From an uncultured Desulfobacteraceae bacterium (lineage in GTDB: Bacteria; Desulfobacterota; Desulfobacteria; Desulfobacterales; Desulfatirhabdiaceae): a stretch of DNA of 64,000 nt. The notes under the pieces are model-generated. The model made no database searches and had not been told where the DNA came from. It saw only the letters and a program-made list of their open reading frames with translations. The first letter of the stretch is position 1. Each line of letters starts with the position of its first letter. Position numbers and translations under genes: made by a program. The stretch spans positions 1-64,000 of the forward strand of contig CAJBLH010000030.1 of assembly GCA_903953895.1 (NCBI GenBank), in the 5' to 3' direction. Shown here in pieces: positions 1 through 64,000 of the stretch.

Positions 1-246
1 AGGGGCAGGTGCTATCAATCAGTTTCAAAATAGGGAGCCTCCTCATAGTTCAACGATATGAAAACGAAGAGAACTCTATGCAACAAATCTAATCTGTTAT
101 GCAATCATAATGTTGTTTCCCATACTACTGAACCAGTGCCGATATTTCAATTTGATATTTTATTCAAATTGATCTACAAAACAAGCAGCCAATGTATACG
201 TTCACTGCCCGGCAAGCTGGATTTACGTTTTTTCCTGGAGGAATTT

Positions 247-1803
247 ATGGTGTTGCCACTGCACGACAATCTATCAAGACTCGAAGAGATGCGCCGGGAG
301 TCGATTCAAGGGGGCGGGGATGATCGAATCGCCGCCCAGCACCAGAGAGGAAAGCTCACGGCCCGCGAGCGCATCGATCTTCTGCTGGATGCCGGCTCTT
401 TCGAGGAGTTTGATACACTGAAGACCGGCAGGGGCGGTTCTTTAGGAGAAGACGACCATCATTACCCAGGAGATGGCGTGGTAACGGGTCATGGGACCAT
501 CGATGGCCGAGAGGTGTTTGTCTTCAGCCAGGACTTTACGGTTATCGGAGGCTCCTTGGGGGAGGCCCATTCCCAGAAAATCAGCAAGGTCATGGACCAC
601 GCCGTTCGGGTCGGCTCACCTATCATCGGGCTGAATGACTCCGGCGGCGCCCGGATCCAGGAAGGGGTGGATGCCCTGGCTGCCTATGGAGAGATTTTTC
701 ATCGAAATGTCGAGGCCAGCGGGGTGGTTCCCCAGATTTCCTGTATCATGGGGCCTTGCGCCGGCGGTGCGGTTTACAGCCCGGCCATGACCGATTTTAC
801 CTTTATGGTTGAAAATTCCTCCAACATGTTCGTTACGGGCCCGAATGTCGTCAAGACAGTGATTCATCAGGATATCACCGCCGAAGAACTGGGTGGCGCA
901 CAGGTTCATGGCGCCGTCAGTGGTGTTGCCCATTTTGTGATTCCCAACGACATTCTCTGCCTTCGGGAAGTGCGAAGATTGATCAATTTTCTGCCTTCCA
1001 ACAATCGCCAGAAATCGCCTTTTCTCGATTTGCGGGATCCGCCCGAACGAACCGACCCGGCCCTCGACTACCTGATTCCCCCGAATCCCAACCAGACCTA
1101 CGACATGAACATTCTGATTTATAGCATTCTGGATGGTGCGGAATTTCTCGAGATACAGGCGAATTACGCCAGGAACATCATCTGCGGCTTCGGACGGATG
1201 GGAGGCCAGACCATCGGTCTGGTGGCCAACCAGCCCGCGGTTCTGGCAGGCGTACTCGACAGCAATGCCTCCACAAAAGCGGCCCGGTTCGTCCGGTTCT
1301 GCGATACGTTCAATATTCCACTGATATGCCTGGTGGATGTTCCCGGGTTCATGCCGGGTCCGGAACAGGAACACGGTGGGATTATCCGGCACGGCGCCAA
1401 ACTTCTCTATGCCTTCATTGAAGCCACCGTACCGCGGATCACGGTCATTGTCAGAAAAGCGTACGGCGGCGCCTATCTGGTGATGAACTCCAAGCATATC
1501 CATTGCGATATCAATTATGCCTGGCCGACCGCTGAAATCGCCGTCCTAGGCCCCCGTGGTGCGGTGGAAGTCATTTATCGCAAAGAAATCAAGGAATCCA
1601 AAAATCCGGACGCCACCATGGCAGAGAAAATGGAACACTACCGTAAAGCCTTTGTCAATCCGTTTCTGGCAGCCAAACGGGGATATATCGATGATGTGAT
1701 TTTCCCCAGAGACACCCGACACCGGCTGATTCGAACCCTGCAGTTCCTGGAAAGTAAAAAGACCCACCGGCCGGATCGCAAACACGGCAATATTCCCCTG
1801 TAA
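247..1803 (+). CDS. Acyl-CoA (propionyl-CoA type) carboxylase, carboxyltransferase subunit
   Basis: This is the carboxyltransferase (beta) subunit of a biotin-dependent acyl-CoA carboxylase; it moves CO2 from carboxybiotin to an acyl-CoA such as propionyl-CoA in the cytoplasm. The 518-residue product has the two crotonase-like halves of the family. The N half carries [22 protein letters not shown] and [13 protein letters not shown]. The C half carries [23 protein letters not shown], split around the gap, and [12 protein letters not shown]. The reading frame is open from 58, but the ATG at 247 is preceded by GGAGGAA (237-243) and matches the family N-terminus, so the 63 upstream codons are probably not translated. 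The biotin carboxylase subunit follows after 11 bases, giving a two-gene operon. The acyl-CoA preference cannot be read from the sequence. Bases 1-246 hold only an AT-rich leader with no convincing gene. Confidence 0.93.
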
Positions 1804-1814
1804 GAGGTTGATGC

Positions 1815-3824
1815 ATGTTCAAAAAAATCCTGATAGCCAATCGTGGCGAAATCACCGTCCGGATCATCCAGACTTGTAAACGAATGGGAATTCAAACCGT
1901 AGCGGTGTATTCCGATGCGGATGCCAGAAGCCTTCATGTTCAGGAAGCAGATGAGGCCGTGTCGCTGGGAAGCTCTCGTTCATCGGAATCCTACCTGGTT
2001 TCCGAAAAAATCATCGAGGCTGCGCAAAAAACCGGATGTCAGGCCATCCATCCCGGTTACGGTTTTCTATCAGAAAACGCCGGATTCTGCGAAAAAGTAT
2101 CCCTTTCCGGCATGGTGTTTATCGGTCCATCGTCTGCCGCCATTGCGACTCTTGGGGATAAGATCGCTTCCAAGGCGCTGGCCCTGAAATCCGGGGTGCC
2201 TGTGGTTCCCGGGCATATCGGCATGCTGTCTGATCTGGCCGAGGCCGAGGCTGTTGCGGAACGGATCGGATTTCCCGTGCTGTTAAAGCCTGCTGCCGGC
2301 GGGGGCGGCAAAGGGATGCGGATCGTGTCCTGCAAGGAAGATATGGGGCCGGCGTTTAATGCCTGTCGGGAGGAAACGCAAAAGGCGTTCGGGGACCCTC
2401 AACTGTTTATCGAACGTTACATCTCCAATCCACGGCACATCGAGATTCAAATCCTGGCAGATCGGTATGGCAACGTCATTCATCTTGGTGAAAGAGAGTG
2501 TTCCATTCAACGCCGGTACCAGAAGATCATCGAAGAGACCCCGTCACCAGCAGTGGACCCTGACCTGCGCCAGAAAATGGGGGCCATGGCCTGCAACCTT
2601 GCCCGGGAAGCCGGCTATTCCAATGCCGGAACCGTCGAGTTCATCCTGGATGAAGACCGGAACATGTATTTTCTCGAAATGAACACCCGGCTTCAGGTGG
2701 AGCATCCCGTTACAGAGCGGGTCACCGGTCTTGATCTTGTCGAGCTTCAGTTAAAAATTGCTTATGGAGAGGTGCTTGCCCTTCGCCAGGAGGATGTATC
2801 CTTTTACGGGTCAGCCATTGAAGCCCGCATCTGCGCGGAAGATCCGGCCCGGAATTTTCTGCCGGCAACCGGGATGATCACCCGGTACGCCCCTCCCCGG
2901 GGTAGAAGTATTCGGGTGGACAGCGGTATTGTGGCCGGTAGCGTGGTCAGTGTCTATTATGATTCCCTGCTGTCCAAGGTGATTAGCTGGGGGCAGACGC
3001 GTGAAATCGCACGAATGGCGCTCATCGATGCTCTGAACGGATATCACATTGAAGGGGTGATCACCAATGTTGATTTTGTCAACCTGATACTGAATCATCC
3101 GGCTTTTGCTGCCGCAGAGCTGTCAACCCGGTTTATCGAAACGCATTTCGACAACGATAAGACTAAATTACTACCGTCAAACGAACGGCTCAGTCTGATG
3201 GCGATTGCAACCACGCTGGTGTATCATAACCGGCAAAAGCTGATCAGGGATTCTTTAAAGCCTATGGCGGCCCATGTCGGCGGCGCCACAAAACCCAGAG
3301 ACTGGTATCATTACATGGTCAAGAGCGAAGGGGATATTTTCGAACTTCGCCTGCAGGGAGATCCTGATCTGCGAAACTGGACGATCTGGGCCAACGGCAA
3401 TCAGTACCAGGTGGTTACTCCGGAGCTGGAGTTTTACCGAAGACGCATCAAGCTGAATGTCAACGGCCGGTACCAGATGTTTCGGCTTCAATTCCGGGGA
3501 AATTTCATCTGGGCCGCCTTTTGCGGCATCACTCGGGTTTTCGAGGTGTATAGCCCTCAGGAATGGGAACTGGCCCAATTCATGCCTAAAATTCAGAAGC
3601 GGGTACTGGACAACGTACTGGAATGCCCCATGCCAGGCCTTGTCGTGGATATCCGCGTACAGAAAGGGGATCGGGTGTATCGCGGCCAGGAACTGGTGAT
3701 TGTGGAGTCCATGAAAATGGAAAGCGGCGTGGCGTCTCCCTGTGATGGCGAAGTACAGGATATCCTGGTTGAAAAAGGCCAGGCGGTGGATACCGGAAAC
3801 ATACTGATGCGGTTTAAACTTTAG
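1815..3824 (+). CDS. Acyl-CoA carboxylase, fused biotin carboxylase and biotin carrier subunit
   Basis: This alpha subunit carboxylates its own biotin using ATP and bicarbonate and hands the carboxyl group to the subunit encoded just upstream. The 669 residues begin with the biotin carboxylase N-domain (KKILIANRGEI). The ATP-grasp region follows, with the glycine-rich loop GGGGKGMRIV near residue 160 and the catalytic EMNTRLQVEHPVTE near 290. The C-terminal biotinyl domain carries the acceptor motif ESMKMES with biotin lysine K634, 35 residues from the end. About 150 residues separate the two domains, the usual space for the BT-type subunit-interaction domain of propionyl-CoA carboxylases. 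A GAGGT ribosome site sits just before the ATG. A stem-loop follows the stop codon. Confidence 0.94.
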   Translation: MFKKILIANRGEITVRIIQTCKRMGIQTVAVYSDADARSLHVQEADEAVSLGSSRSSESYLVSEKIIEAAQKTGCQAIHPGYGFLSENAGFCEKVSLSGMVFIGPSSAAIATLGDKIASKALALKSGVPVVPGHIGMLSDLAEAEAVAERIGFPVLLKPAAGGGGKGMRIVSCKEDMGPAFNACREETQKAFGDPQLFIERYISNPRHIEIQILADRYGNVIHLGERECSIQRRYQKIIEETPSPAVDPDLRQKMGAMACNLAREAGYSNAGTVEFILDEDRNMYFLEMNTRLQVEHPVTERVTGLDLVELQLKIAYGEVLALRQEDVSFYGSAIEARICAEDPARNFLPATGMITRYAPPRGRSIRVDSGIVAGSVVSVYYDSLLSKVISWGQTREIARMALIDALNGYHIEGVITNVDFVNLILNHPAFAAAELSTRFIETHFDNDKTKLLPSNERLSLMAIATTLVYHNRQKLIRDSLKPMAAHVGGATKPRDWYHYMVKSEGDIFELRLQGDPDLRNWTIWANGNQYQVVTPELEFYRRRIKLNVNGRYQMFRLQFRGNFIWAAFCGITRVFEVYSPQEWELAQFMPKIQKRVLDNVLECPMPGLVVDIRVQKGDRVYRGQELVIVESMKMESGVASPCDGEVQDILVEKGQAVDTGNILMRFKL

Positions 3825-3830
3825 CACCCA

Positions 3831-3865
3831 GATTTCCCCACAATGTCAAAAATGACGGGGAAATC
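3831..3865 (+). terminator. Stem-loop after the carboxylase operon
   Basis: Perfect 9-base arms GATTTCCCC and GGGGAAATC enclose a smaller GTCA/TGAC pairing, beginning 7 bases after the biotin carboxylase stop. The T-tract (about 3874-3882) lies some 10 bases beyond the stem, further than in a textbook intrinsic terminator, so termination is likely but not certain. Confidence 0.5.
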
Positions 3866-3901
3866 AAGTTGTAGATTTTTTTGAACCCGCCAATTTAACA
3901 C

Positions 3902-3930
3902 TTGACAATTCAAATTATCCTGTTTAGTAT
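3902..3930 (+). promoter_or_regulatory. Sigma-70-like promoter upstream of the PilZ gene
   Basis: TTGACA (3902-3907), a 17-base spacer and TAGTAT (3925-3930) fit a housekeeping promoter. It lies about 245 bases before the PilZ start, so the transcript would have a long leader. Together with the stem-loop before it, this accounts for the 350-base gene-free stretch 3825-4174, in which I see no other gene. Confidence 0.5.
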
Positions 3931-4174
3931 CAACGCCGTAATAGTTTGTAGATTTCTATGAGATGTATCCGGGTTGTTCAATTAGTGCTGAGTCCGCCAC
4001 TTCCCTATTCGAATTCTCTGAGCTGTGTCTGCCTTTCTAAGTAGTTGAATGATTCCGAAGGCATCTTTTCTCGTTCTCCGTAAAGCTGTTTGTCGTTGTT
4101 ATCATGCTCACCTTCCGGATCTTCGATCTGGAAAATATTCGCGCTGCCCTTACCGGCGGGAAAGGAGACTGAAA

Positions 4175-4501
4175 ATGACTAGCGGAAAAGAAAAAAGACA
4201 AACGGATCGCTACGCGGTCGAAGCGCCTATTCTCTGCTCTTATTTCAATTTGCCTGTCAGCGCCAGCGCCAAGACCATCAATTTCAGCAGGGACGGCATG
4301 TATTTTGTTTCAGAGATGGAGTTTCATCCTGGTTCTGCTGTACTTATTCAGGTCAAGAACGGCGGTGTGCATCAGAAAATGCCGGAAAATACCGAAGGCA
4401 TGCGGCAGACAACGCTTGCCGAAGTCCGGTGGTGCAGGCGGGTTTCTGAAAAACCAACCCACTATCAAATAGGAGTGAAATACTATGAGTCCTGGTATTG
4501 A
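4175..4501 (+). CDS. PilZ domain protein (predicted cyclic di-GMP binding)
   Basis: This small 108-residue cytoplasmic protein is one PilZ domain. It shows the two ligand motifs of the family: RxxxR as RQTDR (R8 and R12), and the D/N-x-S-x-x-G motif as NFSRDG (N36, S38, G41). PilZ domains bind cyclic di-GMP and control motility, exopolysaccharide or secretion through partner proteins. The ATG at 4175 is chosen because AAAGGAG (4161-4167) precedes it; the frame is open upstream to 4049 but without family similarity. The gene converges on the STAS, cyclic-nucleotide-domain and ABC group on the other strand, so a functional link is possible but not shown. Confidence 0.82.
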   Translation: MTSGKEKRQTDRYAVEAPILCSYFNLPVSASAKTINFSRDGMYFVSEMEFHPGSAVLIQVKNGGVHQKMPENTEGMRQTTLAEVRWCRRVSEKPTHYQIGVKYYESWY

Positions 4502-4523
4502 CTGTAATGCAGCTTCCTTCCTG

Positions 4524-4871
4524 TCATCTTGATGAGCCGGAGATCAGCGAGACGCCGTCTTCCAGCGACGGAAGAATTGGCAGGAAGGAATCAAAACCAG
4601 CGATTTCAAATACTTCTTTCACATAATCCGCCATGGCGCATAATACAATCCGGCCTGCTTCGAGTTTCAGCTTTTTAGCGGTCTTTACCACGACTCTCAA
4701 TCCTGCACTTGTGATGTAATCCAGTTTCTGACAATCCAGAATGATATTGTAAATGCCACTTTCTATGGTCTGAACGATGCGTTTGTCCAATTCCGTTGAA
4801 GAGCCGGAGTCCAGCCGCCCCGCAAGGCTGAAAATAGTTATCTCTTGGTGCCGTGTTTCAATGATATCCAT
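4524..4871 (-). CDS. STAS domain protein (anti-sigma factor antagonist type)
   Basis: The 115-residue product is a single STAS domain of the SpoIIAA/RsbV type. Such proteins act as phosphorylation switches that bind a serine kinase/anti-sigma factor or a membrane partner. The conserved loop DYITSAGLR supplies the likely phosphorylatable serine S55, followed by the usual amphipathic helix. AAGGAAT precedes the ATG. It is the last gene of a minus-strand run ABC transporter, cyclic-nucleotide-domain protein, STAS. No cognate kinase gene is nearby, so the partner may be encoded elsewhere, or the STAS domain may serve the ABC protein directly. Confidence 0.85.
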   Translation of the reverse strand: MDIIETRHQEITIFSLAGRLDSGSSTELDKRIVQTIESGIYNIILDCQKLDYITSAGLRVVVKTAKKLKLEAGRIVLCAMADYVKEVFEIAGFDSFLPILPSLEDGVSLISGSSR

Positions 4872-4910
4872 TTGATTCCTTGTGTTAATGGCGCTGATTT
4901 TTGGTGGTTA

Positions 4911-5438
4911 TCAGATGAGGCTGACACCGATTCTTTGCGTGCAAGCCTTGCATCCTTCGGAACGGTCGCTTAAAAAAAGTTCTTCCCAGTGATGAATGTT
5001 ACGTGCCACAGCATGGAAGATATTGGACATGAGCTGGGGATATTGGTTCATTACATGAACAAATTTATCACGGGAAATTATCAGGCAAGTTACCGGAGAG
5101 GATGCTTTCAGGGAAAAAAGTCTGGGAGAATTCCCGAGAAGTGTCAATGCGCCAAAAAAATCTCCTTCTGTATAATTTCGGATAATCGCCTCGGCACCGT
5201 TTTCGGTGCGGGTTAGCACCGCATCTCCGGAAATCAGATAAAACGCTTGACCGTCGTCGTCGTCTTGGGTGAACAGAAAATCCCCAAGCTTGAAATTTTC
5301 CCGCGTACACAGGTATGCAAATACTTTCAGCGTGTCAAGGGGAAGCGCAGAGAAAAAATAGATTTCCCTTAACACATTCAGATTTTGCTGAAATTCACAG
5401 GTTGGGCATGATTCACTTTTTTCCGCCGACCAGCTCAT
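4911..5438 (-). CDS. Cyclic nucleotide-binding domain protein with terminal CxxC pairs
   Basis: The 175-residue protein has a CAP/CNB beta-roll at about residues 30-150 and no DNA-binding domain, so it is not a Crp-type regulator. In the phosphate-binding cassette (FFGALTLLGNSPR, 94-106) the usual glutamate after FG is alanine (A97), while R106 is kept, so cAMP may be bound poorly or not at all. A CxxC lies at each end, C11/C14 and C163/C166, enough for a metal or disulfide site. I chose the ATG at 5438 because AAAGGAG is well spaced before it. This start overlaps the end of the ABC transporter gene by 26 bases, which implies coupled translation. Confidence 0.8.
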   Translation of the reverse strand: MSWSAEKSESCPTCEFQQNLNVLREIYFFSALPLDTLKVFAYLCTRENFKLGDFLFTQDDDDGQAFYLISGDAVLTRTENGAEAIIRNYTEGDFFGALTLLGNSPRLFSLKASSPVTCLIISRDKFVHVMNQYPQLMSNIFHAVARNIHHWEELFLSDRSEGCKACTQRIGVSLI

Positions 5439-7920
5439 ACAGGGCTCCTTTTTTGGCAATGAGTTCATCGTAAGATCCCAGTTCAATAATTTTACCTGCC
5501 TTCATCACCGCAACTTTATCATAATTGCGAATGATATCCAGGCGATGAACTACGGATATCAGCGTTGTTTTTCCTTTCCACCGGGTTTCAAGAAGATTCT
5601 GGATGCGGGTCTGGGACTTGTTGTCAAGCGCTGATGTGGCTTCGTCCATGATCATGATGCGGGGAGACTTGAGAAATGTTCTGGCAATGGCCAGTTTCTG
5701 ACGCTGGCCTCCGGACAGCTTGTCCCCTTTGCTGCCGACCTGAAACTGCATGCCGATTTCAACGATTGTTTCAAGAAAATCCTCTTCGATAATCAGTTGA
5801 ATGATGCTTTGGTTGATCGTATCCAGGGCTTTGGGGTTGGATGTTTTGATCTGGCCGAACAAAATATTGTTCATGATGGTCTGGTTATAAATATAATTGG
5901 AGAGCTGATAAAACGAGAAGGCGGCAGGAGCATCTCGCGTGATGCTTTCTTGAATGAGCGATCTTCCCTCCAGAATCATGCGCTCTAAGATGGCCGGCAG
6001 TGCAACCAGCTTGTGTTTTCCGGGTTCAAAGCGAAGGGCAAGCTTCAATAGATAATTTCGATCGATATCCGACAACTGAAGCAGTTTGGTGCGCTTGATC
6101 CGGTCTGCCAGCAGGATGGACTCATCCCATTCATCGAAGGAAATCGGGCTTTGTTCAAAAAAAACGGGATCAGGGGAAAGGCTGCCGAGAATATCGACAG
6201 TTTGCCTGGTAAGCTCAGCTCCGAGACTCAGCAGCGGCATTGTTAAATCCGCCCGGTTCAACAACTCCAGAAAATAGGAATTCTGGGGTAGGTTGTTTTC
6301 TGAAAAAGTGGGGTCGTTGGGTGTTCCCAGAAAAAGATTTTCAGCCACGCTGGAAAAATACAGATATTTGTTTTCATCGAAAAATTCGACATGGTCTGCC
6401 AGCTTCTCGCCATATTCCTGCTGAAAGTTTTCACGGACAATGATCAGCCGGGCTGCCAGATCTTCCTGTCGCTCCTTGTCGAGAATAGTGTTGAGGCCAA
6501 ATCTGAGTACATCCACAAAAATACCCGTCTGGTGCAGAACGGCGATTTTATCGTCGAGTGACGGCTGTTCCATGTTTGTTTCCACATCATGGATAGCCGC
6601 ATAGGAATATACCAGATTCTCGTCGATGGAGCCGGAAAAAATGAACGGGCTCTGGGAAACAAAGCCCATGTTGGTGATCAAATCTTGTTTGGTCAGATCG
6701 GCGACTTCCATCTCGCCTAACAGAATGTGGCCGCCCGAATACTTGTAAAGTTGTCCGATACACAGAGCCAGCGTACTCTTCCCGCTTCCGGAAAAACCGA
6801 CGAGGGCCAGGGTTTCTCCGGATTTCAAGGATAAATTGATGTTGTCGAGCAGTTGAATACCGGTATCCGTCACATAAGACAGCTCTTTAATGTCGATGCT
6901 GCCGGGAAGCAGTAAAGCTCGGCGGCCTTCTGGCTCGACGATGAACTCGGTCGGCGTGTCAAAATACTCCATGGTGCGTTTATAGCTGACCGATGCATCC
7001 ATATAGACCTGATAGAATTCGATCAGCTCTTTCCAGGGATCATACAGTTTTTCCTGAGCAGATAAAAACGCCACCATAGCGCCCAACTCAAGCTGCCCCT
7101 GCATGGAGAGATAACCCCCCAGAATAAAAATGACAAAAGGGCCAAGACTGACGAAAAAATTATTGGTGACTTTCACCCCCTGTTTGTAAAGGGTCCAGAT
7201 GATCCGGATTTTTCGCATCTGGTCGACCAGCGAGCCGAACCGCCGGTTTTCTAAACGAAAAGTGCCGTTTCCCTGAATTTCATGGATTCCGGAAATGGCT
7301 TCTCCGATCAGGCTGGATATCGTGCGGGTGCTGTCGACCCGTTGTTTGTTGGCTTTGTTGGCCCCGCGTTGCAGAATGGGGATGATGATCAGAATCACAG
7401 GATAGAGAGCCAGAGAAATAACCGCCAGAAGTGGATTCAAATATATCAGGTATCCGGCAAACGCCAGGAGCGTCATGATGTTGATGACCGGTGCGGAAAT
7501 GGCCAGACCGACGAAGCTGCCGGCGGTAGCCAGTTCGGTAACCAGGGCTGAAACAACCATGCCTGGCTGTGCTTTCCGGTAAAAATTCAGCGGCAGAGTC
7601 AGAATATGTGCGAACAAGTCTTTTCGCATATTGGCAAGCACATTTTCAGATATCCGGGTTTGAAGAATGGTGATCATGAATTTGAGACCACTGGCCAGAA
7701 GCACCGATACCAGGTAACAGCCGCAGTAAATTAAGAGAAGATCCATTTTTCTTAGCTTGATGGCTTCATTGACGATCCGCTTTTGCATCTCGAGGGGAAT
7801 CACTCTGGCAAAAACAGTGACGGAAATCAGCAATACCAGCACGACCTGAAGCTTGACGTTTCCGGGCAGAACCCATGAAAAAAGTGAGCGTTTGACAATC
7901 GCAATTTTTTCCTTCTCCAT
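5413..7920 (-). CDS. ABC transporter, fused permease-ATPase with a long insert in the ATPase domain
   Basis: This 835-residue half-transporter belongs to the exporter (ABCB/MsbA-like) class. The membrane domain spans about residues 20-320 and the ATPase begins near 340. Walker A is GFSGSGKST (375-383), the Q-loop glutamine is Q423, the signature LSGGQ is at 735-739, Walker B with E760 is IMIMDEATSALD, and the switch histidine is H792, so the ATPase should be active. Normally some 60-80 residues separate Q-loop and signature; here there are about 310. Two segments in the insert (511-532 and 667-689) resemble the region after the Q-loop (419-439). The gene overlaps the cyclic-nucleotide-domain gene downstream. 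The substrate is unknown. Confidence 0.88.
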   Translation of the reverse strand: MEKEKIAIVKRSLFSWVLPGNVKLQVVLVLLISVTVFARVIPLEMQKRIVNEAIKLRKMDLLLIYCGCYLVSVLLASGLKFMITILQTRISENVLANMRKDLFAHILTLPLNFYRKAQPGMVVSALVTELATAGSFVGLAISAPVINIMTLLAFAGYLIYLNPLLAVISLALYPVILIIIPILQRGANKANKQRVDSTRTISSLIGEAISGIHEIQGNGTFRLENRRFGSLVDQMRKIRIIWTLYKQGVKVTNNFFVSLGPFVIFILGGYLSMQGQLELGAMVAFLSAQEKLYDPWKELIEFYQVYMDASVSYKRTMEYFDTPTEFIVEPEGRRALLLPGSIDIKELSYVTDTGIQLLDNINLSLKSGETLALVGFSGSGKSTLALCIGQLYKYSGGHILLGEMEVADLTKQDLITNMGFVSQSPFIFSGSIDENLVYSYAAIHDVETNMEQPSLDDKIAVLHQTGIFVDVLRFGLNTILDKERQEDLAARLIIVRENFQQEYGEKLADHVEFFDENKYLYFSSVAENLFLGTPNDPTFSENNLPQNSYFLELLNRADLTMPLLSLGAELTRQTVDILGSLSPDPVFFEQSPISFDEWDESILLADRIKRTKLLQLSDIDRNYLLKLALRFEPGKHKLVALPAILERMILEGRSLIQESITRDAPAAFSFYQLSNYIYNQTIMNNILFGQIKTSNPKALDTINQSIIQLIIEEDFLETIVEIGMQFQVGSKGDKLSGGQRQKLAIARTFLKSPRIMIMDEATSALDNKSQTRIQNLLETRWKGKTTLISVVHRLDIIRNYDKVAVMKAGKIIELGSYDELIAKKGALYELVGGKK

Positions 7921-8158
7921 AACAGCGAATCCCTCTTAGGATTTGATGAACCGGTTGAAAGAACGGAAAGACTCAGTATAAATACATAACTGCATATGTC
8001 CGGATCATGAAATTTGAAATAAAAAGAAGATGATTGCGGCACAATAAGTGCTTTTTCCAGCAAAGTCCAGTTGATTTAAATTCATTTTATCTGAAAAAGC
8101 GATAAAAAAAACAACATCGGCGTAACAAATTTAAAAAAACCAATGCCGTTATTTTTAC

Positions 8159-8187
8159 TTGACTTCACCGGAAGATTTTACTAAATT
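8159..8187 (+). promoter_or_regulatory. Promoter of sat
   Basis: TTGACT (8159-8164), 17 bases, then TAAATT (8182-8187), about 90 bases upstream of the sat start. The rest of the 357-base gap 7921-8277 between the divergent ABC transporter and sat genes is AT-rich, and I find no further gene in it. Confidence 0.5.
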
Positions 8188-8277
8188 CTAAACCTTTATG
8201 TACGAAATCATGGAACACCACCATGCGATAACCGTTAACCCAACAACCACATTTTTTTTGAAAGGAGAAAGTTACAC

Positions 8278-9549
8278 ATGTCAGAATTACTCCCCCCTCA
8301 TGGCGGAAAAGGCTTGACCTGCTGTTTGCTCGAAGGCGCAGAACTGGCAGCCGAACTGAAAAAAGCTCAGGGTCTTAAGAAAATCGACGTCAGCCCCCGT
8401 GAAAAAGGTGACCTGATCATGATGGGCATCGGTGGATTCAGCCCCCTGACCGGTTTTATGACCAAAGCCGACTGGAAAGGCGTTTGTGACAACTATCTTC
8501 TGGCAGACGGTACTTTCTGGCCCATTCCGGTCACGCTTTCCGCATCCAAGGAAGAAGCCGCTGCGATTGCTATCGGCGAGGAAATCGCCCTGTATGATCC
8601 CGAACGCAAAGAGTTCATGGCCACCATGAAGGTCACTGAAAAATTTGAGATGACCGATGCCGACAAGAAGTTTGAATGTGAAAAAGTGTATATGGGCGAA
8701 GGTACTAAAACCGCCGAGGATTTCTGGAAAATCGCCAAAAACGATCATCCCGGCGTTCAGATGGTCATGGAGCAGAAGGCTGTCAGCTTGGCTGGTCCGG
8801 TGAAAGTACTCAGCGAAGCGGAATACCCCAGCAAATATGCCGGCGTTTACATGAGACCGGCTGAATCCAGAAAGATTTTTTCTGAAAGAGGCTGGAATGA
8901 AGTGGCCGCCCTTCAGCTCCGTAACCCCATGCACCGATCTCATGAATATCTGTGTAAAATTGCGGTCGAAGTTTGCGACGGTGTGTTTATCCACTCACTG
9001 GTCGGCAATCTGAAACCCGGCGACATTCCTGCGGAAGTCCGCGTGAAATGTATCGATGCTCTGGTAAAGAATTATTTTGTGGAAGACAAAGTCGTTCAGG
9101 GCGGGTATCCGCTGGATATGCGCTATGCCGGTCCGCGTGAAGCCCTGCTTCATGCCACATTCCGCCAGAATTATGGGTGTTCCCGCATGATCATCGGTCG
9201 CGACCATGCCGGTGTAGGCGATTTCTACGGGATGTTTGAAGCCCAGACCATTTTCGACAAGATTCCCAAACCAGCCGGCGGAAAAGCCCTTCTCTGCACG
9301 CCGCTGAAAATCGACTGGACTTTCTACTGCTACAAATGCGACGGCATGGCATCCCTCAGAACCTGCCCCCACGGCAAGGCAGACCGCGTACTTTTAAGCG
9401 GCACCGCACTGCGTAAGGGTCTTTCCGAAGGAACGCCGATTGCCGATCATTTCGGACGTGATGAAGTTCTTGCCATTCTTAAGGAATACTACGCAGGTCT
9501 TGATGAAAAAGTCGAAGTCAAGCTGCATGGGGCTGCAACCGGCAAATAA
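8278..9549 (+). CDS. sat: Sulfate adenylyltransferase (ATP sulfurylase)
   Basis: This enzyme activates sulfate with ATP to adenylyl sulfate, the first step of dissimilatory sulfate reduction. The 423-residue product has the ATP-binding motif [10 protein letters not shown] (213-222) with the HxxH pair H219/H222, and GRDHAGVG (307-314). A Cys cluster C340, C351, C354, C363 with H365 resembles the zinc site of sulfate-reducer and archaeal enzymes. AAAGGAG precedes the ATG. It is monocistronic, with its own promoter and a strong terminator. The adjacent genes are not aprAB or qmo, so those steps must be encoded elsewhere. Confidence 0.96.
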
Positions 9550-9574
9550 TCATTCCGGTATTGCCTGATTCAAG

Positions 9575-9611
9575 AAAAGGAGATGTTCTAACAAGACATC
9601 TCCTTTTTTTT
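9575..9611. terminator. Intrinsic terminator between sat and the convergent aldolase-like gene
   Basis: Arms AAAAGGAGATGT (9575-9586) and ACATCTCCTTTT (9596-9607) form a 12-base stem followed by an eight-T run. It lies in the short gap between two convergent genes and touches the last codon of the minus-strand gene, so it probably also serves that gene. Confidence 0.9.
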
Positions 9612-10254
9612 ATTCATCAGAATTCCCAACAGTTGCCAAAGCCAGATATCGGATGAGTGTCAGTCCGGCCTCTTCGATAGTGCTGCCAAAGGAAACGACG
9701 CCATCTGCATGGCCTCCCATTGTAAAAATTTTTCGAGATACGACGGATGTGTTCTGAAATAATCTGCAAACAGCATCCGCCATTTCAGGCGATCCATAAT
9801 GAACATCTTCAGGGGTGACCGGAATGCCGAGCGATTCCGCCTGAAGCCATATCTGCGGTGAATGTGCGTGAATCACAGCACTGATATTGAGGTCCAGACG
9901 ATATAGGCTTCCATGGGTCAGGGATTCAGAAGAGGGACGGACCACTCCCTCGGCGACAACTCGGTTGGTTGCCGGATCACAGCCTGTGACAAGGGAATAA
10001 TGCTCAGGAAAAAGCCTGTCCAGCCCGCCGGTTTGCGTACCGCTGATGATAAAGGAGCCTCCATTGCCGGCTGTCAGACGGGTGCTGACATTCCCGAATC
10101 CCAATCCGCCGTAGCGATGCGGGTTCTGCCCGATCAATCCGAGTCTGTAAAGAATCTGTCTCCATGCATTGAGGCTGCCGAACTGTGTTGGCGGCAGCGG
10201 AGCTGCGGGAAAAAACGTCAGGTTGAACTGAACAACGCCTTCCTGCGGCTTCAC
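9610..10254 (-). CDS. Class II aldolase/adducin family protein
   Basis: The 214-residue cytoplasmic protein resembles fuculose-phosphate aldolase and methylthioribulose-phosphate dehydratase relatives. GFGNVSTR is the phosphate-binding region near residue 52. SSES-LTHGSLYR supplies the conserved acid and H, VIHAHSP supplies two zinc histidines, and GGHADGVVSFG provides the third. The true substrate cannot be decided; sugar-phosphate aldolase, decarboxylase and dehydratase members share this fold. The start overlaps the stop of the upstream PA14-like gene by ATGA, so the two are translationally coupled, which is an odd pairing of an exported protein with a cytosolic enzyme. Confidence 0.8.
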   Translation of the reverse strand: MKPQEGVVQFNLTFFPAAPLPPTQFGSLNAWRQILYRLGLIGQNPHRYGGLGFGNVSTRLTAGNGGSFIISGTQTGGLDRLFPEHYSLVTGCDPATNRVVAEGVVRPSSESLTHGSLYRLDLNISAVIHAHSPQIWLQAESLGIPVTPEDVHYGSPEMADAVCRLFQNTSVVSRKIFTMGGHADGVVSFGSTIEEAGLTLIRYLALATVGNSDE

Positions 10255-10904
10255 GGTGTACTCTCGGGCTTTGGAATATGCGCATAGGCTTCAGCCGGAA
10301 TGACGGAAAATTCGGTTTTTCCCGGAAGTTTCCATTGCATCTCGATGGCTGCCGTGCCTTTTCTCTGAAAATATTGGATCAAGATCGGGTACCAGCCGGG
10401 TTTGGGGATATCGATCAGCACCTGGGGCGAGAGACGGTCGGAATGGACATCCGGGTCTGTCAAAATCATTTTTCTGCATATTTCAACCCGAATTCCGTCA
10501 TTTGATAAGGCCAGCATTCCGTATTTTCCGGCCTCGGAAAATTTCAAAAAGCCATTCATCTGAATTCCGATGCCCCGGCTGACGCCAGTGTCGAAGATCA
10601 TGTCTTCTGCACCAAAACGGTGGCTGAGAACCGAGATAGGGCTGCCGATTTTTTCAGACGTCGTTTTTGGGTCCAGAATCGGCATCTGATCGATATGTCT
10701 GAAGTATTTATAAATGTAAATGCTTGAAAGTCCGGGCTTGAGTTCCTTGTCATCAGAGATATCCCTTTCTGCAACCATGCCGCTGATCTCAGCGTCTGGA
10801 AGCGTCTGCGGCTGGGCGTCTGCGGCGTTTCCCATAACCACTCCCGACAGAATCGTCATCATGCTGATCCATAAAATCGACCAGGCTGCTTTTTGAAATT
10901 TCAT
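10251..10904 (-). CDS. Exported PA14-like domain protein
   Basis: The 217-residue product starts with a signal peptide (charged MKFQK, then a hydrophobic stretch and small residues before about residue 31). The mature part resembles a PA14 beta-barrel, with GLSSIYIYKYF, then the core FLKFSEAGKYGMLALSNDGIRVEI (split around the gap) and a final WYPILIQYFQRKG. PA14 domains bind carbohydrates in adhesins and glycosidases. The ATG at 10904 has AAAGGAG nearby; the open frame upstream to 10937 adds no plausible signal. The match is to fold-level motifs only, and no catalytic domain is present. Confidence 0.6.
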   Translation of the reverse strand: MKFQKAAWSILWISMMTILSGVVMGNAADAQPQTLPDAEISGMVAERDISDDKELKPGLSSIYIYKYFRHIDQMPILDPKTTSEKIGSPISVLSHRFGAEDMIFDTGVSRGIGIQMNGFLKFSEAGKYGMLALSNDGIRVEICRKMILTDPDVHSDRLSPQVLIDIPKPGWYPILIQYFQRKGTAAIEMQWKLPGKTEFSVIPAEAYAHIPKPESTP

Positions 10905-11134
10905 GATCTCTCCTTTATTGACGGTATCTGAAATCAACTTTATAAATGCAGATTATCCTTATCATAAATCCGATTGTCTCCACAATCCTTGTTCTGACAG
11001 TAAACGATCACGATTTTTTTCTCAAGGTTCATCCCGTCATTTACCCCTAAAGGCACAAGGGGGTGAGACTTTCATCCGATACATTGGATGTGTGGAATGT
11101 GCAATCCATAAAATTTCAAACAGGAGGACATGTG

Positions 11135-12634
11135 ATGACTATTTTCAGTGAATATCCCCAATACGATGCGATCGGTCTGGCAGAACTGGTCAGAAACAAA
11201 GAAGTTACGCCTGCTGAACTATGTGAAGAAGCGATCCGCAGAATTGAAGCGCTGAATCCAAAAATCAATGCCGTCATTCACCCGATGTACGATATGGCTC
11301 GGAAAGCCCTGGCTCATATCCCTGCTGAAGGTGTATTCGCCGGTGTGCCCTTCCTTCTGAAAGACCTGATCAGCGAATATGCCGGTGTGCCCATGACATG
11401 TGGGTCAAAGGCTTTGAGAAATTACATTCCGGATTCTGATAGTGAGATCGTCAAGAGATATAAAAAAGCGGGACTGGTTGTTCTGGGGAAAACGAACTGC
11501 CCTGAATTCGGGTTGCTGGCATATACCGAACCCGAGCTTCATGGTCCAACCAGGAACCCATGGAATCTGAAACATTCCTCCGGTGGATCGAGCGGTGGCT
11601 CGGCTGCGGCCGTTTCAGCCGGTATGACACCCATCGCATCCGGAGGCGATGGCGGTGGATCTATCCGGATACCTGCTTCAGCCTGCGGATTGTTCGGGTT
11701 GAAACCCTCCCGCGGGAGAACTCCGAGCGGCCCGAATTCCGGTGAAATATGGCAAGGCCTGGTCGCTGAACATGTGATCACCCGATCTGTTCGAGACAGT
11801 GCGGCTGCGTTGGACGTGCTTCAAGGTGCGGACATTGGCGCGCCATATATTATAACTCCCCCGGAAACGCCATATCTTAAGGCGATCGAACATCCTCCCG
11901 GAAAACTCAGAATAGCTTTCAATACCGCCTCTCCAATCAACACCACTGTTCATCCTGAATGCGAAAAGGCTGTTTATGAAACGGCAACGCTTTTGCTCCG
12001 CTTGGGCCATGACGTGGAAGAAGACCGTCCGGAAATAGATGGGATAAAATTGGCGAAATGCTATTTCACCCTCTATTTTGGTGAAGTTGCCGCAGAGATC
12101 AAACAGATTGAATCGATGACGGGAAAGCCACTGAAGCCTTCTGATATCGAACCCGTTACCTGGACCCTCGGGCTGCTGGGAAGAACGATTTCTGCGGGAG
12201 ATTTTGTTTTTGCCAAGCGGTATTGGAATGATGCTGCAAGAGCGATGGGAAGATTCCATCAGAAATATGACCTGTACATGACGCCCACTGTTGCATCTCC
12301 ACCTCCCAAAATCGGCGAACTCAAACCAAAACCGATTGAACGGTCATTGCTGAAAGCCATCAATTCTCTTGGGTGCGGAAAGCTTCTGGTCTGGTCGGGA
12401 TTGTCGGATAAGCTGTCTGTAGAAAGTATGGCAAAGTTTCCATTCACTCAGATAGCCAATTTTACCGGACAACCGGCCATGACGGTTCCTTTGCATTGGA
12501 CGGCCGGCAACTTGCCGATGGGTGTTCAATTCATCGCTCCGTTTGGCGATGAAGTCACATTGTTCAAACTGGCATCCCAACTGGAAAAAGCCAATCCGTG
12601 GTTTGACAAAATCCCGTCTATTGCAGTTTTGTAG
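11135..12634 (+). CDS. Amidase (amidase signature family)
   Basis: The 499-residue hydrolase of the amidase signature family hydrolyses carboxamides. The Ser-cisSer-Lys triad is visible: K76 in LLKDLI, cis-Ser S152 in SSGGSSGGS, and nucleophile S176 in [10 protein letters not shown]. The length fits monofunctional amidases rather than GatA, and no gatC or gatB is nearby, so a role in tRNA amidation is unlikely. The ATG at 11135 follows CAGGAGGA (11121-11128); the frame is open 72 bases further upstream without similarity. It is divergent from the PA14-like gene. The substrate is unknown. Confidence 0.88.
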
Positions 12635-12722
12635 CGGGATAGCATATATTTAGTACGAAATCGGATGGTTATTGATAACTTCAGGAGACATCCGCTTTTT
12701 GCATCACCTTTTCGTCTTTCAT

Positions 12723-12750
12723 TTGACATTAATACATGAACTGTTAATAT
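12723..12750 (+). promoter_or_regulatory. Promoter of the 3-hydroxyacyl-CoA dehydrogenase gene
   Basis: TTGACA (12723-12728), 16 bases, then TAATAT (12745-12750), about 105 bases upstream of the dehydrogenase start in an AT-rich gap. Confidence 0.5.
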
Positions 12751-12854
12751 GTTAATAATTTTTAAAGACGAGCGGCGATCCGCCTCAACGGTAGCCGTCA
12801 GCGCCTATCCATACTGATATTTTTTTAAATAACAGAATTTTAAGGAGGAATCAA

Positions 12855-13979
12855 ATGAAGGAAGTCAAGACAGTTGGTATCATCGGTTTTGGCGTGATGG
12901 GGGCCGCCATTGGCCTCAACGCTGCAACAAACGGGTACAACGTTGTATTTAAGGAACTCAACGACGATCTGGTTATGTCCATGTACGACAAGTTTGTGCT
13001 GAAGGCGCTTGCCAAAAGGGTGTCGCAGGGCAAGATGTCTCAGGCGGACATGGATAAAATCTGCGGAATGATCCGCGGTACCGCCAACTTCGAAGAATTG
13101 GCGGTGTGTGATCTGGTCATCGAGGCGGCAATTGAAAAAATGGATTTAAAGATTCAACTTTTCGCAGAGCTGGCTAAGGTAGTGCCCAAGGATACCATTA
13201 TCGTGAGCAACACATCGACATTTCTTATCGAGAAACTCATGGAAGCAGTGGATAATCCGGAACGGACCGCCGGCCTGCACTATTTTTTCCCGGCCAACGT
13301 CAACCGTCTGGTTGAAGTGATCCGCCAAAAAAAGACCAGTGACGACACATACAATGCGCTCATGGCGTTTTCAAAACAGAATAAAAAGGTTCCGATTACA
13401 GTGATGGATTTTCCGGGATTTGCCATCAATCCAATCTTTATCACCAGCTATCTGGTCCTCGACTCTTTTCTGGGCGCCAAATACAATGTAGCCACGCTCG
13501 AAAATATCTCCCAAAAAGTTCTGGGCGTCAAATACGGCATCATGTGGGTACAAAGCGGATCAGGTCTGGGCACCGCCTACCATGCCGGTGTTTCCATGGT
13601 CAATTACCTGTCAGAATCGGATATCGGATTCCCGCCTGTTCCTGAACAGTTAAAATCATCTTTCGAGAGTGGAAAGACGTGGGACCTGAACGACGGTCCC
13701 ATTCTGGAAGATCCGGCTGCGCGCAGCGCCGTGGGCGATCTGTTATTGGGCTCCATATTCTGCATCTCGGCCCACCTGATCGAAAAAGGTGTCGTGTCGG
13801 TCAAAGACCTGGAACTGGGAGTCTGTACGTCTCTGGCATGGCCCAAAGGACCATTCACAATGATGAATGAAATGGGATGGGATGAAACCCAAAGACTGGT
13901 GAAAACGGCGGTGGATGCCGGCAATTTCAAGATGCCCACCAGATTCAAATCCGGCGATGCAACCCCCTGGGAACTGTAA
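12855..13979 (+). CDS. 3-hydroxyacyl-CoA dehydrogenase family protein
   Basis: This NAD-dependent dehydrogenase oxidises a 3-hydroxyacyl-CoA, as in beta-oxidation. The Rossmann motif GFGVMG lies at 11-16. NTSTFLIEKL corresponds to the substrate-binding NTSS region. The catalytic His-Glu pair is H142 (GLHYFFP) and E154 (RLVEVI), twelve residues apart as in the family. At 374 residues it is about 90 longer than a single-domain HbdA, with the extra length in the C-terminal half. AAGGAGGA precedes the ATG. It stands alone, with its own promoter and a downstream stem-loop, so the pathway is unclear. Confidence 0.88.
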   Translation: MKEVKTVGIIGFGVMGAAIGLNAATNGYNVVFKELNDDLVMSMYDKFVLKALAKRVSQGKMSQADMDKICGMIRGTANFEELAVCDLVIEAAIEKMDLKIQLFAELAKVVPKDTIIVSNTSTFLIEKLMEAVDNPERTAGLHYFFPANVNRLVEVIRQKKTSDDTYNALMAFSKQNKKVPITVMDFPGFAINPIFITSYLVLDSFLGAKYNVATLENISQKVLGVKYGIMWVQSGSGLGTAYHAGVSMVNYLSESDIGFPPVPEQLKSSFESGKTWDLNDGPILEDPAARSAVGDLLLGSIFCISAHLIEKGVVSVKDLELGVCTSLAWPKGPFTMMNEMGWDETQRLVKTAVDAGNFKMPTRFKSGDATPWEL

Positions 13980-13995
13980 TTTTCTGGATTTAAAA

Positions 13996-14029
13996 GACTT
14001 TCGGGTCATATAATAACGGCCCGAAAGTC
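13996..14029 (+). terminator. Stem-loop after the dehydrogenase gene
   Basis: Perfect 10-base arms GACTTTCGGG and CCCGAAAGTC with a 14-base loop, starting 17 bases after the stop. Only a weak T-tract (AATTTG) follows, so this is a probable terminator rather than a certain one. Confidence 0.55.
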
Positions 14030-14233
14030 AATTTGTCGCCTGCCTGCCTGATCAAATCACCCATCACCATATCCACAATTCTCCCGTTCCGATGCGGTTT
14101 GATCGGTTATCCGCTTAAACTCAACGCATTGTTGTCTTGACAGATGAGCCACCCTTCAATGCCAAAGGGCGAAGCGCAACGCAGATTATGAATTTTCGAA
14201 GAAACCATCGAATTGAAACAGGGTTAGATCACT

Positions 14234-14686
14234 ATGTCTGATGGCGGATACAAGAATGATATGAGCATTGATGAGCGGGTGTTGATGGCGATTGTGAGAT
14301 TGGCCGAACGCTTTAAAAAAGAATCCGCTTTATATTTGCGGGAATACAATATTACATTTCCTCAGTACAACGTTCTCAGGGTGTTGGATACATCCAGAGA
14401 CGGGCAGAATACGATGAAGAATGTCAACCGGATCATGTTGATTTCAAGCGCAAACATGACCGGGATCACGCAGCGGTTGGAGAAAGACGGATTCATCAAA
14501 AGAAAGAACGCTCCGGAAGATGATCGCTTGAAATATCTGGAAATCACGCCAAAAGGAAGACAGGCGGTGAAGAATATTTCGGATAAAAAAGAGCAGGTTG
14601 TAAGAAATTATTTCCTGAGATATTCCGAGGAAAAAAAAGCTGAGATACTGGCGATATTAAAGGAAATTCTTAATCAGAAAACATAA
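14234..14686 (+). CDS. MarR family transcriptional regulator
   Basis: The 150-residue protein has the winged-helix layout of MarR: a dimerisation helix, recognition-helix region LISSANMTGITQRLEKDGFI, then the wing (RKNAPEDDRLKYLEITPKG), then a C-terminal dimerisation helix. The tail of the motif DDRLKYLEITPKGR is highly typical. It is encoded 140 bases upstream of brxE on the same strand, so it could govern the defence island. It could equally belong to the metabolic genes before it. No clear palindromic operator was found in the flanking gaps. Confidence 0.85.
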   Translation: MSDGGYKNDMSIDERVLMAIVRLAERFKKESALYLREYNITFPQYNVLRVLDTSRDGQNTMKNVNRIMLISSANMTGITQRLEKDGFIKRKNAPEDDRLKYLEITPKGRQAVKNISDKKEQVVRNYFLRYSEEKKAEILAILKEILNQKT

Positions 14687-14826
14687 CACCTTTTATTTTA
14701 AACTTATTTCTGTAGCAATATCGTCCAGGATTTGGTAGTGATCATCAATTCGGAAGCAAGATTTGTTTTGGCAGCTCAAAAAAAACGAGGTGTTTGCACG
14801 TCTGATTGATCAACGTGGGGGGCTTC

Positions 14827-15327
14827 ATGAAAAAAATGATATCATCGGACTTCCTCTTCTTGCGGTTGCTGGTCGGCTACCTCGGTGAAAAACCCCAGTT
14901 CAACTGGTGGCCAACGACATTCATCGGCGCGTCATCGAACCTCTTTCTCTCGCCCATTTTCCCCAGAACAACCTTTTTATCTCAATATCACGGCATTCTG
15001 GAAGCCGCCCGCAGGCTTCACGACGAGCGGATCGGTGTCGGGAGCGTTTTTCATCTTTTCCGACTTCCGGAAGTGCGTGAGCAGGAACTTCACGGCATGC
15101 TCAGCCATGGCGGACATTCGTTTTCGATGGAATCCATTGCAGGCAGGGACGCAGCGATTGCAGCACTTCAAAAGATCGCCGATGGCCACACTTCAGCAAG
15201 CGAGGGGCCTGTGAAGCTCGGCTGCGCCCAGGATATCCTGTCGCCCAACGGCATTCGCGATATTTCCCGAAGCTATACGGCCGCGTTTACCCAGGGGGTA
15301 AAATGCTACCCCTATTTCGCATCATGA
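14827..15327 (+). CDS. brxE: BREX protein BrxE
   Basis: This 166-residue protein matches the BrxE family, known only as a small accessory protein of some BREX phage-defence systems with no established activity. It is identified by its position directly before brxA and by its sequence style (N-terminal LRLLVGYLGEK, later HGILEAARRLHDERIGVGSV). The ATG at 14827 follows GTGGGGGGC. Its end overlaps brxA, and the run brxE-brxA-brxB is tightly packed. In published classification brxE marks type 6 systems, but this locus has pglZ followed by brxL as in type 1 and lacks brxD and brxHI. Confidence 0.75.
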   Translation: MKKMISSDFLFLRLLVGYLGEKPQFNWWPTTFIGASSNLFLSPIFPRTTFLSQYHGILEAARRLHDERIGVGSVFHLFRLPEVREQELHGMLSHGGHSFSMESIAGRDAAIAALQKIADGHTSASEGPVKLGCAQDILSPNGIRDISRSYTAAFTQGVKCYPYFAS

Positions 15328-16118
15328 TGCAGCAACCTGACCAGATATATAATGTCAACCTGTCCGCGGGTCTGGGGCTTCTGAACGAAACCCACAGGTT
15401 GCTCGATCTCTGGGAACCCGGGATGAGTCCATCGGCTTTGTATGGGGCGGCATTGGCGTCTGGCCGCTTCCCGACCATCACCGCCCGGCGGCTGTCGAAC
15501 ATTGTAAAGATGTGCTTTGCGCCCCGTTATCTGGTGAACGACGGCAACCCGGCGCTGCATTTGAAGAACTTGAAGAACCGGATACCACCCCATGAAACGA
15601 ACCAGTTCTTTATGTTGTTTACCTGCCGTGCCAACGCTATTTTGAACGACTTTGTCCGGGAGATATATTGGGAACGGTATGCAGGCGGGTTTGCCGAAAT
15701 CAGCAATCTCGATGCGGAAAATTTCGTTCGGCGGGCAATCGATGACGGTAAAACGCAAAAACGGTGGGCGGAGAAAACCATCAAAAATGCCGCCGGTTAC
15801 CTGACGGGTTGCTGCGCCGACTATGGCCTTCTGGAAAAGGGCCGCAAACCAGTCCGCCGGATTCTGCCTTTTCGCATCTCCCCTTCCCTGGCAGTCTATC
15901 TTGCCTACGACCTGCACGGTGCGGGCCTGGGTGACAACGCTGTGTTAAGCCATCCGGACTGGCGGTTATTCGGCCTTGCCGTTGATGATGTCCGCGAAGA
16001 ATTGAAGCGCCTGGCGCGCAAAGGGTATTTCATCCTGCAGTCTGCAGGAGACGTTACCCGGATCAGTTGGAAATACAAAACCATGGAGGAACTCTGTGAT
16101 GTCCTTGCTGAAGGCTGA
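15303..16118 (+). CDS. brxA: BREX protein BrxA (DUF1819)
   Basis: BrxA is a small helical DNA-binding protein required in several BREX systems. The 271-residue product has the DUF1819 pattern: YNVNLSAGLGLLNETHRLLDLW near the start, a central KNRIPPHETNQF and the late LSHPDWRLFGL. It overlaps brxE by 25 bases and brxB by about 20. An AGGGGG site precedes the ATG at 15303; an ATG at 15324, which overlaps the brxE stop as ATGA, is the alternative start, giving 264 residues. Confidence 0.88.
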   Translation: MLPLFRIMMQQPDQIYNVNLSAGLGLLNETHRLLDLWEPGMSPSALYGAALASGRFPTITARRLSNIVKMCFAPRYLVNDGNPALHLKNLKNRIPPHETNQFFMLFTCRANAILNDFVREIYWERYAGGFAEISNLDAENFVRRAIDDGKTQKRWAEKTIKNAAGYLTGCCADYGLLEKGRKPVRRILPFRISPSLAVYLAYDLHGAGLGDNAVLSHPDWRLFGLAVDDVREELKRLARKGYFILQSAGDVTRISWKYKTMEELCDVLAEG

Positions 16119-16674
16119 TTTCGATGAATTGCGGGAGCGTATCCGTCATGGGCGGGAGCTGGGTCATGCCGGTTTCGAGCCGATCTACTATCTGATATTC
16201 GATCCGGCGGATATCATCGAGGTGAAACGGCTGACACCGGCATGGATCGCCAGGCTTCGCAATGAAGGGTGGGATGTATCCGTATTCTCGATTGCGGAAG
16301 CGATAGAAGATATTCTGTCCATCGACCCGCGTCGTCCGCTCTGGCATATCGCCCAGAAGAAGGCGCCCCATGACTGGGAAAAGACCAATCAGGCGCTGGC
16401 CAATGCCTTGATCACCAACGGGGCGTTGCAACAGCGGCTCGAATCGGCTATTTCCGCCCTGGAAGGCAGCCAAAACGGCCTGGTGCTGGTGATCGATCTG
16501 GAGGCCCTGCATCCCTACATGCGCATTGGCGCCATCGAAAGCAGTCTTCAGAGTAAATTTCATGTGCCGACCGTCTTCCTTTATCCCGGCACCCGCACCG
16601 GCAAAACCCGTCTTAAGTTCCTGGGGTTTTACCCGGAAGATGGAAACTATCGCTCCGTTCACGTTGGCGGCTAA
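16099..16674 (+). CDS. brxB: BREX protein BrxB (DUF1788)
   Basis: BrxB is a core type 1 BREX component that in studied systems associates with PglZ. The 191-residue protein shows the DUF1788 features: FEPIYYLIFDPADIIEVK near residue 30, the central WDVSVFSIAEAI, then LVLVIDLEALHPYMRIGAIE and a final FLGFYPEDGNYRSVHVGG. GGAGGA (16085-16090) serves the ATG at 16099; a GTG one codon earlier is possible. A hairpin of heptamer repeats follows before brxC. Confidence 0.9.
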   Translation: MSLLKADFDELRERIRHGRELGHAGFEPIYYLIFDPADIIEVKRLTPAWIARLRNEGWDVSVFSIAEAIEDILSIDPRRPLWHIAQKKAPHDWEKTNQALANALITNGALQQRLESAISALEGSQNGLVLVIDLEALHPYMRIGAIESSLQSKFHVPTVFLYPGTRTGKTRLKFLGFYPEDGNYRSVHVGG

Positions 16675-16689
16675 TGCTGTCGGAATGCA

Positions 16690-16753
16690 GTATGCAGTAG
16701 GCAGTAGGCAGATGGCAGTAAAAACTGCATACTATCTACTGCCTACTGCATAC
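16690..16753. repeat. Long hairpin made of GCAGTAG heptamers between brxB and brxC
   Basis: The left arm (16690-16719) and right arm (16724-16753) pair over 18 consecutive bases beginning GTATGCAGTAGGC, then partly to the A-rich loop. Each arm is built of tandem GCAGTAG-like heptamers. It lies in the 114-base gap between brxB and brxC and could attenuate transcription or adjust the ratio of BrxB to BrxC. No T-run follows, so it is not a plain terminator. Confidence 0.75.
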
Positions 16754-16788
16754 TTCCTAAATTGACATGACCCCAAAGGGAGTCTGAT

Positions 16789-19700
16789 ATGACCATCCGT
16801 ACATTGTTCGATCCGAATAAGAATATCCAGCGCCCCATCGAAAAAGTCATCACTTACGGTGCATCCCAGGAACACCGACTCAAATCGGAGATCAGCGAGT
16901 ATGTCGTAACCGACAGCATTGAAACCCAGTTCCACAAGCTCCTCGACAAGATGCAGCAGGCCATGGAGGCCGGTGGCGAAAACGAGGTCGGGGTCTGGGT
17001 ATCCGGCTTTTACGGCTCGGGCAAAAGCTCTTTCACCAAATATCTGGGTCTTTCTTTCGATGGCGTCAGTTTCATAGACGGCACCCCATTTATTCAACAC
17101 CTGCGGGACCGTCTGCACGACATCCGGGTCAAGTCTTTGCTGACAGCAGTATCCAACCGTTTTCCGGCGGCCGTTGTCATGCTCGACCTTGCCAGTGAAA
17201 TGCTTGCTGGCGCCACCATGGAAGATGTATCCACGGTGCTGTACTATAAAGTGCTTCAGTGGGCCGGTTATTCCCGCAATCTGAAAGTTGCCGCCCTGGA
17301 ACGGCGGATTGAATCGGACGGCCGCCGGGATGAATTCACCGGCAACCTGGCCGCTCTCTTTCCGGGAGTGTCATGGAAAGACATCCAGAATGACCCCCTT
17401 GCCGTTGACGGCCTCATCCCTCAGATCGCCCATGACATGTATCCGGCCCTTTTTCCCACGAACACATCGTTCACATCGAGTACGGACGGCTTCTTCCAGT
17501 TCGAAGTCCAGCGGGTCGAGGAAATGCTGGATATGGTCCGCCGGAAAAGTGGCCGGGAGCATATTCTCTTTGTCATCGACGAGGTCGGGCAGTATCTGGG
17601 ATCGCGGGACAATCTGATCCTGAACCTGGACGGTCTGGCAAAAAACCTCAAGCGCATCGGTGACGGCAAGGTCTGGATCATCGTAACCGCCCAGCAGACC
17701 CTGACCGAAGACGACCCGCGCGCTTCGCTCAATTCCCCCCAGCTTTTCAAACTGAAAGACCGCTTCCCGATTCAGGTGGATCTGGAATCCAGCGACATCA
17801 GGGAAATCTGCACGCGGCGTCTTCTTGGCAAATCGCCGGCCGGCGCCGACGAACTGGGCAGGCTCTTCGATGCCCAGGGTCAGGGGCTGCGCCACAACAC
17901 CAAACTGCAGGATGCCAAATACTACGACGCCGACTTCAGCAAAGAGACGTTCATCGACCTCTACCCCTTCCTGCCGGCCCACTTCGATATTCTGCTGCAT
18001 CTTCTGGGAGCGCTGGCGAAATCTACCGGCGGCATTGGCCTGCGTTCGGCCATCAAGGTGATTCAGGATATCCTTGTGGAAGGCGGGGACGGAAAAAGCC
18101 CCATGGCCGATCAGCCGGTCGGCTGGCTGGCAACCACCGTTACCCTGTATGATTCTCTCGATAAGGATATCCGCAGAGCGTTTCCATCGATCCATCAAGC
18201 CGTGCAAAAGGCGTTCATCCGCTGCCCCGATTCGCCCATCCATCAGGACATCGCCAAATCCGTGGCCATCCTGCAGATTCTCGGGAATATGCCGGTGACG
18301 CTCCAGAACCTGACCAGCCTGATCCATCCGGCAGTGGATGCCCCTTCCCGATCGGAAGAAGTTCGCAATGCCGTCGAATTTCTTTTGAATGATCCGCTTG
18401 TTCCACTGGGGAGCAAAGATGGCCAGCTCTGTTTTCTCAGCGAAAAACTGCGGGATATCGAGCAGGAGCGGGGAAATATCCCGGTCCGAACCCTTGAGGG
18501 CCTCCGCATCTTCAACGAGGCGTTGCGGGAGACATTCAGCCCGCTTCCCTCGGCACGGGTCATGAGCACGCTGGTGGCCACCTCCGGCCTGAAGGTGCGC
18601 AGCGGCTCTCAGGAGTCGAGTCTGGCCGGTGAGCGCGAGACGATCCAGACCCTGGTCGAGATGGTGGAACCTGCGGATTTCGATACCGTCGCCACCCGGA
18701 TCGTCGAAGAGTCCCGCCAGCGCCCGGCACAGAGTACCCTCTTTCTGCTCGGACGAAACAGCGCCGACACCGATGCCGTGGTCGGCGAAATCTATCGCAG
18801 CCAACGGATTGCCCAGTTGCACCGGACCGACCCCGACCAGGAGGTAAAGGACTATTGCGCCAGCCAGATGGACCGGGCGACGCTGCTGGGACAGCAGCTT
18901 CAGCAGCAGGTGAAGCGAAACCTGGCGCCCGGCTTGTTCATATTCCGCGGACAGGCCACGGCCGTGACCGGTCTCGGCCAGGATGTACTCGAAGCCGCCA
19001 AAAAGGTGATGGCGGATGTGGCGGATCAGGTTTTCGATCGTTACGGCGAAGCGCCGGTCCGGGCTGAAACATCGCTTGCCGAACAGTTGCTGAAAGCAGC
19101 CGGCACCCATCTTGCCTCGGTTACCGCCAAGATGGACCCGCTGGGTCTGGTGCAGACCGTCGGCGGAACGCCCACGATCCATACCGCACACAAGGCATTG
19201 GTCAGTATCCGCGACTTCATCAACCAGAGCGGCTCTGTCGAAGGCAGGCGGCTGCTGGATAAATTCAGCGAGGCGCCCTTCGGCTGGTCTCAGGACACCC
19301 TGCGTTATCTCTGCGCTGCCATGCTGGTGGCGGGTGAAATCAAGCTGAAGGTTTCGGGCCGCGAAGTCACCGCCGCCGGCCAGCAGGCCATCGATGCCCT
19401 AAAAACCAACAACAGCTTCAAGCCCATCGGCGTAACCCTGCGAGACGAGCGCCCCCCCATTGAAATGCTTGCCCGGGCGGCCGAGCGTTTGACCGAACTG
19501 CTGGGTGAACCCATCATCCCGCTCGAGCAGGACATCAGCAAGGCAGCCGTCAAGTTTTTCCCCCGGTTTCAGACCGACTATGCCCCGTTGGCCGAAAAGC
19601 TGAAAGCCTTTGGCGTTGCCGGCGATGACCGGCTGAGAAGTGTTACCCAGAATATTGCCGATCTTCTCTTTACCGACGCATCCGATGCCCCGCAGCGACT

Positions 19701-20406
19701 GGGCGGCGAGGAGTCCGTTCTCTACGACAACCTCAAATGGTCCGGCGAGGTCAAACGGGCCTTGGAGCAGGGGCTGGAGGATACCGTTCGCGATCTTCAG
19801 TATCACAGCAGAGAGATTGCCGACTTACCGGCCAACGGCATCCCCGGCGAACTGCGAAACGACCTCAAGGATGAGCTGGAACAGGTCGGTCAGCGCCTGA
19901 ACCGGGATGATTTCCACAAGCACGCGGCAGACCTTGCCACCACCCTGACCCGTATCCGCACACGGGTAGCCGATAGCGTTCGGGATATGGTAATTTCCCA
20001 GCAGGAAAGAATCCGCAGCGGAATTCATGACCTGCAGTGCCTGTCCGAATGGTCGGAATTTACCCAGGAAGAACAGCAGAACGTCATGGCCCAGGTTGAA
20101 AATATGGCGATTACGGCAACCGGGGATATGGCCGGTCTCAAGCAGCTTCTAAGTCGCGATTATGAAATATCCATTACCCTGACACGCCTGCGGGAGCGCA
20201 TTCAGTGCGAAGGGCAGGAACGGAAGAACAACCGCCTGATTGACGAAAAGCCGACGGGAGTCACCAAACTCCAGAAGTCGCTGACGATCCCCGCCAGAGT
20301 AACGACAAGTGACCAGTTGGATGGCATGATCCGCCAGTTCAAGGAATTGAAGGATCAGGCGCCGCATTATCAGGAAATCGATGTCACCATCACCCTAAAA
20401 GGATAG
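16789..20406 (+). CDS. brxC: BREX ATPase BrxC
   Basis: BrxC is the large AAA-type ATPase of BREX, needed for both host methylation and phage exclusion in studied type 1 systems. The 1205-residue product has the family N-terminus (TIRTLFDPNKNIQRPIEKV), Walker A GFYGSGKS at 73-80 and Walker B within ILFVIDEVGQYLG near 257-269. GKVWIIVTAQQTL follows as a sensor segment. The long helical C-terminal part resembles other BrxC/PglY proteins. It is followed by pglX after 7 bases. GC content is high and codon use is uniform through the gene. Confidence 0.95.
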   Translation: MTIRTLFDPNKNIQRPIEKVITYGASQEHRLKSEISEYVVTDSIETQFHKLLDKMQQAMEAGGENEVGVWVSGFYGSGKSSFTKYLGLSFDGVSFIDGTPFIQHLRDRLHDIRVKSLLTAVSNRFPAAVVMLDLASEMLAGATMEDVSTVLYYKVLQWAGYSRNLKVAALERRIESDGRRDEFTGNLAALFPGVSWKDIQNDPLAVDGLIPQIAHDMYPALFPTNTSFTSSTDGFFQFEVQRVEEMLDMVRRKSGREHILFVIDEVGQYLGSRDNLILNLDGLAKNLKRIGDGKVWIIVTAQQTLTEDDPRASLNSPQLFKLKDRFPIQVDLESSDIREICTRRLLGKSPAGADELGRLFDAQGQGLRHNTKLQDAKYYDADFSKETFIDLYPFLPAHFDILLHLLGALAKSTGGIGLRSAIKVIQDILVEGGDGKSPMADQPVGWLATTVTLYDSLDKDIRRAFPSIHQAVQKAFIRCPDSPIHQDIAKSVAILQILGNMPVTLQNLTSLIHPAVDAPSRSEEVRNAVEFLLNDPLVPLGSKDGQLCFLSEKLRDIEQERGNIPVRTLEGLRIFNEALRETFSPLPSARVMSTLVATSGLKVRSGSQESSLAGERETIQTLVEMVEPADFDTVATRIVEESRQRPAQSTLFLLGRNSADTDAVVGEIYRSQRIAQLHRTDPDQEVKDYCASQMDRATLLGQQLQQQVKRNLAPGLFIFRGQATAVTGLGQDVLEAAKKVMADVADQVFDRYGEAPVRAETSLAEQLLKAAGTHLASVTAKMDPLGLVQTVGGTPTIHTAHKALVSIRDFINQSGSVEGRRLLDKFSEAPFGWSQDTLRYLCAAMLVAGEIKLKVSGREVTAAGQQAIDALKTNNSFKPIGVTLRDERPPIEMLARAAERLTELLGEPIIPLEQDISKAAVKFFPRFQTDYAPLAEKLKAFGVAGDDRLRSVTQNIADLLFTDASDAPQRLGGEESVLYDNLKWSGEVKRALEQGLEDTVRDLQYHSREIADLPANGIPGELRNDLKDELEQVGQRLNRDDFHKHAADLATTLTRIRTRVADSVRDMVISQQERIRSGIHDLQCLSEWSEFTQEEQQNVMAQVENMAITATGDMAGLKQLLSRDYEISITLTRLRERIQCEGQERKNNRLIDEKPTGVTKLQKSLTIPARVTTSDQLDGMIRQFKELKDQAPHYQEIDVTITLKG

Positions 20407-20413
20407 TCGCCCC

Positions 20414-23400
20414 ATGGCATTCGATCAATCCACCCGAAACCGCCTGCAGAAATTCGTCAGCGATGCCCGCTCCCTTCTAAGCGAAGAGTTTACCCGTCAA
20501 CTGCAGAACGATTATGGTCTCGATCCTCTTACCGGTACCGTTTCTCCATTGGAAAACCTGGCACATCTCGACGACACCCGCCTGGAGACCGCCCGCATCC
20601 TGCGCGAAACCCTGGCCCATTATCTGCCATCGAGCCCATCGGGCGGCGCCAGGGAGGCGCTGGAACGGATCATCCGCGAACAGGCTTTCACCGTTCTGAA
20701 CCGTCTATCAGCCCTGCGGATGACCGAATCCCGAGGCATCCTGATCGAATCGGTGGGCAACGGCTACCAGTCCAAGGGGTTTCAACTGTATGAGCGGCTG
20801 GCCGGATCGGGTCTGGGTGAGATGGGTGACACCTACCGCTGTTATCTCTTCAGCATCTTCGATGAATTTGCCCTTGACCTGAAGGTTCTCTTTGACCGCT
20901 TCTCTCCCCAGGGGCGGCTTTTCCCCCGAGAAACGGCGCTGCTTGACCTGTTGAAACTTCTCAATGATCCGGAATTGGCTTACCTGTGGGCCGAGGATGA
21001 GACCATCGGCTGGGTCTATCAGTATTTCAATTCCAAGGAAGAGCGAAAGAAGATGCGGGATGAATCGGCTGCCCCGCGCAACAGCCGGGAGCTGGCTGTC
21101 CGCAATCAGTTCTTCACGCCGCGATATGTGGTGGAATTTCTTACTGACAACACCCTCGGGCGAATCTGGTATGAGATGACTCAGGGGAAAACTGGCCTTA
21201 AGGAATTCTGCCGCTATCTGGTCCGCCGACCTACTGAAATATTCCTGAAAGCGGGTGAAGTCGCGCCGGTACAGGCTGCTGGGGATGAAAACCTTTCCCA
21301 GGAAGAATTACTCAGGCAGCCAGTTTACATCCTCCATCGTCCGCTGAAAGACCCGCGAATCATACGGATGCTCGATCCGGCATGTGGCTCCATGCATTTT
21401 GGACTGTATTCCTTTGATTTGTACGAGAGGATTTACGAAGAAGCATGGGAATTGGAACTTCGGTTGGGGAGTGATGCCTTTGTCCGTGAAGCGGGCATGA
21501 AACCGCTTACCGAGACCTACCCTGACAAAGATACTTTTATGCGTGATGTTCCGCGCCTGATCATTGAACACAACATTCACGGCATCGACATCGATCCCCG
21601 TGCTGTGCAGATTGCCGGGCTTTCTCTATGGCTTCGCGCTCAGCGGAGCTGGCATAATCTTGGAGTGAAACCTGCCGACCGACCGCGTATCACGAGATCC
21701 AATATCGTATGCGCCGAACCGATGCCGGGTGAAGATGACATGCGCCGGGAGTTCACGGCCGGCCTCAAACCACGAGTGCTGGGGCAAATCGTGGATGAGG
21801 TGTTCGAGAAGATGAAACTTGCCGGTGAGGCAGGTTCGCTTCTCAAGATCGAGGAGGAGATAAAGGATGCCATCGACGAGGCCAAGAAGCAGTGGGGAGA
21901 ACAACCGAGACCTGTTCAGATGGAGCTTTTCGTCGGATCTGTTCCTGCAAAACCTGATCAAATGGAACTTCGCTTCGACGTAAAAGGGATCACCGACGAG
22001 CGGTTCTGGGATCAGGCGGAGGACTGCATTCTGGATGCCCTGAAGAACTATGCCGAACAGTCTGAAAACGGCAGGGCGATGCGGCGAAGACTGTTCGTGG
22101 AGGATGCGGCACGTGGGTTCGCTTTTATTGACCTATGCCGCAAGCGTTATGACGTGGTGCTGATGAATCCGCCGTTTGGGGAGCCATGCCAGCTTGCTAA
22201 ACAATGGATTTCCAGTGCTTTTCCAACCACCAAAAATGACATCCTTGGGCCTTTCCTCGAGAGAGCAATCAAATCTCTTCACAGCGGCGGTGCTGTCGGT
22301 GCAATCACAGCGCGAACAGCTTTTCAGCTTTCTTCAATGGCTGGTTTCAGGAAAGATCTCATTTTGAAAGAAACCACAATAAGGACATTTGCAGATTTTG
22401 GTGGCGAGGTACTAGACTCTGCAATGGTCAAGACAGCAGCCTACGCCTTGATTAAAGCAAGAGAAGATATGCATAGCGTCTTTATCAACCTTACGGACAC
22501 CTTTAACAAGGGCGAAAGGCTTGCGTTGGAGATCGCTAACGGACTCTCTAGCAAGAACGTTTTTTGGATCAAACAACAAGAGTTTATGCACATTCCAGGT
22601 GCCCCTTTTGCTTACTGGGCAGATAATGTAGTTCGCCAATGCTTTCAAAAATTGCCATCACTCGCGTCACTAAACGCCGAAGTGAAGCAAGGATTGGGAA
22701 CAACCGATGATTTTCGATTTGTAAGAGCTGTCTGGGAAGTATCATCGATATCGATAGGTATTGGCAAGAACTGGTATTTTTATGCCAAAGGTGGTGAAAG
22801 CAATGACTTCTATTCAGATATTCATTTAGTTGTAAATTGGGCTGAAGGTGGGCGTGAAATCTATGAATATAATGGAATTCCATATGGAGGTGCCGGTGCG
22901 CCCATTAGGAATCCTGCTTTTTATTTCAAGCCCGGTCTAACATACACAAGCTATACCAACAAGGGGTTTTCACCAAGGGTTTTACCTTCAGGCTGCATTT
23001 TTACTACAGCCGGGATGGGAATATTCGTTAATGATCCGTTGCCGCTGCTTAGTTTGCTCAACAGCCGGGTCATACAATTATTTCTCCTGACAATTACTGA
23101 CGAGAGAAAGTGGGAAGTTGGATATGTAAGTAGTATTCCGATTAAGAAATTGGATTCAGTTGAGAGCAACTGGCTATCTGAGCTTGCTATTCTCGGTTGG
23201 CGAGAGGCTATAACTTCAACTTTGTGGTGTGAAAACCAGCGTCTTTATTACGGACTCGTTGGAGCATCTCAAATTCCTACGCTTCGATCTGAAACGGAAC
23301 GTCGTAACAATGATTCTCGCAGTTCCGGCAACAAGTTGAGGCAACTTAGACATGAAATTGATGAGCGTGTGGCCAAATTATATGGTTTATCGAATCATCA

Positions 23401-24520
23401 TATTGAGTTTGTTGATACCCGATTAGGGATTACCACAGAAGAGAATCCACCGGTCGGAGATACAACAACGGATTTTATTTCCTTTTTTGTCGGAATCATT
23501 TTTGGCCGTTGGGACGTCCGCATCGCCCTCGACTCGACTCTCGCCCCTAAACTTCCCGACCCCTTCGATCCTCTGCCGTTCTGTTCGCCAGGAATGCTGG
23601 TCGGTCCGGACGGCATGCCCGCCGAACCGAACAACATCGTCAGCGAAGAGTGGCTTCGCGCCCGGCCGGACGCGAGCACACTGCCGCCTCCTGGCATGGT
23701 CAAGAACCCAATCATCCCGGATTCTGAGTACCCTCTTCACATTAATTGGTCCGGTATTCTGGTGGACGACGAAGACCATCCTGAAGATATCATCTCCCGA
23801 ATCCGGGAAGTCATTGAGGTCATTTGGAAAGAGAAGGCCGGCGATATCGAGCACGAGGCATGCGAAATCCTTGGCGTCCGCTCACTCAGGGATTACTTCG
23901 TCAAACCATCTGGTTTCTTTGCCGACCACCTGAAGCGCTACTCCAAAAGCCGACGCCAGGCACCGATCTATTGGGCTCTTTCCACGCCATCCGGTTCTTA
24001 TACCCTGTGGATATATTACCACCGGCTGAACGACCAGACTCTTTACACCTGTATCAATGACTTTGTCGAACCAAAACTCCGTGACATTGCCAATGAACTT
24101 TCCCGTCTGCATCAGAAGGCTGGCAGCCGCAGCCGTACCGATGAAAAGGAACTGGAAAGCCTCCAGGATTTCGAGATGGAACTGCAGGCGTTCCGCGATG
24201 AACTCCTCCGCATAGCCCGGCTCCCCTGGAAGCCGAACCTGAACGACGGCGTGCAGATCACCGCTGCCCCGCTCTGGAAGCTCTTCCAAATGCCCAAATG
24301 GAAGAAGACCCTGAAGGAAACCTGGGAGAAACTGGAAAAAGGCGATTACGACTGGGCACACCTGGCTTACAGCATCTGGCCCGACCGGGTGCGGGAGAAA
24401 TGCAGGAAAGACAAATCGCTTGCCATCGCCCACAATCTGGAAGAACTTTACGAAGAGCCGCCGGCTTCGGCCAAAAAGAAGCGGGGCAAGAAAAAAGGGG
24501 CCGTTGAGGATCAGGAGTAG
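20414..24520 (+). CDS. pglX: BREX DNA adenine methyltransferase PglX
   Basis: PglX methylates adenine in a short non-palindromic host motif, marking self DNA; in type 1 systems it also supports phage exclusion. The 1368-residue protein has an N-terminal helical region and the SAM-binding motif MLDPACGS near 319-326. The catalytic NPPF motif lies at 585-588, followed by a long specificity region and an acidic to lysine-rich C-terminus (KKKRGKKKG). From about 22190 to 23500 the DNA is visibly more AT-rich than both flanks: hand counts of 60-base lines give 42-45% GC inside, against 65% at 20581-20640. This suggests an exchanged specificity segment. The cargo block begins after the stop. Confidence 0.95.
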   Translation: MAFDQSTRNRLQKFVSDARSLLSEEFTRQLQNDYGLDPLTGTVSPLENLAHLDDTRLETARILRETLAHYLPSSPSGGAREALERIIREQAFTVLNRLSALRMTESRGILIESVGNGYQSKGFQLYERLAGSGLGEMGDTYRCYLFSIFDEFALDLKVLFDRFSPQGRLFPRETALLDLLKLLNDPELAYLWAEDETIGWVYQYFNSKEERKKMRDESAAPRNSRELAVRNQFFTPRYVVEFLTDNTLGRIWYEMTQGKTGLKEFCRYLVRRPTEIFLKAGEVAPVQAAGDENLSQEELLRQPVYILHRPLKDPRIIRMLDPACGSMHFGLYSFDLYERIYEEAWELELRLGSDAFVREAGMKPLTETYPDKDTFMRDVPRLIIEHNIHGIDIDPRAVQIAGLSLWLRAQRSWHNLGVKPADRPRITRSNIVCAEPMPGEDDMRREFTAGLKPRVLGQIVDEVFEKMKLAGEAGSLLKIEEEIKDAIDEAKKQWGEQPRPVQMELFVGSVPAKPDQMELRFDVKGITDERFWDQAEDCILDALKNYAEQSENGRAMRRRLFVEDAARGFAFIDLCRKRYDVVLMNPPFGEPCQLAKQWISSAFPTTKNDILGPFLERAIKSLHSGGAVGAITARTAFQLSSMAGFRKDLILKETTIRTFADFGGEVLDSAMVKTAAYALIKAREDMHSVFINLTDTFNKGERLALEIANGLSSKNVFWIKQQEFMHIPGAPFAYWADNVVRQCFQKLPSLASLNAEVKQGLGTTDDFRFVRAVWEVSSISIGIGKNWYFYAKGGESNDFYSDIHLVVNWAEGGREIYEYNGIPYGGAGAPIRNPAFYFKPGLTYTSYTNKGFSPRVLPSGCIFTTAGMGIFVNDPLPLLSLLNSRVIQLFLLTITDERKWEVGYVSSIPIKKLDSVESNWLSELAILGWREAITSTLWCENQRLYYGLVGASQIPTLRSETERRNNDSRSSGNKLRQLRHEIDERVAKLYGLSNHHIEFVDTRLGITTEENPPVGDTTTDFISFFVGIIFGRWDVRIALDSTLAPKLPDPFDPLPFCSPGMLVGPDGMPAEPNNIVSEEWLRARPDASTLPPPGMVKNPIIPDSEYPLHINWSGILVDDEDHPEDIISRIREVIEVIWKEKAGDIEHEACEILGVRSLRDYFVKPSGFFADHLKRYSKSRRQAPIYWALSTPSGSYTLWIYYHRLNDQTLYTCINDFVEPKLRDIANELSRLHQKAGSRSRTDEKELESLQDFEMELQAFRDELLRIARLPWKPNLNDGVQITAAPLWKLFQMPKWKKTLKETWEKLEKGDYDWAHLAYSIWPDRVREKCRKDKSLAIAHNLEELYEEPPASAKKKRGKKKGAVEDQE

Positions 24521-24521
24521 G

Positions 24522-24549
24522 TTTATTATCCAGGCGCTTGGATAATAAA
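24522..24549. promoter_or_regulatory. Inverted repeat, likely operator upstream of the AlbA_2 gene
   Basis: Perfect 10-base arms TTTATTATCC (24522-24531) and GGATAATAAA (24540-24549) surround an 8-base spacer, one base after the pglX stop. A further half-site TTATTATCC lies at 24598-24606, just before the AlbA_2 start, and more copies lie at the end of that gene. No T-run follows, so a protein-binding operator is more likely than a terminator. Confidence 0.6.
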
Positions 24550-24624
24550 ATTCATTTCTAAAAAATCAGACATGATATCGGCATGTTGTTTCTGACGTTA
24601 TTATCCGGATGAAGGGGATATTGC

Positions 24625-26154
24625 TTGAATACAAAGATTACGGGTAGAAAAACATCTTCTCGAAACGCTGCTTTGGTCCAGAAATTATGCGCGATGGATG
24701 AGACCGTCCGCTTCGAGTCGAAACGGGTTTCCGGGAAAATGGTACATAAAGCCATTGAAACGATTGTCGCCTTCGCAAATACCGAAGGCGGGCACCTGGT
24801 GCTCGGAATGGAAGATTTCAAAAAGGCCCAGGGAGATGACCGCCTGTTCGGTATTCAAGAGAACCCGGAAGCAGTTGATGAGCTGCGCCGAAAGATCGAG
24901 CATGGAATTACCCCTGCGCTCGATGGCGTTGGCTGGCGGACGATACCCTGTATCCTGCGGGATGGCACAGAAGGAGCACTTGTTGTCGTAGAGGTGCCAA
25001 AAAGCACAATGGCGCACTCTGTTGTGGAAGATGGTACATGGAAACGCCTGGAACGCGGCAACAGGGAAATGACCGCCAAAGAGGTGAACGAGCTTTGTTT
25101 TGCCCGTGGGGTGATCAGTGCAGAAACAGAAACCGTTCCGGTGCCGTTTGAGCTGCTTGATAACGACTATTGGAAGACCTTCTGCCAGATAAGGAAGCTG
25201 ACAACAGGCGATATCTGCGACAGGATGTTTCGTATCGGCCTTGCGAAAAAAATAAATGACGACCTGCAGCCGACCCGTGCAGCAGTCCTTTTGTTTGCTG
25301 AAGACCCGTCAGGGATTATGGCGTGCAAGGCGTCAATCCGTATTTTCCATTATACCGGGATACACATCGAACATGGCCCGGTACCAAACCTTATCAAGAA
25401 TCCCAAAACCATCTCCGGCCCGCTTATCCGCCAGATCGAGGATGCGTACGATTATGTCTTGAATGAAATTGCCGACGGGTTAAGACTGGCGGCTTCCGGT
25501 TTCGAAACGGTTCATCGTTATCCGACCCGTGTCATCAAGGAAGCTATTACCAATGCGGTGATTCACCGAGATTACCATATCAACCGCGATATCCACATTC
25601 GTATCTTCGACAATCGGATAGAGGTCGAAAGTCCCGGCCTTTTCCCAGGAAGCATAAAGCCTGAGACGCTGCTGACGGCCGGCTCTTTGAGTCGTAATTC
25701 CCTGATAGTCACTCATTTGCGGGATTTCCCCTTTCCACCGAACATCGATGCCGGCGAAGGCGTCCGCATGATGTTCTCGACCATGAAAGCGGTCGGCTTG
25801 TACCCGCCGATGTACTCCACGCGACCCTTTCTGCAACAGGATGGGGTCATGGTCGTCCTTCTGAATGAAGAACGCCCCCCCATCTGGGAACAGGTAAGTG
25901 ACTGGCTCGATCGCAACCAGATTATTACAAATGCCGATCTCTGCAAAATCGCCAATATCGATACGCTTGCGGCATCGAGACTCTTTACCAAGTGGGTTAC
26001 AAAAAACATGTTGATTCCGGACAAATCCAGGGGAAAACGCGGGACAAGATATTATAAGCCAGGACTGGCTGTCGATCGGTTATCTTTTATTTTATTATCC
26101 GACCACGAAGATAATAAAAAAATTAATGATGAAATATCTTATGATGACGAATAG
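24625..26154 (+). CDS. AlbA_2 domain protein with histidine-kinase-like ATPase domain
   Basis: The 509-residue protein has an N-terminal AlbA_2/Schlafen-type domain (MVHKAIETIVAFANTEGG and LVLGMED, about residues 30-150) and then a HATPase_c_4-type ATP-binding domain with N-box EAITNAVIHRDYH near 304-316. A glycine-rich lid DAGEGVRMM follows, with a winged-helix-like C-terminus. Proteins of this type are common in defence islands and act as transcription regulators or effectors; which applies here is unknown. It starts at TTG (24625) after GAAGGGG. TTTATTATCC-type sites lie before it, inside its 3' end and after it, consistent with autoregulation. Confidence 0.82.
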   Translation: MNTKITGRKTSSRNAALVQKLCAMDETVRFESKRVSGKMVHKAIETIVAFANTEGGHLVLGMEDFKKAQGDDRLFGIQENPEAVDELRRKIEHGITPALDGVGWRTIPCILRDGTEGALVVVEVPKSTMAHSVVEDGTWKRLERGNREMTAKEVNELCFARGVISAETETVPVPFELLDNDYWKTFCQIRKLTTGDICDRMFRIGLAKKINDDLQPTRAAVLLFAEDPSGIMACKASIRIFHYTGIHIEHGPVPNLIKNPKTISGPLIRQIEDAYDYVLNEIADGLRLAASGFETVHRYPTRVIKEAITNAVIHRDYHINRDIHIRIFDNRIEVESPGLFPGSIKPETLLTAGSLSRNSLIVTHLRDFPFPPNIDAGEGVRMMFSTMKAVGLYPPMYSTRPFLQQDGVMVVLLNEERPPIWEQVSDWLDRNQIITNADLCKIANIDTLAASRLFTKWVTKNMLIPDKSRGKRGTRYYKPGLAVDRLSFILLSDHEDNKKINDEISYDDE

Positions 26155-26186
26155 TTGTAAAGATGTTTATTATCCTGGAACGTAAA
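26087..26186 (+). repeat. 100-base direct repeat, copy 1 (3' end of the AlbA_2 gene)
   Basis: This segment covers the last 68 coding bases of the AlbA_2 gene, its stop and 32 bases beyond. It recurs at 27177-27276 with two differences in about 100 bases. The bases on the outer side of each copy differ, so the repeated unit is well delimited. Confidence 0.9.
26090..26119. promoter_or_regulatory. TTTTATTATC inverted repeat inside the AlbA_2 gene end
   Basis: Arms TTTTATTATC (26090-26099) and GATAATAAAA (26110-26119) with a 10-base spacer, closely related to the upstream palindrome at 24522. Another half-site TTTATTATCC is at 26166-26175. The same set is repeated at 27180-27209 and 27256-27265 in the second copy of the direct repeat, which lies just before the AAA ATPase gene. 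Confidence 0.55.
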
Positions 26187-26278
26187 CCGGAATCCAATAA
26201 GAGCCAAAGACTTTTTCCGGGCTGATGTTCCAAACCGCTGTCACTTAACCAATTGAGGCGGTCAGGCCGACCCGCTTG

Positions 26279-26707
26279 TTAACCATTGTTTTTTAATGAT
26301 TCTATAGCGTTAATAAATTCTCTCGGCTCAAACACTGGAAGTATCGAGTGTTTAAAGTCAGCGATATTTCTTGTTACAATATATTGGGCTCCCGAATGAC
26401 ACGCTGCCTCATGCAGAACTGCATCTTCAAAATCTGTGAATTTTGCGTCGGATGCATTTTGAAGCACCACGCGATTTACGGGGGCAATAACGAAAAGTGA
26501 AAGGAGGGATTTGATATGACGGGAAGCAGCCTGATGACCAAGTGCTTTTGTGGTGAGGTAATGAATGGTTGTAACTGTTGTTGCGCAAATGAACCCAATA
26601 ATTTCAGAATGTTCAACTTTGGACAACAGGAACGACGCATCGTTCGAAAATGGCTCTCTGTCCAAAAGGACATCCAGGATGATATTGGTGTCGAATAGGG
26701 TTTTCAT
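26279..26707 (-). CDS. PIN domain toxin (VapC-like)
   Basis: This 142-residue PIN-fold protein is a predicted Mg-dependent RNase toxin. It opens with LFDTNIILDVLLDREPF (first acidic residue D6) and has a conserved central acidic patch FTDFEDAVLHEAA and a late IVTRNIADFKHSILPVFEP. Its start overlaps the antitoxin stop by ATGA, the standard toxin-antitoxin arrangement. It runs against the BREX genes. It lies between the two copies of the 100-base repeat. Confidence 0.88.
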   Translation of the reverse strand: MKTLFDTNIILDVLLDREPFSNDASFLLSKVEHSEIIGFICATTVTTIHYLTTKALGHQAASRHIKSLLSLFVIAPVNRVVLQNASDAKFTDFEDAVLHEAACHSGAQYIVTRNIADFKHSILPVFEPREFINAIESLKNNG

Positions 26708-26946
26708 GAATACTTTTCTTCCAAATATTCTTTGTAAGTTTTTTCGTCCAACCCTTTCCCTTTTAGGATACCCCTCAACGATCTTACCGTTGGGGGTAAG
26801 GGTTCATCTCTCTTGATTTTCTCATTTTTAATAATTTCAAACAGATCAGAAACAATACGAGAGACGGACTTGCCCGTTTGTGATGAATATTCTTTTGCCG
26901 ATTCAATTAGATTATCGTCCATCCGTAGAGTCAATTTGGTTAGCAT
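26704..26946 (-). CDS. Ribbon-helix-helix type antitoxin (DUF6364-like)
   Basis: The 80-residue antitoxin has an N-terminal ribbon-helix-helix (KLTLRMDDNLIESAKEYSSQTGKSVSRI, read in two parts) that should bind the operator just upstream. A charged C-terminal tail should wrap the PIN toxin. AAAGGAG is well spaced from the ATG. It is the first gene of the pair, followed by the toxin with a four-base overlap. Confidence 0.85.
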   Translation of the reverse strand: MLTKLTLRMDDNLIESAKEYSSQTGKSVSRIVSDLFEIIKNEKIKRDEPLPPTVRSLRGILKGKGLDEKTYKEYLEEKYS

Positions 26947-26967
26947 TGAACACTCCTTTTTGCTTGA

Positions 26968-27013
26968 CGTATAAGTTATAATAAATGATACGCCATTTCG
27001 CTAAAGGAGTCAA
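26968..27013 (-). promoter_or_regulatory. Promoter and operator of the first toxin-antitoxin pair
   Basis: On the minus strand TTGACT (27008-27013), 17 bases, TATCAT (26985-26990). A 25-base imperfect palindrome 26968-26992, arms CGTATAAGTTAT and ATAAATGATACG (10 of 12 pair), covers the -10 region, a natural site for the ribbon-helix-helix antitoxin to repress its own promoter. Confidence 0.65.
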
Positions 27014-27027
27014 TTCAATCCGATTGG

Positions 27028-27133
27028 TTATAGACTTTGAGAAAATTCATTTCGCAAGGCAGCAGGGAGGAGATAATACTGTTGTATATCTCCGACCGAT
27101 AACGCCGCGAAATTATTTTTCTGAAAGTCTATA
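27028..27133. mobile_element. MITE-like palindromic element, copy A
   Basis: A 106-base element with terminal inverted repeats TTATAGACTTTGAGAAAA (left, one mismatch) and TTTTCTGAAAGTCTATA (right). An inner hairpin is centred on GGAGAT...ATCTCC. It differs from copy B (30839-30945) at four positions. It has no open reading frame of note, as expected of a non-autonomous element. It lies between the antitoxin promoter and the second copy of the 100-base repeat. Confidence 0.75.
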
Positions 27134-27176
27134 CCATCGTTTTCAGGGGATAAGACCTTGAAACACAACATGAGCC

Positions 27177-27276
27177 TTATTTTATTATCCGACCACGAAG
27201 ATAATAAAAACATAAATGATGAAATATCTTATGATGACGAATAGTTGTAAAGATGTTTATTATCCTGGAACGTAAA
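27177..27276 (+). repeat. 100-base direct repeat, copy 2 (detached 3' end of the AlbA_2 gene)
   Basis: A non-coding second copy of 26087-26186, with the same stop codon context and TTTATTATCC sites but no gene body in front of it. It ends 26 bases before the AAA ATPase start. This suggests the AlbA_2 and AAA genes were neighbours before about 990 bases with the first toxin-antitoxin pair arrived. The 356-base gap 26947-27302 is filled by the promoter/operator, MITE copy A and this repeat. Confidence 0.9.
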
Positions 27277-27302
27277 AAGGTGGCTGTAAAGGATGAAAAA
27301 AG

Positions 27303-28460
27303 ATGATTAAATGCCATTTCAACCACATCAGGATTGCTGGGTTCCGCCGATTGAGGAATGTGGATATCGACATGCGCCCATTGTGTGTGCTTATTGGAGC
27401 CAACGGCGTCGGTAAGACTTCCTTCCTTGATGTTATGGCACTCCTTGCCGCTTCGGCAGAGGGCAAGCTCAATGCCTTTGTTACAGAAATGGGAGGACTG
27501 TCAACCATGATCACATACGATTATGCACAGAGCCTGGACATTTCAATCTCCATGCAGGCCGAAGAATTTAAACCGTTGGTCTATGATTTTTCCATTACCC
27601 CTACCAGATTGGCTTATACCTTTAAGCGGGAGATCCTGACACAGCGGCAGAATGCCAGGGTCAACGATCAATTCAATCACATTGATTCAACGAATGGAGA
27701 TATCAAATATTACGAATTGGGAACAAAAAAGCTGGTGCGACCCAATTGGGAGCATAACCCTCTGGAAAGCTCTCTTTCGCAAGTCCCCAAAATGTTCAAG
27801 GATCCGGAATTGTTCCGTCGCGCCCTGAGTTCTTCCATATATTACCATATCCTTGATGTTGCGCCTCGCTCGCCGGTGCGGCTGCCACAAACCATGAGAC
27901 CGGCAGGGCTACCGGGTCAGGATGGAGAGGATATGGTTACTTGCCTGTACTACTTGCGCGAAACGGAAAGGGATCGATTCGATGCCGTGGAAGATACGTT
28001 GAAAGCCGCTTTTCCAGCTTTCGAACGCCTGGACTTCCCTCCAGTCGCCGCCGGAACAATAACGATGGCATGGAAAGATCGTCACTTCAGTCGTCCCATG
28101 TATGCCCATCAACTTTCGGAAGGAACGTTACGCTTTCTCTGGCTTGTAACCCTTCTTCAGAGCCCACAACTGCCGGCTGTTACCATGATTGACGAGCCGG
28201 AAGTCAGTCTTCACCCTGATATGCTGCGTATGCTCGCAGGTCTGTTACGGGAGGCATCGGACAGAACCCAGTTGATTGTCGCAACACATTCAGATCGATT
28301 CGTTCGTTTCCTCCAACCTTCAGAGCTTATAGCAATGGATATAAGCGACGAAGGCAACGCCACCATGACCTGGGCGGATTCGCTGGATCTGGAAAAGTGG
28401 ATGGCGGAATACAGCCTTGACGAACTGTGGCAAATGGGCCGGCTCGGAGGGAGATCATGA
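27303..28460 (+). CDS. AAA family ATPase (SMC/OLD-like)
   Basis: The 385-residue ATPase has an SMC/RecF-type fold: N-terminal FNHIRIAGFRRLRNVDIDM, Walker A GANGVGKTS near residue 33, the signature-like LSEGTLRFLWL, Walker B TMIDEPEVSLHPD near 300, and a D-loop/H-loop ending in ATHSDRFVR. Such ATPases are usually encoded with a DUF4276 (TOPRIM-like) partner in a two-gene defence-type module. Here the stop overlaps an ATG (ATGA) opening exactly such a partner, but that gene breaks off after 24 codons. The ATPase may therefore be an orphan. Confidence 0.85.
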   Translation: MIKCHFNHIRIAGFRRLRNVDIDMRPLCVLIGANGVGKTSFLDVMALLAASAEGKLNAFVTEMGGLSTMITYDYAQSLDISISMQAEEFKPLVYDFSITPTRLAYTFKREILTQRQNARVNDQFNHIDSTNGDIKYYELGTKKLVRPNWEHNPLESSLSQVPKMFKDPELFRRALSSSIYYHILDVAPRSPVRLPQTMRPAGLPGQDGEDMVTCLYYLRETERDRFDAVEDTLKAAFPAFERLDFPPVAAGTITMAWKDRHFSRPMYAHQLSEGTLRFLWLVTLLQSPQLPAVTMIDEPEVSLHPDMLRMLAGLLREASDRTQLIVATHSDRFVRFLQPSELIAMDISDEGNATMTWADSLDLEKWMAEYSLDELWQMGRLGGRS

Positions 28461-28531
28461 GAATTGCAATCCTGGTTGAGGGCGAGACTGAAGGCCCCGC
28501 AATCGAATCTCGTAGAGATGATCGAAAATAG
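28457..28531 (+). pseudogene. Truncated DUF4276-like partner of the AAA ATPase
   Basis: The ATG overlaps the ATPase stop and opens MRIAILVEGETEGPAIES, the typical N-terminus of DUF4276/TOPRIM-like proteins, with the metal-binding glutamate in VEGETE. The frame then meets a stop after 24 codons. The normal protein is around 200 residues; the rest is absent. The second PIN toxin gene ends 9 bases downstream on the other strand, so the break coincides with the edge of that module. Confidence 0.6.
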
Positions 28532-28540
28532 CCCGGCAAT

Positions 28541-28978
28541 TCATTGCCTGGCAGAATGCATCAAAAATCTCTGCGCAGGCATTCCCATCTTTTTCAGTGC
28601 GGAGATGAGTTTCTTATCGAAGGATGCAATAACAGCGCCCTTGTGGGTTCTGCATGTCGAGGCCACGATCGCGTCTCCAAAATCATGGATCGCGTCCGGC
28701 CAGAGGGTGAACAGTGTTTTATAATCAAGTTCATGTATGACTTCGACTCCGGTCATGCCAAGGAAGTCACCAATCATTTCCTGAATCCTGGTTGGCGCAA
28801 TATGATATACCTTTTCCATGACATAAACGAATTCTGTAATGACGTTTTGCGGACAGCATATTCGGCACTTAAGCAGGGCGGCCGATTCGAATATCTCTTT
28901 CATCTGATTCTGCTGAGCGGCATCGCGATCGGTAACAAAAGAAATCAGCGCATTCGTGTCAATGATATAATTGGTCAC
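28541..28978 (-). CDS. PIN domain toxin, second pair
   Basis: This 145-residue PIN RNase has the ordered acidic residues of the fold: IIDTNALISFV (D7), NVITEFVYVM (E), DFGDAIVAST (D) and a late FDKKL. It starts on the ATGA overlap with the AbrB-type antitoxin. It is unlike the first PIN toxin of the window, so the pairs are independent acquisitions, not a duplication. The module runs against the BREX genes and abuts the broken DUF4276 gene. Confidence 0.87.
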   Translation of the reverse strand: MTNYIIDTNALISFVTDRDAAQQNQMKEIFESAALLKCRICCPQNVITEFVYVMEKVYHIAPTRIQEMIGDFLGMTGVEVIHELDYKTLFTLWPDAIHDFGDAIVASTCRTHKGAVIASFDKKLISALKKMGMPAQRFLMHSARQ

Positions 28979-29208
28979 AGGTGCTTCTCCGTCCTCAGGG
29001 AGCGGGCGAGGCGGATATCTTCGGTGATGTCGCCTGGGCCGATCTTGACCGAGTTGCAGTGCTTGAGAAAATCATTGCGCACCGGATACACAATGACCTT
29101 GCCGCGTTCCAAAGTCCATTCAAGGGCATCATTGACGGCGATGCCCAGAAACTCTCTAACCGCCTTGGGAATTGTCGTTTGATACTTTGTAGTAACTGTC
29201 GATTTCAT
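28975..29208 (-). CDS. AbrB/SpoVT-type antitoxin
   Basis: The 77-residue protein has the swapped-hairpin AbrB fold: TVTTKYQTTIPKAVREFLGI, then DALEWTLERGKVIVYPV. The C-terminal tail should bind the PIN toxin whose start overlaps its stop. GGAGGCT precedes the ATG. It probably represses its own promoter through the inverted repeat just upstream. Confidence 0.87.
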   Translation of the reverse strand: MKSTVTTKYQTTIPKAVREFLGIAVNDALEWTLERGKVIVYPVRNDFLKHCNSVKIGPGDITEDIRLARSLRTEKHL

Positions 29209-29226
29209 GGAGCCTCCGCTCTTGTT

Positions 29227-29269
29227 TTCCTTACAAATCGATAATAACGTAAGGAATATTTCATGTCAA
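29227..29269 (-). promoter_or_regulatory. Promoter and operator of the second toxin-antitoxin pair
   Basis: On the minus strand TTGACA (29264-29269), 17 bases, TATTAT (29241-29246). Perfect 8-base arms TTCCTTAC (29227-29234) and GTAAGGAA (29249-29256) bracket the -10 box, a likely antitoxin site. Confidence 0.65.
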
Positions 29270-29476
29270 TACCCGGAATAAATTGAGAACAGGACTGTGT
29301 ACGCTTACTATTCGCTCATTTTTTATTGAAAAATTACCGTGAAAATGCTTATCCACGAAATACACGAAATATCTGAGTCTGCAAGTATTACAAGGGCTCA
29401 TTGAAGCATTCGTGACATGTGATGGTACTGGTACCGGATACACGGATGGAAGTCCAATATAGAGGAGAAACGAATA

Positions 29477-30757
29477 ATGAAGGTAACAATTTGGGCATTG
29501 GGATCAAGGGGAGATGTTCAACCGTTGATTGCATTAGGACAAGGCATGCAATCCGTCGGCCATACGATTACCATCGCCACCCCTGACGAATTTGCATCTC
29601 TGGTTCAGCAAGCGGGGATGCAGTTTCATCCAATAAGAGCATTAGGATTAACCGCTAAATCGTTAATGCAAAAAATCACAGGAGAGGCTCCTCAAAACAG
29701 CCTTCAACAAAACCAGGCTGTGCAAAGCATACGGTTAACCCAGCTTCTTGTAGCAGCCATCCCTGAAATTGGCGAATCCTGCTGGGAAGCATGTCTGGGA
29801 GCAGATATCTGTATCTCTAACATAATTCCCCCCGGAGTTCCTTCGTCTGTGGCGGAAAAAATGCAGATTCCCCACATGCTTGCTATACTGCAACCAAATG
29901 ATCGAACCAGCCAATTTCCGCAAGTATTCGTGTCTGCCCGTTCATTCGGTTCGACGCTGAATCAATTGAGCTATCCGGGAATTTCTCTGGCATTATGGAG
30001 TTTGGGACGTTCAAGCGTTAACAAATGGCGTCAGCAACGTCTTTCTCTGCCACCACTTAAATGGAGTTATTTCTCGGACATGTTCACCAGTCCAATACCG
30101 CGTTTATATGGATTCAGCACAAGCGTCATCCCTAAACCAAAGGATTGGAGCAAACAAGCGATTGTCACCGGCTACTGGTTCCTCGAACAGGCTGCCGACT
30201 GGCATCCTCCTGATGACTTGGTTGATTTTCTGGAATCTGGCCCACCTCCGATCTCAATTGGATTTGGTAGTATGGTCGCAAACGATATGGAAAAAATCGC
30301 TGAAATTTGTATCCAGGCATTAATCCGAGCTAAACATCGCGGCATTTTATTGACCGGATGGTCGGAGTTTCATAAACAACGTCTCCCCGAGTGTGTTTTG
30401 ACCACTGAATCGGTTCCACATGAATGGCTTTTCCCCCGTATGGCAGCAGTTGTGCATCACGGCGGTGCAGGCACTACTTCGGCCAGCTTACGTTCAGGAG
30501 TTCCAACGATTATCGTTCCGTTCCTTCTGGATCAGCCTTTCTGGGGCAAACGAGTTTATGACTTGGGGGTTGGCCCCAAACCGATACCGCGTTGCAAGCT
30601 GACGATAGAACGGTTAGCCGACGCCATGACAGAAGCCGTTACGAGTTCAGAAATTCGGCAGCGCGCAGTCGAATTAGGCAGGAAAATACGCGCAGAAGAT
30701 GGTATCGCGAATGCCATTGAAGTGATACATCAGGTTATGAATCATCACCGTGCATAA
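29477..30757 (+). CDS. Family 1 glycosyltransferase (UGT/sterol glucosyltransferase-like)
   Basis: The 426-residue GT-B enzyme starts with VTIWALGSRGDVQPLIALG and carries the donor-binding motif HHGGAGTTSASLRSGVP near 326-342, followed by DQPFWGKRVYDLGVG. This matches macrolide, sterol and rhamnosyl transferases of GT1. It transfers a sugar from a nucleotide-sugar to a small hydrophobic acceptor; the acceptor is unknown. AGAGGAG precedes the ATG. The location inside a BREX cluster is unexpected. GC is lower than in pglZ. It may be a passenger rather than a defence gene. Confidence 0.82.
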   Translation: MKVTIWALGSRGDVQPLIALGQGMQSVGHTITIATPDEFASLVQQAGMQFHPIRALGLTAKSLMQKITGEAPQNSLQQNQAVQSIRLTQLLVAAIPEIGESCWEACLGADICISNIIPPGVPSSVAEKMQIPHMLAILQPNDRTSQFPQVFVSARSFGSTLNQLSYPGISLALWSLGRSSVNKWRQQRLSLPPLKWSYFSDMFTSPIPRLYGFSTSVIPKPKDWSKQAIVTGYWFLEQAADWHPPDDLVDFLESGPPPISIGFGSMVANDMEKIAEICIQALIRAKHRGILLTGWSEFHKQRLPECVLTTESVPHEWLFPRMAAVVHHGGAGTTSASLRSGVPTIIVPFLLDQPFWGKRVYDLGVGPKPIPRCKLTIERLADAMTEAVTSSEIRQRAVELGRKIRAEDGIANAIEVIHQVMNHHRA

Positions 30758-30776
30758 TGACAGAAGTTGTCATTAT
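30754..30776 (+). terminator. Stem-loop at the glycosyltransferase stop codon
   Basis: Perfect 9-base arms ATAATGACA and TGTCATTAT with a 5-base loop, beginning at the glycosyltransferase stop codon. The following sequence is A-rich on this strand, so it is a poor intrinsic terminator by itself. Confidence 0.35.
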
Positions 30777-30838
30777 CGTCAAAAAAACCATTTATAACCA
30801 GGCTGACAACCGGATTGTTTCAGGGCGAATACCTCTTA

Positions 30839-30945
30839 TTATAGACTTTCAGAAAATTCATTTCGCAAGGCAGCAGGGAGGAGATCATACTGTCGTATAT
30901 CTCCGACCGATAACGCAGCGAAATTATTTTTCTGAAAGTCTATAA
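30839..30945. mobile_element. MITE-like palindromic element, copy B
   Basis: A 107-base element with perfect 18-base terminal inverted repeats TTATAGACTTTCAGAAAA and TTTTCTGAAAGTCTATAA, plus inner complementary blocks ATTTCGC/GCGAAAT and GGAGAT/ATCTCC, so the whole can fold into one long hairpin. Copy A lies 3.8 kb upstream. No transposase that would move it is encoded in the window. Confidence 0.78.
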
Positions 30946-31030
30946 CATACTGCACTTAATTTATAGAACCCCGCTGATTCAATGCTGAGAGGTAACCGCA
31001 GGCTTAAACTTTTCGATTCATGGAGCCGAC

Positions 31031-32365
31031 ATGGATAGTTTCGAAGAAGAACTCCTGTTACAACAGTCCAAATTGAAATCCTTGGATTTACTTTACACTT
31101 ATTTAGGATTAGGTTCAAAGATATCCTTCAAGAATAAAATTCTTGAACAGGATTTTTTTGATGAATACGGGCGACACTCAATTGATATGTTGTATGCTTA
31201 TATCCCGACGATCATCTACTTATTTGTTGTGGGTTTCCTCTCTATGATCTTACTATTCCCTGACATCCAAGAGCCGAAGATTATTTGCGTTATAGAGTGT
31301 ACAAATGTGAGCATTTTGTTTCTATATAACCAATATTTTAAGCCAAAAATCATTTCTGTCCAACGGCTGCTTACCGTATTACAGACCCTTGTAGGGTGGC
31401 TCATAAGCATCGGCCTCCTTAGCTTGCAGGGCCATATGTTTCAGATTTATGTGATTGTGATTGTTGCTATTCATCTCCTTTCCGGATCTCTTTGTTCATC
31501 AATACTCTTTTCATATGTACTTGTCTTTCACCACTTCGTTGTTATTGGGTTTGCTGTAATTGCAATTTTCTCTGGCGCTCTGAATATGATTGAAGGTATT
31601 CTGCAGAGTGTTCTTTTGGGTGGAATCAGCACTATTTGCCTTTTTACGGTATATCATCGGGAAATTGCTGTCAGAGTGCAGTTCCTCCAACGAAAAATGA
31701 TTGAACTACGGGAAATTGAACTGGCCAAGCAAAAAGGAATAACTGAATCGCTGCTGCTTAACATTCTACCTGACTCTATTGCTATCCGTCTGAAGAATAA
31801 TGAACAGGTGATTGCGGATGTATTTCCAATGGTGACGGTAGTCTTTGCCGACATAGTCGGTTTTACTTCCCTCTCGTCAAAAATTTCGCCGGAGAACCTG
31901 GTAAAGAAACTTAATCAGTTGTTTTCAATATTTGACGACCTTGCAGAGAAACACGGCCTTGAGAAAATCAAGACGATTGGAGATGCCTACATGGTGGCAG
32001 CAGGTCTTCCCGAACCGCATGCGAATCACGCAACAGCCGCAGCAGAAATGGCATTGGAAATGATCCAGGCCGTTGTCCATAGCGAAGAAGGAAACAGCGG
32101 GCAGCCGCTGAGACTTCGTGTTGGACTGAACTCAGGTCCTGTGATTGCGGGTATAATCGGTAAGAAAAAATTCAGTTATGACCTTTGGGGAGATGTGGTC
32201 AATGTCGCCTCACGAATGGAATCTCATGGAATTGCCGGTGAGATCCAGGTCACATCGAAAACATACGAGCTGCTCAAGGACAAATATGATCTAAAATTTA
32301 GAGGAAAACTCGATATCAAGGGTAAAGAAATGATGGAGACGTATTTGCTGAAAGGACGACTCTGA
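31031..32365 (+). CDS. Membrane-bound class III adenylate cyclase
   Basis: This 444-residue protein makes cAMP from ATP. The N-terminal half has about six hydrophobic segments (roughly 54-76, 83-101, 112-133, 137-150, 155-180, 188-207). A linker helix (LLLNILPDSIAIRLK) and the cyclase domain follow. Catalytic residues are complete: metals D273 (FADIVGFT) and D317, adenine-selecting K314 (KIKTIGDAYM) and D384 (YDLWGD), transition-state N391 and R395. The Lys/Asp pair indicates ATP rather than GTP or pyrimidine substrates. GGAG precedes the ATG. It sits directly before pglZ and is AT-rich compared with it. No cAMP effector lies beside it. Confidence 0.88.
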   Translation: MDSFEEELLLQQSKLKSLDLLYTYLGLGSKISFKNKILEQDFFDEYGRHSIDMLYAYIPTIIYLFVVGFLSMILLFPDIQEPKIICVIECTNVSILFLYNQYFKPKIISVQRLLTVLQTLVGWLISIGLLSLQGHMFQIYVIVIVAIHLLSGSLCSSILFSYVLVFHHFVVIGFAVIAIFSGALNMIEGILQSVLLGGISTICLFTVYHREIAVRVQFLQRKMIELREIELAKQKGITESLLLNILPDSIAIRLKNNEQVIADVFPMVTVVFADIVGFTSLSSKISPENLVKKLNQLFSIFDDLAEKHGLEKIKTIGDAYMVAAGLPEPHANHATAAAEMALEMIQAVVHSEEGNSGQPLRLRVGLNSGPVIAGIIGKKKFSYDLWGDVVNVASRMESHGIAGEIQVTSKTYELLKDKYDLKFRGKLDIKGKEMMETYLLKGRL

Positions 32366-32424
32366 GAATGAGCTCCAGCTTCCCCCCGTAATCCAGACAT
32401 AACCGGACACAAAGAGAACAATTC

Positions 32425-34953
32425 ATGATCATCGCCGAATTCATAAAATCGAACATTTTCCTCCCCCGGCTGAAGCAGAAGGGTTGCCTTGTCGTCTATG
32501 ATCCGGATCTGCGATACCGGAACATTTGCCTCGACATTGCCAGCGAGACGATCACCGTGGTCGATGCCACGGAAAACGGCCTGGAAAGCCGGATTGACGC
32601 ACTGCGTGAACTGCGTTCGTTCGGGATGCCCAATACGGCCAAAGAAGGCGTGCTGGTGTATGTTCCGGTGCGTGCGCCGGTTACCGACAATGAGAAACAG
32701 CGTGATCCCTTCGCTCTTTATTCGGCTTGCGGCGGCATGTTTCCGGATGGCGCCGGTGATGCATATCAACAGATATGCCTGCGGGCAAAACCGGACCATG
32801 CTACCGGTATCAGAAAGATTTTTGCAGAAAACCCGTCGCCGTCGTTTGCCGTGATAGACGCCATTGACGTCGGTTCAAACTGGCCGAGTCTGCGGGCGTT
32901 ACTGAAAGTGGAATCCGCAAACGATATTCTGATTTCCCTGCTGGCGCCCACCAGCCACCAGGAAATCTTCTTGCAAGGCAGCGACACCTGGATTCAGGAA
33001 GGGCGTGAGTTCCTTCGTGCAACGCTCGGACTGGAGCTGAAAACCCGCACCCAGGCAAGGTCGGCCATCGCCGATGAAATCTGGCGGTTTGTGCTGTTCA
33101 GCGAGTTTGTATTCGATCTGCCCGTCGATCTGCCGGTTTCGCTTGCCACGGTGCCCCATGCGCCACATGAGGCGAAACCCCTGGTGGAACACATCTGCGA
33201 TAGACTGCGAAGCGATCTGCGAACCCGATCCCAATACATCGACCGTGCCGAGAAAATCGAAGCGGATCTGGGGCTGCCGGCCGCCTGCAGCGCCATCGAC
33301 AACCTGGGCGATCGGGATACCTTCTCGTTTGAAGAACGGACATTTCTGAAGCAGGCCATGACTGCGCTGATGACAGAAGATTGGGATCGCGTCCGGCCGC
33401 TGCTTGTCCGCCGGAAAGATTCGGTCTGGCTGGGCAAGGGAGAGAGCCAGAGCCAGTGGGGTCTGGTGGAGGCAGCGCTCTGTCTGGTCAGCGTTTGCAG
33501 CGACTATGATCGCCAATTGGGAGAACACGTGCGAACACAAAGCGCCCTGCTGGACTTTTACACCGGAAGCCTGCGCGATACAGACCGCAGGCAGCGCGAA
33601 TTCGAGCAGGCGGTCAGCGCGTTCCAGGATACGGATGACATGCTGTCCGAAATGATTCAGTACGCCCGCACCTGTTATCGAAAGCTGAGCGAGAAGGTTC
33701 AGTCGGTATTCGTGAAGCATTTGGCGGACCAGGGGTGGCCGCCGGCCGGACGACTGGGGAATTCCGAGGTGTTCGACCGCTTTATCGCCCCGCGATTGCA
33801 GGAACGCGGCAGAAAAGTGGCGTATCTGATGGTGGATGCCCTGCGCTATGAGCTGGGTGTTGCCCTGGAAAATCTCCTGTCCGAGGATGGGCCGGTTGAA
33901 CTGCACGCTGCCTGCGCCCAGCTTCCGACGGTGACGATTGTCGGCATGGCAAGCCTGTTGCCCGGTGCTGAGGATGACCTTTCCCTTTGCCGGGAGGGGG
34001 AGAACCTGATTCCCAGGATCGATGGAACAGCGGTGGGCACGGTGGCTCAACGCATGGCACTGCTCCGCAGCCGGTTTGGGGATCGTTTCGCTGAAATGAG
34101 ACTGGATGAATTTGTAAAGGGCAAGAAAAAGGTTAATATCCCCCCCACGGTGGACCTGCTGGTGATCCGCAGCGTGGAGATCGATGATTATCTGGAGAAT
34201 ACCCCGGAAATTTCATTGAAGCTGATCCCGGACACGATCAGCCGGATCAGGGCAACCTTGCAGAAGCTTCGGGATAAAGGGTTCCACGAGGCGATCATCG
34301 CCACAGATCACGGCTTCTACCTCAATGCGCAATCCGAGGCAGGTGATGTATGCAGCAAGCCGATGGGAACATGGCCGTTTGCAACGTATCGATCCATGCT
34401 GGGACAGGGCGGAAGCGACAACAACAGCGTCATCCTGCCCTGCGACAAAGCCGGCATCCGGGGCGATTATGCCAGTTTTGCAACGCCACGGAGCATGTCG
34501 CCCTATCGAAGCGGGCTGCTTTACTTCCACGGAGGCGCATCTCTGCCGGAATCCGTTGTGCCGGTGCTGGTGGTGAAGCTGGAAAAACCGCCGCAGCAGG
34601 ATATCCATAAGTTCAGTGTCGAACTCTCTTACAAGGGAGGCGCCAAAAGGATCACGAGCCGCCGACCGGTTGTGGTCGTAACCCCGCTGATGGAAGATAT
34701 TTTCTCGCGGAATACCGATTTTGAAATTATGCTGGAAGCCCAGGATGCCAAAGGGCGGGTTGTGGGCGAGGCAAAACCCGGAGGGGTCGTGAATCCGGCG
34801 ACCCGGACCATCCATCTGAAACCGGGCAACAGTGAATCCATCACCCTTTGCATGCTCGATGATTTCGAAGGGAGCTTCACTATCAAAGCACTCGATCCTT
34901 CTACCCTGAAATCCTTCAAAGACTTGAAACTCGAAACCGATTATCCGGTGTGA
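32425..34953 (+). CDS. pglZ: BREX protein PglZ
   Basis: PglZ is the alkaline-phosphatase-superfamily protein common to BREX types. The 842-residue product has the core motif VAYLMVDALRYELG near residue 465, the downstream PTVTIVGMASLLPG, and IATDHGFYL near 625 that supply metal and nucleophile-type residues. A C-terminal beta-rich domain follows. In type 1 systems PglZ associates with BrxB. It ends 5 bases before the brxL start, forming a pglZ-brxL unit separated from pglX by the 8 kb cargo. Its GC content matches that of brxC. Confidence 0.95.
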   Translation: MIIAEFIKSNIFLPRLKQKGCLVVYDPDLRYRNICLDIASETITVVDATENGLESRIDALRELRSFGMPNTAKEGVLVYVPVRAPVTDNEKQRDPFALYSACGGMFPDGAGDAYQQICLRAKPDHATGIRKIFAENPSPSFAVIDAIDVGSNWPSLRALLKVESANDILISLLAPTSHQEIFLQGSDTWIQEGREFLRATLGLELKTRTQARSAIADEIWRFVLFSEFVFDLPVDLPVSLATVPHAPHEAKPLVEHICDRLRSDLRTRSQYIDRAEKIEADLGLPAACSAIDNLGDRDTFSFEERTFLKQAMTALMTEDWDRVRPLLVRRKDSVWLGKGESQSQWGLVEAALCLVSVCSDYDRQLGEHVRTQSALLDFYTGSLRDTDRRQREFEQAVSAFQDTDDMLSEMIQYARTCYRKLSEKVQSVFVKHLADQGWPPAGRLGNSEVFDRFIAPRLQERGRKVAYLMVDALRYELGVALENLLSEDGPVELHAACAQLPTVTIVGMASLLPGAEDDLSLCREGENLIPRIDGTAVGTVAQRMALLRSRFGDRFAEMRLDEFVKGKKKVNIPPTVDLLVIRSVEIDDYLENTPEISLKLIPDTISRIRATLQKLRDKGFHEAIIATDHGFYLNAQSEAGDVCSKPMGTWPFATYRSMLGQGGSDNNSVILPCDKAGIRGDYASFATPRSMSPYRSGLLYFHGGASLPESVVPVLVVKLEKPPQQDIHKFSVELSYKGGAKRITSRRPVVVVTPLMEDIFSRNTDFEIMLEAQDAKGRVVGEAKPGGVVNPATRTIHLKPGNSESITLCMLDDFEGSFTIKALDPSTLKSFKDLKLETDYPV

Positions 34954-34958
34954 TCATA

Positions 34959-36485
34959 ATGGACCCACTCGACCAGAAGTTGAATGCCGTTTTCGATGGC
35001 AAGGTGCTTCGCAAAGACCTCCTGCATCGCATCAAAAAAGGAACCAACGTTCCGACATTCGTGCTGGAATTTCTGCTGGCCCGCTACTGTGCCAGCAGCG
35101 ATCCGGCGGAAATAGACGCCGGGTTGGATGCCGTGCTGGTGACACTTCAGGACAATTATGTCCGGCCCGACGAGGCGAACGCCGCCCAGTCCAGGGTGGC
35201 CACCCAGGGCAGGCACCGTTTCATCGACAAGGTGCATGTGCGGTATGTGGAGAAAGAAAAGCGGCACTGGGCATCTCTGGAGAATTTCAACTCTCAGCGG
35301 ATTGCCATCCACCAGAAATTTTACAAAGACAACGACCGGCTTCTGGAAGGCGGGATATGGGCCGAGGTGGTCATTGCCCACAACGACATCGAGGATGACG
35401 ATTATGCCTTTTATGTGGAGGATCTGCGGCCGATCCAACTGAGCCGCTTCGACTTCGCCCGCTATGGAGAAGGACGCAGCCAGTTCAGCCGCGATGAATG
35501 GCTGGATCTGATTCTCCGCTCCGTTGGACTGGAACCCGACAAACTCAGCCAGCGGGTCAAGTTTCACTTCATTACCCGGTTGGCCCCCTTGGTGGAGCCC
35601 AATTTCAATTTTATCGAACTGGGTCCGCGCGGCACCGGCAAATCCTATTTCTTCAGCGAATTCTCCCCTTATTCGACACTGGTCAGCGGCGGGCAGGCCA
35701 CCAAGGCTACACTTTTTTATCACAACAACCGAAGAAAAATCGGTCTGGTCGGATTCTGGGACACGGTGGCCTTCGATGAAGTCGGCGGAATAAAGATCAA
35801 AGACCCGGACACCATCCAGATCATGAAAGACTTTATGGCAAACGGCCGCTTCTCCCGGGGAGTCGAAGTCATTGCAGACGCCAGCCTGGCATTTGTCGGC
35901 AATATCGACCTTTCCATCGACCAGATCGTGAAATCCCCGGTATATGACTTGTTTCAGCCGCTTCCGCAGGAATTTGACCTGGCGGTGATGGATCGTTTTG
36001 CCTGCTATCTTCCCGGCTGGGAAATGCCGAAGAACAGCAGTGAATTTCTTACCGGCAGATACGGTTTCATCACCGATTATCTGGCCGAGGCTTTCCACCA
36101 TGCATTCAAGCACACGAACCGCTATGAGGAGGTGAATAAACGGATTCGCCTGGGGAGCTCCATCGAAGGCCGTGATGAGAAGGGGATCAAGAAAACGGTC
36201 TGCGCCTTTCTGAAAATACTCCATCCTTCCGGGGTCCCGACAGATGAAGAGTTTGAAGCGTATGTGGCGTATGCCGTCGAATGCCGTCGCCGTATCAAGG
36301 AGCAGATGAACAAACGCAAAACCGATGACGAATTTGCGATGATCAACCTGTCCTATGTCAACAATAAAGGCGAAGATATCATTGTGTACTGCCCGGAATC
36401 GAAGCATGCGCCGGCGACACAACATCCTTCCCGCAGGACGATCGCGCAATCTGTCACTGGAGCAATCGCCTGCTGTCAAGACTAA
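34959..36485 (+). CDS. brxL: BREX protein BrxL, short form
   Basis: BrxL is a DNA-binding AAA+ protein needed for phage restriction but not for host methylation in type 1 BREX. The N-terminal domain (1-170) is followed by an AAA+ core with Walker A GPRGTGKS (222-229) and Walker B VAFDEV (270-275), ending at residue 508. The C-terminal Lon-protease-like domain of long BrxL proteins is missing, and the bases after the stop do not continue it. Shorter BrxL variants exist, so this may be natural. ATG 34959 is preferred; a GTG at 34950 would overlap pglZ. Confidence 0.92.
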   Translation: MDPLDQKLNAVFDGKVLRKDLLHRIKKGTNVPTFVLEFLLARYCASSDPAEIDAGLDAVLVTLQDNYVRPDEANAAQSRVATQGRHRFIDKVHVRYVEKEKRHWASLENFNSQRIAIHQKFYKDNDRLLEGGIWAEVVIAHNDIEDDDYAFYVEDLRPIQLSRFDFARYGEGRSQFSRDEWLDLILRSVGLEPDKLSQRVKFHFITRLAPLVEPNFNFIELGPRGTGKSYFFSEFSPYSTLVSGGQATKATLFYHNNRRKIGLVGFWDTVAFDEVGGIKIKDPDTIQIMKDFMANGRFSRGVEVIADASLAFVGNIDLSIDQIVKSPVYDLFQPLPQEFDLAVMDRFACYLPGWEMPKNSSEFLTGRYGFITDYLAEAFHHAFKHTNRYEEVNKRIRLGSSIEGRDEKGIKKTVCAFLKILHPSGVPTDEEFEAYVAYAVECRRRIKEQMNKRKTDDEFAMINLSYVNNKGEDIIVYCPESKHAPATQHPSRRTIAQSVTGAIACCQD

Positions 36486-36619
36486 GGTGGGGTCGAACGA
36501 TTTGAGTCTGAGGAAGCGCCGTGAGACGAAGGTGGATATGAACCAGTGCCCTTATTTTTTTCGTCATTTTATTTATTACCGTGAAAAACCAGCGGAGCAA
36601 AGACTTCGGGAGGGGTCAT

Positions 36620-37525
36620 ATGATACAACAAGTAAAAATTTTTGAGGAGTTTGCATTTGGGGCAAGAGAAAATGTGAACGGAAAGACAGTTGCGGGAAAC
36701 CCCGCCGCTGTCTGCATGATAGATGAATTCCCTGATACAAAAATAATGAGTGCTTTTGCAGAAAGTCTGAAATTTCCCATGACAGCCTTTCTTGAGCGCT
36801 TCGGCAAGGAGGATGAATACGGTATCCGTTATTTTTCCGCCGATGGAAGCGCGTTTACACTGTGCGGTCATGCGACGGCTGCGGCAGCCAAGGTAGTTGC
36901 CCGTTTAACGGGGAGGTCGAGCTTGCGCTTTCATCTCGACTCGGAGTTCAATGGCATATCCAGTATTCAGGTCTATTCGGTTTCGGATGATGTCAAGATA
37001 TCTCTTCCTGCCATGAAACTGATAGCCATTGACCACAATGACCTTGTAAATGAAGTGGTTTCGTTATCGAACGTAAAGCCTGGCAACATCCTGGCCTCAT
37101 CGAAAAGCGCAATACTTGATCTCATCATAGAATTGGACAGTGCTCATCTGCTCCGCAATCTTGAATTGAACCTTCAGAGGCTGTCTGAACTGGCTCATGG
37201 AAACAAATGGCCTCACCGTGGCATGATATTCACGGCTAAGTCCGACATTCAGGGGTTTGATTTCCAGAGCAGAGCCTTTTTCCCAGGGTGGGGGATCAAC
37301 GAGGATGTTTACTGCGGAACGGCAAACCTTGGGGTGGTTCCTTTCTGGTACGCTAAAAACCTTGGTGGGGCAGGCAACGTCAGGTTCAATATGTTCTACG
37401 CATACAAGGGCAACGAGATCGGAGGCGTTTCACCGATTTATTACGATGTTCCCGCCGAGACCATTGAATTTTCCTCATTTGTCCGGTCCGGCAGAACCTT
37501 GACCCGAACCATGAGCAGCTTTTGA
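36620..37525 (+). CDS. PhzF family protein lacking the usual catalytic glutamate
   Basis: The 301-residue protein has the PhzF/diaminopimelate-epimerase-like double fold: GNPAAVC near 26-32, a CGHATAAAA segment and YCGTANLGVVPFW. PhzF enzymes isomerise small carboxylic acids using a glutamate in a motif of the form (S/T)E(S/T)xF. Here the equivalent segment is KFPMTAFL, with M54 in the glutamate position, so the reaction must differ or the protein may be non-enzymatic. GGGAGGGG precedes the ATG at 36620. It is the first gene after brxL and converges on a methyltransferase gene. Confidence 0.78.
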   Translation: MIQQVKIFEEFAFGARENVNGKTVAGNPAAVCMIDEFPDTKIMSAFAESLKFPMTAFLERFGKEDEYGIRYFSADGSAFTLCGHATAAAAKVVARLTGRSSLRFHLDSEFNGISSIQVYSVSDDVKISLPAMKLIAIDHNDLVNEVVSLSNVKPGNILASSKSAILDLIIELDSAHLLRNLELNLQRLSELAHGNKWPHRGMIFTAKSDIQGFDFQSRAFFPGWGINEDVYCGTANLGVVPFWYAKNLGGAGNVRFNMFYAYKGNEIGGVSPIYYDVPAETIEFSSFVRSGRTLTRTMSSF

Positions 37526-37593
37526 GAAGCGATTCAACGGGGCCTGGAAACCATCATGGATATTTGATCGGCGTATTTACGGATATTCCCTCT

Positions 37594-38451
37594 TTATTTT
37601 CTTGCTACGACCTGAGCCAAGGAGACGCGATCCTCTTCAAGGTTTTTGCTCTGATTATGCGCCATGTCCTTGAAACCGGGTCCAAGCAGAATGTGAATTC
37701 CGAGTGGGGTCAAACCACTTTGATGAATTTTTTTTGAAATATTTGTAAACCAGGCCCTGGCGATATCGGTGGTGTCTTTCCAACTTTCGATGCTGAAACC
37801 GCAGTTGTCGAGGATCACCCGCAATTCTTCCGGCAGGATCAGATAGCTGTTTTCCGGCTGACACGCCCATGGCACCGGAAAATGAACCGGACTTATCGGT
37901 CCTGCCAGCACATCATAGATGGCCAATGTTCCCCCGTTTTTCAGTACCCGGTACATCTCCTGATAAAAAATTGCCTTGTCCGGAATGTTAACGGATGTGT
38001 GCTGGGTCCAGACGACATCAAACGACGCATCCGGAAATGGAAGGGCGCAAGCATCCCCTTGCCGGTACGTAACGAGATTGGAGAGGCCCATGCGCTCTGC
38101 AAGCATTTGCGCAACCCGACAATAGGCATCCGTCAGATCGATGCCGGTTACTCGGCATCCGAATTCACCGGCGATATAGCGTGACGGGCCGCCGATCCCA
38201 CTGCCGACATCGAGAACATGCATATCTGGTTCAAGTCCGATCTCATGTGCCAGCTCGATGGTTGCTTTCCGCCCCCGAACATGAAACTCATCAATCGGAG
38301 CCAGGTCCTCGGGGGTGAGGTTATCGATGTCTTTTCCCGCTTTTTGAAGTGCTGAAAGTATCAATTTTTCCAGATTATCCCGGCTGTAATGCTTTATAAC
38401 GTTGTCATGAAATGCGTCAGGCTGAGAAGTTGGGTCATCCAGTATCGACAT
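37594..38451 (-). CDS. SAM-dependent methyltransferase (class I)
   Basis: The 285-residue class I methyltransferase has motif I VLDVGSGIGGPSRYIA (79-94), the acidic post-I GIDLTD, and motif FDVVWTQHTSVNI with the following YRVLKNGGTLAIYD. The pattern is close to UbiE/sarcosine or sterol-type small-molecule methyltransferases. The substrate cannot be told. AGGATG precedes the ATG. It is transcribed away from glpD's stop on the same strand but separated by 112 bases, and it converges with the PhzF-like gene. Confidence 0.85.
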   Translation of the reverse strand: MSILDDPTSQPDAFHDNVIKHYSRDNLEKLILSALQKAGKDIDNLTPEDLAPIDEFHVRGRKATIELAHEIGLEPDMHVLDVGSGIGGPSRYIAGEFGCRVTGIDLTDAYCRVAQMLAERMGLSNLVTYRQGDACALPFPDASFDVVWTQHTSVNIPDKAIFYQEMYRVLKNGGTLAIYDVLAGPISPVHFPVPWACQPENSYLILPEELRVILDNCGFSIESWKDTTDIARAWFTNISKKIHQSGLTPLGIHILLGPGFKDMAHNQSKNLEEDRVSLAQVVARK

Positions 38452-38563
38452 GTAACCATCCTCGATCGTTTTATAAATTATTCATCATATATGATTTCAC
38501 CGCAATCCAGAGCATTCATTGGTGAAACAAGTGGTCAACGGTGAAAAGATAGATTCCTGTTTT

Positions 38564-40126
38564 CTATAGGCTTATCAAATAAGATTCGGCTAGTTTCAGA
38601 TAGCGTTTCACCTGATCTTGCTGCCAGGTTGCATCTTTACCAAGCTCTTTGGCCATCACACGGGCCACTTCAGGGGCTGCCTCCATGCTTGCACGGGCAT
38701 CAAGAATCAGCGCACGGGTTCTTCTGGACAGCACATCATCGAGGAAGCAAGCCATCTCGTTTCTCACCGCCCATACCACTTCAGAAAAACGATAGGGCAG
38801 ACGCTCGTGAATGGGTTCATCCAGGGAAGGGTCATGATCCACAAGACGCTTGATGTATCTGGCGCTATTTCCGTACAGGGCGTAAGGCGCATTTCCCGCA
38901 TCATCCATGGACCAGCCGTTGAGGCTGAGATTTCGCGTCCGTGATTTTCGCGGATACAGGGCGCCGATGGGAATCGCCGCATCGATGGTATCCTCACCCA
39001 TTTTGCGATAGGTGGTCCATTTTCCGCCGGCAATGGTGATCAGACCCGATGGCGATACGCTCAGATGATGATCCCGCGCCAGAGCGGCGGTGCTTTTACT
39101 GTTTCCGGTATTGATCAGCGGTCTGATACCGGCGAATGCAGATAGAACATCCTCTGCTACCGGATCTTTGGTCAGGTATTTCGCCGCATGGTCCAGCAGA
39201 AAGAACACTTCCTCCGTGAAAGGAACAGGCTCGAGGCTGGGCTTGTCTATCGGTGTATCCGTGGTGCCGACGATGACCCGGTCATGCCAGGGCACGGCAA
39301 AAAGAACCCTGCCGTCGTCGGTATGGGGAACCATAACCGCGATATCGCCAGGGAGAAAAGATTTATCCAGAACAATATGAACACCCTGGCTGGGTGCGAT
39401 GATGGGTTCATGGTGCGTTACATCCATTTTCAAGATGGAATCGACGAAAATACCGGTGGCATTCACCACAGTTCGGGACATCACTTTATATTCCCTGCCC
39501 GTCAGTTTATCGATCGCAACCACGCCGCCGACAAGCCCGTTTGATTTAGTCAGCGCATTTACCTGTGCATAATTGAGTACGCACGCCCCCATATCTTCGG
39601 CGGTCTGGGCCAGGGTCACCGCCAGTCTGGCGTCGTCGAACTGGCCATCGTAGTAGATCACGCCACCTTTCAGATCCCGGGGTTCCAGCGTCGGCATTTT
39701 TTCAAGAACCATTTCCCTGGACAGCACGGTGGATTTTTCCAGACCCAGTTTTCCGGCCAGTGCATCGTAAACTTTCAGGCCAACCCCGTAAAAAGGGCCT
39801 TCCCACCAACTGTAGTTGGGAACCATGAACGACTGGTGATGCACCAGATGCGGGGCGTTCTGCAGCAGCAGTCCGCGTTCGTGAAGCGCTTCGAGTACCA
39901 GGGAGATATTTCCCTGCTGCAGGTAGCGAATCCCGCCGTGGATCAATTTTGTGCTGCGGCTTGATGTTCCCTGCGAAAAATCACCCTGCTCGAGCAGCAG
40001 CGTACTGTATCCCCTGGATGCGGATTCAACGGCCACCCCCAGACCGGTCGCTCCGCCGCCGATTATCGCCACATCCCAGATCTTCGATTCTCTATCAAGT
40101 CTTGACAACATTTCACTGCGAATCAT
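38564..40126 (-). CDS. glpD: Glycerol-3-phosphate dehydrogenase, FAD-dependent
   Basis: GlpD oxidises glycerol 3-phosphate to dihydroxyacetone phosphate and passes electrons to the quinone pool at the membrane. The 520-residue protein opens its FAD-binding fold with IIGGGATGLGVAVESASRG (about 20-38). It contains the family's TKLIHGGIRYL and later VVNATGIFVDSIL, GTTDTPID and ITIAGGKWTTYRKMGED. GGGAGGG precedes the ATG. No glpK or glpF is adjacent. A glycerophosphodiesterase (55940-56731) is in the same window and would provide its substrate. Confidence 0.94.
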   Translation of the reverse strand: MIRSEMLSRLDRESKIWDVAIIGGGATGLGVAVESASRGYSTLLLEQGDFSQGTSSRSTKLIHGGIRYLQQGNISLVLEALHERGLLLQNAPHLVHHQSFMVPNYSWWEGPFYGVGLKVYDALAGKLGLEKSTVLSREMVLEKMPTLEPRDLKGGVIYYDGQFDDARLAVTLAQTAEDMGACVLNYAQVNALTKSNGLVGGVVAIDKLTGREYKVMSRTVVNATGIFVDSILKMDVTHHEPIIAPSQGVHIVLDKSFLPGDIAVMVPHTDDGRVLFAVPWHDRVIVGTTDTPIDKPSLEPVPFTEEVFFLLDHAAKYLTKDPVAEDVLSAFAGIRPLINTGNSKSTAALARDHHLSVSPSGLITIAGGKWTTYRKMGEDTIDAAIPIGALYPRKSRTRNLSLNGWSMDDAGNAPYALYGNSARYIKRLVDHDPSLDEPIHERLPYRFSEVVWAVRNEMACFLDDVLSRRTRALILDARASMEAAPEVARVMAKELGKDATWQQDQVKRYLKLAESYLISL

Positions 40127-40285
40127 GACCGCCCTCCCGATTCACCCGGCAATGCTGTAACCCAGGCAAAAAATCCATCTTATCCTTTCAGCTCCGCCGC
40201 TCTTAGCCGATGCTTTTTTATCTTTTTCCTTGAAAATCGTTATTAACCACGAAATGCGTGAAAATATTTTTATCAAATCGAAAGT

Positions 40286-42625
40286 TCATGCGGATTCAGC
40301 AAAATTTTTGGGTAAATCATTGTCGATCACATAGATACAGACTTCTTTGGCGCCCTGCTGGGTATAGCGATATTTGCTGCACAGATTGGTTATCAGAAAG
40401 GTGACATCATTTCGAATGCGTTTATCATAAGTCTTGAAATCATCGCTGCCGTAATCCTTGATGGCCATGCGAAAATTTTTGTTGTCGATAAATGGGTCCA
40501 GTGCTTTTTCTTTCAGGTTGAAGACATACCGCTCACGCAGGGAGTCGAACAGCAGGGTCTCCTTGATGGATTTTCCCTCCACCAGAATTTCCTGGGTCAG
40601 GGTTCGGGACGTATATTCCTTTTGTACATCCTTTCGAAAAGACAGACGCTTGGCTTGAACGGTTTTGACCCCCAGCAGGTGGTCTTCGATGCTTCTGAAG
40701 AAATCTTCCGTGATTTCAATCCGATCTCCGGTATAGGTACAGATTGTCGTCGTGTCCGGCTCGAAATTCACGGCAAACATATAATTGCGGATATCTTTTG
40801 AAATCTGCTCCTCGTTGAAATAATAGAGCGATTCCTTGACTTCCTGCAGCACCGTGTAGTTGTATAAATGAAGCAGTGCATCCAGAAAACCGGATGGAAT
40901 CGATCTGGACAGATCCTTTCGAACATGGGTAAAAAAATTGTACAGGGCATTCATGTTGATGAGGTTGTCTTCTTTCGAGCAAGTGGAATAAAACTCGTTG
41001 AAGATTTTGATCGCATCGCGCCCGGAAAAACCGACGATGCCTTCAAATTCGGATTCGGCGATGATTTTTCGTCTGCGCTGGGCTGTAAATCGCTTGCGGT
41101 CTTCTTCTGTAAGCCAGGGGGGGATATATCCGGTATATATCTCCATTTTCAACAACTGAAGATTGTCGTCGCAATACCGGCGATATTTTTCAGAGCTCTC
41201 GATCCACTCCAGAAGCGCGTCTGACCGGGTTTTGATGCGGGAGGAAATGATGACCCGCGCAAAATTATGAAGTACCCTCGGAAGGAAACAGTCGTCGATG
41301 TGTTTGCCGAAAATATTGCGATAAATATTCACTTCCGTCTGAAGATCCAGAACATAAGGAATGTTGATATAGGCGATCCGGTCGGAAAATGACTGAAAAT
41401 CCTGAATGTTTTTCTTGTCTTCGGGATTCATGAGCGCGATGAACAAAGAATTGACGTTTTCCTCGACATCTTCGACCTTGTGAACCGCTTCACTGATGAT
41501 GTTGTGAAGTTCAATCAGCCGCTCGATATTGTGTGATTTGATATCCATCAACGCGTAGATGCCGTTGTTGGTCTTGGCGTACTGTGAATAAATGTACTTG
41601 GCCTGATTGCTGTCTCTGAGCAGGCTGTTGATACGGGTCTGAAGCATGGGATTGGTCAGGACATTCTGACGCATGGGCCTGTCGCCGGGATTGAATACGG
41701 TAATTCCTTCTCCGAGCCTGCGGTTGAACTGATAGGGCCTGGCATAAATCATCTCGAAAACCCGGGTGGGGCTTTTCAGCTTTTTAAGCAGCGCCTCATA
41801 CAGTGAACTGCAGATGGTACAGGGATTATCATGAAATACCCATTCATATTCTTTTTCTGTAAATAGTTTCCACTTGAATTCATCATTTTGAAACAAGTCA
41901 TCCAGAAACCCCCTGCGATAGTTTTTGGGGATCACGAGAATGGGATGGTCATGGCTAGGACAGGGAACTTCAACAAAGTCCTCTGAAAAATATCCGGCAG
42001 CATACTCATCCAGGAATTTTTTATCTTCCTGCTCGCTGAATTCGATGGATTCCCCAGAGGAGTCCGGATTATTCTGCGGAGATATGCTGAGCAGGTGAAG
42101 CATACGGTCCATGATCGGGATTTTTTGGGATTCGGCAAACCCGCCAAGGTCCTTTGAAGCCAGCCGCCATACGGTTTCATACCGGAAGCCTTCCTCGGTA
42201 TTGGCGTATTCCTCGAATTTCTTCAGGAGATTGTTGAGAAACGTACTTTTGCCACACCCCGGAGGCCCGTCGAAAATGTAGATTTTATTCTGCTGAGCCC
42301 CCCGCTTGAGCGCCTCCACCTGATTGATCAGTCGATTGGCGAAAGGCCTGTCCGCAAAAAATGGATGATCTGCGCCTTCAACAAAAAGTTTGCTGCAATC
42401 ATAATTGATAAAATTGATCGATTCCGGATCATCCGGGTATTCATCCACGCCTTCTCCCACATAAGCCATCATCATGTCATGAAACACCTGAAAAATATTG
42501 CGAAGGATGTGGGAAGGCCGCTCGGACATGATCTTGATGAATTCCTGAAAGGAAATGGGCGTTCGCTGATCCTGTTCGCTGATGGCTTTATCCAGATGCT
42601 GAAGGGCAAGTTCGATTTTTTCCAT
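40286..42625 (-). CDS. Second PrkA-like AAA protein
   Basis: The 779-residue protein has an AAA domain with Walker A GPPGCGKS (120-127) and a long helical middle. The C-terminal part resembles the PrkA serine kinase domain, but it is distant from the canonical PrkA encoded at 45724. It includes zinc-type cysteines in CPSHDHP and NPCTICSS. The start lies 3 bases after the SpoVR stop, so the two are coupled. Kinase activity is inferred from the family only. Finding two PrkA-type proteins around one YeaH/SpoVR pair suggests a hetero-complex or a division of labour. Confidence 0.75.
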   Translation of the reverse strand: MEKIELALQHLDKAISEQDQRTPISFQEFIKIMSERPSHILRNIFQVFHDMMMAYVGEGVDEYPDDPESINFINYDCSKLFVEGADHPFFADRPFANRLINQVEALKRGAQQNKIYIFDGPPGCGKSTFLNNLLKKFEEYANTEEGFRYETVWRLASKDLGGFAESQKIPIMDRMLHLLSISPQNNPDSSGESIEFSEQEDKKFLDEYAAGYFSEDFVEVPCPSHDHPILVIPKNYRRGFLDDLFQNDEFKWKLFTEKEYEWVFHDNPCTICSSLYEALLKKLKSPTRVFEMIYARPYQFNRRLGEGITVFNPGDRPMRQNVLTNPMLQTRINSLLRDSNQAKYIYSQYAKTNNGIYALMDIKSHNIERLIELHNIISEAVHKVEDVEENVNSLFIALMNPEDKKNIQDFQSFSDRIAYINIPYVLDLQTEVNIYRNIFGKHIDDCFLPRVLHNFARVIISSRIKTRSDALLEWIESSEKYRRYCDDNLQLLKMEIYTGYIPPWLTEEDRKRFTAQRRRKIIAESEFEGIVGFSGRDAIKIFNEFYSTCSKEDNLINMNALYNFFTHVRKDLSRSIPSGFLDALLHLYNYTVLQEVKESLYYFNEEQISKDIRNYMFAVNFEPDTTTICTYTGDRIEITEDFFRSIEDHLLGVKTVQAKRLSFRKDVQKEYTSRTLTQEILVEGKSIKETLLFDSLRERYVFNLKEKALDPFIDNKNFRMAIKDYGSDDFKTYDKRIRNDVTFLITNLCSKYRYTQQGAKEVCIYVIDNDLPKNFAESA

Positions 42626-42628
42626 GTC

Positions 42629-44281
42629 TTAACCCAGTACTTTTTTGGAAAGCTTCCGTTTTTCCATGGTATAAACAACGCGTCGCCACGTGATTTTCGG
42701 CTCCTGAAGTTCATCTGGTTTCGATTTTTTGGCCGCAGCGTCCGGTTTCGGGGTCGGAGGCGTTACTGAAACCACTTCACTGGTTTCAAGCTGAACCGGA
42801 CCACCCCACAGATATTCGACACCCATCAAGGTATTGGCGATAAATTCTGTAACCAGCGGTTTTTCCTCAAACCGATGATTGAGGTAGAGGGTGTTGTTGA
42901 TTTGCTTCTCCGGAAGGATTTCAATAAAAGGCGGATGATAGAGCGTATCCATCAGCATGCTCCGGTAGTCTCTGATTTTTCGACTTTTCACATAGTATTC
43001 CCATACCATCTTCTCTTCATTGAGGCGTCTTCCGGCCACAAAAAGCTTGTTCAACGTCATGAAGTCCTGATCCACGAACGCATTGATAAAAGAGAAATCG
43101 CTGAAATTTTCCCGTACGTAAAATATGGAATCCAGACCTTTGCCAGTTTGGGCATCGAACCGGTCTCGCTGAATTTCATCCAGAATTTTTTGAAACGGAT
43201 ACGAAAATTTCCCCTTGTTGGCCATATCTTCAATATAATAAAAGATTCGCATGCCCAGAGCATAAGGGTTGAGCCCCACGCGGGGCATGGATGTAACACC
43301 GGCGTTGACCCGGGCGAACTCGACCTCGTGACTGCGAATCCGGTCATCCCGAAGAAACAGTTTTTCATGCCAGTAACTGGCCCAGCCTTCATTCATGATC
43401 TTGGTTCGAATCTGCGGCTGAAAAAACAAGGACGTGTTCCGGACCACCTGCATAACCAGCTTCATCCACTGGTTTTCTTCTTTGTTGATAAATTCCGAAT
43501 GGTCCATCAGGTGCTGAAGCACATCCGCGCTGCGTTCTGAAATATGACTCCGGCTTTTGATGAAAAGTGCTTCGAACTCGGGATATTTCCGCGCCACATC
43601 GGAAAAAAACGTCTTCTCCCCCAGTTCTCCATACGTCTTCAAGCAGGCGTTGTATGCTTCGATTTCCTTGATGAATTCCCCGATTTTAATTTTGATGATG
43701 TCTTGAAGAAACACATCAAAATAATAATCCAAGCGGCTGGATTGGCGGGAGAGCGGAGATCGGTGAATCCGGGAAAGATGGTCGAAATAACCGACCAGAT
43801 TATCCACGCCCCTGGAAAACTCGATGATGTAATCTACCCATCTGTTTTTTTCGGTACGTAGTTTGGCGATGGCGCGTTTGTCCGATAATGCCTGGCCGGT
43901 AAAATCATCATCCCAGGTATGGCGGAAAAACAGGTTGTTCTGAAAAAAATCGATATGGGCCAGAACATGATAAAAAATCATGACATTCAGCCAGTCCGGA
44001 TTGTTGTCGTTATAAAAAGAAATGGCTGGCCGGGTATTGATAACTGTTTCATAGGGATTTCCGGGGTAGAGTTCGTATTTGCCTTTTTCCTTCAGCACCT
44101 CGACATCATGCACCCAGTAATCGTAAAGGGTAGGGATCATGACTTTCGGCGATAGCTCCAGAAGGTCCCTGTTGGTGACGATGTATTCCAGTGTTTCATC
44201 CTGAAATCGCAGGCCTGCCGCTCTGGCCCTTTCCTTGCACCCTTCCATGATTTTTTTGGTATGCTGATCGATGAGTTCCAT
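42629..44281 (-). CDS. SpoVR family protein
   Basis: The 550-residue cytoplasmic protein is a SpoVR/YcgB member. The family motifs YHVLAHIDFFQNN, MNEGWASYWHEK (which includes His and Glu) and GLNPYALGMRIFYYIED are all present. SpoVR is linked to spore cortex in Bacillus and to stationary-phase stress in proteobacteria, where it is co-encoded with yeaG (prkA) and yeaH as here. The biochemical role is unknown. It is third in the operon, with 33 bases after yeaH and 3 bases before the second PrkA-like gene. Confidence 0.92.
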   Translation of the reverse strand: MELIDQHTKKIMEGCKERARAAGLRFQDETLEYIVTNRDLLELSPKVMIPTLYDYWVHDVEVLKEKGKYELYPGNPYETVINTRPAISFYNDNNPDWLNVMIFYHVLAHIDFFQNNLFFRHTWDDDFTGQALSDKRAIAKLRTEKNRWVDYIIEFSRGVDNLVGYFDHLSRIHRSPLSRQSSRLDYYFDVFLQDIIKIKIGEFIKEIEAYNACLKTYGELGEKTFFSDVARKYPEFEALFIKSRSHISERSADVLQHLMDHSEFINKEENQWMKLVMQVVRNTSLFFQPQIRTKIMNEGWASYWHEKLFLRDDRIRSHEVEFARVNAGVTSMPRVGLNPYALGMRIFYYIEDMANKGKFSYPFQKILDEIQRDRFDAQTGKGLDSIFYVRENFSDFSFINAFVDQDFMTLNKLFVAGRRLNEEKMVWEYYVKSRKIRDYRSMLMDTLYHPPFIEILPEKQINNTLYLNHRFEEKPLVTEFIANTLMGVEYLWGGPVQLETSEVVSVTPPTPKPDAAAKKSKPDELQEPKITWRRVVYTMEKRKLSKKVLG

Positions 44282-44314
44282 ATTATCCTCAAAAAAATAA
44301 GGGTGCAGGGCGTA

Positions 44315-45694
44315 TCAAGAAATCAGGCGTTTGATGCCCTCGATCAGCCGGGGTTCATCCGCATCTTTACTCATGGTGTCCAGGCGGATCAAACCGGCTT
44401 TGGTGGTCAGCAGGGTGGATTTTTTCAGATACTTCTCCACTTCAGTGGAACCGGATGCACTGGCGCCGTGCTCGGCAATGGTAATTCCCACCCGGCTGGT
44501 GTACGTCAGCATCTGATTGATGGCAGGAATCGCTTCCTTGCCGTCGATATCCCAATCATCACCGTCTGTACCGTGAAACACGTAAATATTGTAATCCTGT
44601 GCCAGATTTTCTTTGAGAACGATGTCGTTGACCAGCTTGAATGCCGAAGCGACCATGGTTCCACCGGCGACCTGTGAATTGTAATAAGTGTAAAAATCAG
44701 GTACTTCCTTGGCGTCGGTATCATGCAGGATAAATCGGGACTCCACCTGCTTCTCGTATTGATAGAGGAGCCAGGAGTAGATCATCACATGCTGAGCAAC
44801 CACCAGCTCGGTGGGCTTTCCGGACATGGAACCGGAATAATCCCGGAGAAAAAACACCATGGCCTGGGATTCATAGTCTTTTTCTCGGGAAAGAATCCTG
44901 TAAATCTTATCAGCCGGGGATATCAAAAATGTGGACAGATCCAGATCTGTGATGTCCGTTACATTTCCCAGATGAATATTGGTTTCCAGGATTTCTTTCA
45001 GCGTTGCTTTTTTATCCAGAAATTGTCCAAACCCCCGGTGCCTGTCGGTCATGTCGTAAATATAGCGCGTCAGGGATCGTTTTTTGCCTTTTTCTTTTAA
45101 ATTGGGAAGCTCAAATTTTTCTGTAAGTATCTTGCCCAGGTCGTAAGCACTCGATTCCATTTCGTGAGGCCCGCCTTCTCCCTGACCCGGTCCGGCGCCG
45201 CTGCCTTTCTGGGGACGCACCGGCTCTTCGCCGATGATTTCCCCTTCTTCTCCGTCTCCGGAACCACCTTCCGGGGAATCCTGGGATGATTCCTTGAATG
45301 TATTGTCGTGGAACAATTTTTCTTCAACCGTCGTGGGGACCACCACTACCTTGTCCTTGCCGCCCTTGCCAGGCTTGATCAGCCGTCCGACACGGATCTT
45401 TCGGGGAAATCCATCTTTTTCCCGGAGCTTGTCCCGGTCCAGAAGTTCATCGATGGAGCGGAGATGATTGGCCACACATGTCTGCAATGGCGGCATATCC
45501 TGTAAAACCATCAGGTCGTGATATCCGTAAATCGAAGATGGGTGGCTCCGCAATGACGAAGAGCCGTCCCCCGTGTCGATAAGGATGTGGTGGATATTGG
45601 CGGATGAAATTTCTTCACACATGCGGCCGTCTTGTTCCTCGGTGAGCCTCCGATTTTTTAACAGATTATCGCGTTTAACCCGTTCAGATGTCAT
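44315..45694 (-). CDS. YeaH/YhbH family protein (DUF444)
   Basis: The 459-residue protein belongs to the DUF444 family, encoded with PrkA in many bacteria. The C-terminal half is a von Willebrand A-like domain with a MIDAS site DYSGSMSG near residue 285. The middle is low-complexity and acidic to glycine-rich (SPEGGSGDGEEGE, then GAGPGQGEGG), likely a flexible linker. GGAG precedes the ATG at 45694; a GTG one codon earlier is possible. It lies 29 bases after prkA and probably acts as a partner or substrate of the kinase. Confidence 0.9.
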   Translation of the reverse strand: MTSERVKRDNLLKNRRLTEEQDGRMCEEISSANIHHILIDTGDGSSSLRSHPSSIYGYHDLMVLQDMPPLQTCVANHLRSIDELLDRDKLREKDGFPRKIRVGRLIKPGKGGKDKVVVVPTTVEEKLFHDNTFKESSQDSPEGGSGDGEEGEIIGEEPVRPQKGSGAGPGQGEGGPHEMESSAYDLGKILTEKFELPNLKEKGKKRSLTRYIYDMTDRHRGFGQFLDKKATLKEILETNIHLGNVTDITDLDLSTFLISPADKIYRILSREKDYESQAMVFFLRDYSGSMSGKPTELVVAQHVMIYSWLLYQYEKQVESRFILHDTDAKEVPDFYTYYNSQVAGGTMVASAFKLVNDIVLKENLAQDYNIYVFHGTDGDDWDIDGKEAIPAINQMLTYTSRVGITIAEHGASASGSTEVEKYLKKSTLLTTKAGLIRLDTMSKDADEPRLIEGIKRLIS

Positions 45695-45723
45695 CACATC
45701 ATCTCCGCTCCGGTAGGTGGGCG

Positions 45724-47784
45724 TTATTTCTCGTCTTCCTGCGTACAGAAATATTCGATGGTCTTTTGCGCACAGGTTTTACAGTAGCCCAATTTTGTCA
45801 GCATGCTCTGGATCATGCGGTCGTGGAGTTTCTGATTTTCTTCGTTGGTCCGGTTAGCCAGGGCGCCGATCAGGCTGCCGGCCCCGGCAATGTCGGATTT
45901 GAGCCGCACATCGGTAATCGCTTTCACCAGCTCCAGATTGTCCATAAAATCATAATTGGGTTCAACGGATATTTTCTGGCCGTAAATCTTACGGATCGAG
46001 GTTCTGAATGTTTCCCGTTGTTCCCGGGTTTTCAGGCCGATCCGCTCTTCGACGCTGTTGATATAGCGCTCGTCGATTTTCAGAGCCTTCAGCTCTCCGG
46101 TCTGGGGATCCTTGTACTTCCACATCTTGTCCGGTCCCAGGTTTTCCGCATCGATGCCGATGATCATGTTAACATAATTCATGACATCTTTACGGATGGC
46201 CAGCGGTTCATCCATATAGGCATTGAACATTTCGGTCATGATGCGTTCCCGGTACAGCCCTTTGGCGGTCTTGAGATCCTCGAGGTATTTGGCCCGGTCG
46301 TTGGCGTCTCCAACGTAGTCCAGAATGATCCGTTCGATGGCCCGGAACACATCGTACGCAAACATGCACTGCCCCTCGTTGGTTTCCGAGCTTTCCACCA
46401 GTAACTGGATAGACCGGCCTACATTGCGCTGCCCCAGACCTTTCTGGCCGAACCGCTTGGTAATGTCCGGGTCCTGGCTGAGGGTGTCGATCACTTCGGC
46501 CAATGCCTTGATGCTTTTTTCACCGGCCACTTCGCCGGCTGCCAGCTTCATGGTTTCAACCGGCGTCAGTTTCTCGGATCGGGGAAGCCTCGACAGCACG
46601 GCGGCAATGGAGGTGGCATAATTCAGGTTGGGGTCCTGATGCAGATATTCCCGGGTAAGGGTGGTGCGGGTTTCGCTGCCGACGGCATATGCCGTCAGCT
46701 CTTTCTGCTGCCGGTAATTGGTGTTATGGGTCACATAGCTGAGCCGGCACCGGTCGACGATGGGCGCTTCTTCTTTTTCCGACAGGAACCGGTTGAATTC
46801 GGAGTTGTTGCTGGTGGCGATGATCAGGGTGTCGATCGGCCATTTGAACCCGTCGATTTCAATGGTACGGTTTTGAATCACCCCCAGATATACCTGAACG
46901 AGATCTTTTTTGTTCTTGAAAATTTCATCGCTGAAATGAATGCCGCCGCCGGCAACCCTTGCCAGTGCCCCCCGACGCAGATCGAACCGGTAGGGGTTGT
47001 GCGTGTCGGTGATGTGCATCAGGCGCTGAATGGATTCCTCTCCAAGAAGATCGACCGCCGATGAGGTGATTTTATCCTTGGCCGAATACTTTCCGGTAAC
47101 GGTGCCGAGGCTTTCGATCAGCGGCACAGGCATGATCTCGACAAAATTGAGCATCTCGGAAAGATCGCCGGATGTATAATTTCGGATATCATTCCATATA
47201 TAAGCCGTACAGGCGCCCAGGGGACGATAATTATCGTAGAGCGTTTCGATTTCCCCGTCTGAAAAGCCGGCTTCCCGAGACAGAAAAGCCTTGTTTTCGT
47301 CTGGATCATCAAAAAAATTCATGGCGAGAATCATGGGGTCTTCATATGTCTGGGATTCGATGGTGGTGATCTTACCGTAACTTCCCAGGCGGTCCATGCG
47401 GATAAACCGAAACGTATATTTTCGGTTTTCTTCCAGATAAAGAAATTGTCGATATTTCGTACAGAGAAATTCGACAAAAAAAGTTTTACCGTTTCCGGGT
47501 TCTCCGACCAGAACATAGGCCATTTCTTTGGATGATCCGCCTTCAGCGGCATCTTTGACATAGGATACGAAACTGTTGAGTTCGTCGTACATGCCGATGA
47601 TATGTTTTTTGCCGGAACGAAAGATGCCGAAATCATAAGTGGTTTTTCCATTGACCACCACTTTGCTGATCTCATCGTTTAAAATCATCCTGGCAACACT
47701 CTGAAAAGCATTTTCAAAACATCGCTTTCCGGATTTGACCGCTACCAGGTGATGGTTCAGTGAGTTGGTTCGTCCGTTGTCCAT
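45724..47784 (-). CDS. prkA: Serine protein kinase PrkA (YeaG)
   Basis: This 686-residue protein is the canonical PrkA: an AAA domain with Walker A GEPGNGKT (94-101) and the following PrkA kinase-like domain, including DERYINSVEERIGLKTREQRE (in two parts) and the final AITDVRLKSDIAGAGSL. PrkA is a stress-linked protein kinase or AAA protease-like regulator. GGGGAGGT precedes the ATG. It heads the minus-strand operon prkA-yeaH-spoVR-second prkA-like gene. Upstream the AMIN gene lies 79 bases away on the same strand. Confidence 0.93.
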   Translation of the reverse strand: MDNGRTNSLNHHLVAVKSGKRCFENAFQSVARMILNDEISKVVVNGKTTYDFGIFRSGKKHIIGMYDELNSFVSYVKDAAEGGSSKEMAYVLVGEPGNGKTFFVEFLCTKYRQFLYLEENRKYTFRFIRMDRLGSYGKITTIESQTYEDPMILAMNFFDDPDENKAFLSREAGFSDGEIETLYDNYRPLGACTAYIWNDIRNYTSGDLSEMLNFVEIMPVPLIESLGTVTGKYSAKDKITSSAVDLLGEESIQRLMHITDTHNPYRFDLRRGALARVAGGGIHFSDEIFKNKKDLVQVYLGVIQNRTIEIDGFKWPIDTLIIATSNNSEFNRFLSEKEEAPIVDRCRLSYVTHNTNYRQQKELTAYAVGSETRTTLTREYLHQDPNLNYATSIAAVLSRLPRSEKLTPVETMKLAAGEVAGEKSIKALAEVIDTLSQDPDITKRFGQKGLGQRNVGRSIQLLVESSETNEGQCMFAYDVFRAIERIILDYVGDANDRAKYLEDLKTAKGLYRERIMTEMFNAYMDEPLAIRKDVMNYVNMIIGIDAENLGPDKMWKYKDPQTGELKALKIDERYINSVEERIGLKTREQRETFRTSIRKIYGQKISVEPNYDFMDNLELVKAITDVRLKSDIAGAGSLIGALANRTNEENQKLHDRMIQSMLTKLGYCKTCAQKTIEYFCTQEDEK

Positions 47785-47863
47785 GTAACCTCCCCTTCAG
47801 TGCCTCCGCATCAGTCAATCGAGCTGAAATCGGAGATGATTTTTAAAAAGTCCTTTTCGACGA

Positions 47864-48370
47864 TCAGGACTTTTCACGAATAATCAGCGAATAGCGATTG
47901 TCTTTTTCATAATACAATTGTTCCACTTCATAATCATGGTTGGGCGCCAGATCCAGAACAATCCGGGATTTTGGCTCCGGCGGGGGATGAATCCCCGTTC
48001 GAATCTGCAAGATATATTTTCCATTCACGCCGATCGTCCGTTGAATGGTTCTTGCCATGCGGACATCCGGAAAATCGCAGACGATTCTTGGAGAATCTCC
48101 TTCAATGACCTGTGCTACCGGCGGAAAATTACCCGTCAGAACGATGTCGATGGTTTCTCCAGAAGAAGATGTGATGTCAGCATTGATTGAAAGGATTTTT
48201 CTGGAAGCGGTGTCCGAATCTTTCTGGGAAATCATCACGCTTTTTTTACGGTGCCCTGCGGCATAAATGGTATCGAAGAGCGCAATCTGTTCAACCAGAA
48301 GCAGCACGAACCCGAGCAGCAGCACCCGCCTTGTTTTCGATATGATCTGTCTGATACGAATACACGTCAT
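47864..48370 (-). CDS. AMIN domain periplasmic protein
   Basis: The 168-residue protein has one N-terminal hydrophobic segment (about 14-32) acting as a signal peptide or anchor. An AMIN domain follows (DIVLTGNFPPVAQVIEGDSPRIVCDFPDV in two parts, then IGVNGKYILQIRTG). AMIN domains target periplasmic amidases and secretins to peptidoglycan. This protein has no enzymatic domain. The ATG at 48370 follows GGGAGGT; the frame extends to 48430 without signal features. It lies 37 bases after cydB and may share its transcript. Confidence 0.7.
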   Translation of the reverse strand: MTCIRIRQIISKTRRVLLLGFVLLLVEQIALFDTIYAAGHRKKSVMISQKDSDTASRKILSINADITSSSGETIDIVLTGNFPPVAQVIEGDSPRIVCDFPDVRMARTIQRTIGVNGKYILQIRTGIHPPPEPKSRIVLDLAPNHDYEVEQLYYEKDNRYSLIIREKS

Positions 48371-48407
48371 AAGCGTACCTCCCGATTCTGACAAAATGAC
48401 CTGAATC

Positions 48408-49406
48408 CTATGATTCATAACCTTCCCCATAAACGATTTTGCCGTGAAACACCCGGTAGCTATAGCAGATATAACCCAGTACCACCGGTAATATCAACGC
48501 AACACCCCAGAGGGTAAACAACAGTGTTTCACGCTGAGCGGCTGCATCATAAACCGTGATTCCAGGAAGAACAGCATAAGGGAAAATGGCGGACTGGAGG
48601 GCAAGATAGGCGGATAAAAAGACCATCAAACTCCATATAAACGGCTGAATTTCACTGCGGTTTTTCAACTGAGCGAATAAAAAGAAAAAGGATGTCACTC
48701 CCAGAACCGGAAATATCCAGACAAAATACACCCTGGGCCTGCTCAGCCAGGTGTCGACGATTTCCGGATTGTGAGACGGCGTCCAAACAAAGACCACAGC
48801 CACAAAAATCGCAACCCCGCAAGCCGCCAGAAATGCCTGACGATACGCACGCGCCTGAACCGGGCCTGTGGTTTTGATAATCACGTAGGTGGCTCCCAGC
48901 AGCATATATCCGACCACCAGCGCCGCACCGGTCATGAGAGAAAACGGTGTCAGCCAGTCAAACGGCCCGCCGGCAAAGAGGTTGTTGCGGACCTGAATAC
49001 CGGAAAGATATCCGCCCAGGGTCATTCCCTGGGCAAATGCGGCGACGAGGCTGCCCCAGAAGAAAGCTTGATTCCATATCTTTTTATGGTGGGCGTGAGC
49101 CCGGAATTCAAAGGCGACGCCGCGAAAAATCAGGCCGAAGAGAAATGTCAGCAGCGGGATGTACAGAGCACTGAACAGCACCGTGTAAACCATGGGAAAT
49201 GATGCAAACAGAGCGCCTCCGCCGAAAACGATCCATGTCTGATTAGCGTCCCAGACCGGGGCAATGGTGCCGATCAACACATCCTGCTCCATTTCATTTC
49301 GAGCGCTGGGAAACAGCAGTCCGACACCCAGACTGAATCCATCCAGCAGGACATAGAGAATCACGACCAATCCGACCAGAAATACCCACAGGTGAATCAG
49401 ATGCAT
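48408..49406 (-). CDS. cydB: Cytochrome bd quinol oxidase subunit II
   Basis: The 332-residue membrane protein has eight to nine hydrophobic helices. Early family motifs are YVLLDGFSLGVGLLFP, APVWDANQTWIVFGGGALFASFP (in two parts) and LIFRGVAFEFR. With CydA it reduces oxygen to water using quinol, with very high affinity; in sulfate reducers this protects against oxygen. Its start overlaps the cydA stop by 10 bases. cydDC (assembly) is not adjacent. Confidence 0.95.
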   Translation of the reverse strand: MHLIHLWVFLVGLVVILYVLLDGFSLGVGLLFPSARNEMEQDVLIGTIAPVWDANQTWIVFGGGALFASFPMVYTVLFSALYIPLLTFLFGLIFRGVAFEFRAHAHHKKIWNQAFFWGSLVAAFAQGMTLGGYLSGIQVRNNLFAGGPFDWLTPFSLMTGAALVVGYMLLGATYVIIKTTGPVQARAYRQAFLAACGVAIFVAVVFVWTPSHNPEIVDTWLSRPRVYFVWIFPVLGVTSFFFLFAQLKNRSEIQPFIWSLMVFLSAYLALQSAIFPYAVLPGITVYDAAAQRETLLFTLWGVALILPVVLGYICYSYRVFHGKIVYGEGYES

Positions 49407-50800
49407 GCGTCCCCCTCCTTTTCAGGGTTGATAAATTCTGCATCCGCCGCCTGAACTCCTGATGAGAGCTGCAGATGCGGTATCGGGCTGGTAAGATCCG
49501 GCCCACGGTGAAGGGTTTTCAGGGTAAAATAGAAATAGCTGCCGCCCAGGACGGCGAAGAAAATCATGAACATGGACAGCGACCAGATCACATTTCCGGC
49601 GGCAATGGGTGAGACACTGTCTGTTGTTCGCATCAAACCATAGACAGTCCAGGGCTGGCGGCCGAATTCAGCCGTGATCCATCCGATGATGGTGGCGGCA
49701 AAGCCGAGCGGTTGAACGACAACCAGGGTTTTGTAGAAAAACGGTGTATCAAATAGACGTTTTCGAAGGGCCAGAAACCCAGCCCAGATCATGACCGCCA
49801 TAAACAGAAAACCGATACCGACCATGATCCGAAAACTCCAGAACGTAACGGCGGCATTGGGGCGGTCGGGTGCGGGAAATTCTTTTAAGCCGATCACCTT
49901 CCCGTTCAGAGAATGGGTGGTCAGCAGACTCAGCATGCCGGGGATGGTGACCTCAAAGCGGTTTTTCTCGGCAACCATGTCCGGAAAGGCAAATGCCACA
50001 AATGCTGCCCCGCCCTGGGTATTGGTATTCCAGTGCGCTTCCATGGCCGCCAGTTTGGCCGGCTGGTGCTTGGCGACATTTTGACCTTTAAAATCTCCGA
50101 CGATCACCTGAAGCGGGGCAATGGCCGCAGCCATTATCAGCGCCAGAGATAAGGATCGCCGATAGAATATGTCACTTTTATTTTTCAGCAGAAACCATGC
50201 ACATATCCCGGCCACGGCAAAAGCTGCGGTTTCATAGGAAGCCAGCAGCATGTGCATCAGGTGCGTGGGAAATGATGGATTGAAGATGGCATCCATAAAA
50301 CTGGTGACCCGGAATCGGCCGTCAATCAGTTCATAGCCCGCAGGGGTCTGCATCCAGGCATTGGCAGCCATGATCCAGAAGGCGGAAAGTGATGCGCCGA
50401 CCGCCACCAGGCATGTGGACATGAAATGAACCGTTGGCGACACCTTTTTCCAGCCGAAAAGCATGATGCCCAGAAAGCCGGCTTCCAGAAAAAAGGCGGT
50501 CATGCCTTCATAAGCCATGAGCGGCGCAAAAACATTGGATACGGCCTGTGAAAACCGGGCGAAATTGGTTCCGAATTCAAATTCCAGGGTGATACCGCTG
50601 ACAACGCCGACAGCAAAATGAATGGCGAATATTCGAACCCAGAAGCGGTACATGCGGTAGTACAGGGCGTTTTGGGTACGCAGCCAGAGCCATTCCACGA
50701 TGACGAGATACAGCGCCAGGCCGATGGTCAGGGTGGGAAAGACGATATGAAAGGCGGTGGTCAGACCAAACTGAATTCGGGAAAGCAGAACGACATCCAT
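49397..50800 (-). CDS. cydA: Cytochrome bd quinol oxidase subunit I
   Basis: The 467-residue subunit holds the hemes b and d and the quinol site. RIQFGLTTAFHIVFPTLTIG carries an early heme-ligand His. GFLGIMLFGWKKVSP, MQTPAGYELIDGRF and GRQPWTVYGLMRT are further family motifs. The length suggests a short quinol-binding Q-loop of the kind found outside enterobacteria. GAGG precedes the ATG at 50800; the upstream in-frame start at 50833 is less likely. It is the first gene of cydAB, with two hairpins and a promoter in the leader. Confidence 0.95.
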   Translation of the reverse strand: MDVVLLSRIQFGLTTAFHIVFPTLTIGLALYLVIVEWLWLRTQNALYYRMYRFWVRIFAIHFAVGVVSGITLEFEFGTNFARFSQAVSNVFAPLMAYEGMTAFFLEAGFLGIMLFGWKKVSPTVHFMSTCLVAVGASLSAFWIMAANAWMQTPAGYELIDGRFRVTSFMDAIFNPSFPTHLMHMLLASYETAAFAVAGICAWFLLKNKSDIFYRRSLSLALIMAAAIAPLQVIVGDFKGQNVAKHQPAKLAAMEAHWNTNTQGGAAFVAFAFPDMVAEKNRFEVTIPGMLSLLTTHSLNGKVIGLKEFPAPDRPNAAVTFWSFRIMVGIGFLFMAVMIWAGFLALRKRLFDTPFFYKTLVVVQPLGFAATIIGWITAEFGRQPWTVYGLMRTTDSVSPIAAGNVIWSLSMFMIFFAVLGGSYFYFTLKTLHRGPDLTSPIPHLQLSSGVQAADAEFINPEKEGDACI

Positions 50801-50827
50801 GGATACCTCGCTGATAGCATGGTTAAG

Positions 50828-50856
50828 GCGCAAGGACGCCGCTACAGACCTTGCGC
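50828..50856 (-). promoter_or_regulatory. Hairpin in the cydA leader
   Basis: Perfect 8-base arms GCGCAAGG and CCTTGCGC with a 13-base loop, about 28 bases before the cydA start, so within the transcribed leader. It may be a site for redox or growth-phase control, or simply an mRNA structure. Confidence 0.4.
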
Positions 50857-50900
50857 AGTGGAGAGATCGTGTATGCTTTTGATCGCGGCTTGCAATGATA

Positions 50901-50931
50901 TATAGCCTTCATGACTGTCTTGGAGGCTATA
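50901..50931 (-). promoter_or_regulatory. Second inverted repeat in the cydA leader
   Basis: Arms TATAGCC and GGCTATA (7 bases) with a 17-base spacer, between the proposed promoter and cydA. It could be an operator or a weak hairpin. Confidence 0.35.
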
Positions 50932-50961
50932 GCTTTAAATATACCTGAGGCCACTACCTTA

Positions 50962-50990
50962 TAATTAACGGCTTTAGCGCTTTATTTCAA
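50962..50990 (-). promoter_or_regulatory. Candidate cydAB promoter
   Basis: On the minus strand TTGAAA (50985-50990), 17 bases, TAATTA (50962-50967), about 160 bases upstream of cydA. Confidence 0.4.
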
Positions 50991-51077
50991 GTGAAATATG
51001 ACGGCGTCTGAAACATTGATGTCCATGACCAGCCAATGCAAATGGAGACAGCATGAAAGCCTGGCTGCAACCATTGT

Positions 51078-51686
51078 TCAATAAATGAAATCAATGGTGT
51101 ACCAGTCGGTTTCAAAATCCCATAGGGAAATGAAGAAGAATACGTAGTGCAGGTAAAATGGAAGTGTCAGCTTGCTGAGCTGGGCTTTGGCCTTGACTTG
51201 ATATTGTCTGCCTTTTTCTAGCTTGTTCAGGCTGATGACCTTTAGACCATCGACATCCGTCATCAATTTCTGAGCTTCCTGCAGAGACTGGGCCGTGCGG
51301 ATTTTGCCATTTTCCCATGAGCGTTCCACGACAAATTCTTTTTTAAGGTTGTTATATTTGATGGAGTTGACGACTTCAATATTCGCAATGGCCTTGTCAA
51401 ACCATATGGAACGCTTTTGGTAGAGTTTTATGAAAAACGAAAATGATGCCGGAACACCGCTCATGATGGCATTGACGGTCTGTTCTCGAAAGGCGCCCTC
51501 TACGTTCAGATAAACAAGAAGATCGTTGCTGGTGTTGGTGACGATCAGATTCGAGAGGGTGGCGTCCTGGGCTGCACAGGGTATCTGAATCAGAAGCACA
51601 AAACTCATCAGAATGGCGCCGGCCGATAACTTCAAGCGGTTTGACCAGGAATGGTTGATCTTAGCAGCAGGCGGCATTGAACCCAT
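51078..51686 (-). CDS. DUF4390 family exported protein
   Basis: The 202-residue protein starts with a basic then hydrophobic signal (about 18-39, ending PCAAQ) and continues with the DUF4390 domain: LVYLNVEGAFREQ, then VNAIMSGVPASFSFFIKLYQKR, and a final FFFISLWDFETDWYTIDFIY (the latter two each read in two parts). DUF4390 is found in Desulfobacterota and other proteobacteria and has no assigned function. Here it overlaps the lpxC stop by 26 bases. Its position after lpxC hints at envelope function. Confidence 0.75.
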   Translation of the reverse strand: MGSMPPAAKINHSWSNRLKLSAGAILMSFVLLIQIPCAAQDATLSNLIVTNTSNDLLVYLNVEGAFREQTVNAIMSGVPASFSFFIKLYQKRSIWFDKAIANIEVVNSIKYNNLKKEFVVERSWENGKIRTAQSLQEAQKLMTDVDGLKVISLNKLEKGRQYQVKAKAQLSKLTLPFYLHYVFFFISLWDFETDWYTIDFIY

Positions 51687-52560
51687 TCTTGTTCCAGTTG
51701 TCAGGAATCACGTAGGTTTCCCAGGATGATTTTTCTGAAAAGAATTTTTCCAGAAATGCATGATGAAATGCATGACCGGATTTATGGGTGATAATATGAC
51801 CCACAAGAGGAAGGCCTAAGAGCGAAAAATCACCGATGCAGTCCAGGAGCTTATGACGGACGAATTCATCATGAAACCGGAGCCCGTCCGTGTTCAACAC
51901 ACAATCTTTATCCACCACAACCGCATTATCCAGTGAGCCGCCCTTTGCCAGGCCGAATCGCTTCAACTGCTCGATCTCATGAAGAAATCCGAATGTTCGG
52001 GCGCTACATATCTCATTTTCGAAAAGTTGATCCGTTATTTCCATCGAAAATGTCTGTTTTTGAATCAACGGATGGTCATATTCGATGGAACAGGTGATTT
52101 TATAAACTGGATAAGGAAGGATGGAAACCGATTTGCCGTCTTTTTCAAGGGCAATGGGTTTTTTGATCAGAAAAACGCATTTGGGACCGTCCTGCTCCAC
52201 GATACCGGCATCCCGGATCAGCCGGGTAAACGGCGCAGCACTGCCATCCATAATGGGCATTTCGTGCGCATCGACTTCTACCAGGGCATTATCGATCGAA
52301 AGCCCGGCAAAGCTGGCCATCAGATGTTCGATAGTGGACACGATGAACCCCTCGACACCGATTACGGTTGCCAGGCTCGTGTCTACAACTCTGTTGAATC
52401 GGGCGGAAATGCAGGGCGAATCCTGAAGATCGGTCCGGATAAATTTGATGCCATGATTGATCGGGGCCGGCTTTATCTTCAGGTTGACTTTTCTGCCTGA
52501 ATGAACGCCCACGCCGGAACAGCTTGTGGCTCTGGCTAAAGTTCTCTGGCGGCAATACAT
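51661..52560 (-). CDS. lpxC: UDP-3-O-acyl-N-acetylglucosamine deacetylase
   Basis: LpxC performs the committed step of lipid A synthesis in the cytoplasm, so the organism has a lipopolysaccharide outer membrane. The 299-residue product carries zinc ligands H79 (STIEHLMAS), H236 and D240 (HKLLDCIGD), and the conserved EVDAHEMPIMDGSA. GAAAGGAG is well spaced before the ATG at 52560; the open frame to 52623 adds no family sequence. In the 322-base gap to the divergent hydantoinase gene, a TATAAT (52643-52648, minus strand) is a likely -10 for lpxC with a weak -35. Confidence 0.95.
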   Translation of the reverse strand: MYCRQRTLARATSCSGVGVHSGRKVNLKIKPAPINHGIKFIRTDLQDSPCISARFNRVVDTSLATVIGVEGFIVSTIEHLMASFAGLSIDNALVEVDAHEMPIMDGSAAPFTRLIRDAGIVEQDGPKCVFLIKKPIALEKDGKSVSILPYPVYKITCSIEYDHPLIQKQTFSMEITDQLFENEICSARTFGFLHEIEQLKRFGLAKGGSLDNAVVVDKDCVLNTDGLRFHDEFVRHKLLDCIGDFSLLGLPLVGHIITHKSGHAFHHAFLEKFFSEKSSWETYVIPDNWNKNGFNAACC

Positions 52561-52767
52561 GCCACTCCTTTCTTCTATTAAGTTCTTTGCGTACGGAATG
52601 ATTTTCATTCGCCAGGACGACACTCAGTATCCTAAATGTGTTATTATAAATTGTTTTTGCAGGAAAAACCATCACTTTTATACGAAAGCGCAGCTTTTCC
52701 CTATCGTGCTGTAAGCCGCTTAGTTCCAATTAAGAAAATGTTTTTCCAAGAAATTTTTCCGCGCTTA

Positions 52768-52796
52768 TTGACATTGTTCCCTGCTTTGGATACTGT
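52768..52796 (+). promoter_or_regulatory. Promoter of the hydantoinase-deacetylase gene group
   Basis: TTGACA (52768-52773), 17 bases, TACTGT (52791-52796), about 87 bases before the hydantoinase-like gene. The gene-free stretch 52561-52882 holds this, the presumed lpxC promoter and nothing else I can recognise. Confidence 0.5.
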
Positions 52797-52882
52797 AATC
52801 GCCTATTCAGACGAAAAAAATTGACGCTTTTCATATATTTCCCTTCCCGCAGCATGGGGAATGAACGCTACCAGGAAAAACA

Positions 52883-54568
52883 ATGATAATCGGACTGGAT
52901 GTAGGCGGTACCTATACCGATGTGGTTCTTCTCGGCGATGAGGGAATTGTCAGGGCCATCAAGGTTCTCACCGACGCAAACGCACTGTTCAAAACCGTAT
53001 TGTCCGGTCTGGACGCCATCACCGAAGGCATTCCGCCAGAAAATATCCGTAGAATCGTCTTGAGTACGACGCTGACCACCAATGCCATTGCCCAGGCTAA
53101 GATATCCAAAGTCGGCATGATTGTCTCCAGTGGTCCGGGAATCGATCCGGAGCTTTACCGAACACATCCCCACTATGTTGCGGTGTGCGGTTCAATCGAT
53201 CACAGAGGCCGAGAAATTGAACCTGTCGATACCTGTGAAATCGATGAATTTGCCCGTAATTTTGCATCTGAAGGCATCCGCCATGTGGGCGTCGTGGGCA
53301 AATTTTCAACGCGAAACCCCCAGCATGAACTGCTCATTCACGACCGGATTCAACCCTATTTTGACAAAGTTTTCATGGGCCATCAGATTTCCGGCAATCT
53401 CAACTTCCCCAGACGGATTGCCACAACCTATCTGAATGCTGCGGTTTACCCTGTTCATAAGCAGTTTTTTGAAGCGGTTCAGCAGTCTCTTGAAAAGAAA
53501 GGGTTGACAATTCCCATTCATATCATGAAGGCGGATGGCGGCACCATGAATTTTGCCGCATCCATGAATTATCCGGCTCAGACCATCCTTTCGGGTCCGG
53601 CGGCCAGCATCATGGGTTCGTTGGCATTTGCGTTCGACGATGAAGAAAGCCTGGTGATGGATATCGGGGGAACCACCACAGATATGGCCATTCTCGTCAA
53701 TTATGTTCCGGTATTGAATCCTCTCGGGATTTGTATCGGTCCTTACAAAACTTTGATCCGCTCCCTGGAAAGCCATTCCATACCAATCGGCGGAGACAGC
53801 CGAATAACCATCCTTAATCGCAGTATACAAATCGGCCCGGAGCGGTTGGGGCCTGCCATGGCCTATGGCGGTGCGGCGCCCACTCCCACAGACGCGCTGT
53901 GCGTGATGGGAAAAATCAAAACCGGCGACAGGGAGAAATCGCTCCAGGGATTTCAACCGATTGCCCATGATCTGGGCTGTTCCGTCGAAGCGGCCGCCGC
54001 GCGGGTGTTTGATCACACTTGCAGAGCGATTCTGAAGGAAGCACAGGTGCTGATCGATCGTATCAACCAGAAGCCGGTTTACACCATCCACGAGCTCCAC
54101 GAAGGATATCAGGTCGCCCCGCGTAAAATTCTGATTCTGGGAGGTCCGGCCCCATATTTTGCACAACATTTTGAAGAAATTTCCAGTTTCAGGGTCGGCG
54201 TTGTTCCGAGATGGGATGTGGCCAACGCCATCGGCGCCGCCTTGGCCAGAACCACCTGCGAGGTCAGTCTGTTCGCCGATACCCATCAGGGGATCGCCAT
54301 GGCGCCCGAAGAGGGGTTCGCCGCAGCCGTTACGCAGGATTTTTCAAGTGCGGACGCCATAACGACCGCCGGAGATCTTCTCAAACAAAAAGCAGCCAGA
54401 CAGGGCGCCAGCCCAGAAGAGATGGAAATGGAAGTCGTTGAAAACCAGCAGTTCAATATGGTCAAGGGATTTTACACCGCCGGAAAAAATATTCGGGTCA
54501 AGATGCAGATCAAACCCGGACTGATCGATGAGTACGATACCATCGCCGGCATCCTTTCGACGGAGTAA
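52883..54568 (+). CDS. Hydantoinase/oxoprolinase family protein
   Basis: The 561-residue protein has an ASKHA-type N-terminus (MIIGLDVGGTYTDVVL), the family's STTLTTNAIAQ, and a core LSGPAASIMGS with VMDIGGTTTDMAIL, so it should bind ATP. HyuA-type enzymes hydrolyse hydantoins or 5-oxoproline in an ATP-dependent reaction. This one is shorter than the approximately 690-residue HyuA and is not followed by HyuB, so it may act alone. AGGA precedes the ATG. The HDAC-like gene follows after 3 bases. Confidence 0.85.
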   Translation: MIIGLDVGGTYTDVVLLGDEGIVRAIKVLTDANALFKTVLSGLDAITEGIPPENIRRIVLSTTLTTNAIAQAKISKVGMIVSSGPGIDPELYRTHPHYVAVCGSIDHRGREIEPVDTCEIDEFARNFASEGIRHVGVVGKFSTRNPQHELLIHDRIQPYFDKVFMGHQISGNLNFPRRIATTYLNAAVYPVHKQFFEAVQQSLEKKGLTIPIHIMKADGGTMNFAASMNYPAQTILSGPAASIMGSLAFAFDDEESLVMDIGGTTTDMAILVNYVPVLNPLGICIGPYKTLIRSLESHSIPIGGDSRITILNRSIQIGPERLGPAMAYGGAAPTPTDALCVMGKIKTGDREKSLQGFQPIAHDLGCSVEAAAARVFDHTCRAILKEAQVLIDRINQKPVYTIHELHEGYQVAPRKILILGGPAPYFAQHFEEISSFRVGVVPRWDVANAIGAALARTTCEVSLFADTHQGIAMAPEEGFAAAVTQDFSSADAITTAGDLLKQKAARQGASPEEMEMEVVENQQFNMVKGFYTAGKNIRVKMQIKPGLIDEYDTIAGILSTE

Positions 54569-54571
54569 TTC

Positions 54572-55891
54572 ATGCTCAAAGCCAGATATAGAACAGGTCT
54601 CGTTTTTTTTCCGGCATTCGACTGGGCCATCAGCCCGACGCATCCCGAACGGGAAGAACGCCTTCTGTACACTCAAGACCAGGTTTTTGAAGAAGGTGTT
54701 CTCGATATAGAGGGCATTCGGGAATTCAAACCAGAGCTGGTTACGGTTCAGGACATTCAGCGGGTTCACTTTTGTGTTCCGGATGTGGCCGGCGTTACGA
54801 CGGAATCCCATTTTATCAGTGCCGGCGGCGCCAAAACCATCGGCAGAGCCGTGTTGGACAAAAAAGTGGATCGGGGATTTGCACTGGTCAGACCACCGGG
54901 TCATCACGCTATGCGGGTCGTTCATGGGGCCAGAGGGTTCTGCAATGTCAATATCGAAGCCATCATGATCGAATATCTTCGAAAGGCCTATCCCCTGCAG
55001 CGGGTGGCCATCGTCGATACCGACTGTCATCATGGAGACGGCACCCAGGATATTTACTGGCATGATCCGGATACGCTCTTTATTTCACTCCATCAGGACG
55101 GCAGAACCCTCTATCCGGGAACCGGCTTTCCAAACGAAATGGGGGGGCCGACCGCCATTGGCACCACGATCAACTATCCGCTGCCGCCCGAAACCTCTTC
55201 AGAAGGTTTTTTATATGCCATCGAACACGTGGTGCTTCCCATTCTCGATGATTTTAAGCCGGACATCATTATCAACTCAGCCGGTCAAGACAACCATTTT
55301 TCCGATCCCATCACCAACATGAATTTTTGTGCCCAAGGGTATGCGGCCTTAACAGAACTGCTGTCCCCGGACATTGCCGTACTGGAAGGCGGGTATTCCA
55401 TCGAAGGCGCCCTGCCTTATGTCAACCTGGGGATCATTCTGGCAATGGCCGGAATTGATTACAGCAAAATCAAAGAACCGAAATATGATCCCGAGCGACT
55501 CAGGCAGAAACCCGAGATCAGCCGCTGGATTCAAAGAACCGGCGATCAGATTCTTTCAAACTGGCGTCAGCGGGATAAAATCAGATCCCAGGTTCAGGAT
55601 AACCAGAAATTTGCGGAACGCACCCGAAGTATTTATTATGATACAGACAATATCACTGAAAAACAGGCTGAAACAATAAGTGTGTGTTCCGATTGCGCCG
55701 GTGTCCTGCAGATCGATTCATCGACAGACAGCGGACGGCGGATTCTGGCGGTTCATATTCCCATCCGGGCATGCAGTCACTGTAAGGAATTGGGCTATCA
55801 GTGGTTTGACGCAGCAGGCAAAAAGAAGTATGATGCCATCTATCTTCAGGACAGGCCTGAAGACGCCTTCACCAAGATGGCGGGAGGCTGA
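54572..55891 (+). CDS. Histone deacetylase superfamily hydrolase with C-terminal zinc ribbon
   Basis: The 439-residue protein has a complete arginase-fold deacetylase core: H111/H112 (RPPGHHAMR), zinc ligands D151 and H153 (VDTDCHHGDGTQ), D240 (SAGQDNHFSD) and a late glycine-tyrosine (EGGYS). Bacterial homologues deacetylate acetylpolyamines or other small acetylated compounds. After residue 375 an added domain carries two CxxC pairs (CSDC and CSHC), likely a structural zinc ribbon that is not usual for acetoin-utilisation proteins. It is in one operon with the hydantoinase-like gene; a joint role in amide hydrolysis is an inference. Confidence 0.9.
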   Translation: MLKARYRTGLVFFPAFDWAISPTHPEREERLLYTQDQVFEEGVLDIEGIREFKPELVTVQDIQRVHFCVPDVAGVTTESHFISAGGAKTIGRAVLDKKVDRGFALVRPPGHHAMRVVHGARGFCNVNIEAIMIEYLRKAYPLQRVAIVDTDCHHGDGTQDIYWHDPDTLFISLHQDGRTLYPGTGFPNEMGGPTAIGTTINYPLPPETSSEGFLYAIEHVVLPILDDFKPDIIINSAGQDNHFSDPITNMNFCAQGYAALTELLSPDIAVLEGGYSIEGALPYVNLGIILAMAGIDYSKIKEPKYDPERLRQKPEISRWIQRTGDQILSNWRQRDKIRSQVQDNQKFAERTRSIYYDTDNITEKQAETISVCSDCAGVLQIDSSTDSGRRILAVHIPIRACSHCKELGYQWFDAAGKKKYDAIYLQDRPEDAFTKMAGG

Positions 55892-55939
55892 AAAGCGCTT
55901 TATCGCATCGGGTTTTTCAATCGCAACGACTTTTTGCAT

Positions 55940-56731
55940 ATGCGTCAGCATCTTCGTAACATCAGATCGCCGATTGTCATCGGGCACCGGGGATACCGGG
56001 CTGGATATCCGGAAAATACGCTGGCTTCTTTTTCTGCGGCCATGGCTGCCGGAGCCGATATGATCGAGCTGGATGTCACCCTCAGCAAGGATCGTAAGGT
56101 GGTTGTGATTCATGATGACTCCCTGAATCGAACCACCAGCGGCTTTGGCCCTGTTCATCAGGCAACGCTTCAGGAGCTCAAGCGGCTTGACGCCGGTAGC
56201 TGGTTTGATTCCCGTTTTGCCGGAGAATCCCTGCCCGCATTGGAAGAAGTGATGGTTCTGGCTGGGGGAAAAATCCTGATCAATGTCGAGATCAAATCCA
56301 GTGCATGGGAATCGGGGTTTTCAGATGACGCGATCGAGCGACAGGTGGTCGACCTGATTGTCCGGCTCGATCTGCTGACCCGCACGCTGATATCCAGTTT
56401 TCACACAGGGTTTCTGGAAAACATCGCAAAAATGGCCGTCCACCCAGAAATTGCCTTGATTACGGATCGCTCCATCCCACCTCATATCACGGAAACCTGC
56501 CAACGGTTGGGTGTCTTTTCCTGGCACCCGCATTTCATGTCTCTGAAACAACATCACATCGACAGCCTTCATGCCCGGGGCATTGCTGTTTTTCCCTATA
56601 CTGTCAATACACCGGATAATATCCTAAAACTGTTGAATATGGGGGTGGACGGTGTTATCACCGATGATCCCGGCATGGCCATGTCCTGCACTTCAGCTTT
56701 CAGCAGAGAGCTTCGAAATTCGCTCCGATAG
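55940..56731 (+). CDS. Glycerophosphodiester phosphodiesterase
   Basis: This cytoplasmic GDPD family enzyme (no signal peptide; 263 residues) releases glycerol 3-phosphate from glycerophosphodiesters. Motifs are IGHRGYRAGYPENT (H16, E25), ELDVTLSKD (E43, D45), and IHDDSLNRTT (H58). The final ITDDP is also typical. The ATG at 55940 is preferred over a TTG two codons upstream. It follows the deacetylase-like gene by 48 bases. Its product could feed GlpD of the same window. Confidence 0.93.
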   Translation: MRQHLRNIRSPIVIGHRGYRAGYPENTLASFSAAMAAGADMIELDVTLSKDRKVVVIHDDSLNRTTSGFGPVHQATLQELKRLDAGSWFDSRFAGESLPALEEVMVLAGGKILINVEIKSSAWESGFSDDAIERQVVDLIVRLDLLTRTLISSFHTGFLENIAKMAVHPEIALITDRSIPPHITETCQRLGVFSWHPHFMSLKQHHIDSLHARGIAVFPYTVNTPDNILKLLNMGVDGVITDDPGMAMSCTSAFSRELRNSLR

Positions 56732-56796
56732 GAGAGATTAACCCCGGCTTTTCTCTCATTTATCGCAGAATCATTCAAAAAAAACAGGAACTGGAA

Positions 56797-57339
56797 ATGA
56801 CATTCCAAACCGACCGTCAAACCCTGATTTACAAAGGCAGGGTGTTTAATTTGTTTCAGGAAGTCGTCGCACTTCCCAATGGCGCCGCCATCAAATTAGA
56901 TGTGATCCGCCACCCAGGAGCCGCCGCCATTGTTCCATTGACCCGAAATCAAACAGTGATTATGATCCAACAGTACCGCCATGCCGTCGGCGGAACCATC
57001 TGGGAAATTCCGGCGGGAACGCTCGACGATGGCGAGCCTGCGCTTTCCTGCGCCCAAAGGGAATTAACCGAAGAAACCGGTTACACGGCCACCACCTGGA
57101 AGCAGTTGGGAGAAATCACCCCGGTTCCGGGATATTCCGATGAACGGATTCACATCTTTCTGGCAACGGATTTGACGATTTCTTCACAAAACCTGGATCC
57201 GGATGAAATCCTGAGTGTTCAGGAAGTTGCCTTTACGCAAGCCCTGGATATGATCACCCGGGGCGTCATTCAGGATGCCAAGACCATTTGCGGGCTGTTG
57301 ATGGCCCATGACTGGCTGAAACTGAACCCTGCGGGATAA
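56797..57339 (+). CDS. Nudix hydrolase, ADP-ribose pyrophosphatase type
   Basis: The 180-residue protein has a full Nudix box, G74-x5-E80-x7-R88-E89-L90-x-E92-E93-x-G95. The N-terminal beta-sheet portion and the IQQYRHAVGGTIWEIPAG sequence before the box are typical of ADP-ribose pyrophosphatases (NudF type). It probably hydrolyses ADP-ribose or a related nucleotide sugar. AGGAA precedes the ATG, and ptsP starts 7 bases after its stop. Confidence 0.9.
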   Translation: MTFQTDRQTLIYKGRVFNLFQEVVALPNGAAIKLDVIRHPGAAAIVPLTRNQTVIMIQQYRHAVGGTIWEIPAGTLDDGEPALSCAQRELTEETGYTATTWKQLGEITPVPGYSDERIHIFLATDLTISSQNLDPDEILSVQEVAFTQALDMITRGVIQDAKTICGLLMAHDWLKLNPAG

Positions 57340-57346
57340 TGGAGCC

Positions 57347-59674
57347 ATGCCGATAACCAAGAAACGAGACCATCTGAATCTGCTCTGCAATATCGGGGAT
57401 CTTGCAGCACTCCTGACTGGCAGCAGCAATATCGAGAACTTTCTGCAGCGCACGGCTGTCATGGTTTCCCGACATCTCGATGCAGAGGTCTGTTCCATCT
57501 ACCTTTTTGATGATTCGTCCCGCGAGCTTGTTTTAAAGGCCACGATCGGCCTCAATCCCGAAGCTGTCAATCACGTTCGGATGAGAATCGGCGAAGGGCT
57601 GGTCGGTTACACCCTCATCAAACAGCAACCAATATGCGAAGGTTCGGCCGGCAGAAATCCCCAGTTCAAATATTTCGAGGAATCCGGAGAAGACCGGTTT
57701 GAAAGTTTTCTGTCTGTTCCGATTTTAAGGGGCAACGAAAACATCGGGGTACTGGTCGTTCAGCATGAAAAGCGTGATTATTTCGACGACATGGATGTGA
57801 TGGCGCTGAGGGCTGCGGCATCGCAACTGGCAAGCGCCATTGAAAACGCCAGACTTCTGATGAGCATGAAAGATTCTCAACCCCTGGTCGTAAATCCGGC
57901 TGTTCTCGAACAGCTCAAATTCGTTCGGGGTGAAAGCGGAGGCAGCGGTTATGCCAGAGCGCCTTCAACGGTTTTCGGGAAAAGCCACGACTGGCTGCAT
58001 TCCGAAGCATCCGAATGCGAAGCCGACTATACGCTGAAGCATTTCTACCGGGCCATTCAGTTGACCATGGATCAGTTGCAAGAGCTTCAATCCCGTGTTG
58101 CCGAACGACTTCCTGAAAGCGCTTCCCTGATTTTTACGGCACATTTCATGATCCTCAAAGATGAGCGGTTCATTCAAGAAATTCTTCGGCATATCGAAAA
58201 AGGGATGTCTCCACCCGAAGCTGTTCGGATGGTCGCCCGTCATTACATTACCCTATTCTCATCCAGTCCGTACATGTATCTGCGTGAGAAGGTCAACGAC
58301 ATGGAAGACCTGGCCGGTCGTATCCTGTCTAATTTTCAGCTTCGGGAATCTGCTGTTCCACTGCAGTGTAAAGGCCGTATCGTTGTTGCCCGGGAGCTGT
58401 ATCCATCCGATATTCTCAAGCTGGCTTCAGAGGAAGTTGCCGGAATCATTCTCGTCAGTGGCGGCGTGACTTCGCATGTCGCTATTCTTGCCAGATCCAT
58501 GCAGATCCCCTTAATCATCGCAGATCGCCCCGAACTGTTGACGATTCCAGAAGAAACCCCGGTACTGATGGATGCGGATATCGGCAATATCTATGTCAAT
58601 CCCTCCGAGAAAGTGATTCGTCAGTTCGAAAACCGGAATCAGGCAAGAGCGGCAACATCCCTTCTGGCGGATGCGATGATGCCGACAACCGAAACGCGGG
58701 ATGGGCACCGGATTCATCTTCTGGCCAATATCAATCTGCTGAGCGAGCTGGCCCTTGCCAAAGATCTCAAGGCGGAAGGCATCGGGCTGTATCGGTCCGA
58801 ATTTCCATTTCTGATCCGCAACAATTTCCCGTCTGAACAGGAACAATACCCGATTTACAAACGCCTGTTCGATGAAATGGCGGATAAACCCATCACCTTC
58901 CGCACACTGGATGTCGGGGGTGACAAGATTCTGGCCTACTCGGACGCTGCCGCTGAGTCCAATCCGGAGATGGGACTGCGATCGATCCGGTTTTCCCTGA
59001 GAAATCCCGATATTTTTGAACAGCAGATCAATGCCATTTTACGTGCCGGCGCCGATGCCGGACGTCTGCGCATCATGTTTCCAATGATTTCATCTGTGGA
59101 TGAATTCCAGATGGCGCGGCGTATGGTGCGTGATCGCATGGATGATTTGCAGCGTCAGGGCCTGCCGCATCATCCATCCCCAGAGATCGGATTGATGATT
59201 GAACTGCCGTCGGTAATGGAAATCATGGATGAGCTGGCTGATACAGCCGATTTTTTCTCCATCGGCACAAATGATTTTGTGCAATATATGTTGGCAGTTG
59301 ACCGCACCAACGAAAAGGTCGCCGAATACTACCAGCCATGGCATCCCTCTGTTCTCAGAAGTCTTGCCAAAATCGTCAGCGCCGTGATCCGGCAAAACAA
59401 GGAAATTTCTGTCTGCGGTGAAATGGCGCATGAACCTGAATATATCCCCTTTTTTTTGGGAATTGGTGTGCGACGTCTCAGCGCTGATCCACAGTTTTTA
59501 CCCCAGGTACAACAGACAATTCGGCTGTTGACGATTTCAGACGCCACGGTATATGCGCAAATGCTTTTGTCGGAGCCTTCCCTAAAAGGGACCCGTGAAA
59601 TCATCGACAGGTACCTATCATCCGCGCCGGAAATTGGACAGGCGCCACTTTCCCCGGCCAGCCTGCTTTCTTAA
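57347..59674 (+). CDS. ptsP: Phosphoenolpyruvate-protein phosphotransferase PtsP (GAF plus enzyme I)
   Basis: The 775-residue protein joins an N-terminal GAF sensor domain (about 15-165) to a full enzyme I. H377 in the GGVTSHVAILAR loop is the phosphorylated histidine. The PEP-binding barrel has LANINLLSELALAKDL, then RSEFPFLIR, FRTLDVGGDK, a later MIELPSVMEIMDELA and the catalytic C690 in SVCGEMAHEP. PtsP starts the nitrogen-related phosphotransferase chain (PtsO, PtsN), which is regulatory. HPr-type genes are not in the window. It follows the Nudix gene closely. Confidence 0.93.
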   Translation: MPITKKRDHLNLLCNIGDLAALLTGSSNIENFLQRTAVMVSRHLDAEVCSIYLFDDSSRELVLKATIGLNPEAVNHVRMRIGEGLVGYTLIKQQPICEGSAGRNPQFKYFEESGEDRFESFLSVPILRGNENIGVLVVQHEKRDYFDDMDVMALRAAASQLASAIENARLLMSMKDSQPLVVNPAVLEQLKFVRGESGGSGYARAPSTVFGKSHDWLHSEASECEADYTLKHFYRAIQLTMDQLQELQSRVAERLPESASLIFTAHFMILKDERFIQEILRHIEKGMSPPEAVRMVARHYITLFSSSPYMYLREKVNDMEDLAGRILSNFQLRESAVPLQCKGRIVVARELYPSDILKLASEEVAGIILVSGGVTSHVAILARSMQIPLIIADRPELLTIPEETPVLMDADIGNIYVNPSEKVIRQFENRNQARAATSLLADAMMPTTETRDGHRIHLLANINLLSELALAKDLKAEGIGLYRSEFPFLIRNNFPSEQEQYPIYKRLFDEMADKPITFRTLDVGGDKILAYSDAAAESNPEMGLRSIRFSLRNPDIFEQQINAILRAGADAGRLRIMFPMISSVDEFQMARRMVRDRMDDLQRQGLPHHPSPEIGLMIELPSVMEIMDELADTADFFSIGTNDFVQYMLAVDRTNEKVAEYYQPWHPSVLRSLAKIVSAVIRQNKEISVCGEMAHEPEYIPFFLGIGVRRLSADPQFLPQVQQTIRLLTISDATVYAQMLLSEPSLKGTREIIDRYLSSAPEIGQAPLSPASLLS

Positions 59675-59752
59675 AGGGTGAGATTATGGGAAGCCGTCTG
59701 CAGCATTTGTAACGTAACCATCAGACAACCAATCGTCCCATCAAGGGCAATT

Positions 59753-62700
59753 ATGTCGCCGCTTTCGGATACAGATTTTATTTTTTTGGATAAACAGGGA
59801 AAACGCTGGCCCAAGCTTCGATTTTGCATGCTGATTTCCGGCGTTGTTCTTTTTCTGTGTTCCGTCGTGTTTGTGCAATCCCTTTTTGTCATGACGAAGC
59901 TTCAGTTGCCGCCATCCATTCAGCAATTGAAAGAGCGACTCTCAGTACTCCAAAAGAAGGAATCGCTGTTTCAAACATTGTCTCCTAAACCGTTATGGAT
60001 GGAATTCACGCGAGCCGTGCAGTCCGGACCCGCCAAGGTAATGGCTGCTGTAAAATCTCAGTCCGTACCGCTAAAAAATACTCACCGGAAAATTCGACTG
60101 GGGTTTTATGCCGAATGGGATCCCAACAGCATGTCATCATTTCGGGCTCATGCCGATCAGTTAACCCATGTCAGTTTCGAATGGCTGACCATGGTAGACG
60201 GAAACGGCGCCCTGGCCGTAAAACCAGACCCCGATATTCAGGCTCAGGCCCGTCAAAAAGGAATCATTTTACTGCCCATCCTGAATAATCTGAGTGGAGA
60301 CAACTGGCAACCCGAAGCAGTGGAAGGCGTCGCCAATGGCCCGGATGACAGGCGAAACCGCTTTATTGCCGAGTTGATCGAGCACCTCGAAAAGGTCGAG
60401 GCCGGTGGTGTCGTCATTGACTGGGGGCAGGTAGATCCCACGTACCGGCAAAATATCACCCGACTGATCCAACACATCGCTGCCGCCCTTCATGAAAAAC
60501 ATATGGAACTCTGGCTGCGGATTCCCATGGGACGCGAACTGAAGCTTTACGATCTGGATGCACTCTCTGCGGACGTGGACCGCTTCATCGCCTCCCTTCA
60601 CGATGAGAATTCCGAAACAGATCCTCCCGGACCGATTGCCTCCCAGAACTGGTTTGAAGGCTGGCTCAATACTGTCATTGCCTATGGTAAGCCGTCGCAG
60701 TGGATTGTGGAATTGGGATCATACGGGTATGACTGGGCCAGTGATGAGAAAAAAGCTGAAATTGTCAGTTTTTCAGATGTCATGACCCGTGCAGACCGAT
60801 CCGGGCTTCAGACGAGCGAAGTCAAGGCTCCGGTATATAACCCCAGCTTCTCCTATATGGACGCCGGAATCGAGCATACGGTGTGGTTTCTGGATGTGGC
60901 GACCTTTGCCAATCAGTTTAAAATGGTCCGGAGTCTGGGTGTCGGGGGAGTCGGCATTTATCAATTGGGCGCGGAAGATCCGGCCATCTGGACGGCGCTG
61001 CGCATCACCCCATTTGACGTTACCCCTGAAACACTGGAAAAAATCAGCATTCTGAAAGCCGGCGGCGCCACGCATGTTGGGACCGGTGAATTTTTAACCG
61101 TCGAAGATGCCCGTTCGAACGGCGTACGGCGCCTTCGGCTGGATTCTGCAGGAAAGGTTACAGAGCTGTACGAGGAATTTCCTAGCTATCTGACAGTCAG
61201 TCACCAGGGAAAAGGAAAGGATGACGAGGTTGCCATCAGTTTTGATGATGGTCCGGATGCAGAGTGGACACCTCAGATCCTGGATATTCTCAAATTTAGA
61301 GGGGTAAAGGCTTCTTTTTTTGTCGTGGGCGCCAACATGGAGGAAAATCCGGGGCTTGTCCGGCGCATTGTTCAGGAAGGGCATGAAATTGGCGTCCATA
61401 CCTACACCCATCCCAACCTCTCGCAGATCTCGGAAGAGCGCGTCAAGATCGAGCTGAATGCCACGCAGCGCCTCATTGAAACCTTGACGGGCAAATCCAC
61501 CATTTTGTTCCGCCCGCCGTACAGTGCAGATTCCAGGCCTACCGGTTTTTCCGAAATTCTGCCAGTGAAAATGGCTCAGGACATGGGGTATTTAACCGTC
61601 GCAGAAGATATCGATCCGGAAGACTGGGCCGAACCCGGGGTCGAGCAGATTCTGGAACGAGTGAAGCTTTCCCGTCAGATGGGCGGCAATATCGTACTCC
61701 TCCACGATGCCGGCGGAGACCGCGCTCAAACCGTTGAATCGCTTCCGCTGGTGCTGGATTATTTGGAAGATCGCGGGGATCAAATTGTTTCTTTATCCCG
61801 TCTTCTTGGAGAATCTCCGGAAGTCATCATGCCGGTCGTTCAAAAGGAGAAGATGACGTTTGCCCGAATGGTCAGCAGTAGCGGGTTCCGGATTCTCCAT
61901 GCGGTTACGCTGTTTTTATGGGCATTTATGATTGTCGCCACCCTGCTGGTGGTGTTGCGTACCTTTGCCATCACGATATTTGCGCTGATTCAACAGCGAA
62001 GAGATTCCAGACATCCAGCAACCGGGTTCATCCCGTCAATCAGTATATTGATCGCCGCCTACAACGAGGAGAAGGTGGTCGAAAAAACGCTGCAATCCGT
62101 ATTGAATACATCATATTCCGGAGATCTTTTGGTCTGGGTTGTGGATGACGGCTCATCGGACAATACCGCAGGGATCGTTGAAGTCTTTTCACAAAAGGAT
62201 CGCCGGGTCCGCCTGATTTGCCAGGCCAATCAGGGAAAAGCTCTGGCGCTGCGAAACGGACTGAGTTTGATCACCGATGACATTGTGGTCATGCTAGACG
62301 CCGATACCCGGTTTCAACCGGAAACACTGATGCGACTCGTTCAGCCGCTGCAGGATGTAACCGTTGCCGCCGTATCGGGACATGCCAAGGTCGGCAACCT
62401 GCGCAGCTTTATCGCCCGCTGTCAGGCGCTGGAATATATCTGCGGGTTCAATCTGGATCGCCGGGCTTATCAATATCTTAACTGCATCACGGTTGTACCG
62501 GGCGCAGTCTGCGCGGTCCGAAAAAGTGCTGTATTTCAGGCCGGCGGCATCTGCACCGATACACTCGCCGAGGATACGGATTTGACGTTGAGTTTGCACC
62601 GGCGGGGGTTCCGGATCACGTATGTTTCAGATGCGCTGGCGTTTACAGAAGCCCCTGAAACCGTCGCCACTCTGGCCAGGCAGCGTTTTCGCTGGGCTTT

Positions 62701-63100
62701 TGGAACCATTCAGTGCCTCTGGAAGCACCGGGATATGGTCTTGAATCCCCGCTTCAAGGCATTGGGGTGTTTCAGCCTGCCCGGTATCTGGTTTTTTCAG
62801 GTGCTTCTGGTAGCGATTGCGCCGATAATCGATGCACTGGTGATCGGCTCAGTGTTTCTCGGGAAAAGCAGTCCGTCTCTGTATGCATATTTTGGCATTT
62901 TTCTTCTGATGGATTTTCTTATAGCGGCACTGGCCTGCCTGATGGAACACGAACCGGTACGCCGGGCATGGCTGATTCTTCCCATGCGGTTTGTTTACCG
63001 GCCCATGCTGAGCTGGGTCATCTGGAAGTCGCTTATCAAAGCGGCAAAAGGCGCTTTGGTAAGCTGGGGAAAACTGGAACGAACCGCGTCCGTAACCTGA
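59753..63100 (+). CDS. Membrane GH18-like / NodB deacetylase / GT2 fusion protein
   Basis: The 1115-residue protein has one helix near residues 25-48, a GH18-like domain (about 90-440), a NodB polysaccharide deacetylase domain from about 490 (ISFDDGPD, then HTYTHPNL), a helix near 712-745, a GT2 processive glycosyltransferase (IPSISILIAAYNEEK near 760, DDGSSDNT, LAEDTDLTLS and QRFRW near 975) and C-terminal helices. It should synthesise, modify and possibly trim an extracellular amino-sugar polymer. In the GH18-like domain the usual DxxDxDxE becomes VVIDWGQVD, without the catalytic Glu (near 220-228). The ATG at 59753 is chosen because the upstream 25 codons lack a ribosome site and family sequence. 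Confidence 0.88.
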   Translation: MSPLSDTDFIFLDKQGKRWPKLRFCMLISGVVLFLCSVVFVQSLFVMTKLQLPPSIQQLKERLSVLQKKESLFQTLSPKPLWMEFTRAVQSGPAKVMAAVKSQSVPLKNTHRKIRLGFYAEWDPNSMSSFRAHADQLTHVSFEWLTMVDGNGALAVKPDPDIQAQARQKGIILLPILNNLSGDNWQPEAVEGVANGPDDRRNRFIAELIEHLEKVEAGGVVIDWGQVDPTYRQNITRLIQHIAAALHEKHMELWLRIPMGRELKLYDLDALSADVDRFIASLHDENSETDPPGPIASQNWFEGWLNTVIAYGKPSQWIVELGSYGYDWASDEKKAEIVSFSDVMTRADRSGLQTSEVKAPVYNPSFSYMDAGIEHTVWFLDVATFANQFKMVRSLGVGGVGIYQLGAEDPAIWTALRITPFDVTPETLEKISILKAGGATHVGTGEFLTVEDARSNGVRRLRLDSAGKVTELYEEFPSYLTVSHQGKGKDDEVAISFDDGPDAEWTPQILDILKFRGVKASFFVVGANMEENPGLVRRIVQEGHEIGVHTYTHPNLSQISEERVKIELNATQRLIETLTGKSTILFRPPYSADSRPTGFSEILPVKMAQDMGYLTVAEDIDPEDWAEPGVEQILERVKLSRQMGGNIVLLHDAGGDRAQTVESLPLVLDYLEDRGDQIVSLSRLLGESPEVIMPVVQKEKMTFARMVSSSGFRILHAVTLFLWAFMIVATLLVVLRTFAITIFALIQQRRDSRHPATGFIPSISILIAAYNEEKVVEKTLQSVLNTSYSGDLLVWVVDDGSSDNTAGIVEVFSQKDRRVRLICQANQGKALALRNGLSLITDDIVVMLDADTRFQPETLMRLVQPLQDVTVAAVSGHAKVGNLRSFIARCQALEYICGFNLDRRAYQYLNCITVVPGAVCAVRKSAVFQAGGICTDTLAEDTDLTLSLHRRGFRITYVSDALAFTEAPETVATLARQRFRWAFGTIQCLWKHRDMVLNPRFKALGCFSLPGIWFFQVLLVAIAPIIDALVIGSVFLGKSSPSLYAYFGIFLLMDFLIAALACLMEHEPVRRAWLILPMRFVYRPMLSWVIWKSLIKAAKGALVSWGKLERTASVT

Positions 63101-63169
63101 CGTTTCAAATCAACCCGAAGAAATCGTTCAGCCCCCCAACGGGGGATAAGGATCATATTTTCTGTGATA

Positions 63170-64000
63170 ATGATGAAATATCGAATATGCCCGGCTATCT
63201 GCTTGTACGCGTTTTTTTTATTGTCGGCCTGCACCGGGATATTCTTTTGCCCGACGTTGCTTGGGGCGGCCGGCACGCCGGATACACTTTTGCAGGAATT
63301 GGCCGTTCCGGAAAAAGGCGCTTACACCGGCGCTTATGTGGATTTTGGCGAGGGCGAAGACAATGTGACGCTGGAAGCCATCGAAAATTTTGAAAAAATG
63401 GTGGGAAAACATCAGGCGGTCATTGGCCTTGGCAATTTTTGGGGAGAGCAGCAATTCCCGGTAAAAAACGTTCATATCATCTCCAGCTATGGCGCTGTTC
63501 CCCTGCTTTACTGGTCACCCTGGGATAAACCATACACGGAAAACGCCCTGCCGGACCGATTCAACCTTTACAATATCCTCACCGGCATGTGGGATGCGTA
63601 TATCGATAAATGGGCAGATGATGCCAGGCATTTCGGAAAACCGCTGCTGGTCGCCTGGGGGATAGAAATGAACGGCACCTGGTTTCCCTGGTCGGGATAT
63701 CATTATGGCGGTGGGCAACGGGATTCTGTAAACCAACCCCCAGACTATATCGGTCCAAAAATCTTCAAACAAGCTTATCGGTATGTGGTGGATCGGGTTC
63801 GCAGTAAAGGCGCGCGCAATATCCAGTGGATTTTTCATGTGAACAACTACTCCCACCCGTCTGCGGAATGGAATCGTTATGCCGCTTACTATCCGGGCTC
63901 GAATTACGTTGACTGGCTTGGGCTGAGTGTTTACGGTAAATTGGATAAGAATATGGGGTGGGGCGCATTTTATGATGTCTGTAATCAGGCATATCAGGAA
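63170..64000 (+). CDS. GH26-like glycoside hydrolase (partial at window end)
   Basis: The frame is open from 63170 to the window end (277 codons), with no stop, so the gene continues beyond 64000. The product begins with a signal sequence (MMKYRICPAICLYAFFLLSAC, in two parts), possibly a lipobox-type or Sec signal. The mature part resembles GH26 mannanase-like enzymes: acid/base E166 in GIEMNGTWFPWSG and the preceding LLVAWG. The nucleophile should lie in the missing part. A GTG at 63164 is an alternative start; AAGG is weakly placed. It follows the GH18/NodB/GT2 gene by 69 bases, which supports a shared polysaccharide role. Confidence 0.75.
   Translation, partial: MMKYRICPAICLYAFFLLSACTGIFFCPTLLGAAGTPDTLLQELAVPEKGAYTGAYVDFGEGEDNVTLEAIENFEKMVGKHQAVIGLGNFWGEQQFPVKNVHIISSYGAVPLLYWSPWDKPYTENALPDRFNLYNILTGMWDAYIDKWADDARHFGKPLLVAWGIEMNGTWFPWSGYHYGGGQRDSVNQPPDYIGPKIFKQAYRYVVDRVRSKGARNIQWIFHVNNYSHPSAEWNRYAAYYPGSNYVDWLGLSVYGKLDKNMGWGAFYDVCNQAYQE

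Follow-up and report, generated by a model that had tools for sequence, protein, structure and literature searches.

Probable internal amplification of a helical segment of the nucleotide-binding domain in a family of ABC exporters linked to a cNMP-binding-fold gene

The exporter gene and its surroundings

The window (the whole stretch of DNA analysed, 64,000 nucleotides) contains an open reading frame of 835 amino acids on the minus strand at positions 5413..7920, encoding an ABC exporter half-transporter in which a helical segment of the nucleotide-binding domain (NBD) appears to be triplicated. On the same strand lies a gene for a small protein of 175 amino acids with the cNMP-binding fold (4911..5438; PF00027, E 4.8e-18), referred to here as the partner. 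Its likely start is the ATG at 5438, which is preceded by AAGGAG, and the first 26 nt of the gene are shared with the ABC gene, whose end they cover. A gene resembling STAS anti-sigma-factor antagonists is also on the minus strand (4524..4871; PF01740, 3.8e-19; TIGR00377). A PilZ-domain gene on the plus strand (4049-4501), convergent with the STAS gene, is conserved in the closest relatives only.

The exporter combines an ABC_membrane domain and, C-terminal to it, an ABC_tran NBD in a single chain, with Pfam matches to PF00664 at residues 30-288 and to PF00005 in two stretches; the NCBIfam exporter models likewise match in two separate stretches. Based on the PF00664 match and the model helices, the transmembrane domain covers approximately residues 20-310 (6991..7863, minus strand, as for all parts of the gene), and by Pfam it is a single ABC_membrane stretch with no duplication matching that of the NBD. 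The N-lobe of the NBD, residues 341-430 (6631..6900), includes the Walker A sequence GFSGSGKST (375-383) and the Q-loop Gln423, while LSGGQ (735-739) and the C-lobe (5416..5718) include the Walker B sequence IMIMDE (755-760) and the H-loop His792, so that the set of ATPase motifs is complete. Judging by these domains and motifs, the protein is a type IV ABC exporter, specifically an ABCB/MsbA-like half-transporter.

The distance from Gln423 to LSGGQ is 312 residues, whereas 45 ordinary exporters from the same search have 55-57 (median 56), so the extra length is about 256 residues. The earlier note had reported over 300 residues in place of about 70, and an insert of 260 residues. The source genome encodes many ABC exporters, and a search with the insert profile found the insert in this one alone. 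Profile searches with the insert by itself gave no convincing match in Pfam or PDB, and a match to SMC_N was rejected as a by-product of the long insert separating the two lobes of the NBD.

The region can be divided into three units and a linker. Unit 1 (U1; residues 421-480, 6481..6660), containing PFIFSGSIDENLVYS and then GLNTI, is the post-Q-loop segment in canonical form, with the canonical start at the Q-loop. In one family member (L115/L156, G393:C3), the loop of U1 that follows the first ENILYS motif contains an insertion in which six residues, NCVDLG, are repeated in tandem. Unit 2 (U2; residues 485-570, 6211..6468) includes the invariant R496 within a preceding helix, then VEFFDENKYLYFSSVAENLFLG, N528, and an LSLG sequence with its glycine at 567. 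It is separated from unit 3 by a unique helical linker (residues 571-640, 6001..6210) that has a conserved LALRF-P-x-x-H stretch and was unlike any unit in the profile controls. Unit 3 (U3; residues 641-725, 5746..6000) includes the invariant R653, likewise within a preceding helix, YIYNQTIMNNILFG, N685, and G723, and runs on into LSGGQ, which is the canonical end of the segment. The strings SIDENLVYS (431-439), SVAENLFLG (524-532), and TIMNNILFG (681-689), which first drew attention to the repetition, are found where they had been placed.

Structure prediction was informative for the core and for part of the insert. A full-length AlphaFold2 model built with 17 relatives had a mean pLDDT of 58.9 and a pTM of 0.45, and an NBD-only model built with 70 sequences had a mean pLDDT of 71.1, with good values in the core and at residues ~549-649, including approximately 90 over most of the N-lobe. 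The linker is modelled as helices at 595-610 and 618-630 (pLDDT 75-93). Predicted helices follow one order in all three units, although confidence in both models is low across U1, the start of U2, and much the greater part of U3. In Foldseek searches against the PDB, the core matched only ABC exporters and NBDs, and nothing informative was returned for the insert.

Repeated units and the exporter family

Homologues with the same insert were sought, and 76 distinct proteins were found in two phyla. With the family alignment (51 proteins, then 76), blocks corresponding to U1 (405-484), U2 (485-580), and U3 (640-739) were compared profile to profile, giving probabilities of 98.8-99.2% for U2-U3, 95.8-96.4% for U1-U3, and 92.7-95.5% for U1-U2. 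The U2-U3 similarity covers about 83 columns and includes the preceding helix. The single-pair E-values of hhalign are not calibrated against a database, so reliance was placed on control blocks: pairs with no residues in common from the N-lobe, C-lobe, linker, and two transmembrane blocks gave less than 3.5%, and control values rose above this only for blocks with overlapping windows. When ordinary exporters were profiled over the segment that starts shortly ahead of the Q-loop and ends with LSGGQ, the profile matched U1 at 98.8% over 66 columns and U3 at 97.7% over 70 columns, extending through LSGGQ, while the match to U2 was weak (69%, 40 columns) and all control blocks were at or below 2%. 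These matches indicate two full-length-like copies and one that is more diverged. An HMM of the insert also matches a second time in most members, its U2 columns aligning to the U3 region of the same protein (best E 3.8e-7). An R-x-x-F type helix precedes U2 and U3 but is absent from U1, so U2 and U3 look like the later pair.

The units could instead be chance or convergent amphipathic helices in an insert that is an unrelated single domain, and the similarity is low enough to allow the argument: pairwise identity between units is just 11-16%, and in the window exporter itself only U2-U3 passes a within-sequence shuffle test (p~0.02), with U1-U2 and U1-U3 not significant. Across the family, the same test (p<0.05) is passed by U2-U3 in 72 of 76 members, by U1-U3 in 51, and by U1-U2 in 38; U1 is therefore counted as a repeat unit because of the profiles and not because of the window sequence alone. 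Coincidence is made very improbable by the gap between profiles of 95-99% and controls below 3.5%, by a register that is the same in nearly all members, and by the ordinary-exporter profile, which matches U1 and U3 directly and U2 weakly. The most conserved residues are also at equivalent positions, R496, N528, and G567 in U2 corresponding to R653, N685, and G723 in U3, with an Arg-to-Asn spacing of 32 in both. The extra ~256 residues thus very probably hold two further copies of the helical segment between the Q-loop and the signature motif, as the earlier note had proposed in suggesting internal duplication of the post-Q-loop segment. At most one copy per NBD can occupy the canonical place. 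A sequencing or assembly artefact, or two ABC genes joined by a deletion, would have only the unusual length in its favour and is refuted by the family, since close relatives (58-90% identical) and the 76 distinct proteins of two phyla align across the insert with the same architecture.

The insert profiles matched in 29 of 395 Desulfobacterota genomes and 31 of 397 Pseudomonadota genomes, and in none of the 148-149 genomes putatively assigned to each of Planctomycetes, Bacteroidota, Bacillota, and Actinomycetota. Plasmid matches were found in Sinorhizobium, Ensifer, Rhizobium, Shinella, Methylobacterium, and Azospirillum. The N-terminus of the family gene in S. meliloti 1021 (L123; NC_003078.1 834332-852919, at ~7336-7690) is out of frame compared to that of strain R14 (L122), and the open frame is 805 codons as opposed to 922 in R14.

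When the 76 members and 90 ordinary exporters were placed in a FastTree phylogeny from the transmembrane domain and NBD core, with the insert columns left out, all members formed one clade (support 0.998) that splits into Desulfobacterota (0.992) and Pseudomonadota (1.0) branches. The simplest reading of a single clade obtained without the insert columns is one amplification, which would have converted the segment between the Q-loop and LSGGQ into three tandem units in the ancestor of the Desulfobacterota/Pseudomonadota family. No name for the family and no solved relative were found. Full-text literature searches, which covered few subscription papers, contained no account of the family, whether sought by its architecture, by its link to a cNMP-fold protein, or by its locus, and this silence is weak evidence of novelty.

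The cNMP-fold partner and the loss of ATPase motifs

The association with a cNMP-fold protein is characteristic of the family. Counted from stop-to-stop open reading frames, the partner gene is directly downstream of the exporter, on the same strand and mostly overlapping, at 50 of 54 Desulfobacterota loci, and one of the four loci lacking it stops at a contig edge. It is directly downstream at 15 of 26 Pseudomonadota loci, and at five others (L125, L204, L205, L209, and L210) the cNMP-fold domain is fused to the C-terminus of the ABC protein, for a total of about 70 of 80 family loci with an adjacent or fused partner. Ordinary exporters were checked where the sequence extended far enough downstream, and none of these 84 has a cNMP-fold gene there. 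The insert is present without a convincing adjacent partner at about six Pseudomonadota loci (L121, L124, L191, L200, L201, and L203) and at L151 and L152 in Desulfobacterota.

The partner does not fit a CRP/FNR transcription regulator: it is 175 amino acids long, and Pfam found PF00027 only, with no C-terminal DNA-binding helix-turn-helix. In the window partner the phosphate-binding cassette is GALTLLGNSPRLF, where the Glu is replaced and the Arg is present. Among Desulfobacterota partners, the Glu is changed to Gly or Ala in 41 of 50 cassettes and the Arg is kept in 41 of 50. Both residues are found in three of four partners from rhizobia and Azospirillum, and the fourth has Asp for Glu and keeps the Arg. 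Since the window partner does not have the canonical Glu, it may bind no cyclic nucleotide.

Other neighbours are less consistent. Genes for HATPase_c_2 and STAS proteins follow the partner in some Desulfobacterota, at times with SpoIIE nearby (L015-L020, L126, L133), and are likely to constitute a partner-switch module tied to the exporter. The STAS gene is part of the module in a Desulfobacterota subset only; in the window it is present with no HATPase gene between it and the partner. In Pseudomonadota, 15 of 25 members are flanked by glycosyltransferase genes, and a metallo-beta-lactamase-fold gene occurs at 8 of 25 Pseudomonadota loci. At about 13 loci, a PqqD-domain protein (L014:10052-10501, minus strand) and an uncharacterised neighbour of 292 residues (L014:10425-11300, minus strand) are encoded near the exporter, mostly downstream and on the opposite strand. 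Of all these neighbours, the cNMP-fold protein alone recurs in both phyla, and no other was seen as a fusion.

The two branches of the family differ in the ATPase itself. Walker A, the Q-loop Gln, the signature, Walker B, and the His are complete in all 51 Desulfobacterota members, while none of the 25 Pseudomonadota members has the full set. What remains in these 25 is a Walker A in two, a Glu at the catalytic position in five, and a Q-loop Gln in one, although the alignment of the degenerate core is less certain with clades so far apart and single residues need care; a pattern search found the H-loop His and the signature in none of the 25. Mean identity in the NBD core is 0.61 in Desulfobacterota but 0.34 in Pseudomonadota, whereas for U2, the linker, and U3 it is 0.40-0.41 and 0.37-0.38, respectively. 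Conservation of the insert despite the loss of ATPase motifs suggests that it serves something besides hydrolysis, and argues that the insert does more than coupling. These Pseudomonadota members (L119, L120, L122, L192-L210) keep the transmembrane domain, the insert, and often the partner with the ATPase motifs gone.

A possible docking role and comparison with known systems

If these features are to be explained together, then the reading preferred here, to which a probability of about 50% is given, is that the cNMP-fold partner docks on the enlarged helical subdomain and regulates a homodimeric exporter. The type IV ABC exporter would be a homodimer because there is one such gene in the source genome. 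The arm coupling ATP hydrolysis to the membrane domain would be lengthened outward by helices of U2, the linker, and part of U1 or U3, and this extension could be the surface on which the cNMP-fold protein docks and exerts its regulation. The partner would then gate the exporter on receiving a signal, which in some Desulfobacterota may pass through the HATPase/STAS partner-switch pair. The cargo may be a surface glycan or a glycolipid or other lipid-linked molecule, as suggested by the gene neighbourhoods of Pseudomonadota only.

Alternatively, the copied units may alter mechanical coupling by touching further intracellular loops or the opposite NBD, with the cNMP-fold gene co-regulated rather than its product docked on the insert. 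In ordinary type IV exporters, the segment that was copied meets the coupling helices, and the aromatic stretch and Asn are kept in each copy, both of which fit such a role. It is nevertheless unlikely: the Pseudomonadota keep the insert without Walker A, the Q-loop Gln, the signature, the catalytic Glu, or the His, so a role in coupling hydrolysis cannot hold there, and the transmembrane domains have no matching duplication. Were the insert an arm for multimerisation or for scaffolding other cytosolic proteins, such as the glycosyltransferases of Pseudomonadota or the HATPase/STAS pair of Desulfobacterota, the cNMP-fold protein would be one of several clients. This would account for an insert that is constant while neighbourhoods change between phyla, but this is rather improbable given that the cNMP-fold protein is alone in being shared by both phyla and in being fused.

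The docking reading can be taken further for the Pseudomonadota. There, the membrane domain and the amplified coupling subdomain, serving as the arm on which a cNMP-fold regulator docks, would have outlived the ATPase, leaving a transporter or sensor dead as an ATPase and governed by a cyclic-nucleotide-binding domain instead of ATP hydrolysis; this extension is tentative and on balance doubtful. The ATPase-dead sister clade makes it testable what role an ABC exporter has without ATP hydrolysis. Family members are present in cultured, genetically tractable Sinorhizobium strains. The span between the Q-loop and the signature is nearly constant in ordinary exporters, yet one clade tripled the segment and kept it across two phyla. 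Together with its cNMP-fold partner, this clade would offer a naturally occurring example of an exporter regulated via its coupling subdomain.

Among known systems, MsbA and other type IV exporters (TIGR02203, Sav1866, TM287/288) have a transmembrane domain and NBD core like those of the window exporter, and the modelled NBD core aligns with the MsbA NBD 5idv at a target TM-score of 0.79. The best NCBIfam match is also MsbA_lipidA (TIGR02203); however, at 310.9 bits it is below the equivalog cut-off of 602, and the window exporter was not accepted as an MsbA lipid A flippase. The window family differs from MsbA-type exporters in its ~256-residue insert, its linked cNMP-fold gene, and its position in a clade of its own. 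MsbA2 of S. meliloti (SMb21191) exports an unidentified polysaccharide (PMC3687685, PMC12239276) and, like rhizobial family members, is encoded downstream of glycosyltransferase genes. SMb21188, of the same operon as MsbA2, is near 938 kb on pSymB (PMC3687685), while the S. meliloti family member, the only insert match in the pSymB record, is near 842-844 kb; this difference in position places MsbA2 outside the insert family. SMb20813, which has been termed an msbA homologue (PMC10945364), could be the S. meliloti member.

Partial matches to NHLM bacteriocin exporters were also below the cut-offs, with 237.9 bits as opposed to 853.3 for TIGR03796 and 223.9 as opposed to 709.4 for TIGR03797, so assignment to that type was rejected. 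NHLM-type peptide exporters associate with cNMP-binding domains as well, but in the window family this domain is either encoded by a gene of its own downstream or fused to the C-terminus of the exporter. UvrA, with its UvrB-binding and insertion domains, and Rad50 and SMC proteins, with their coiled coils, also have a domain inserted after the first lobe and ahead of the signature motif, which serves to bind partners or to make contacts at long range. In these soluble ATPases the inserts have unrelated folds, whereas in the window family the insert appears to be built from copies of the domain's own helical segment, within a membrane exporter.
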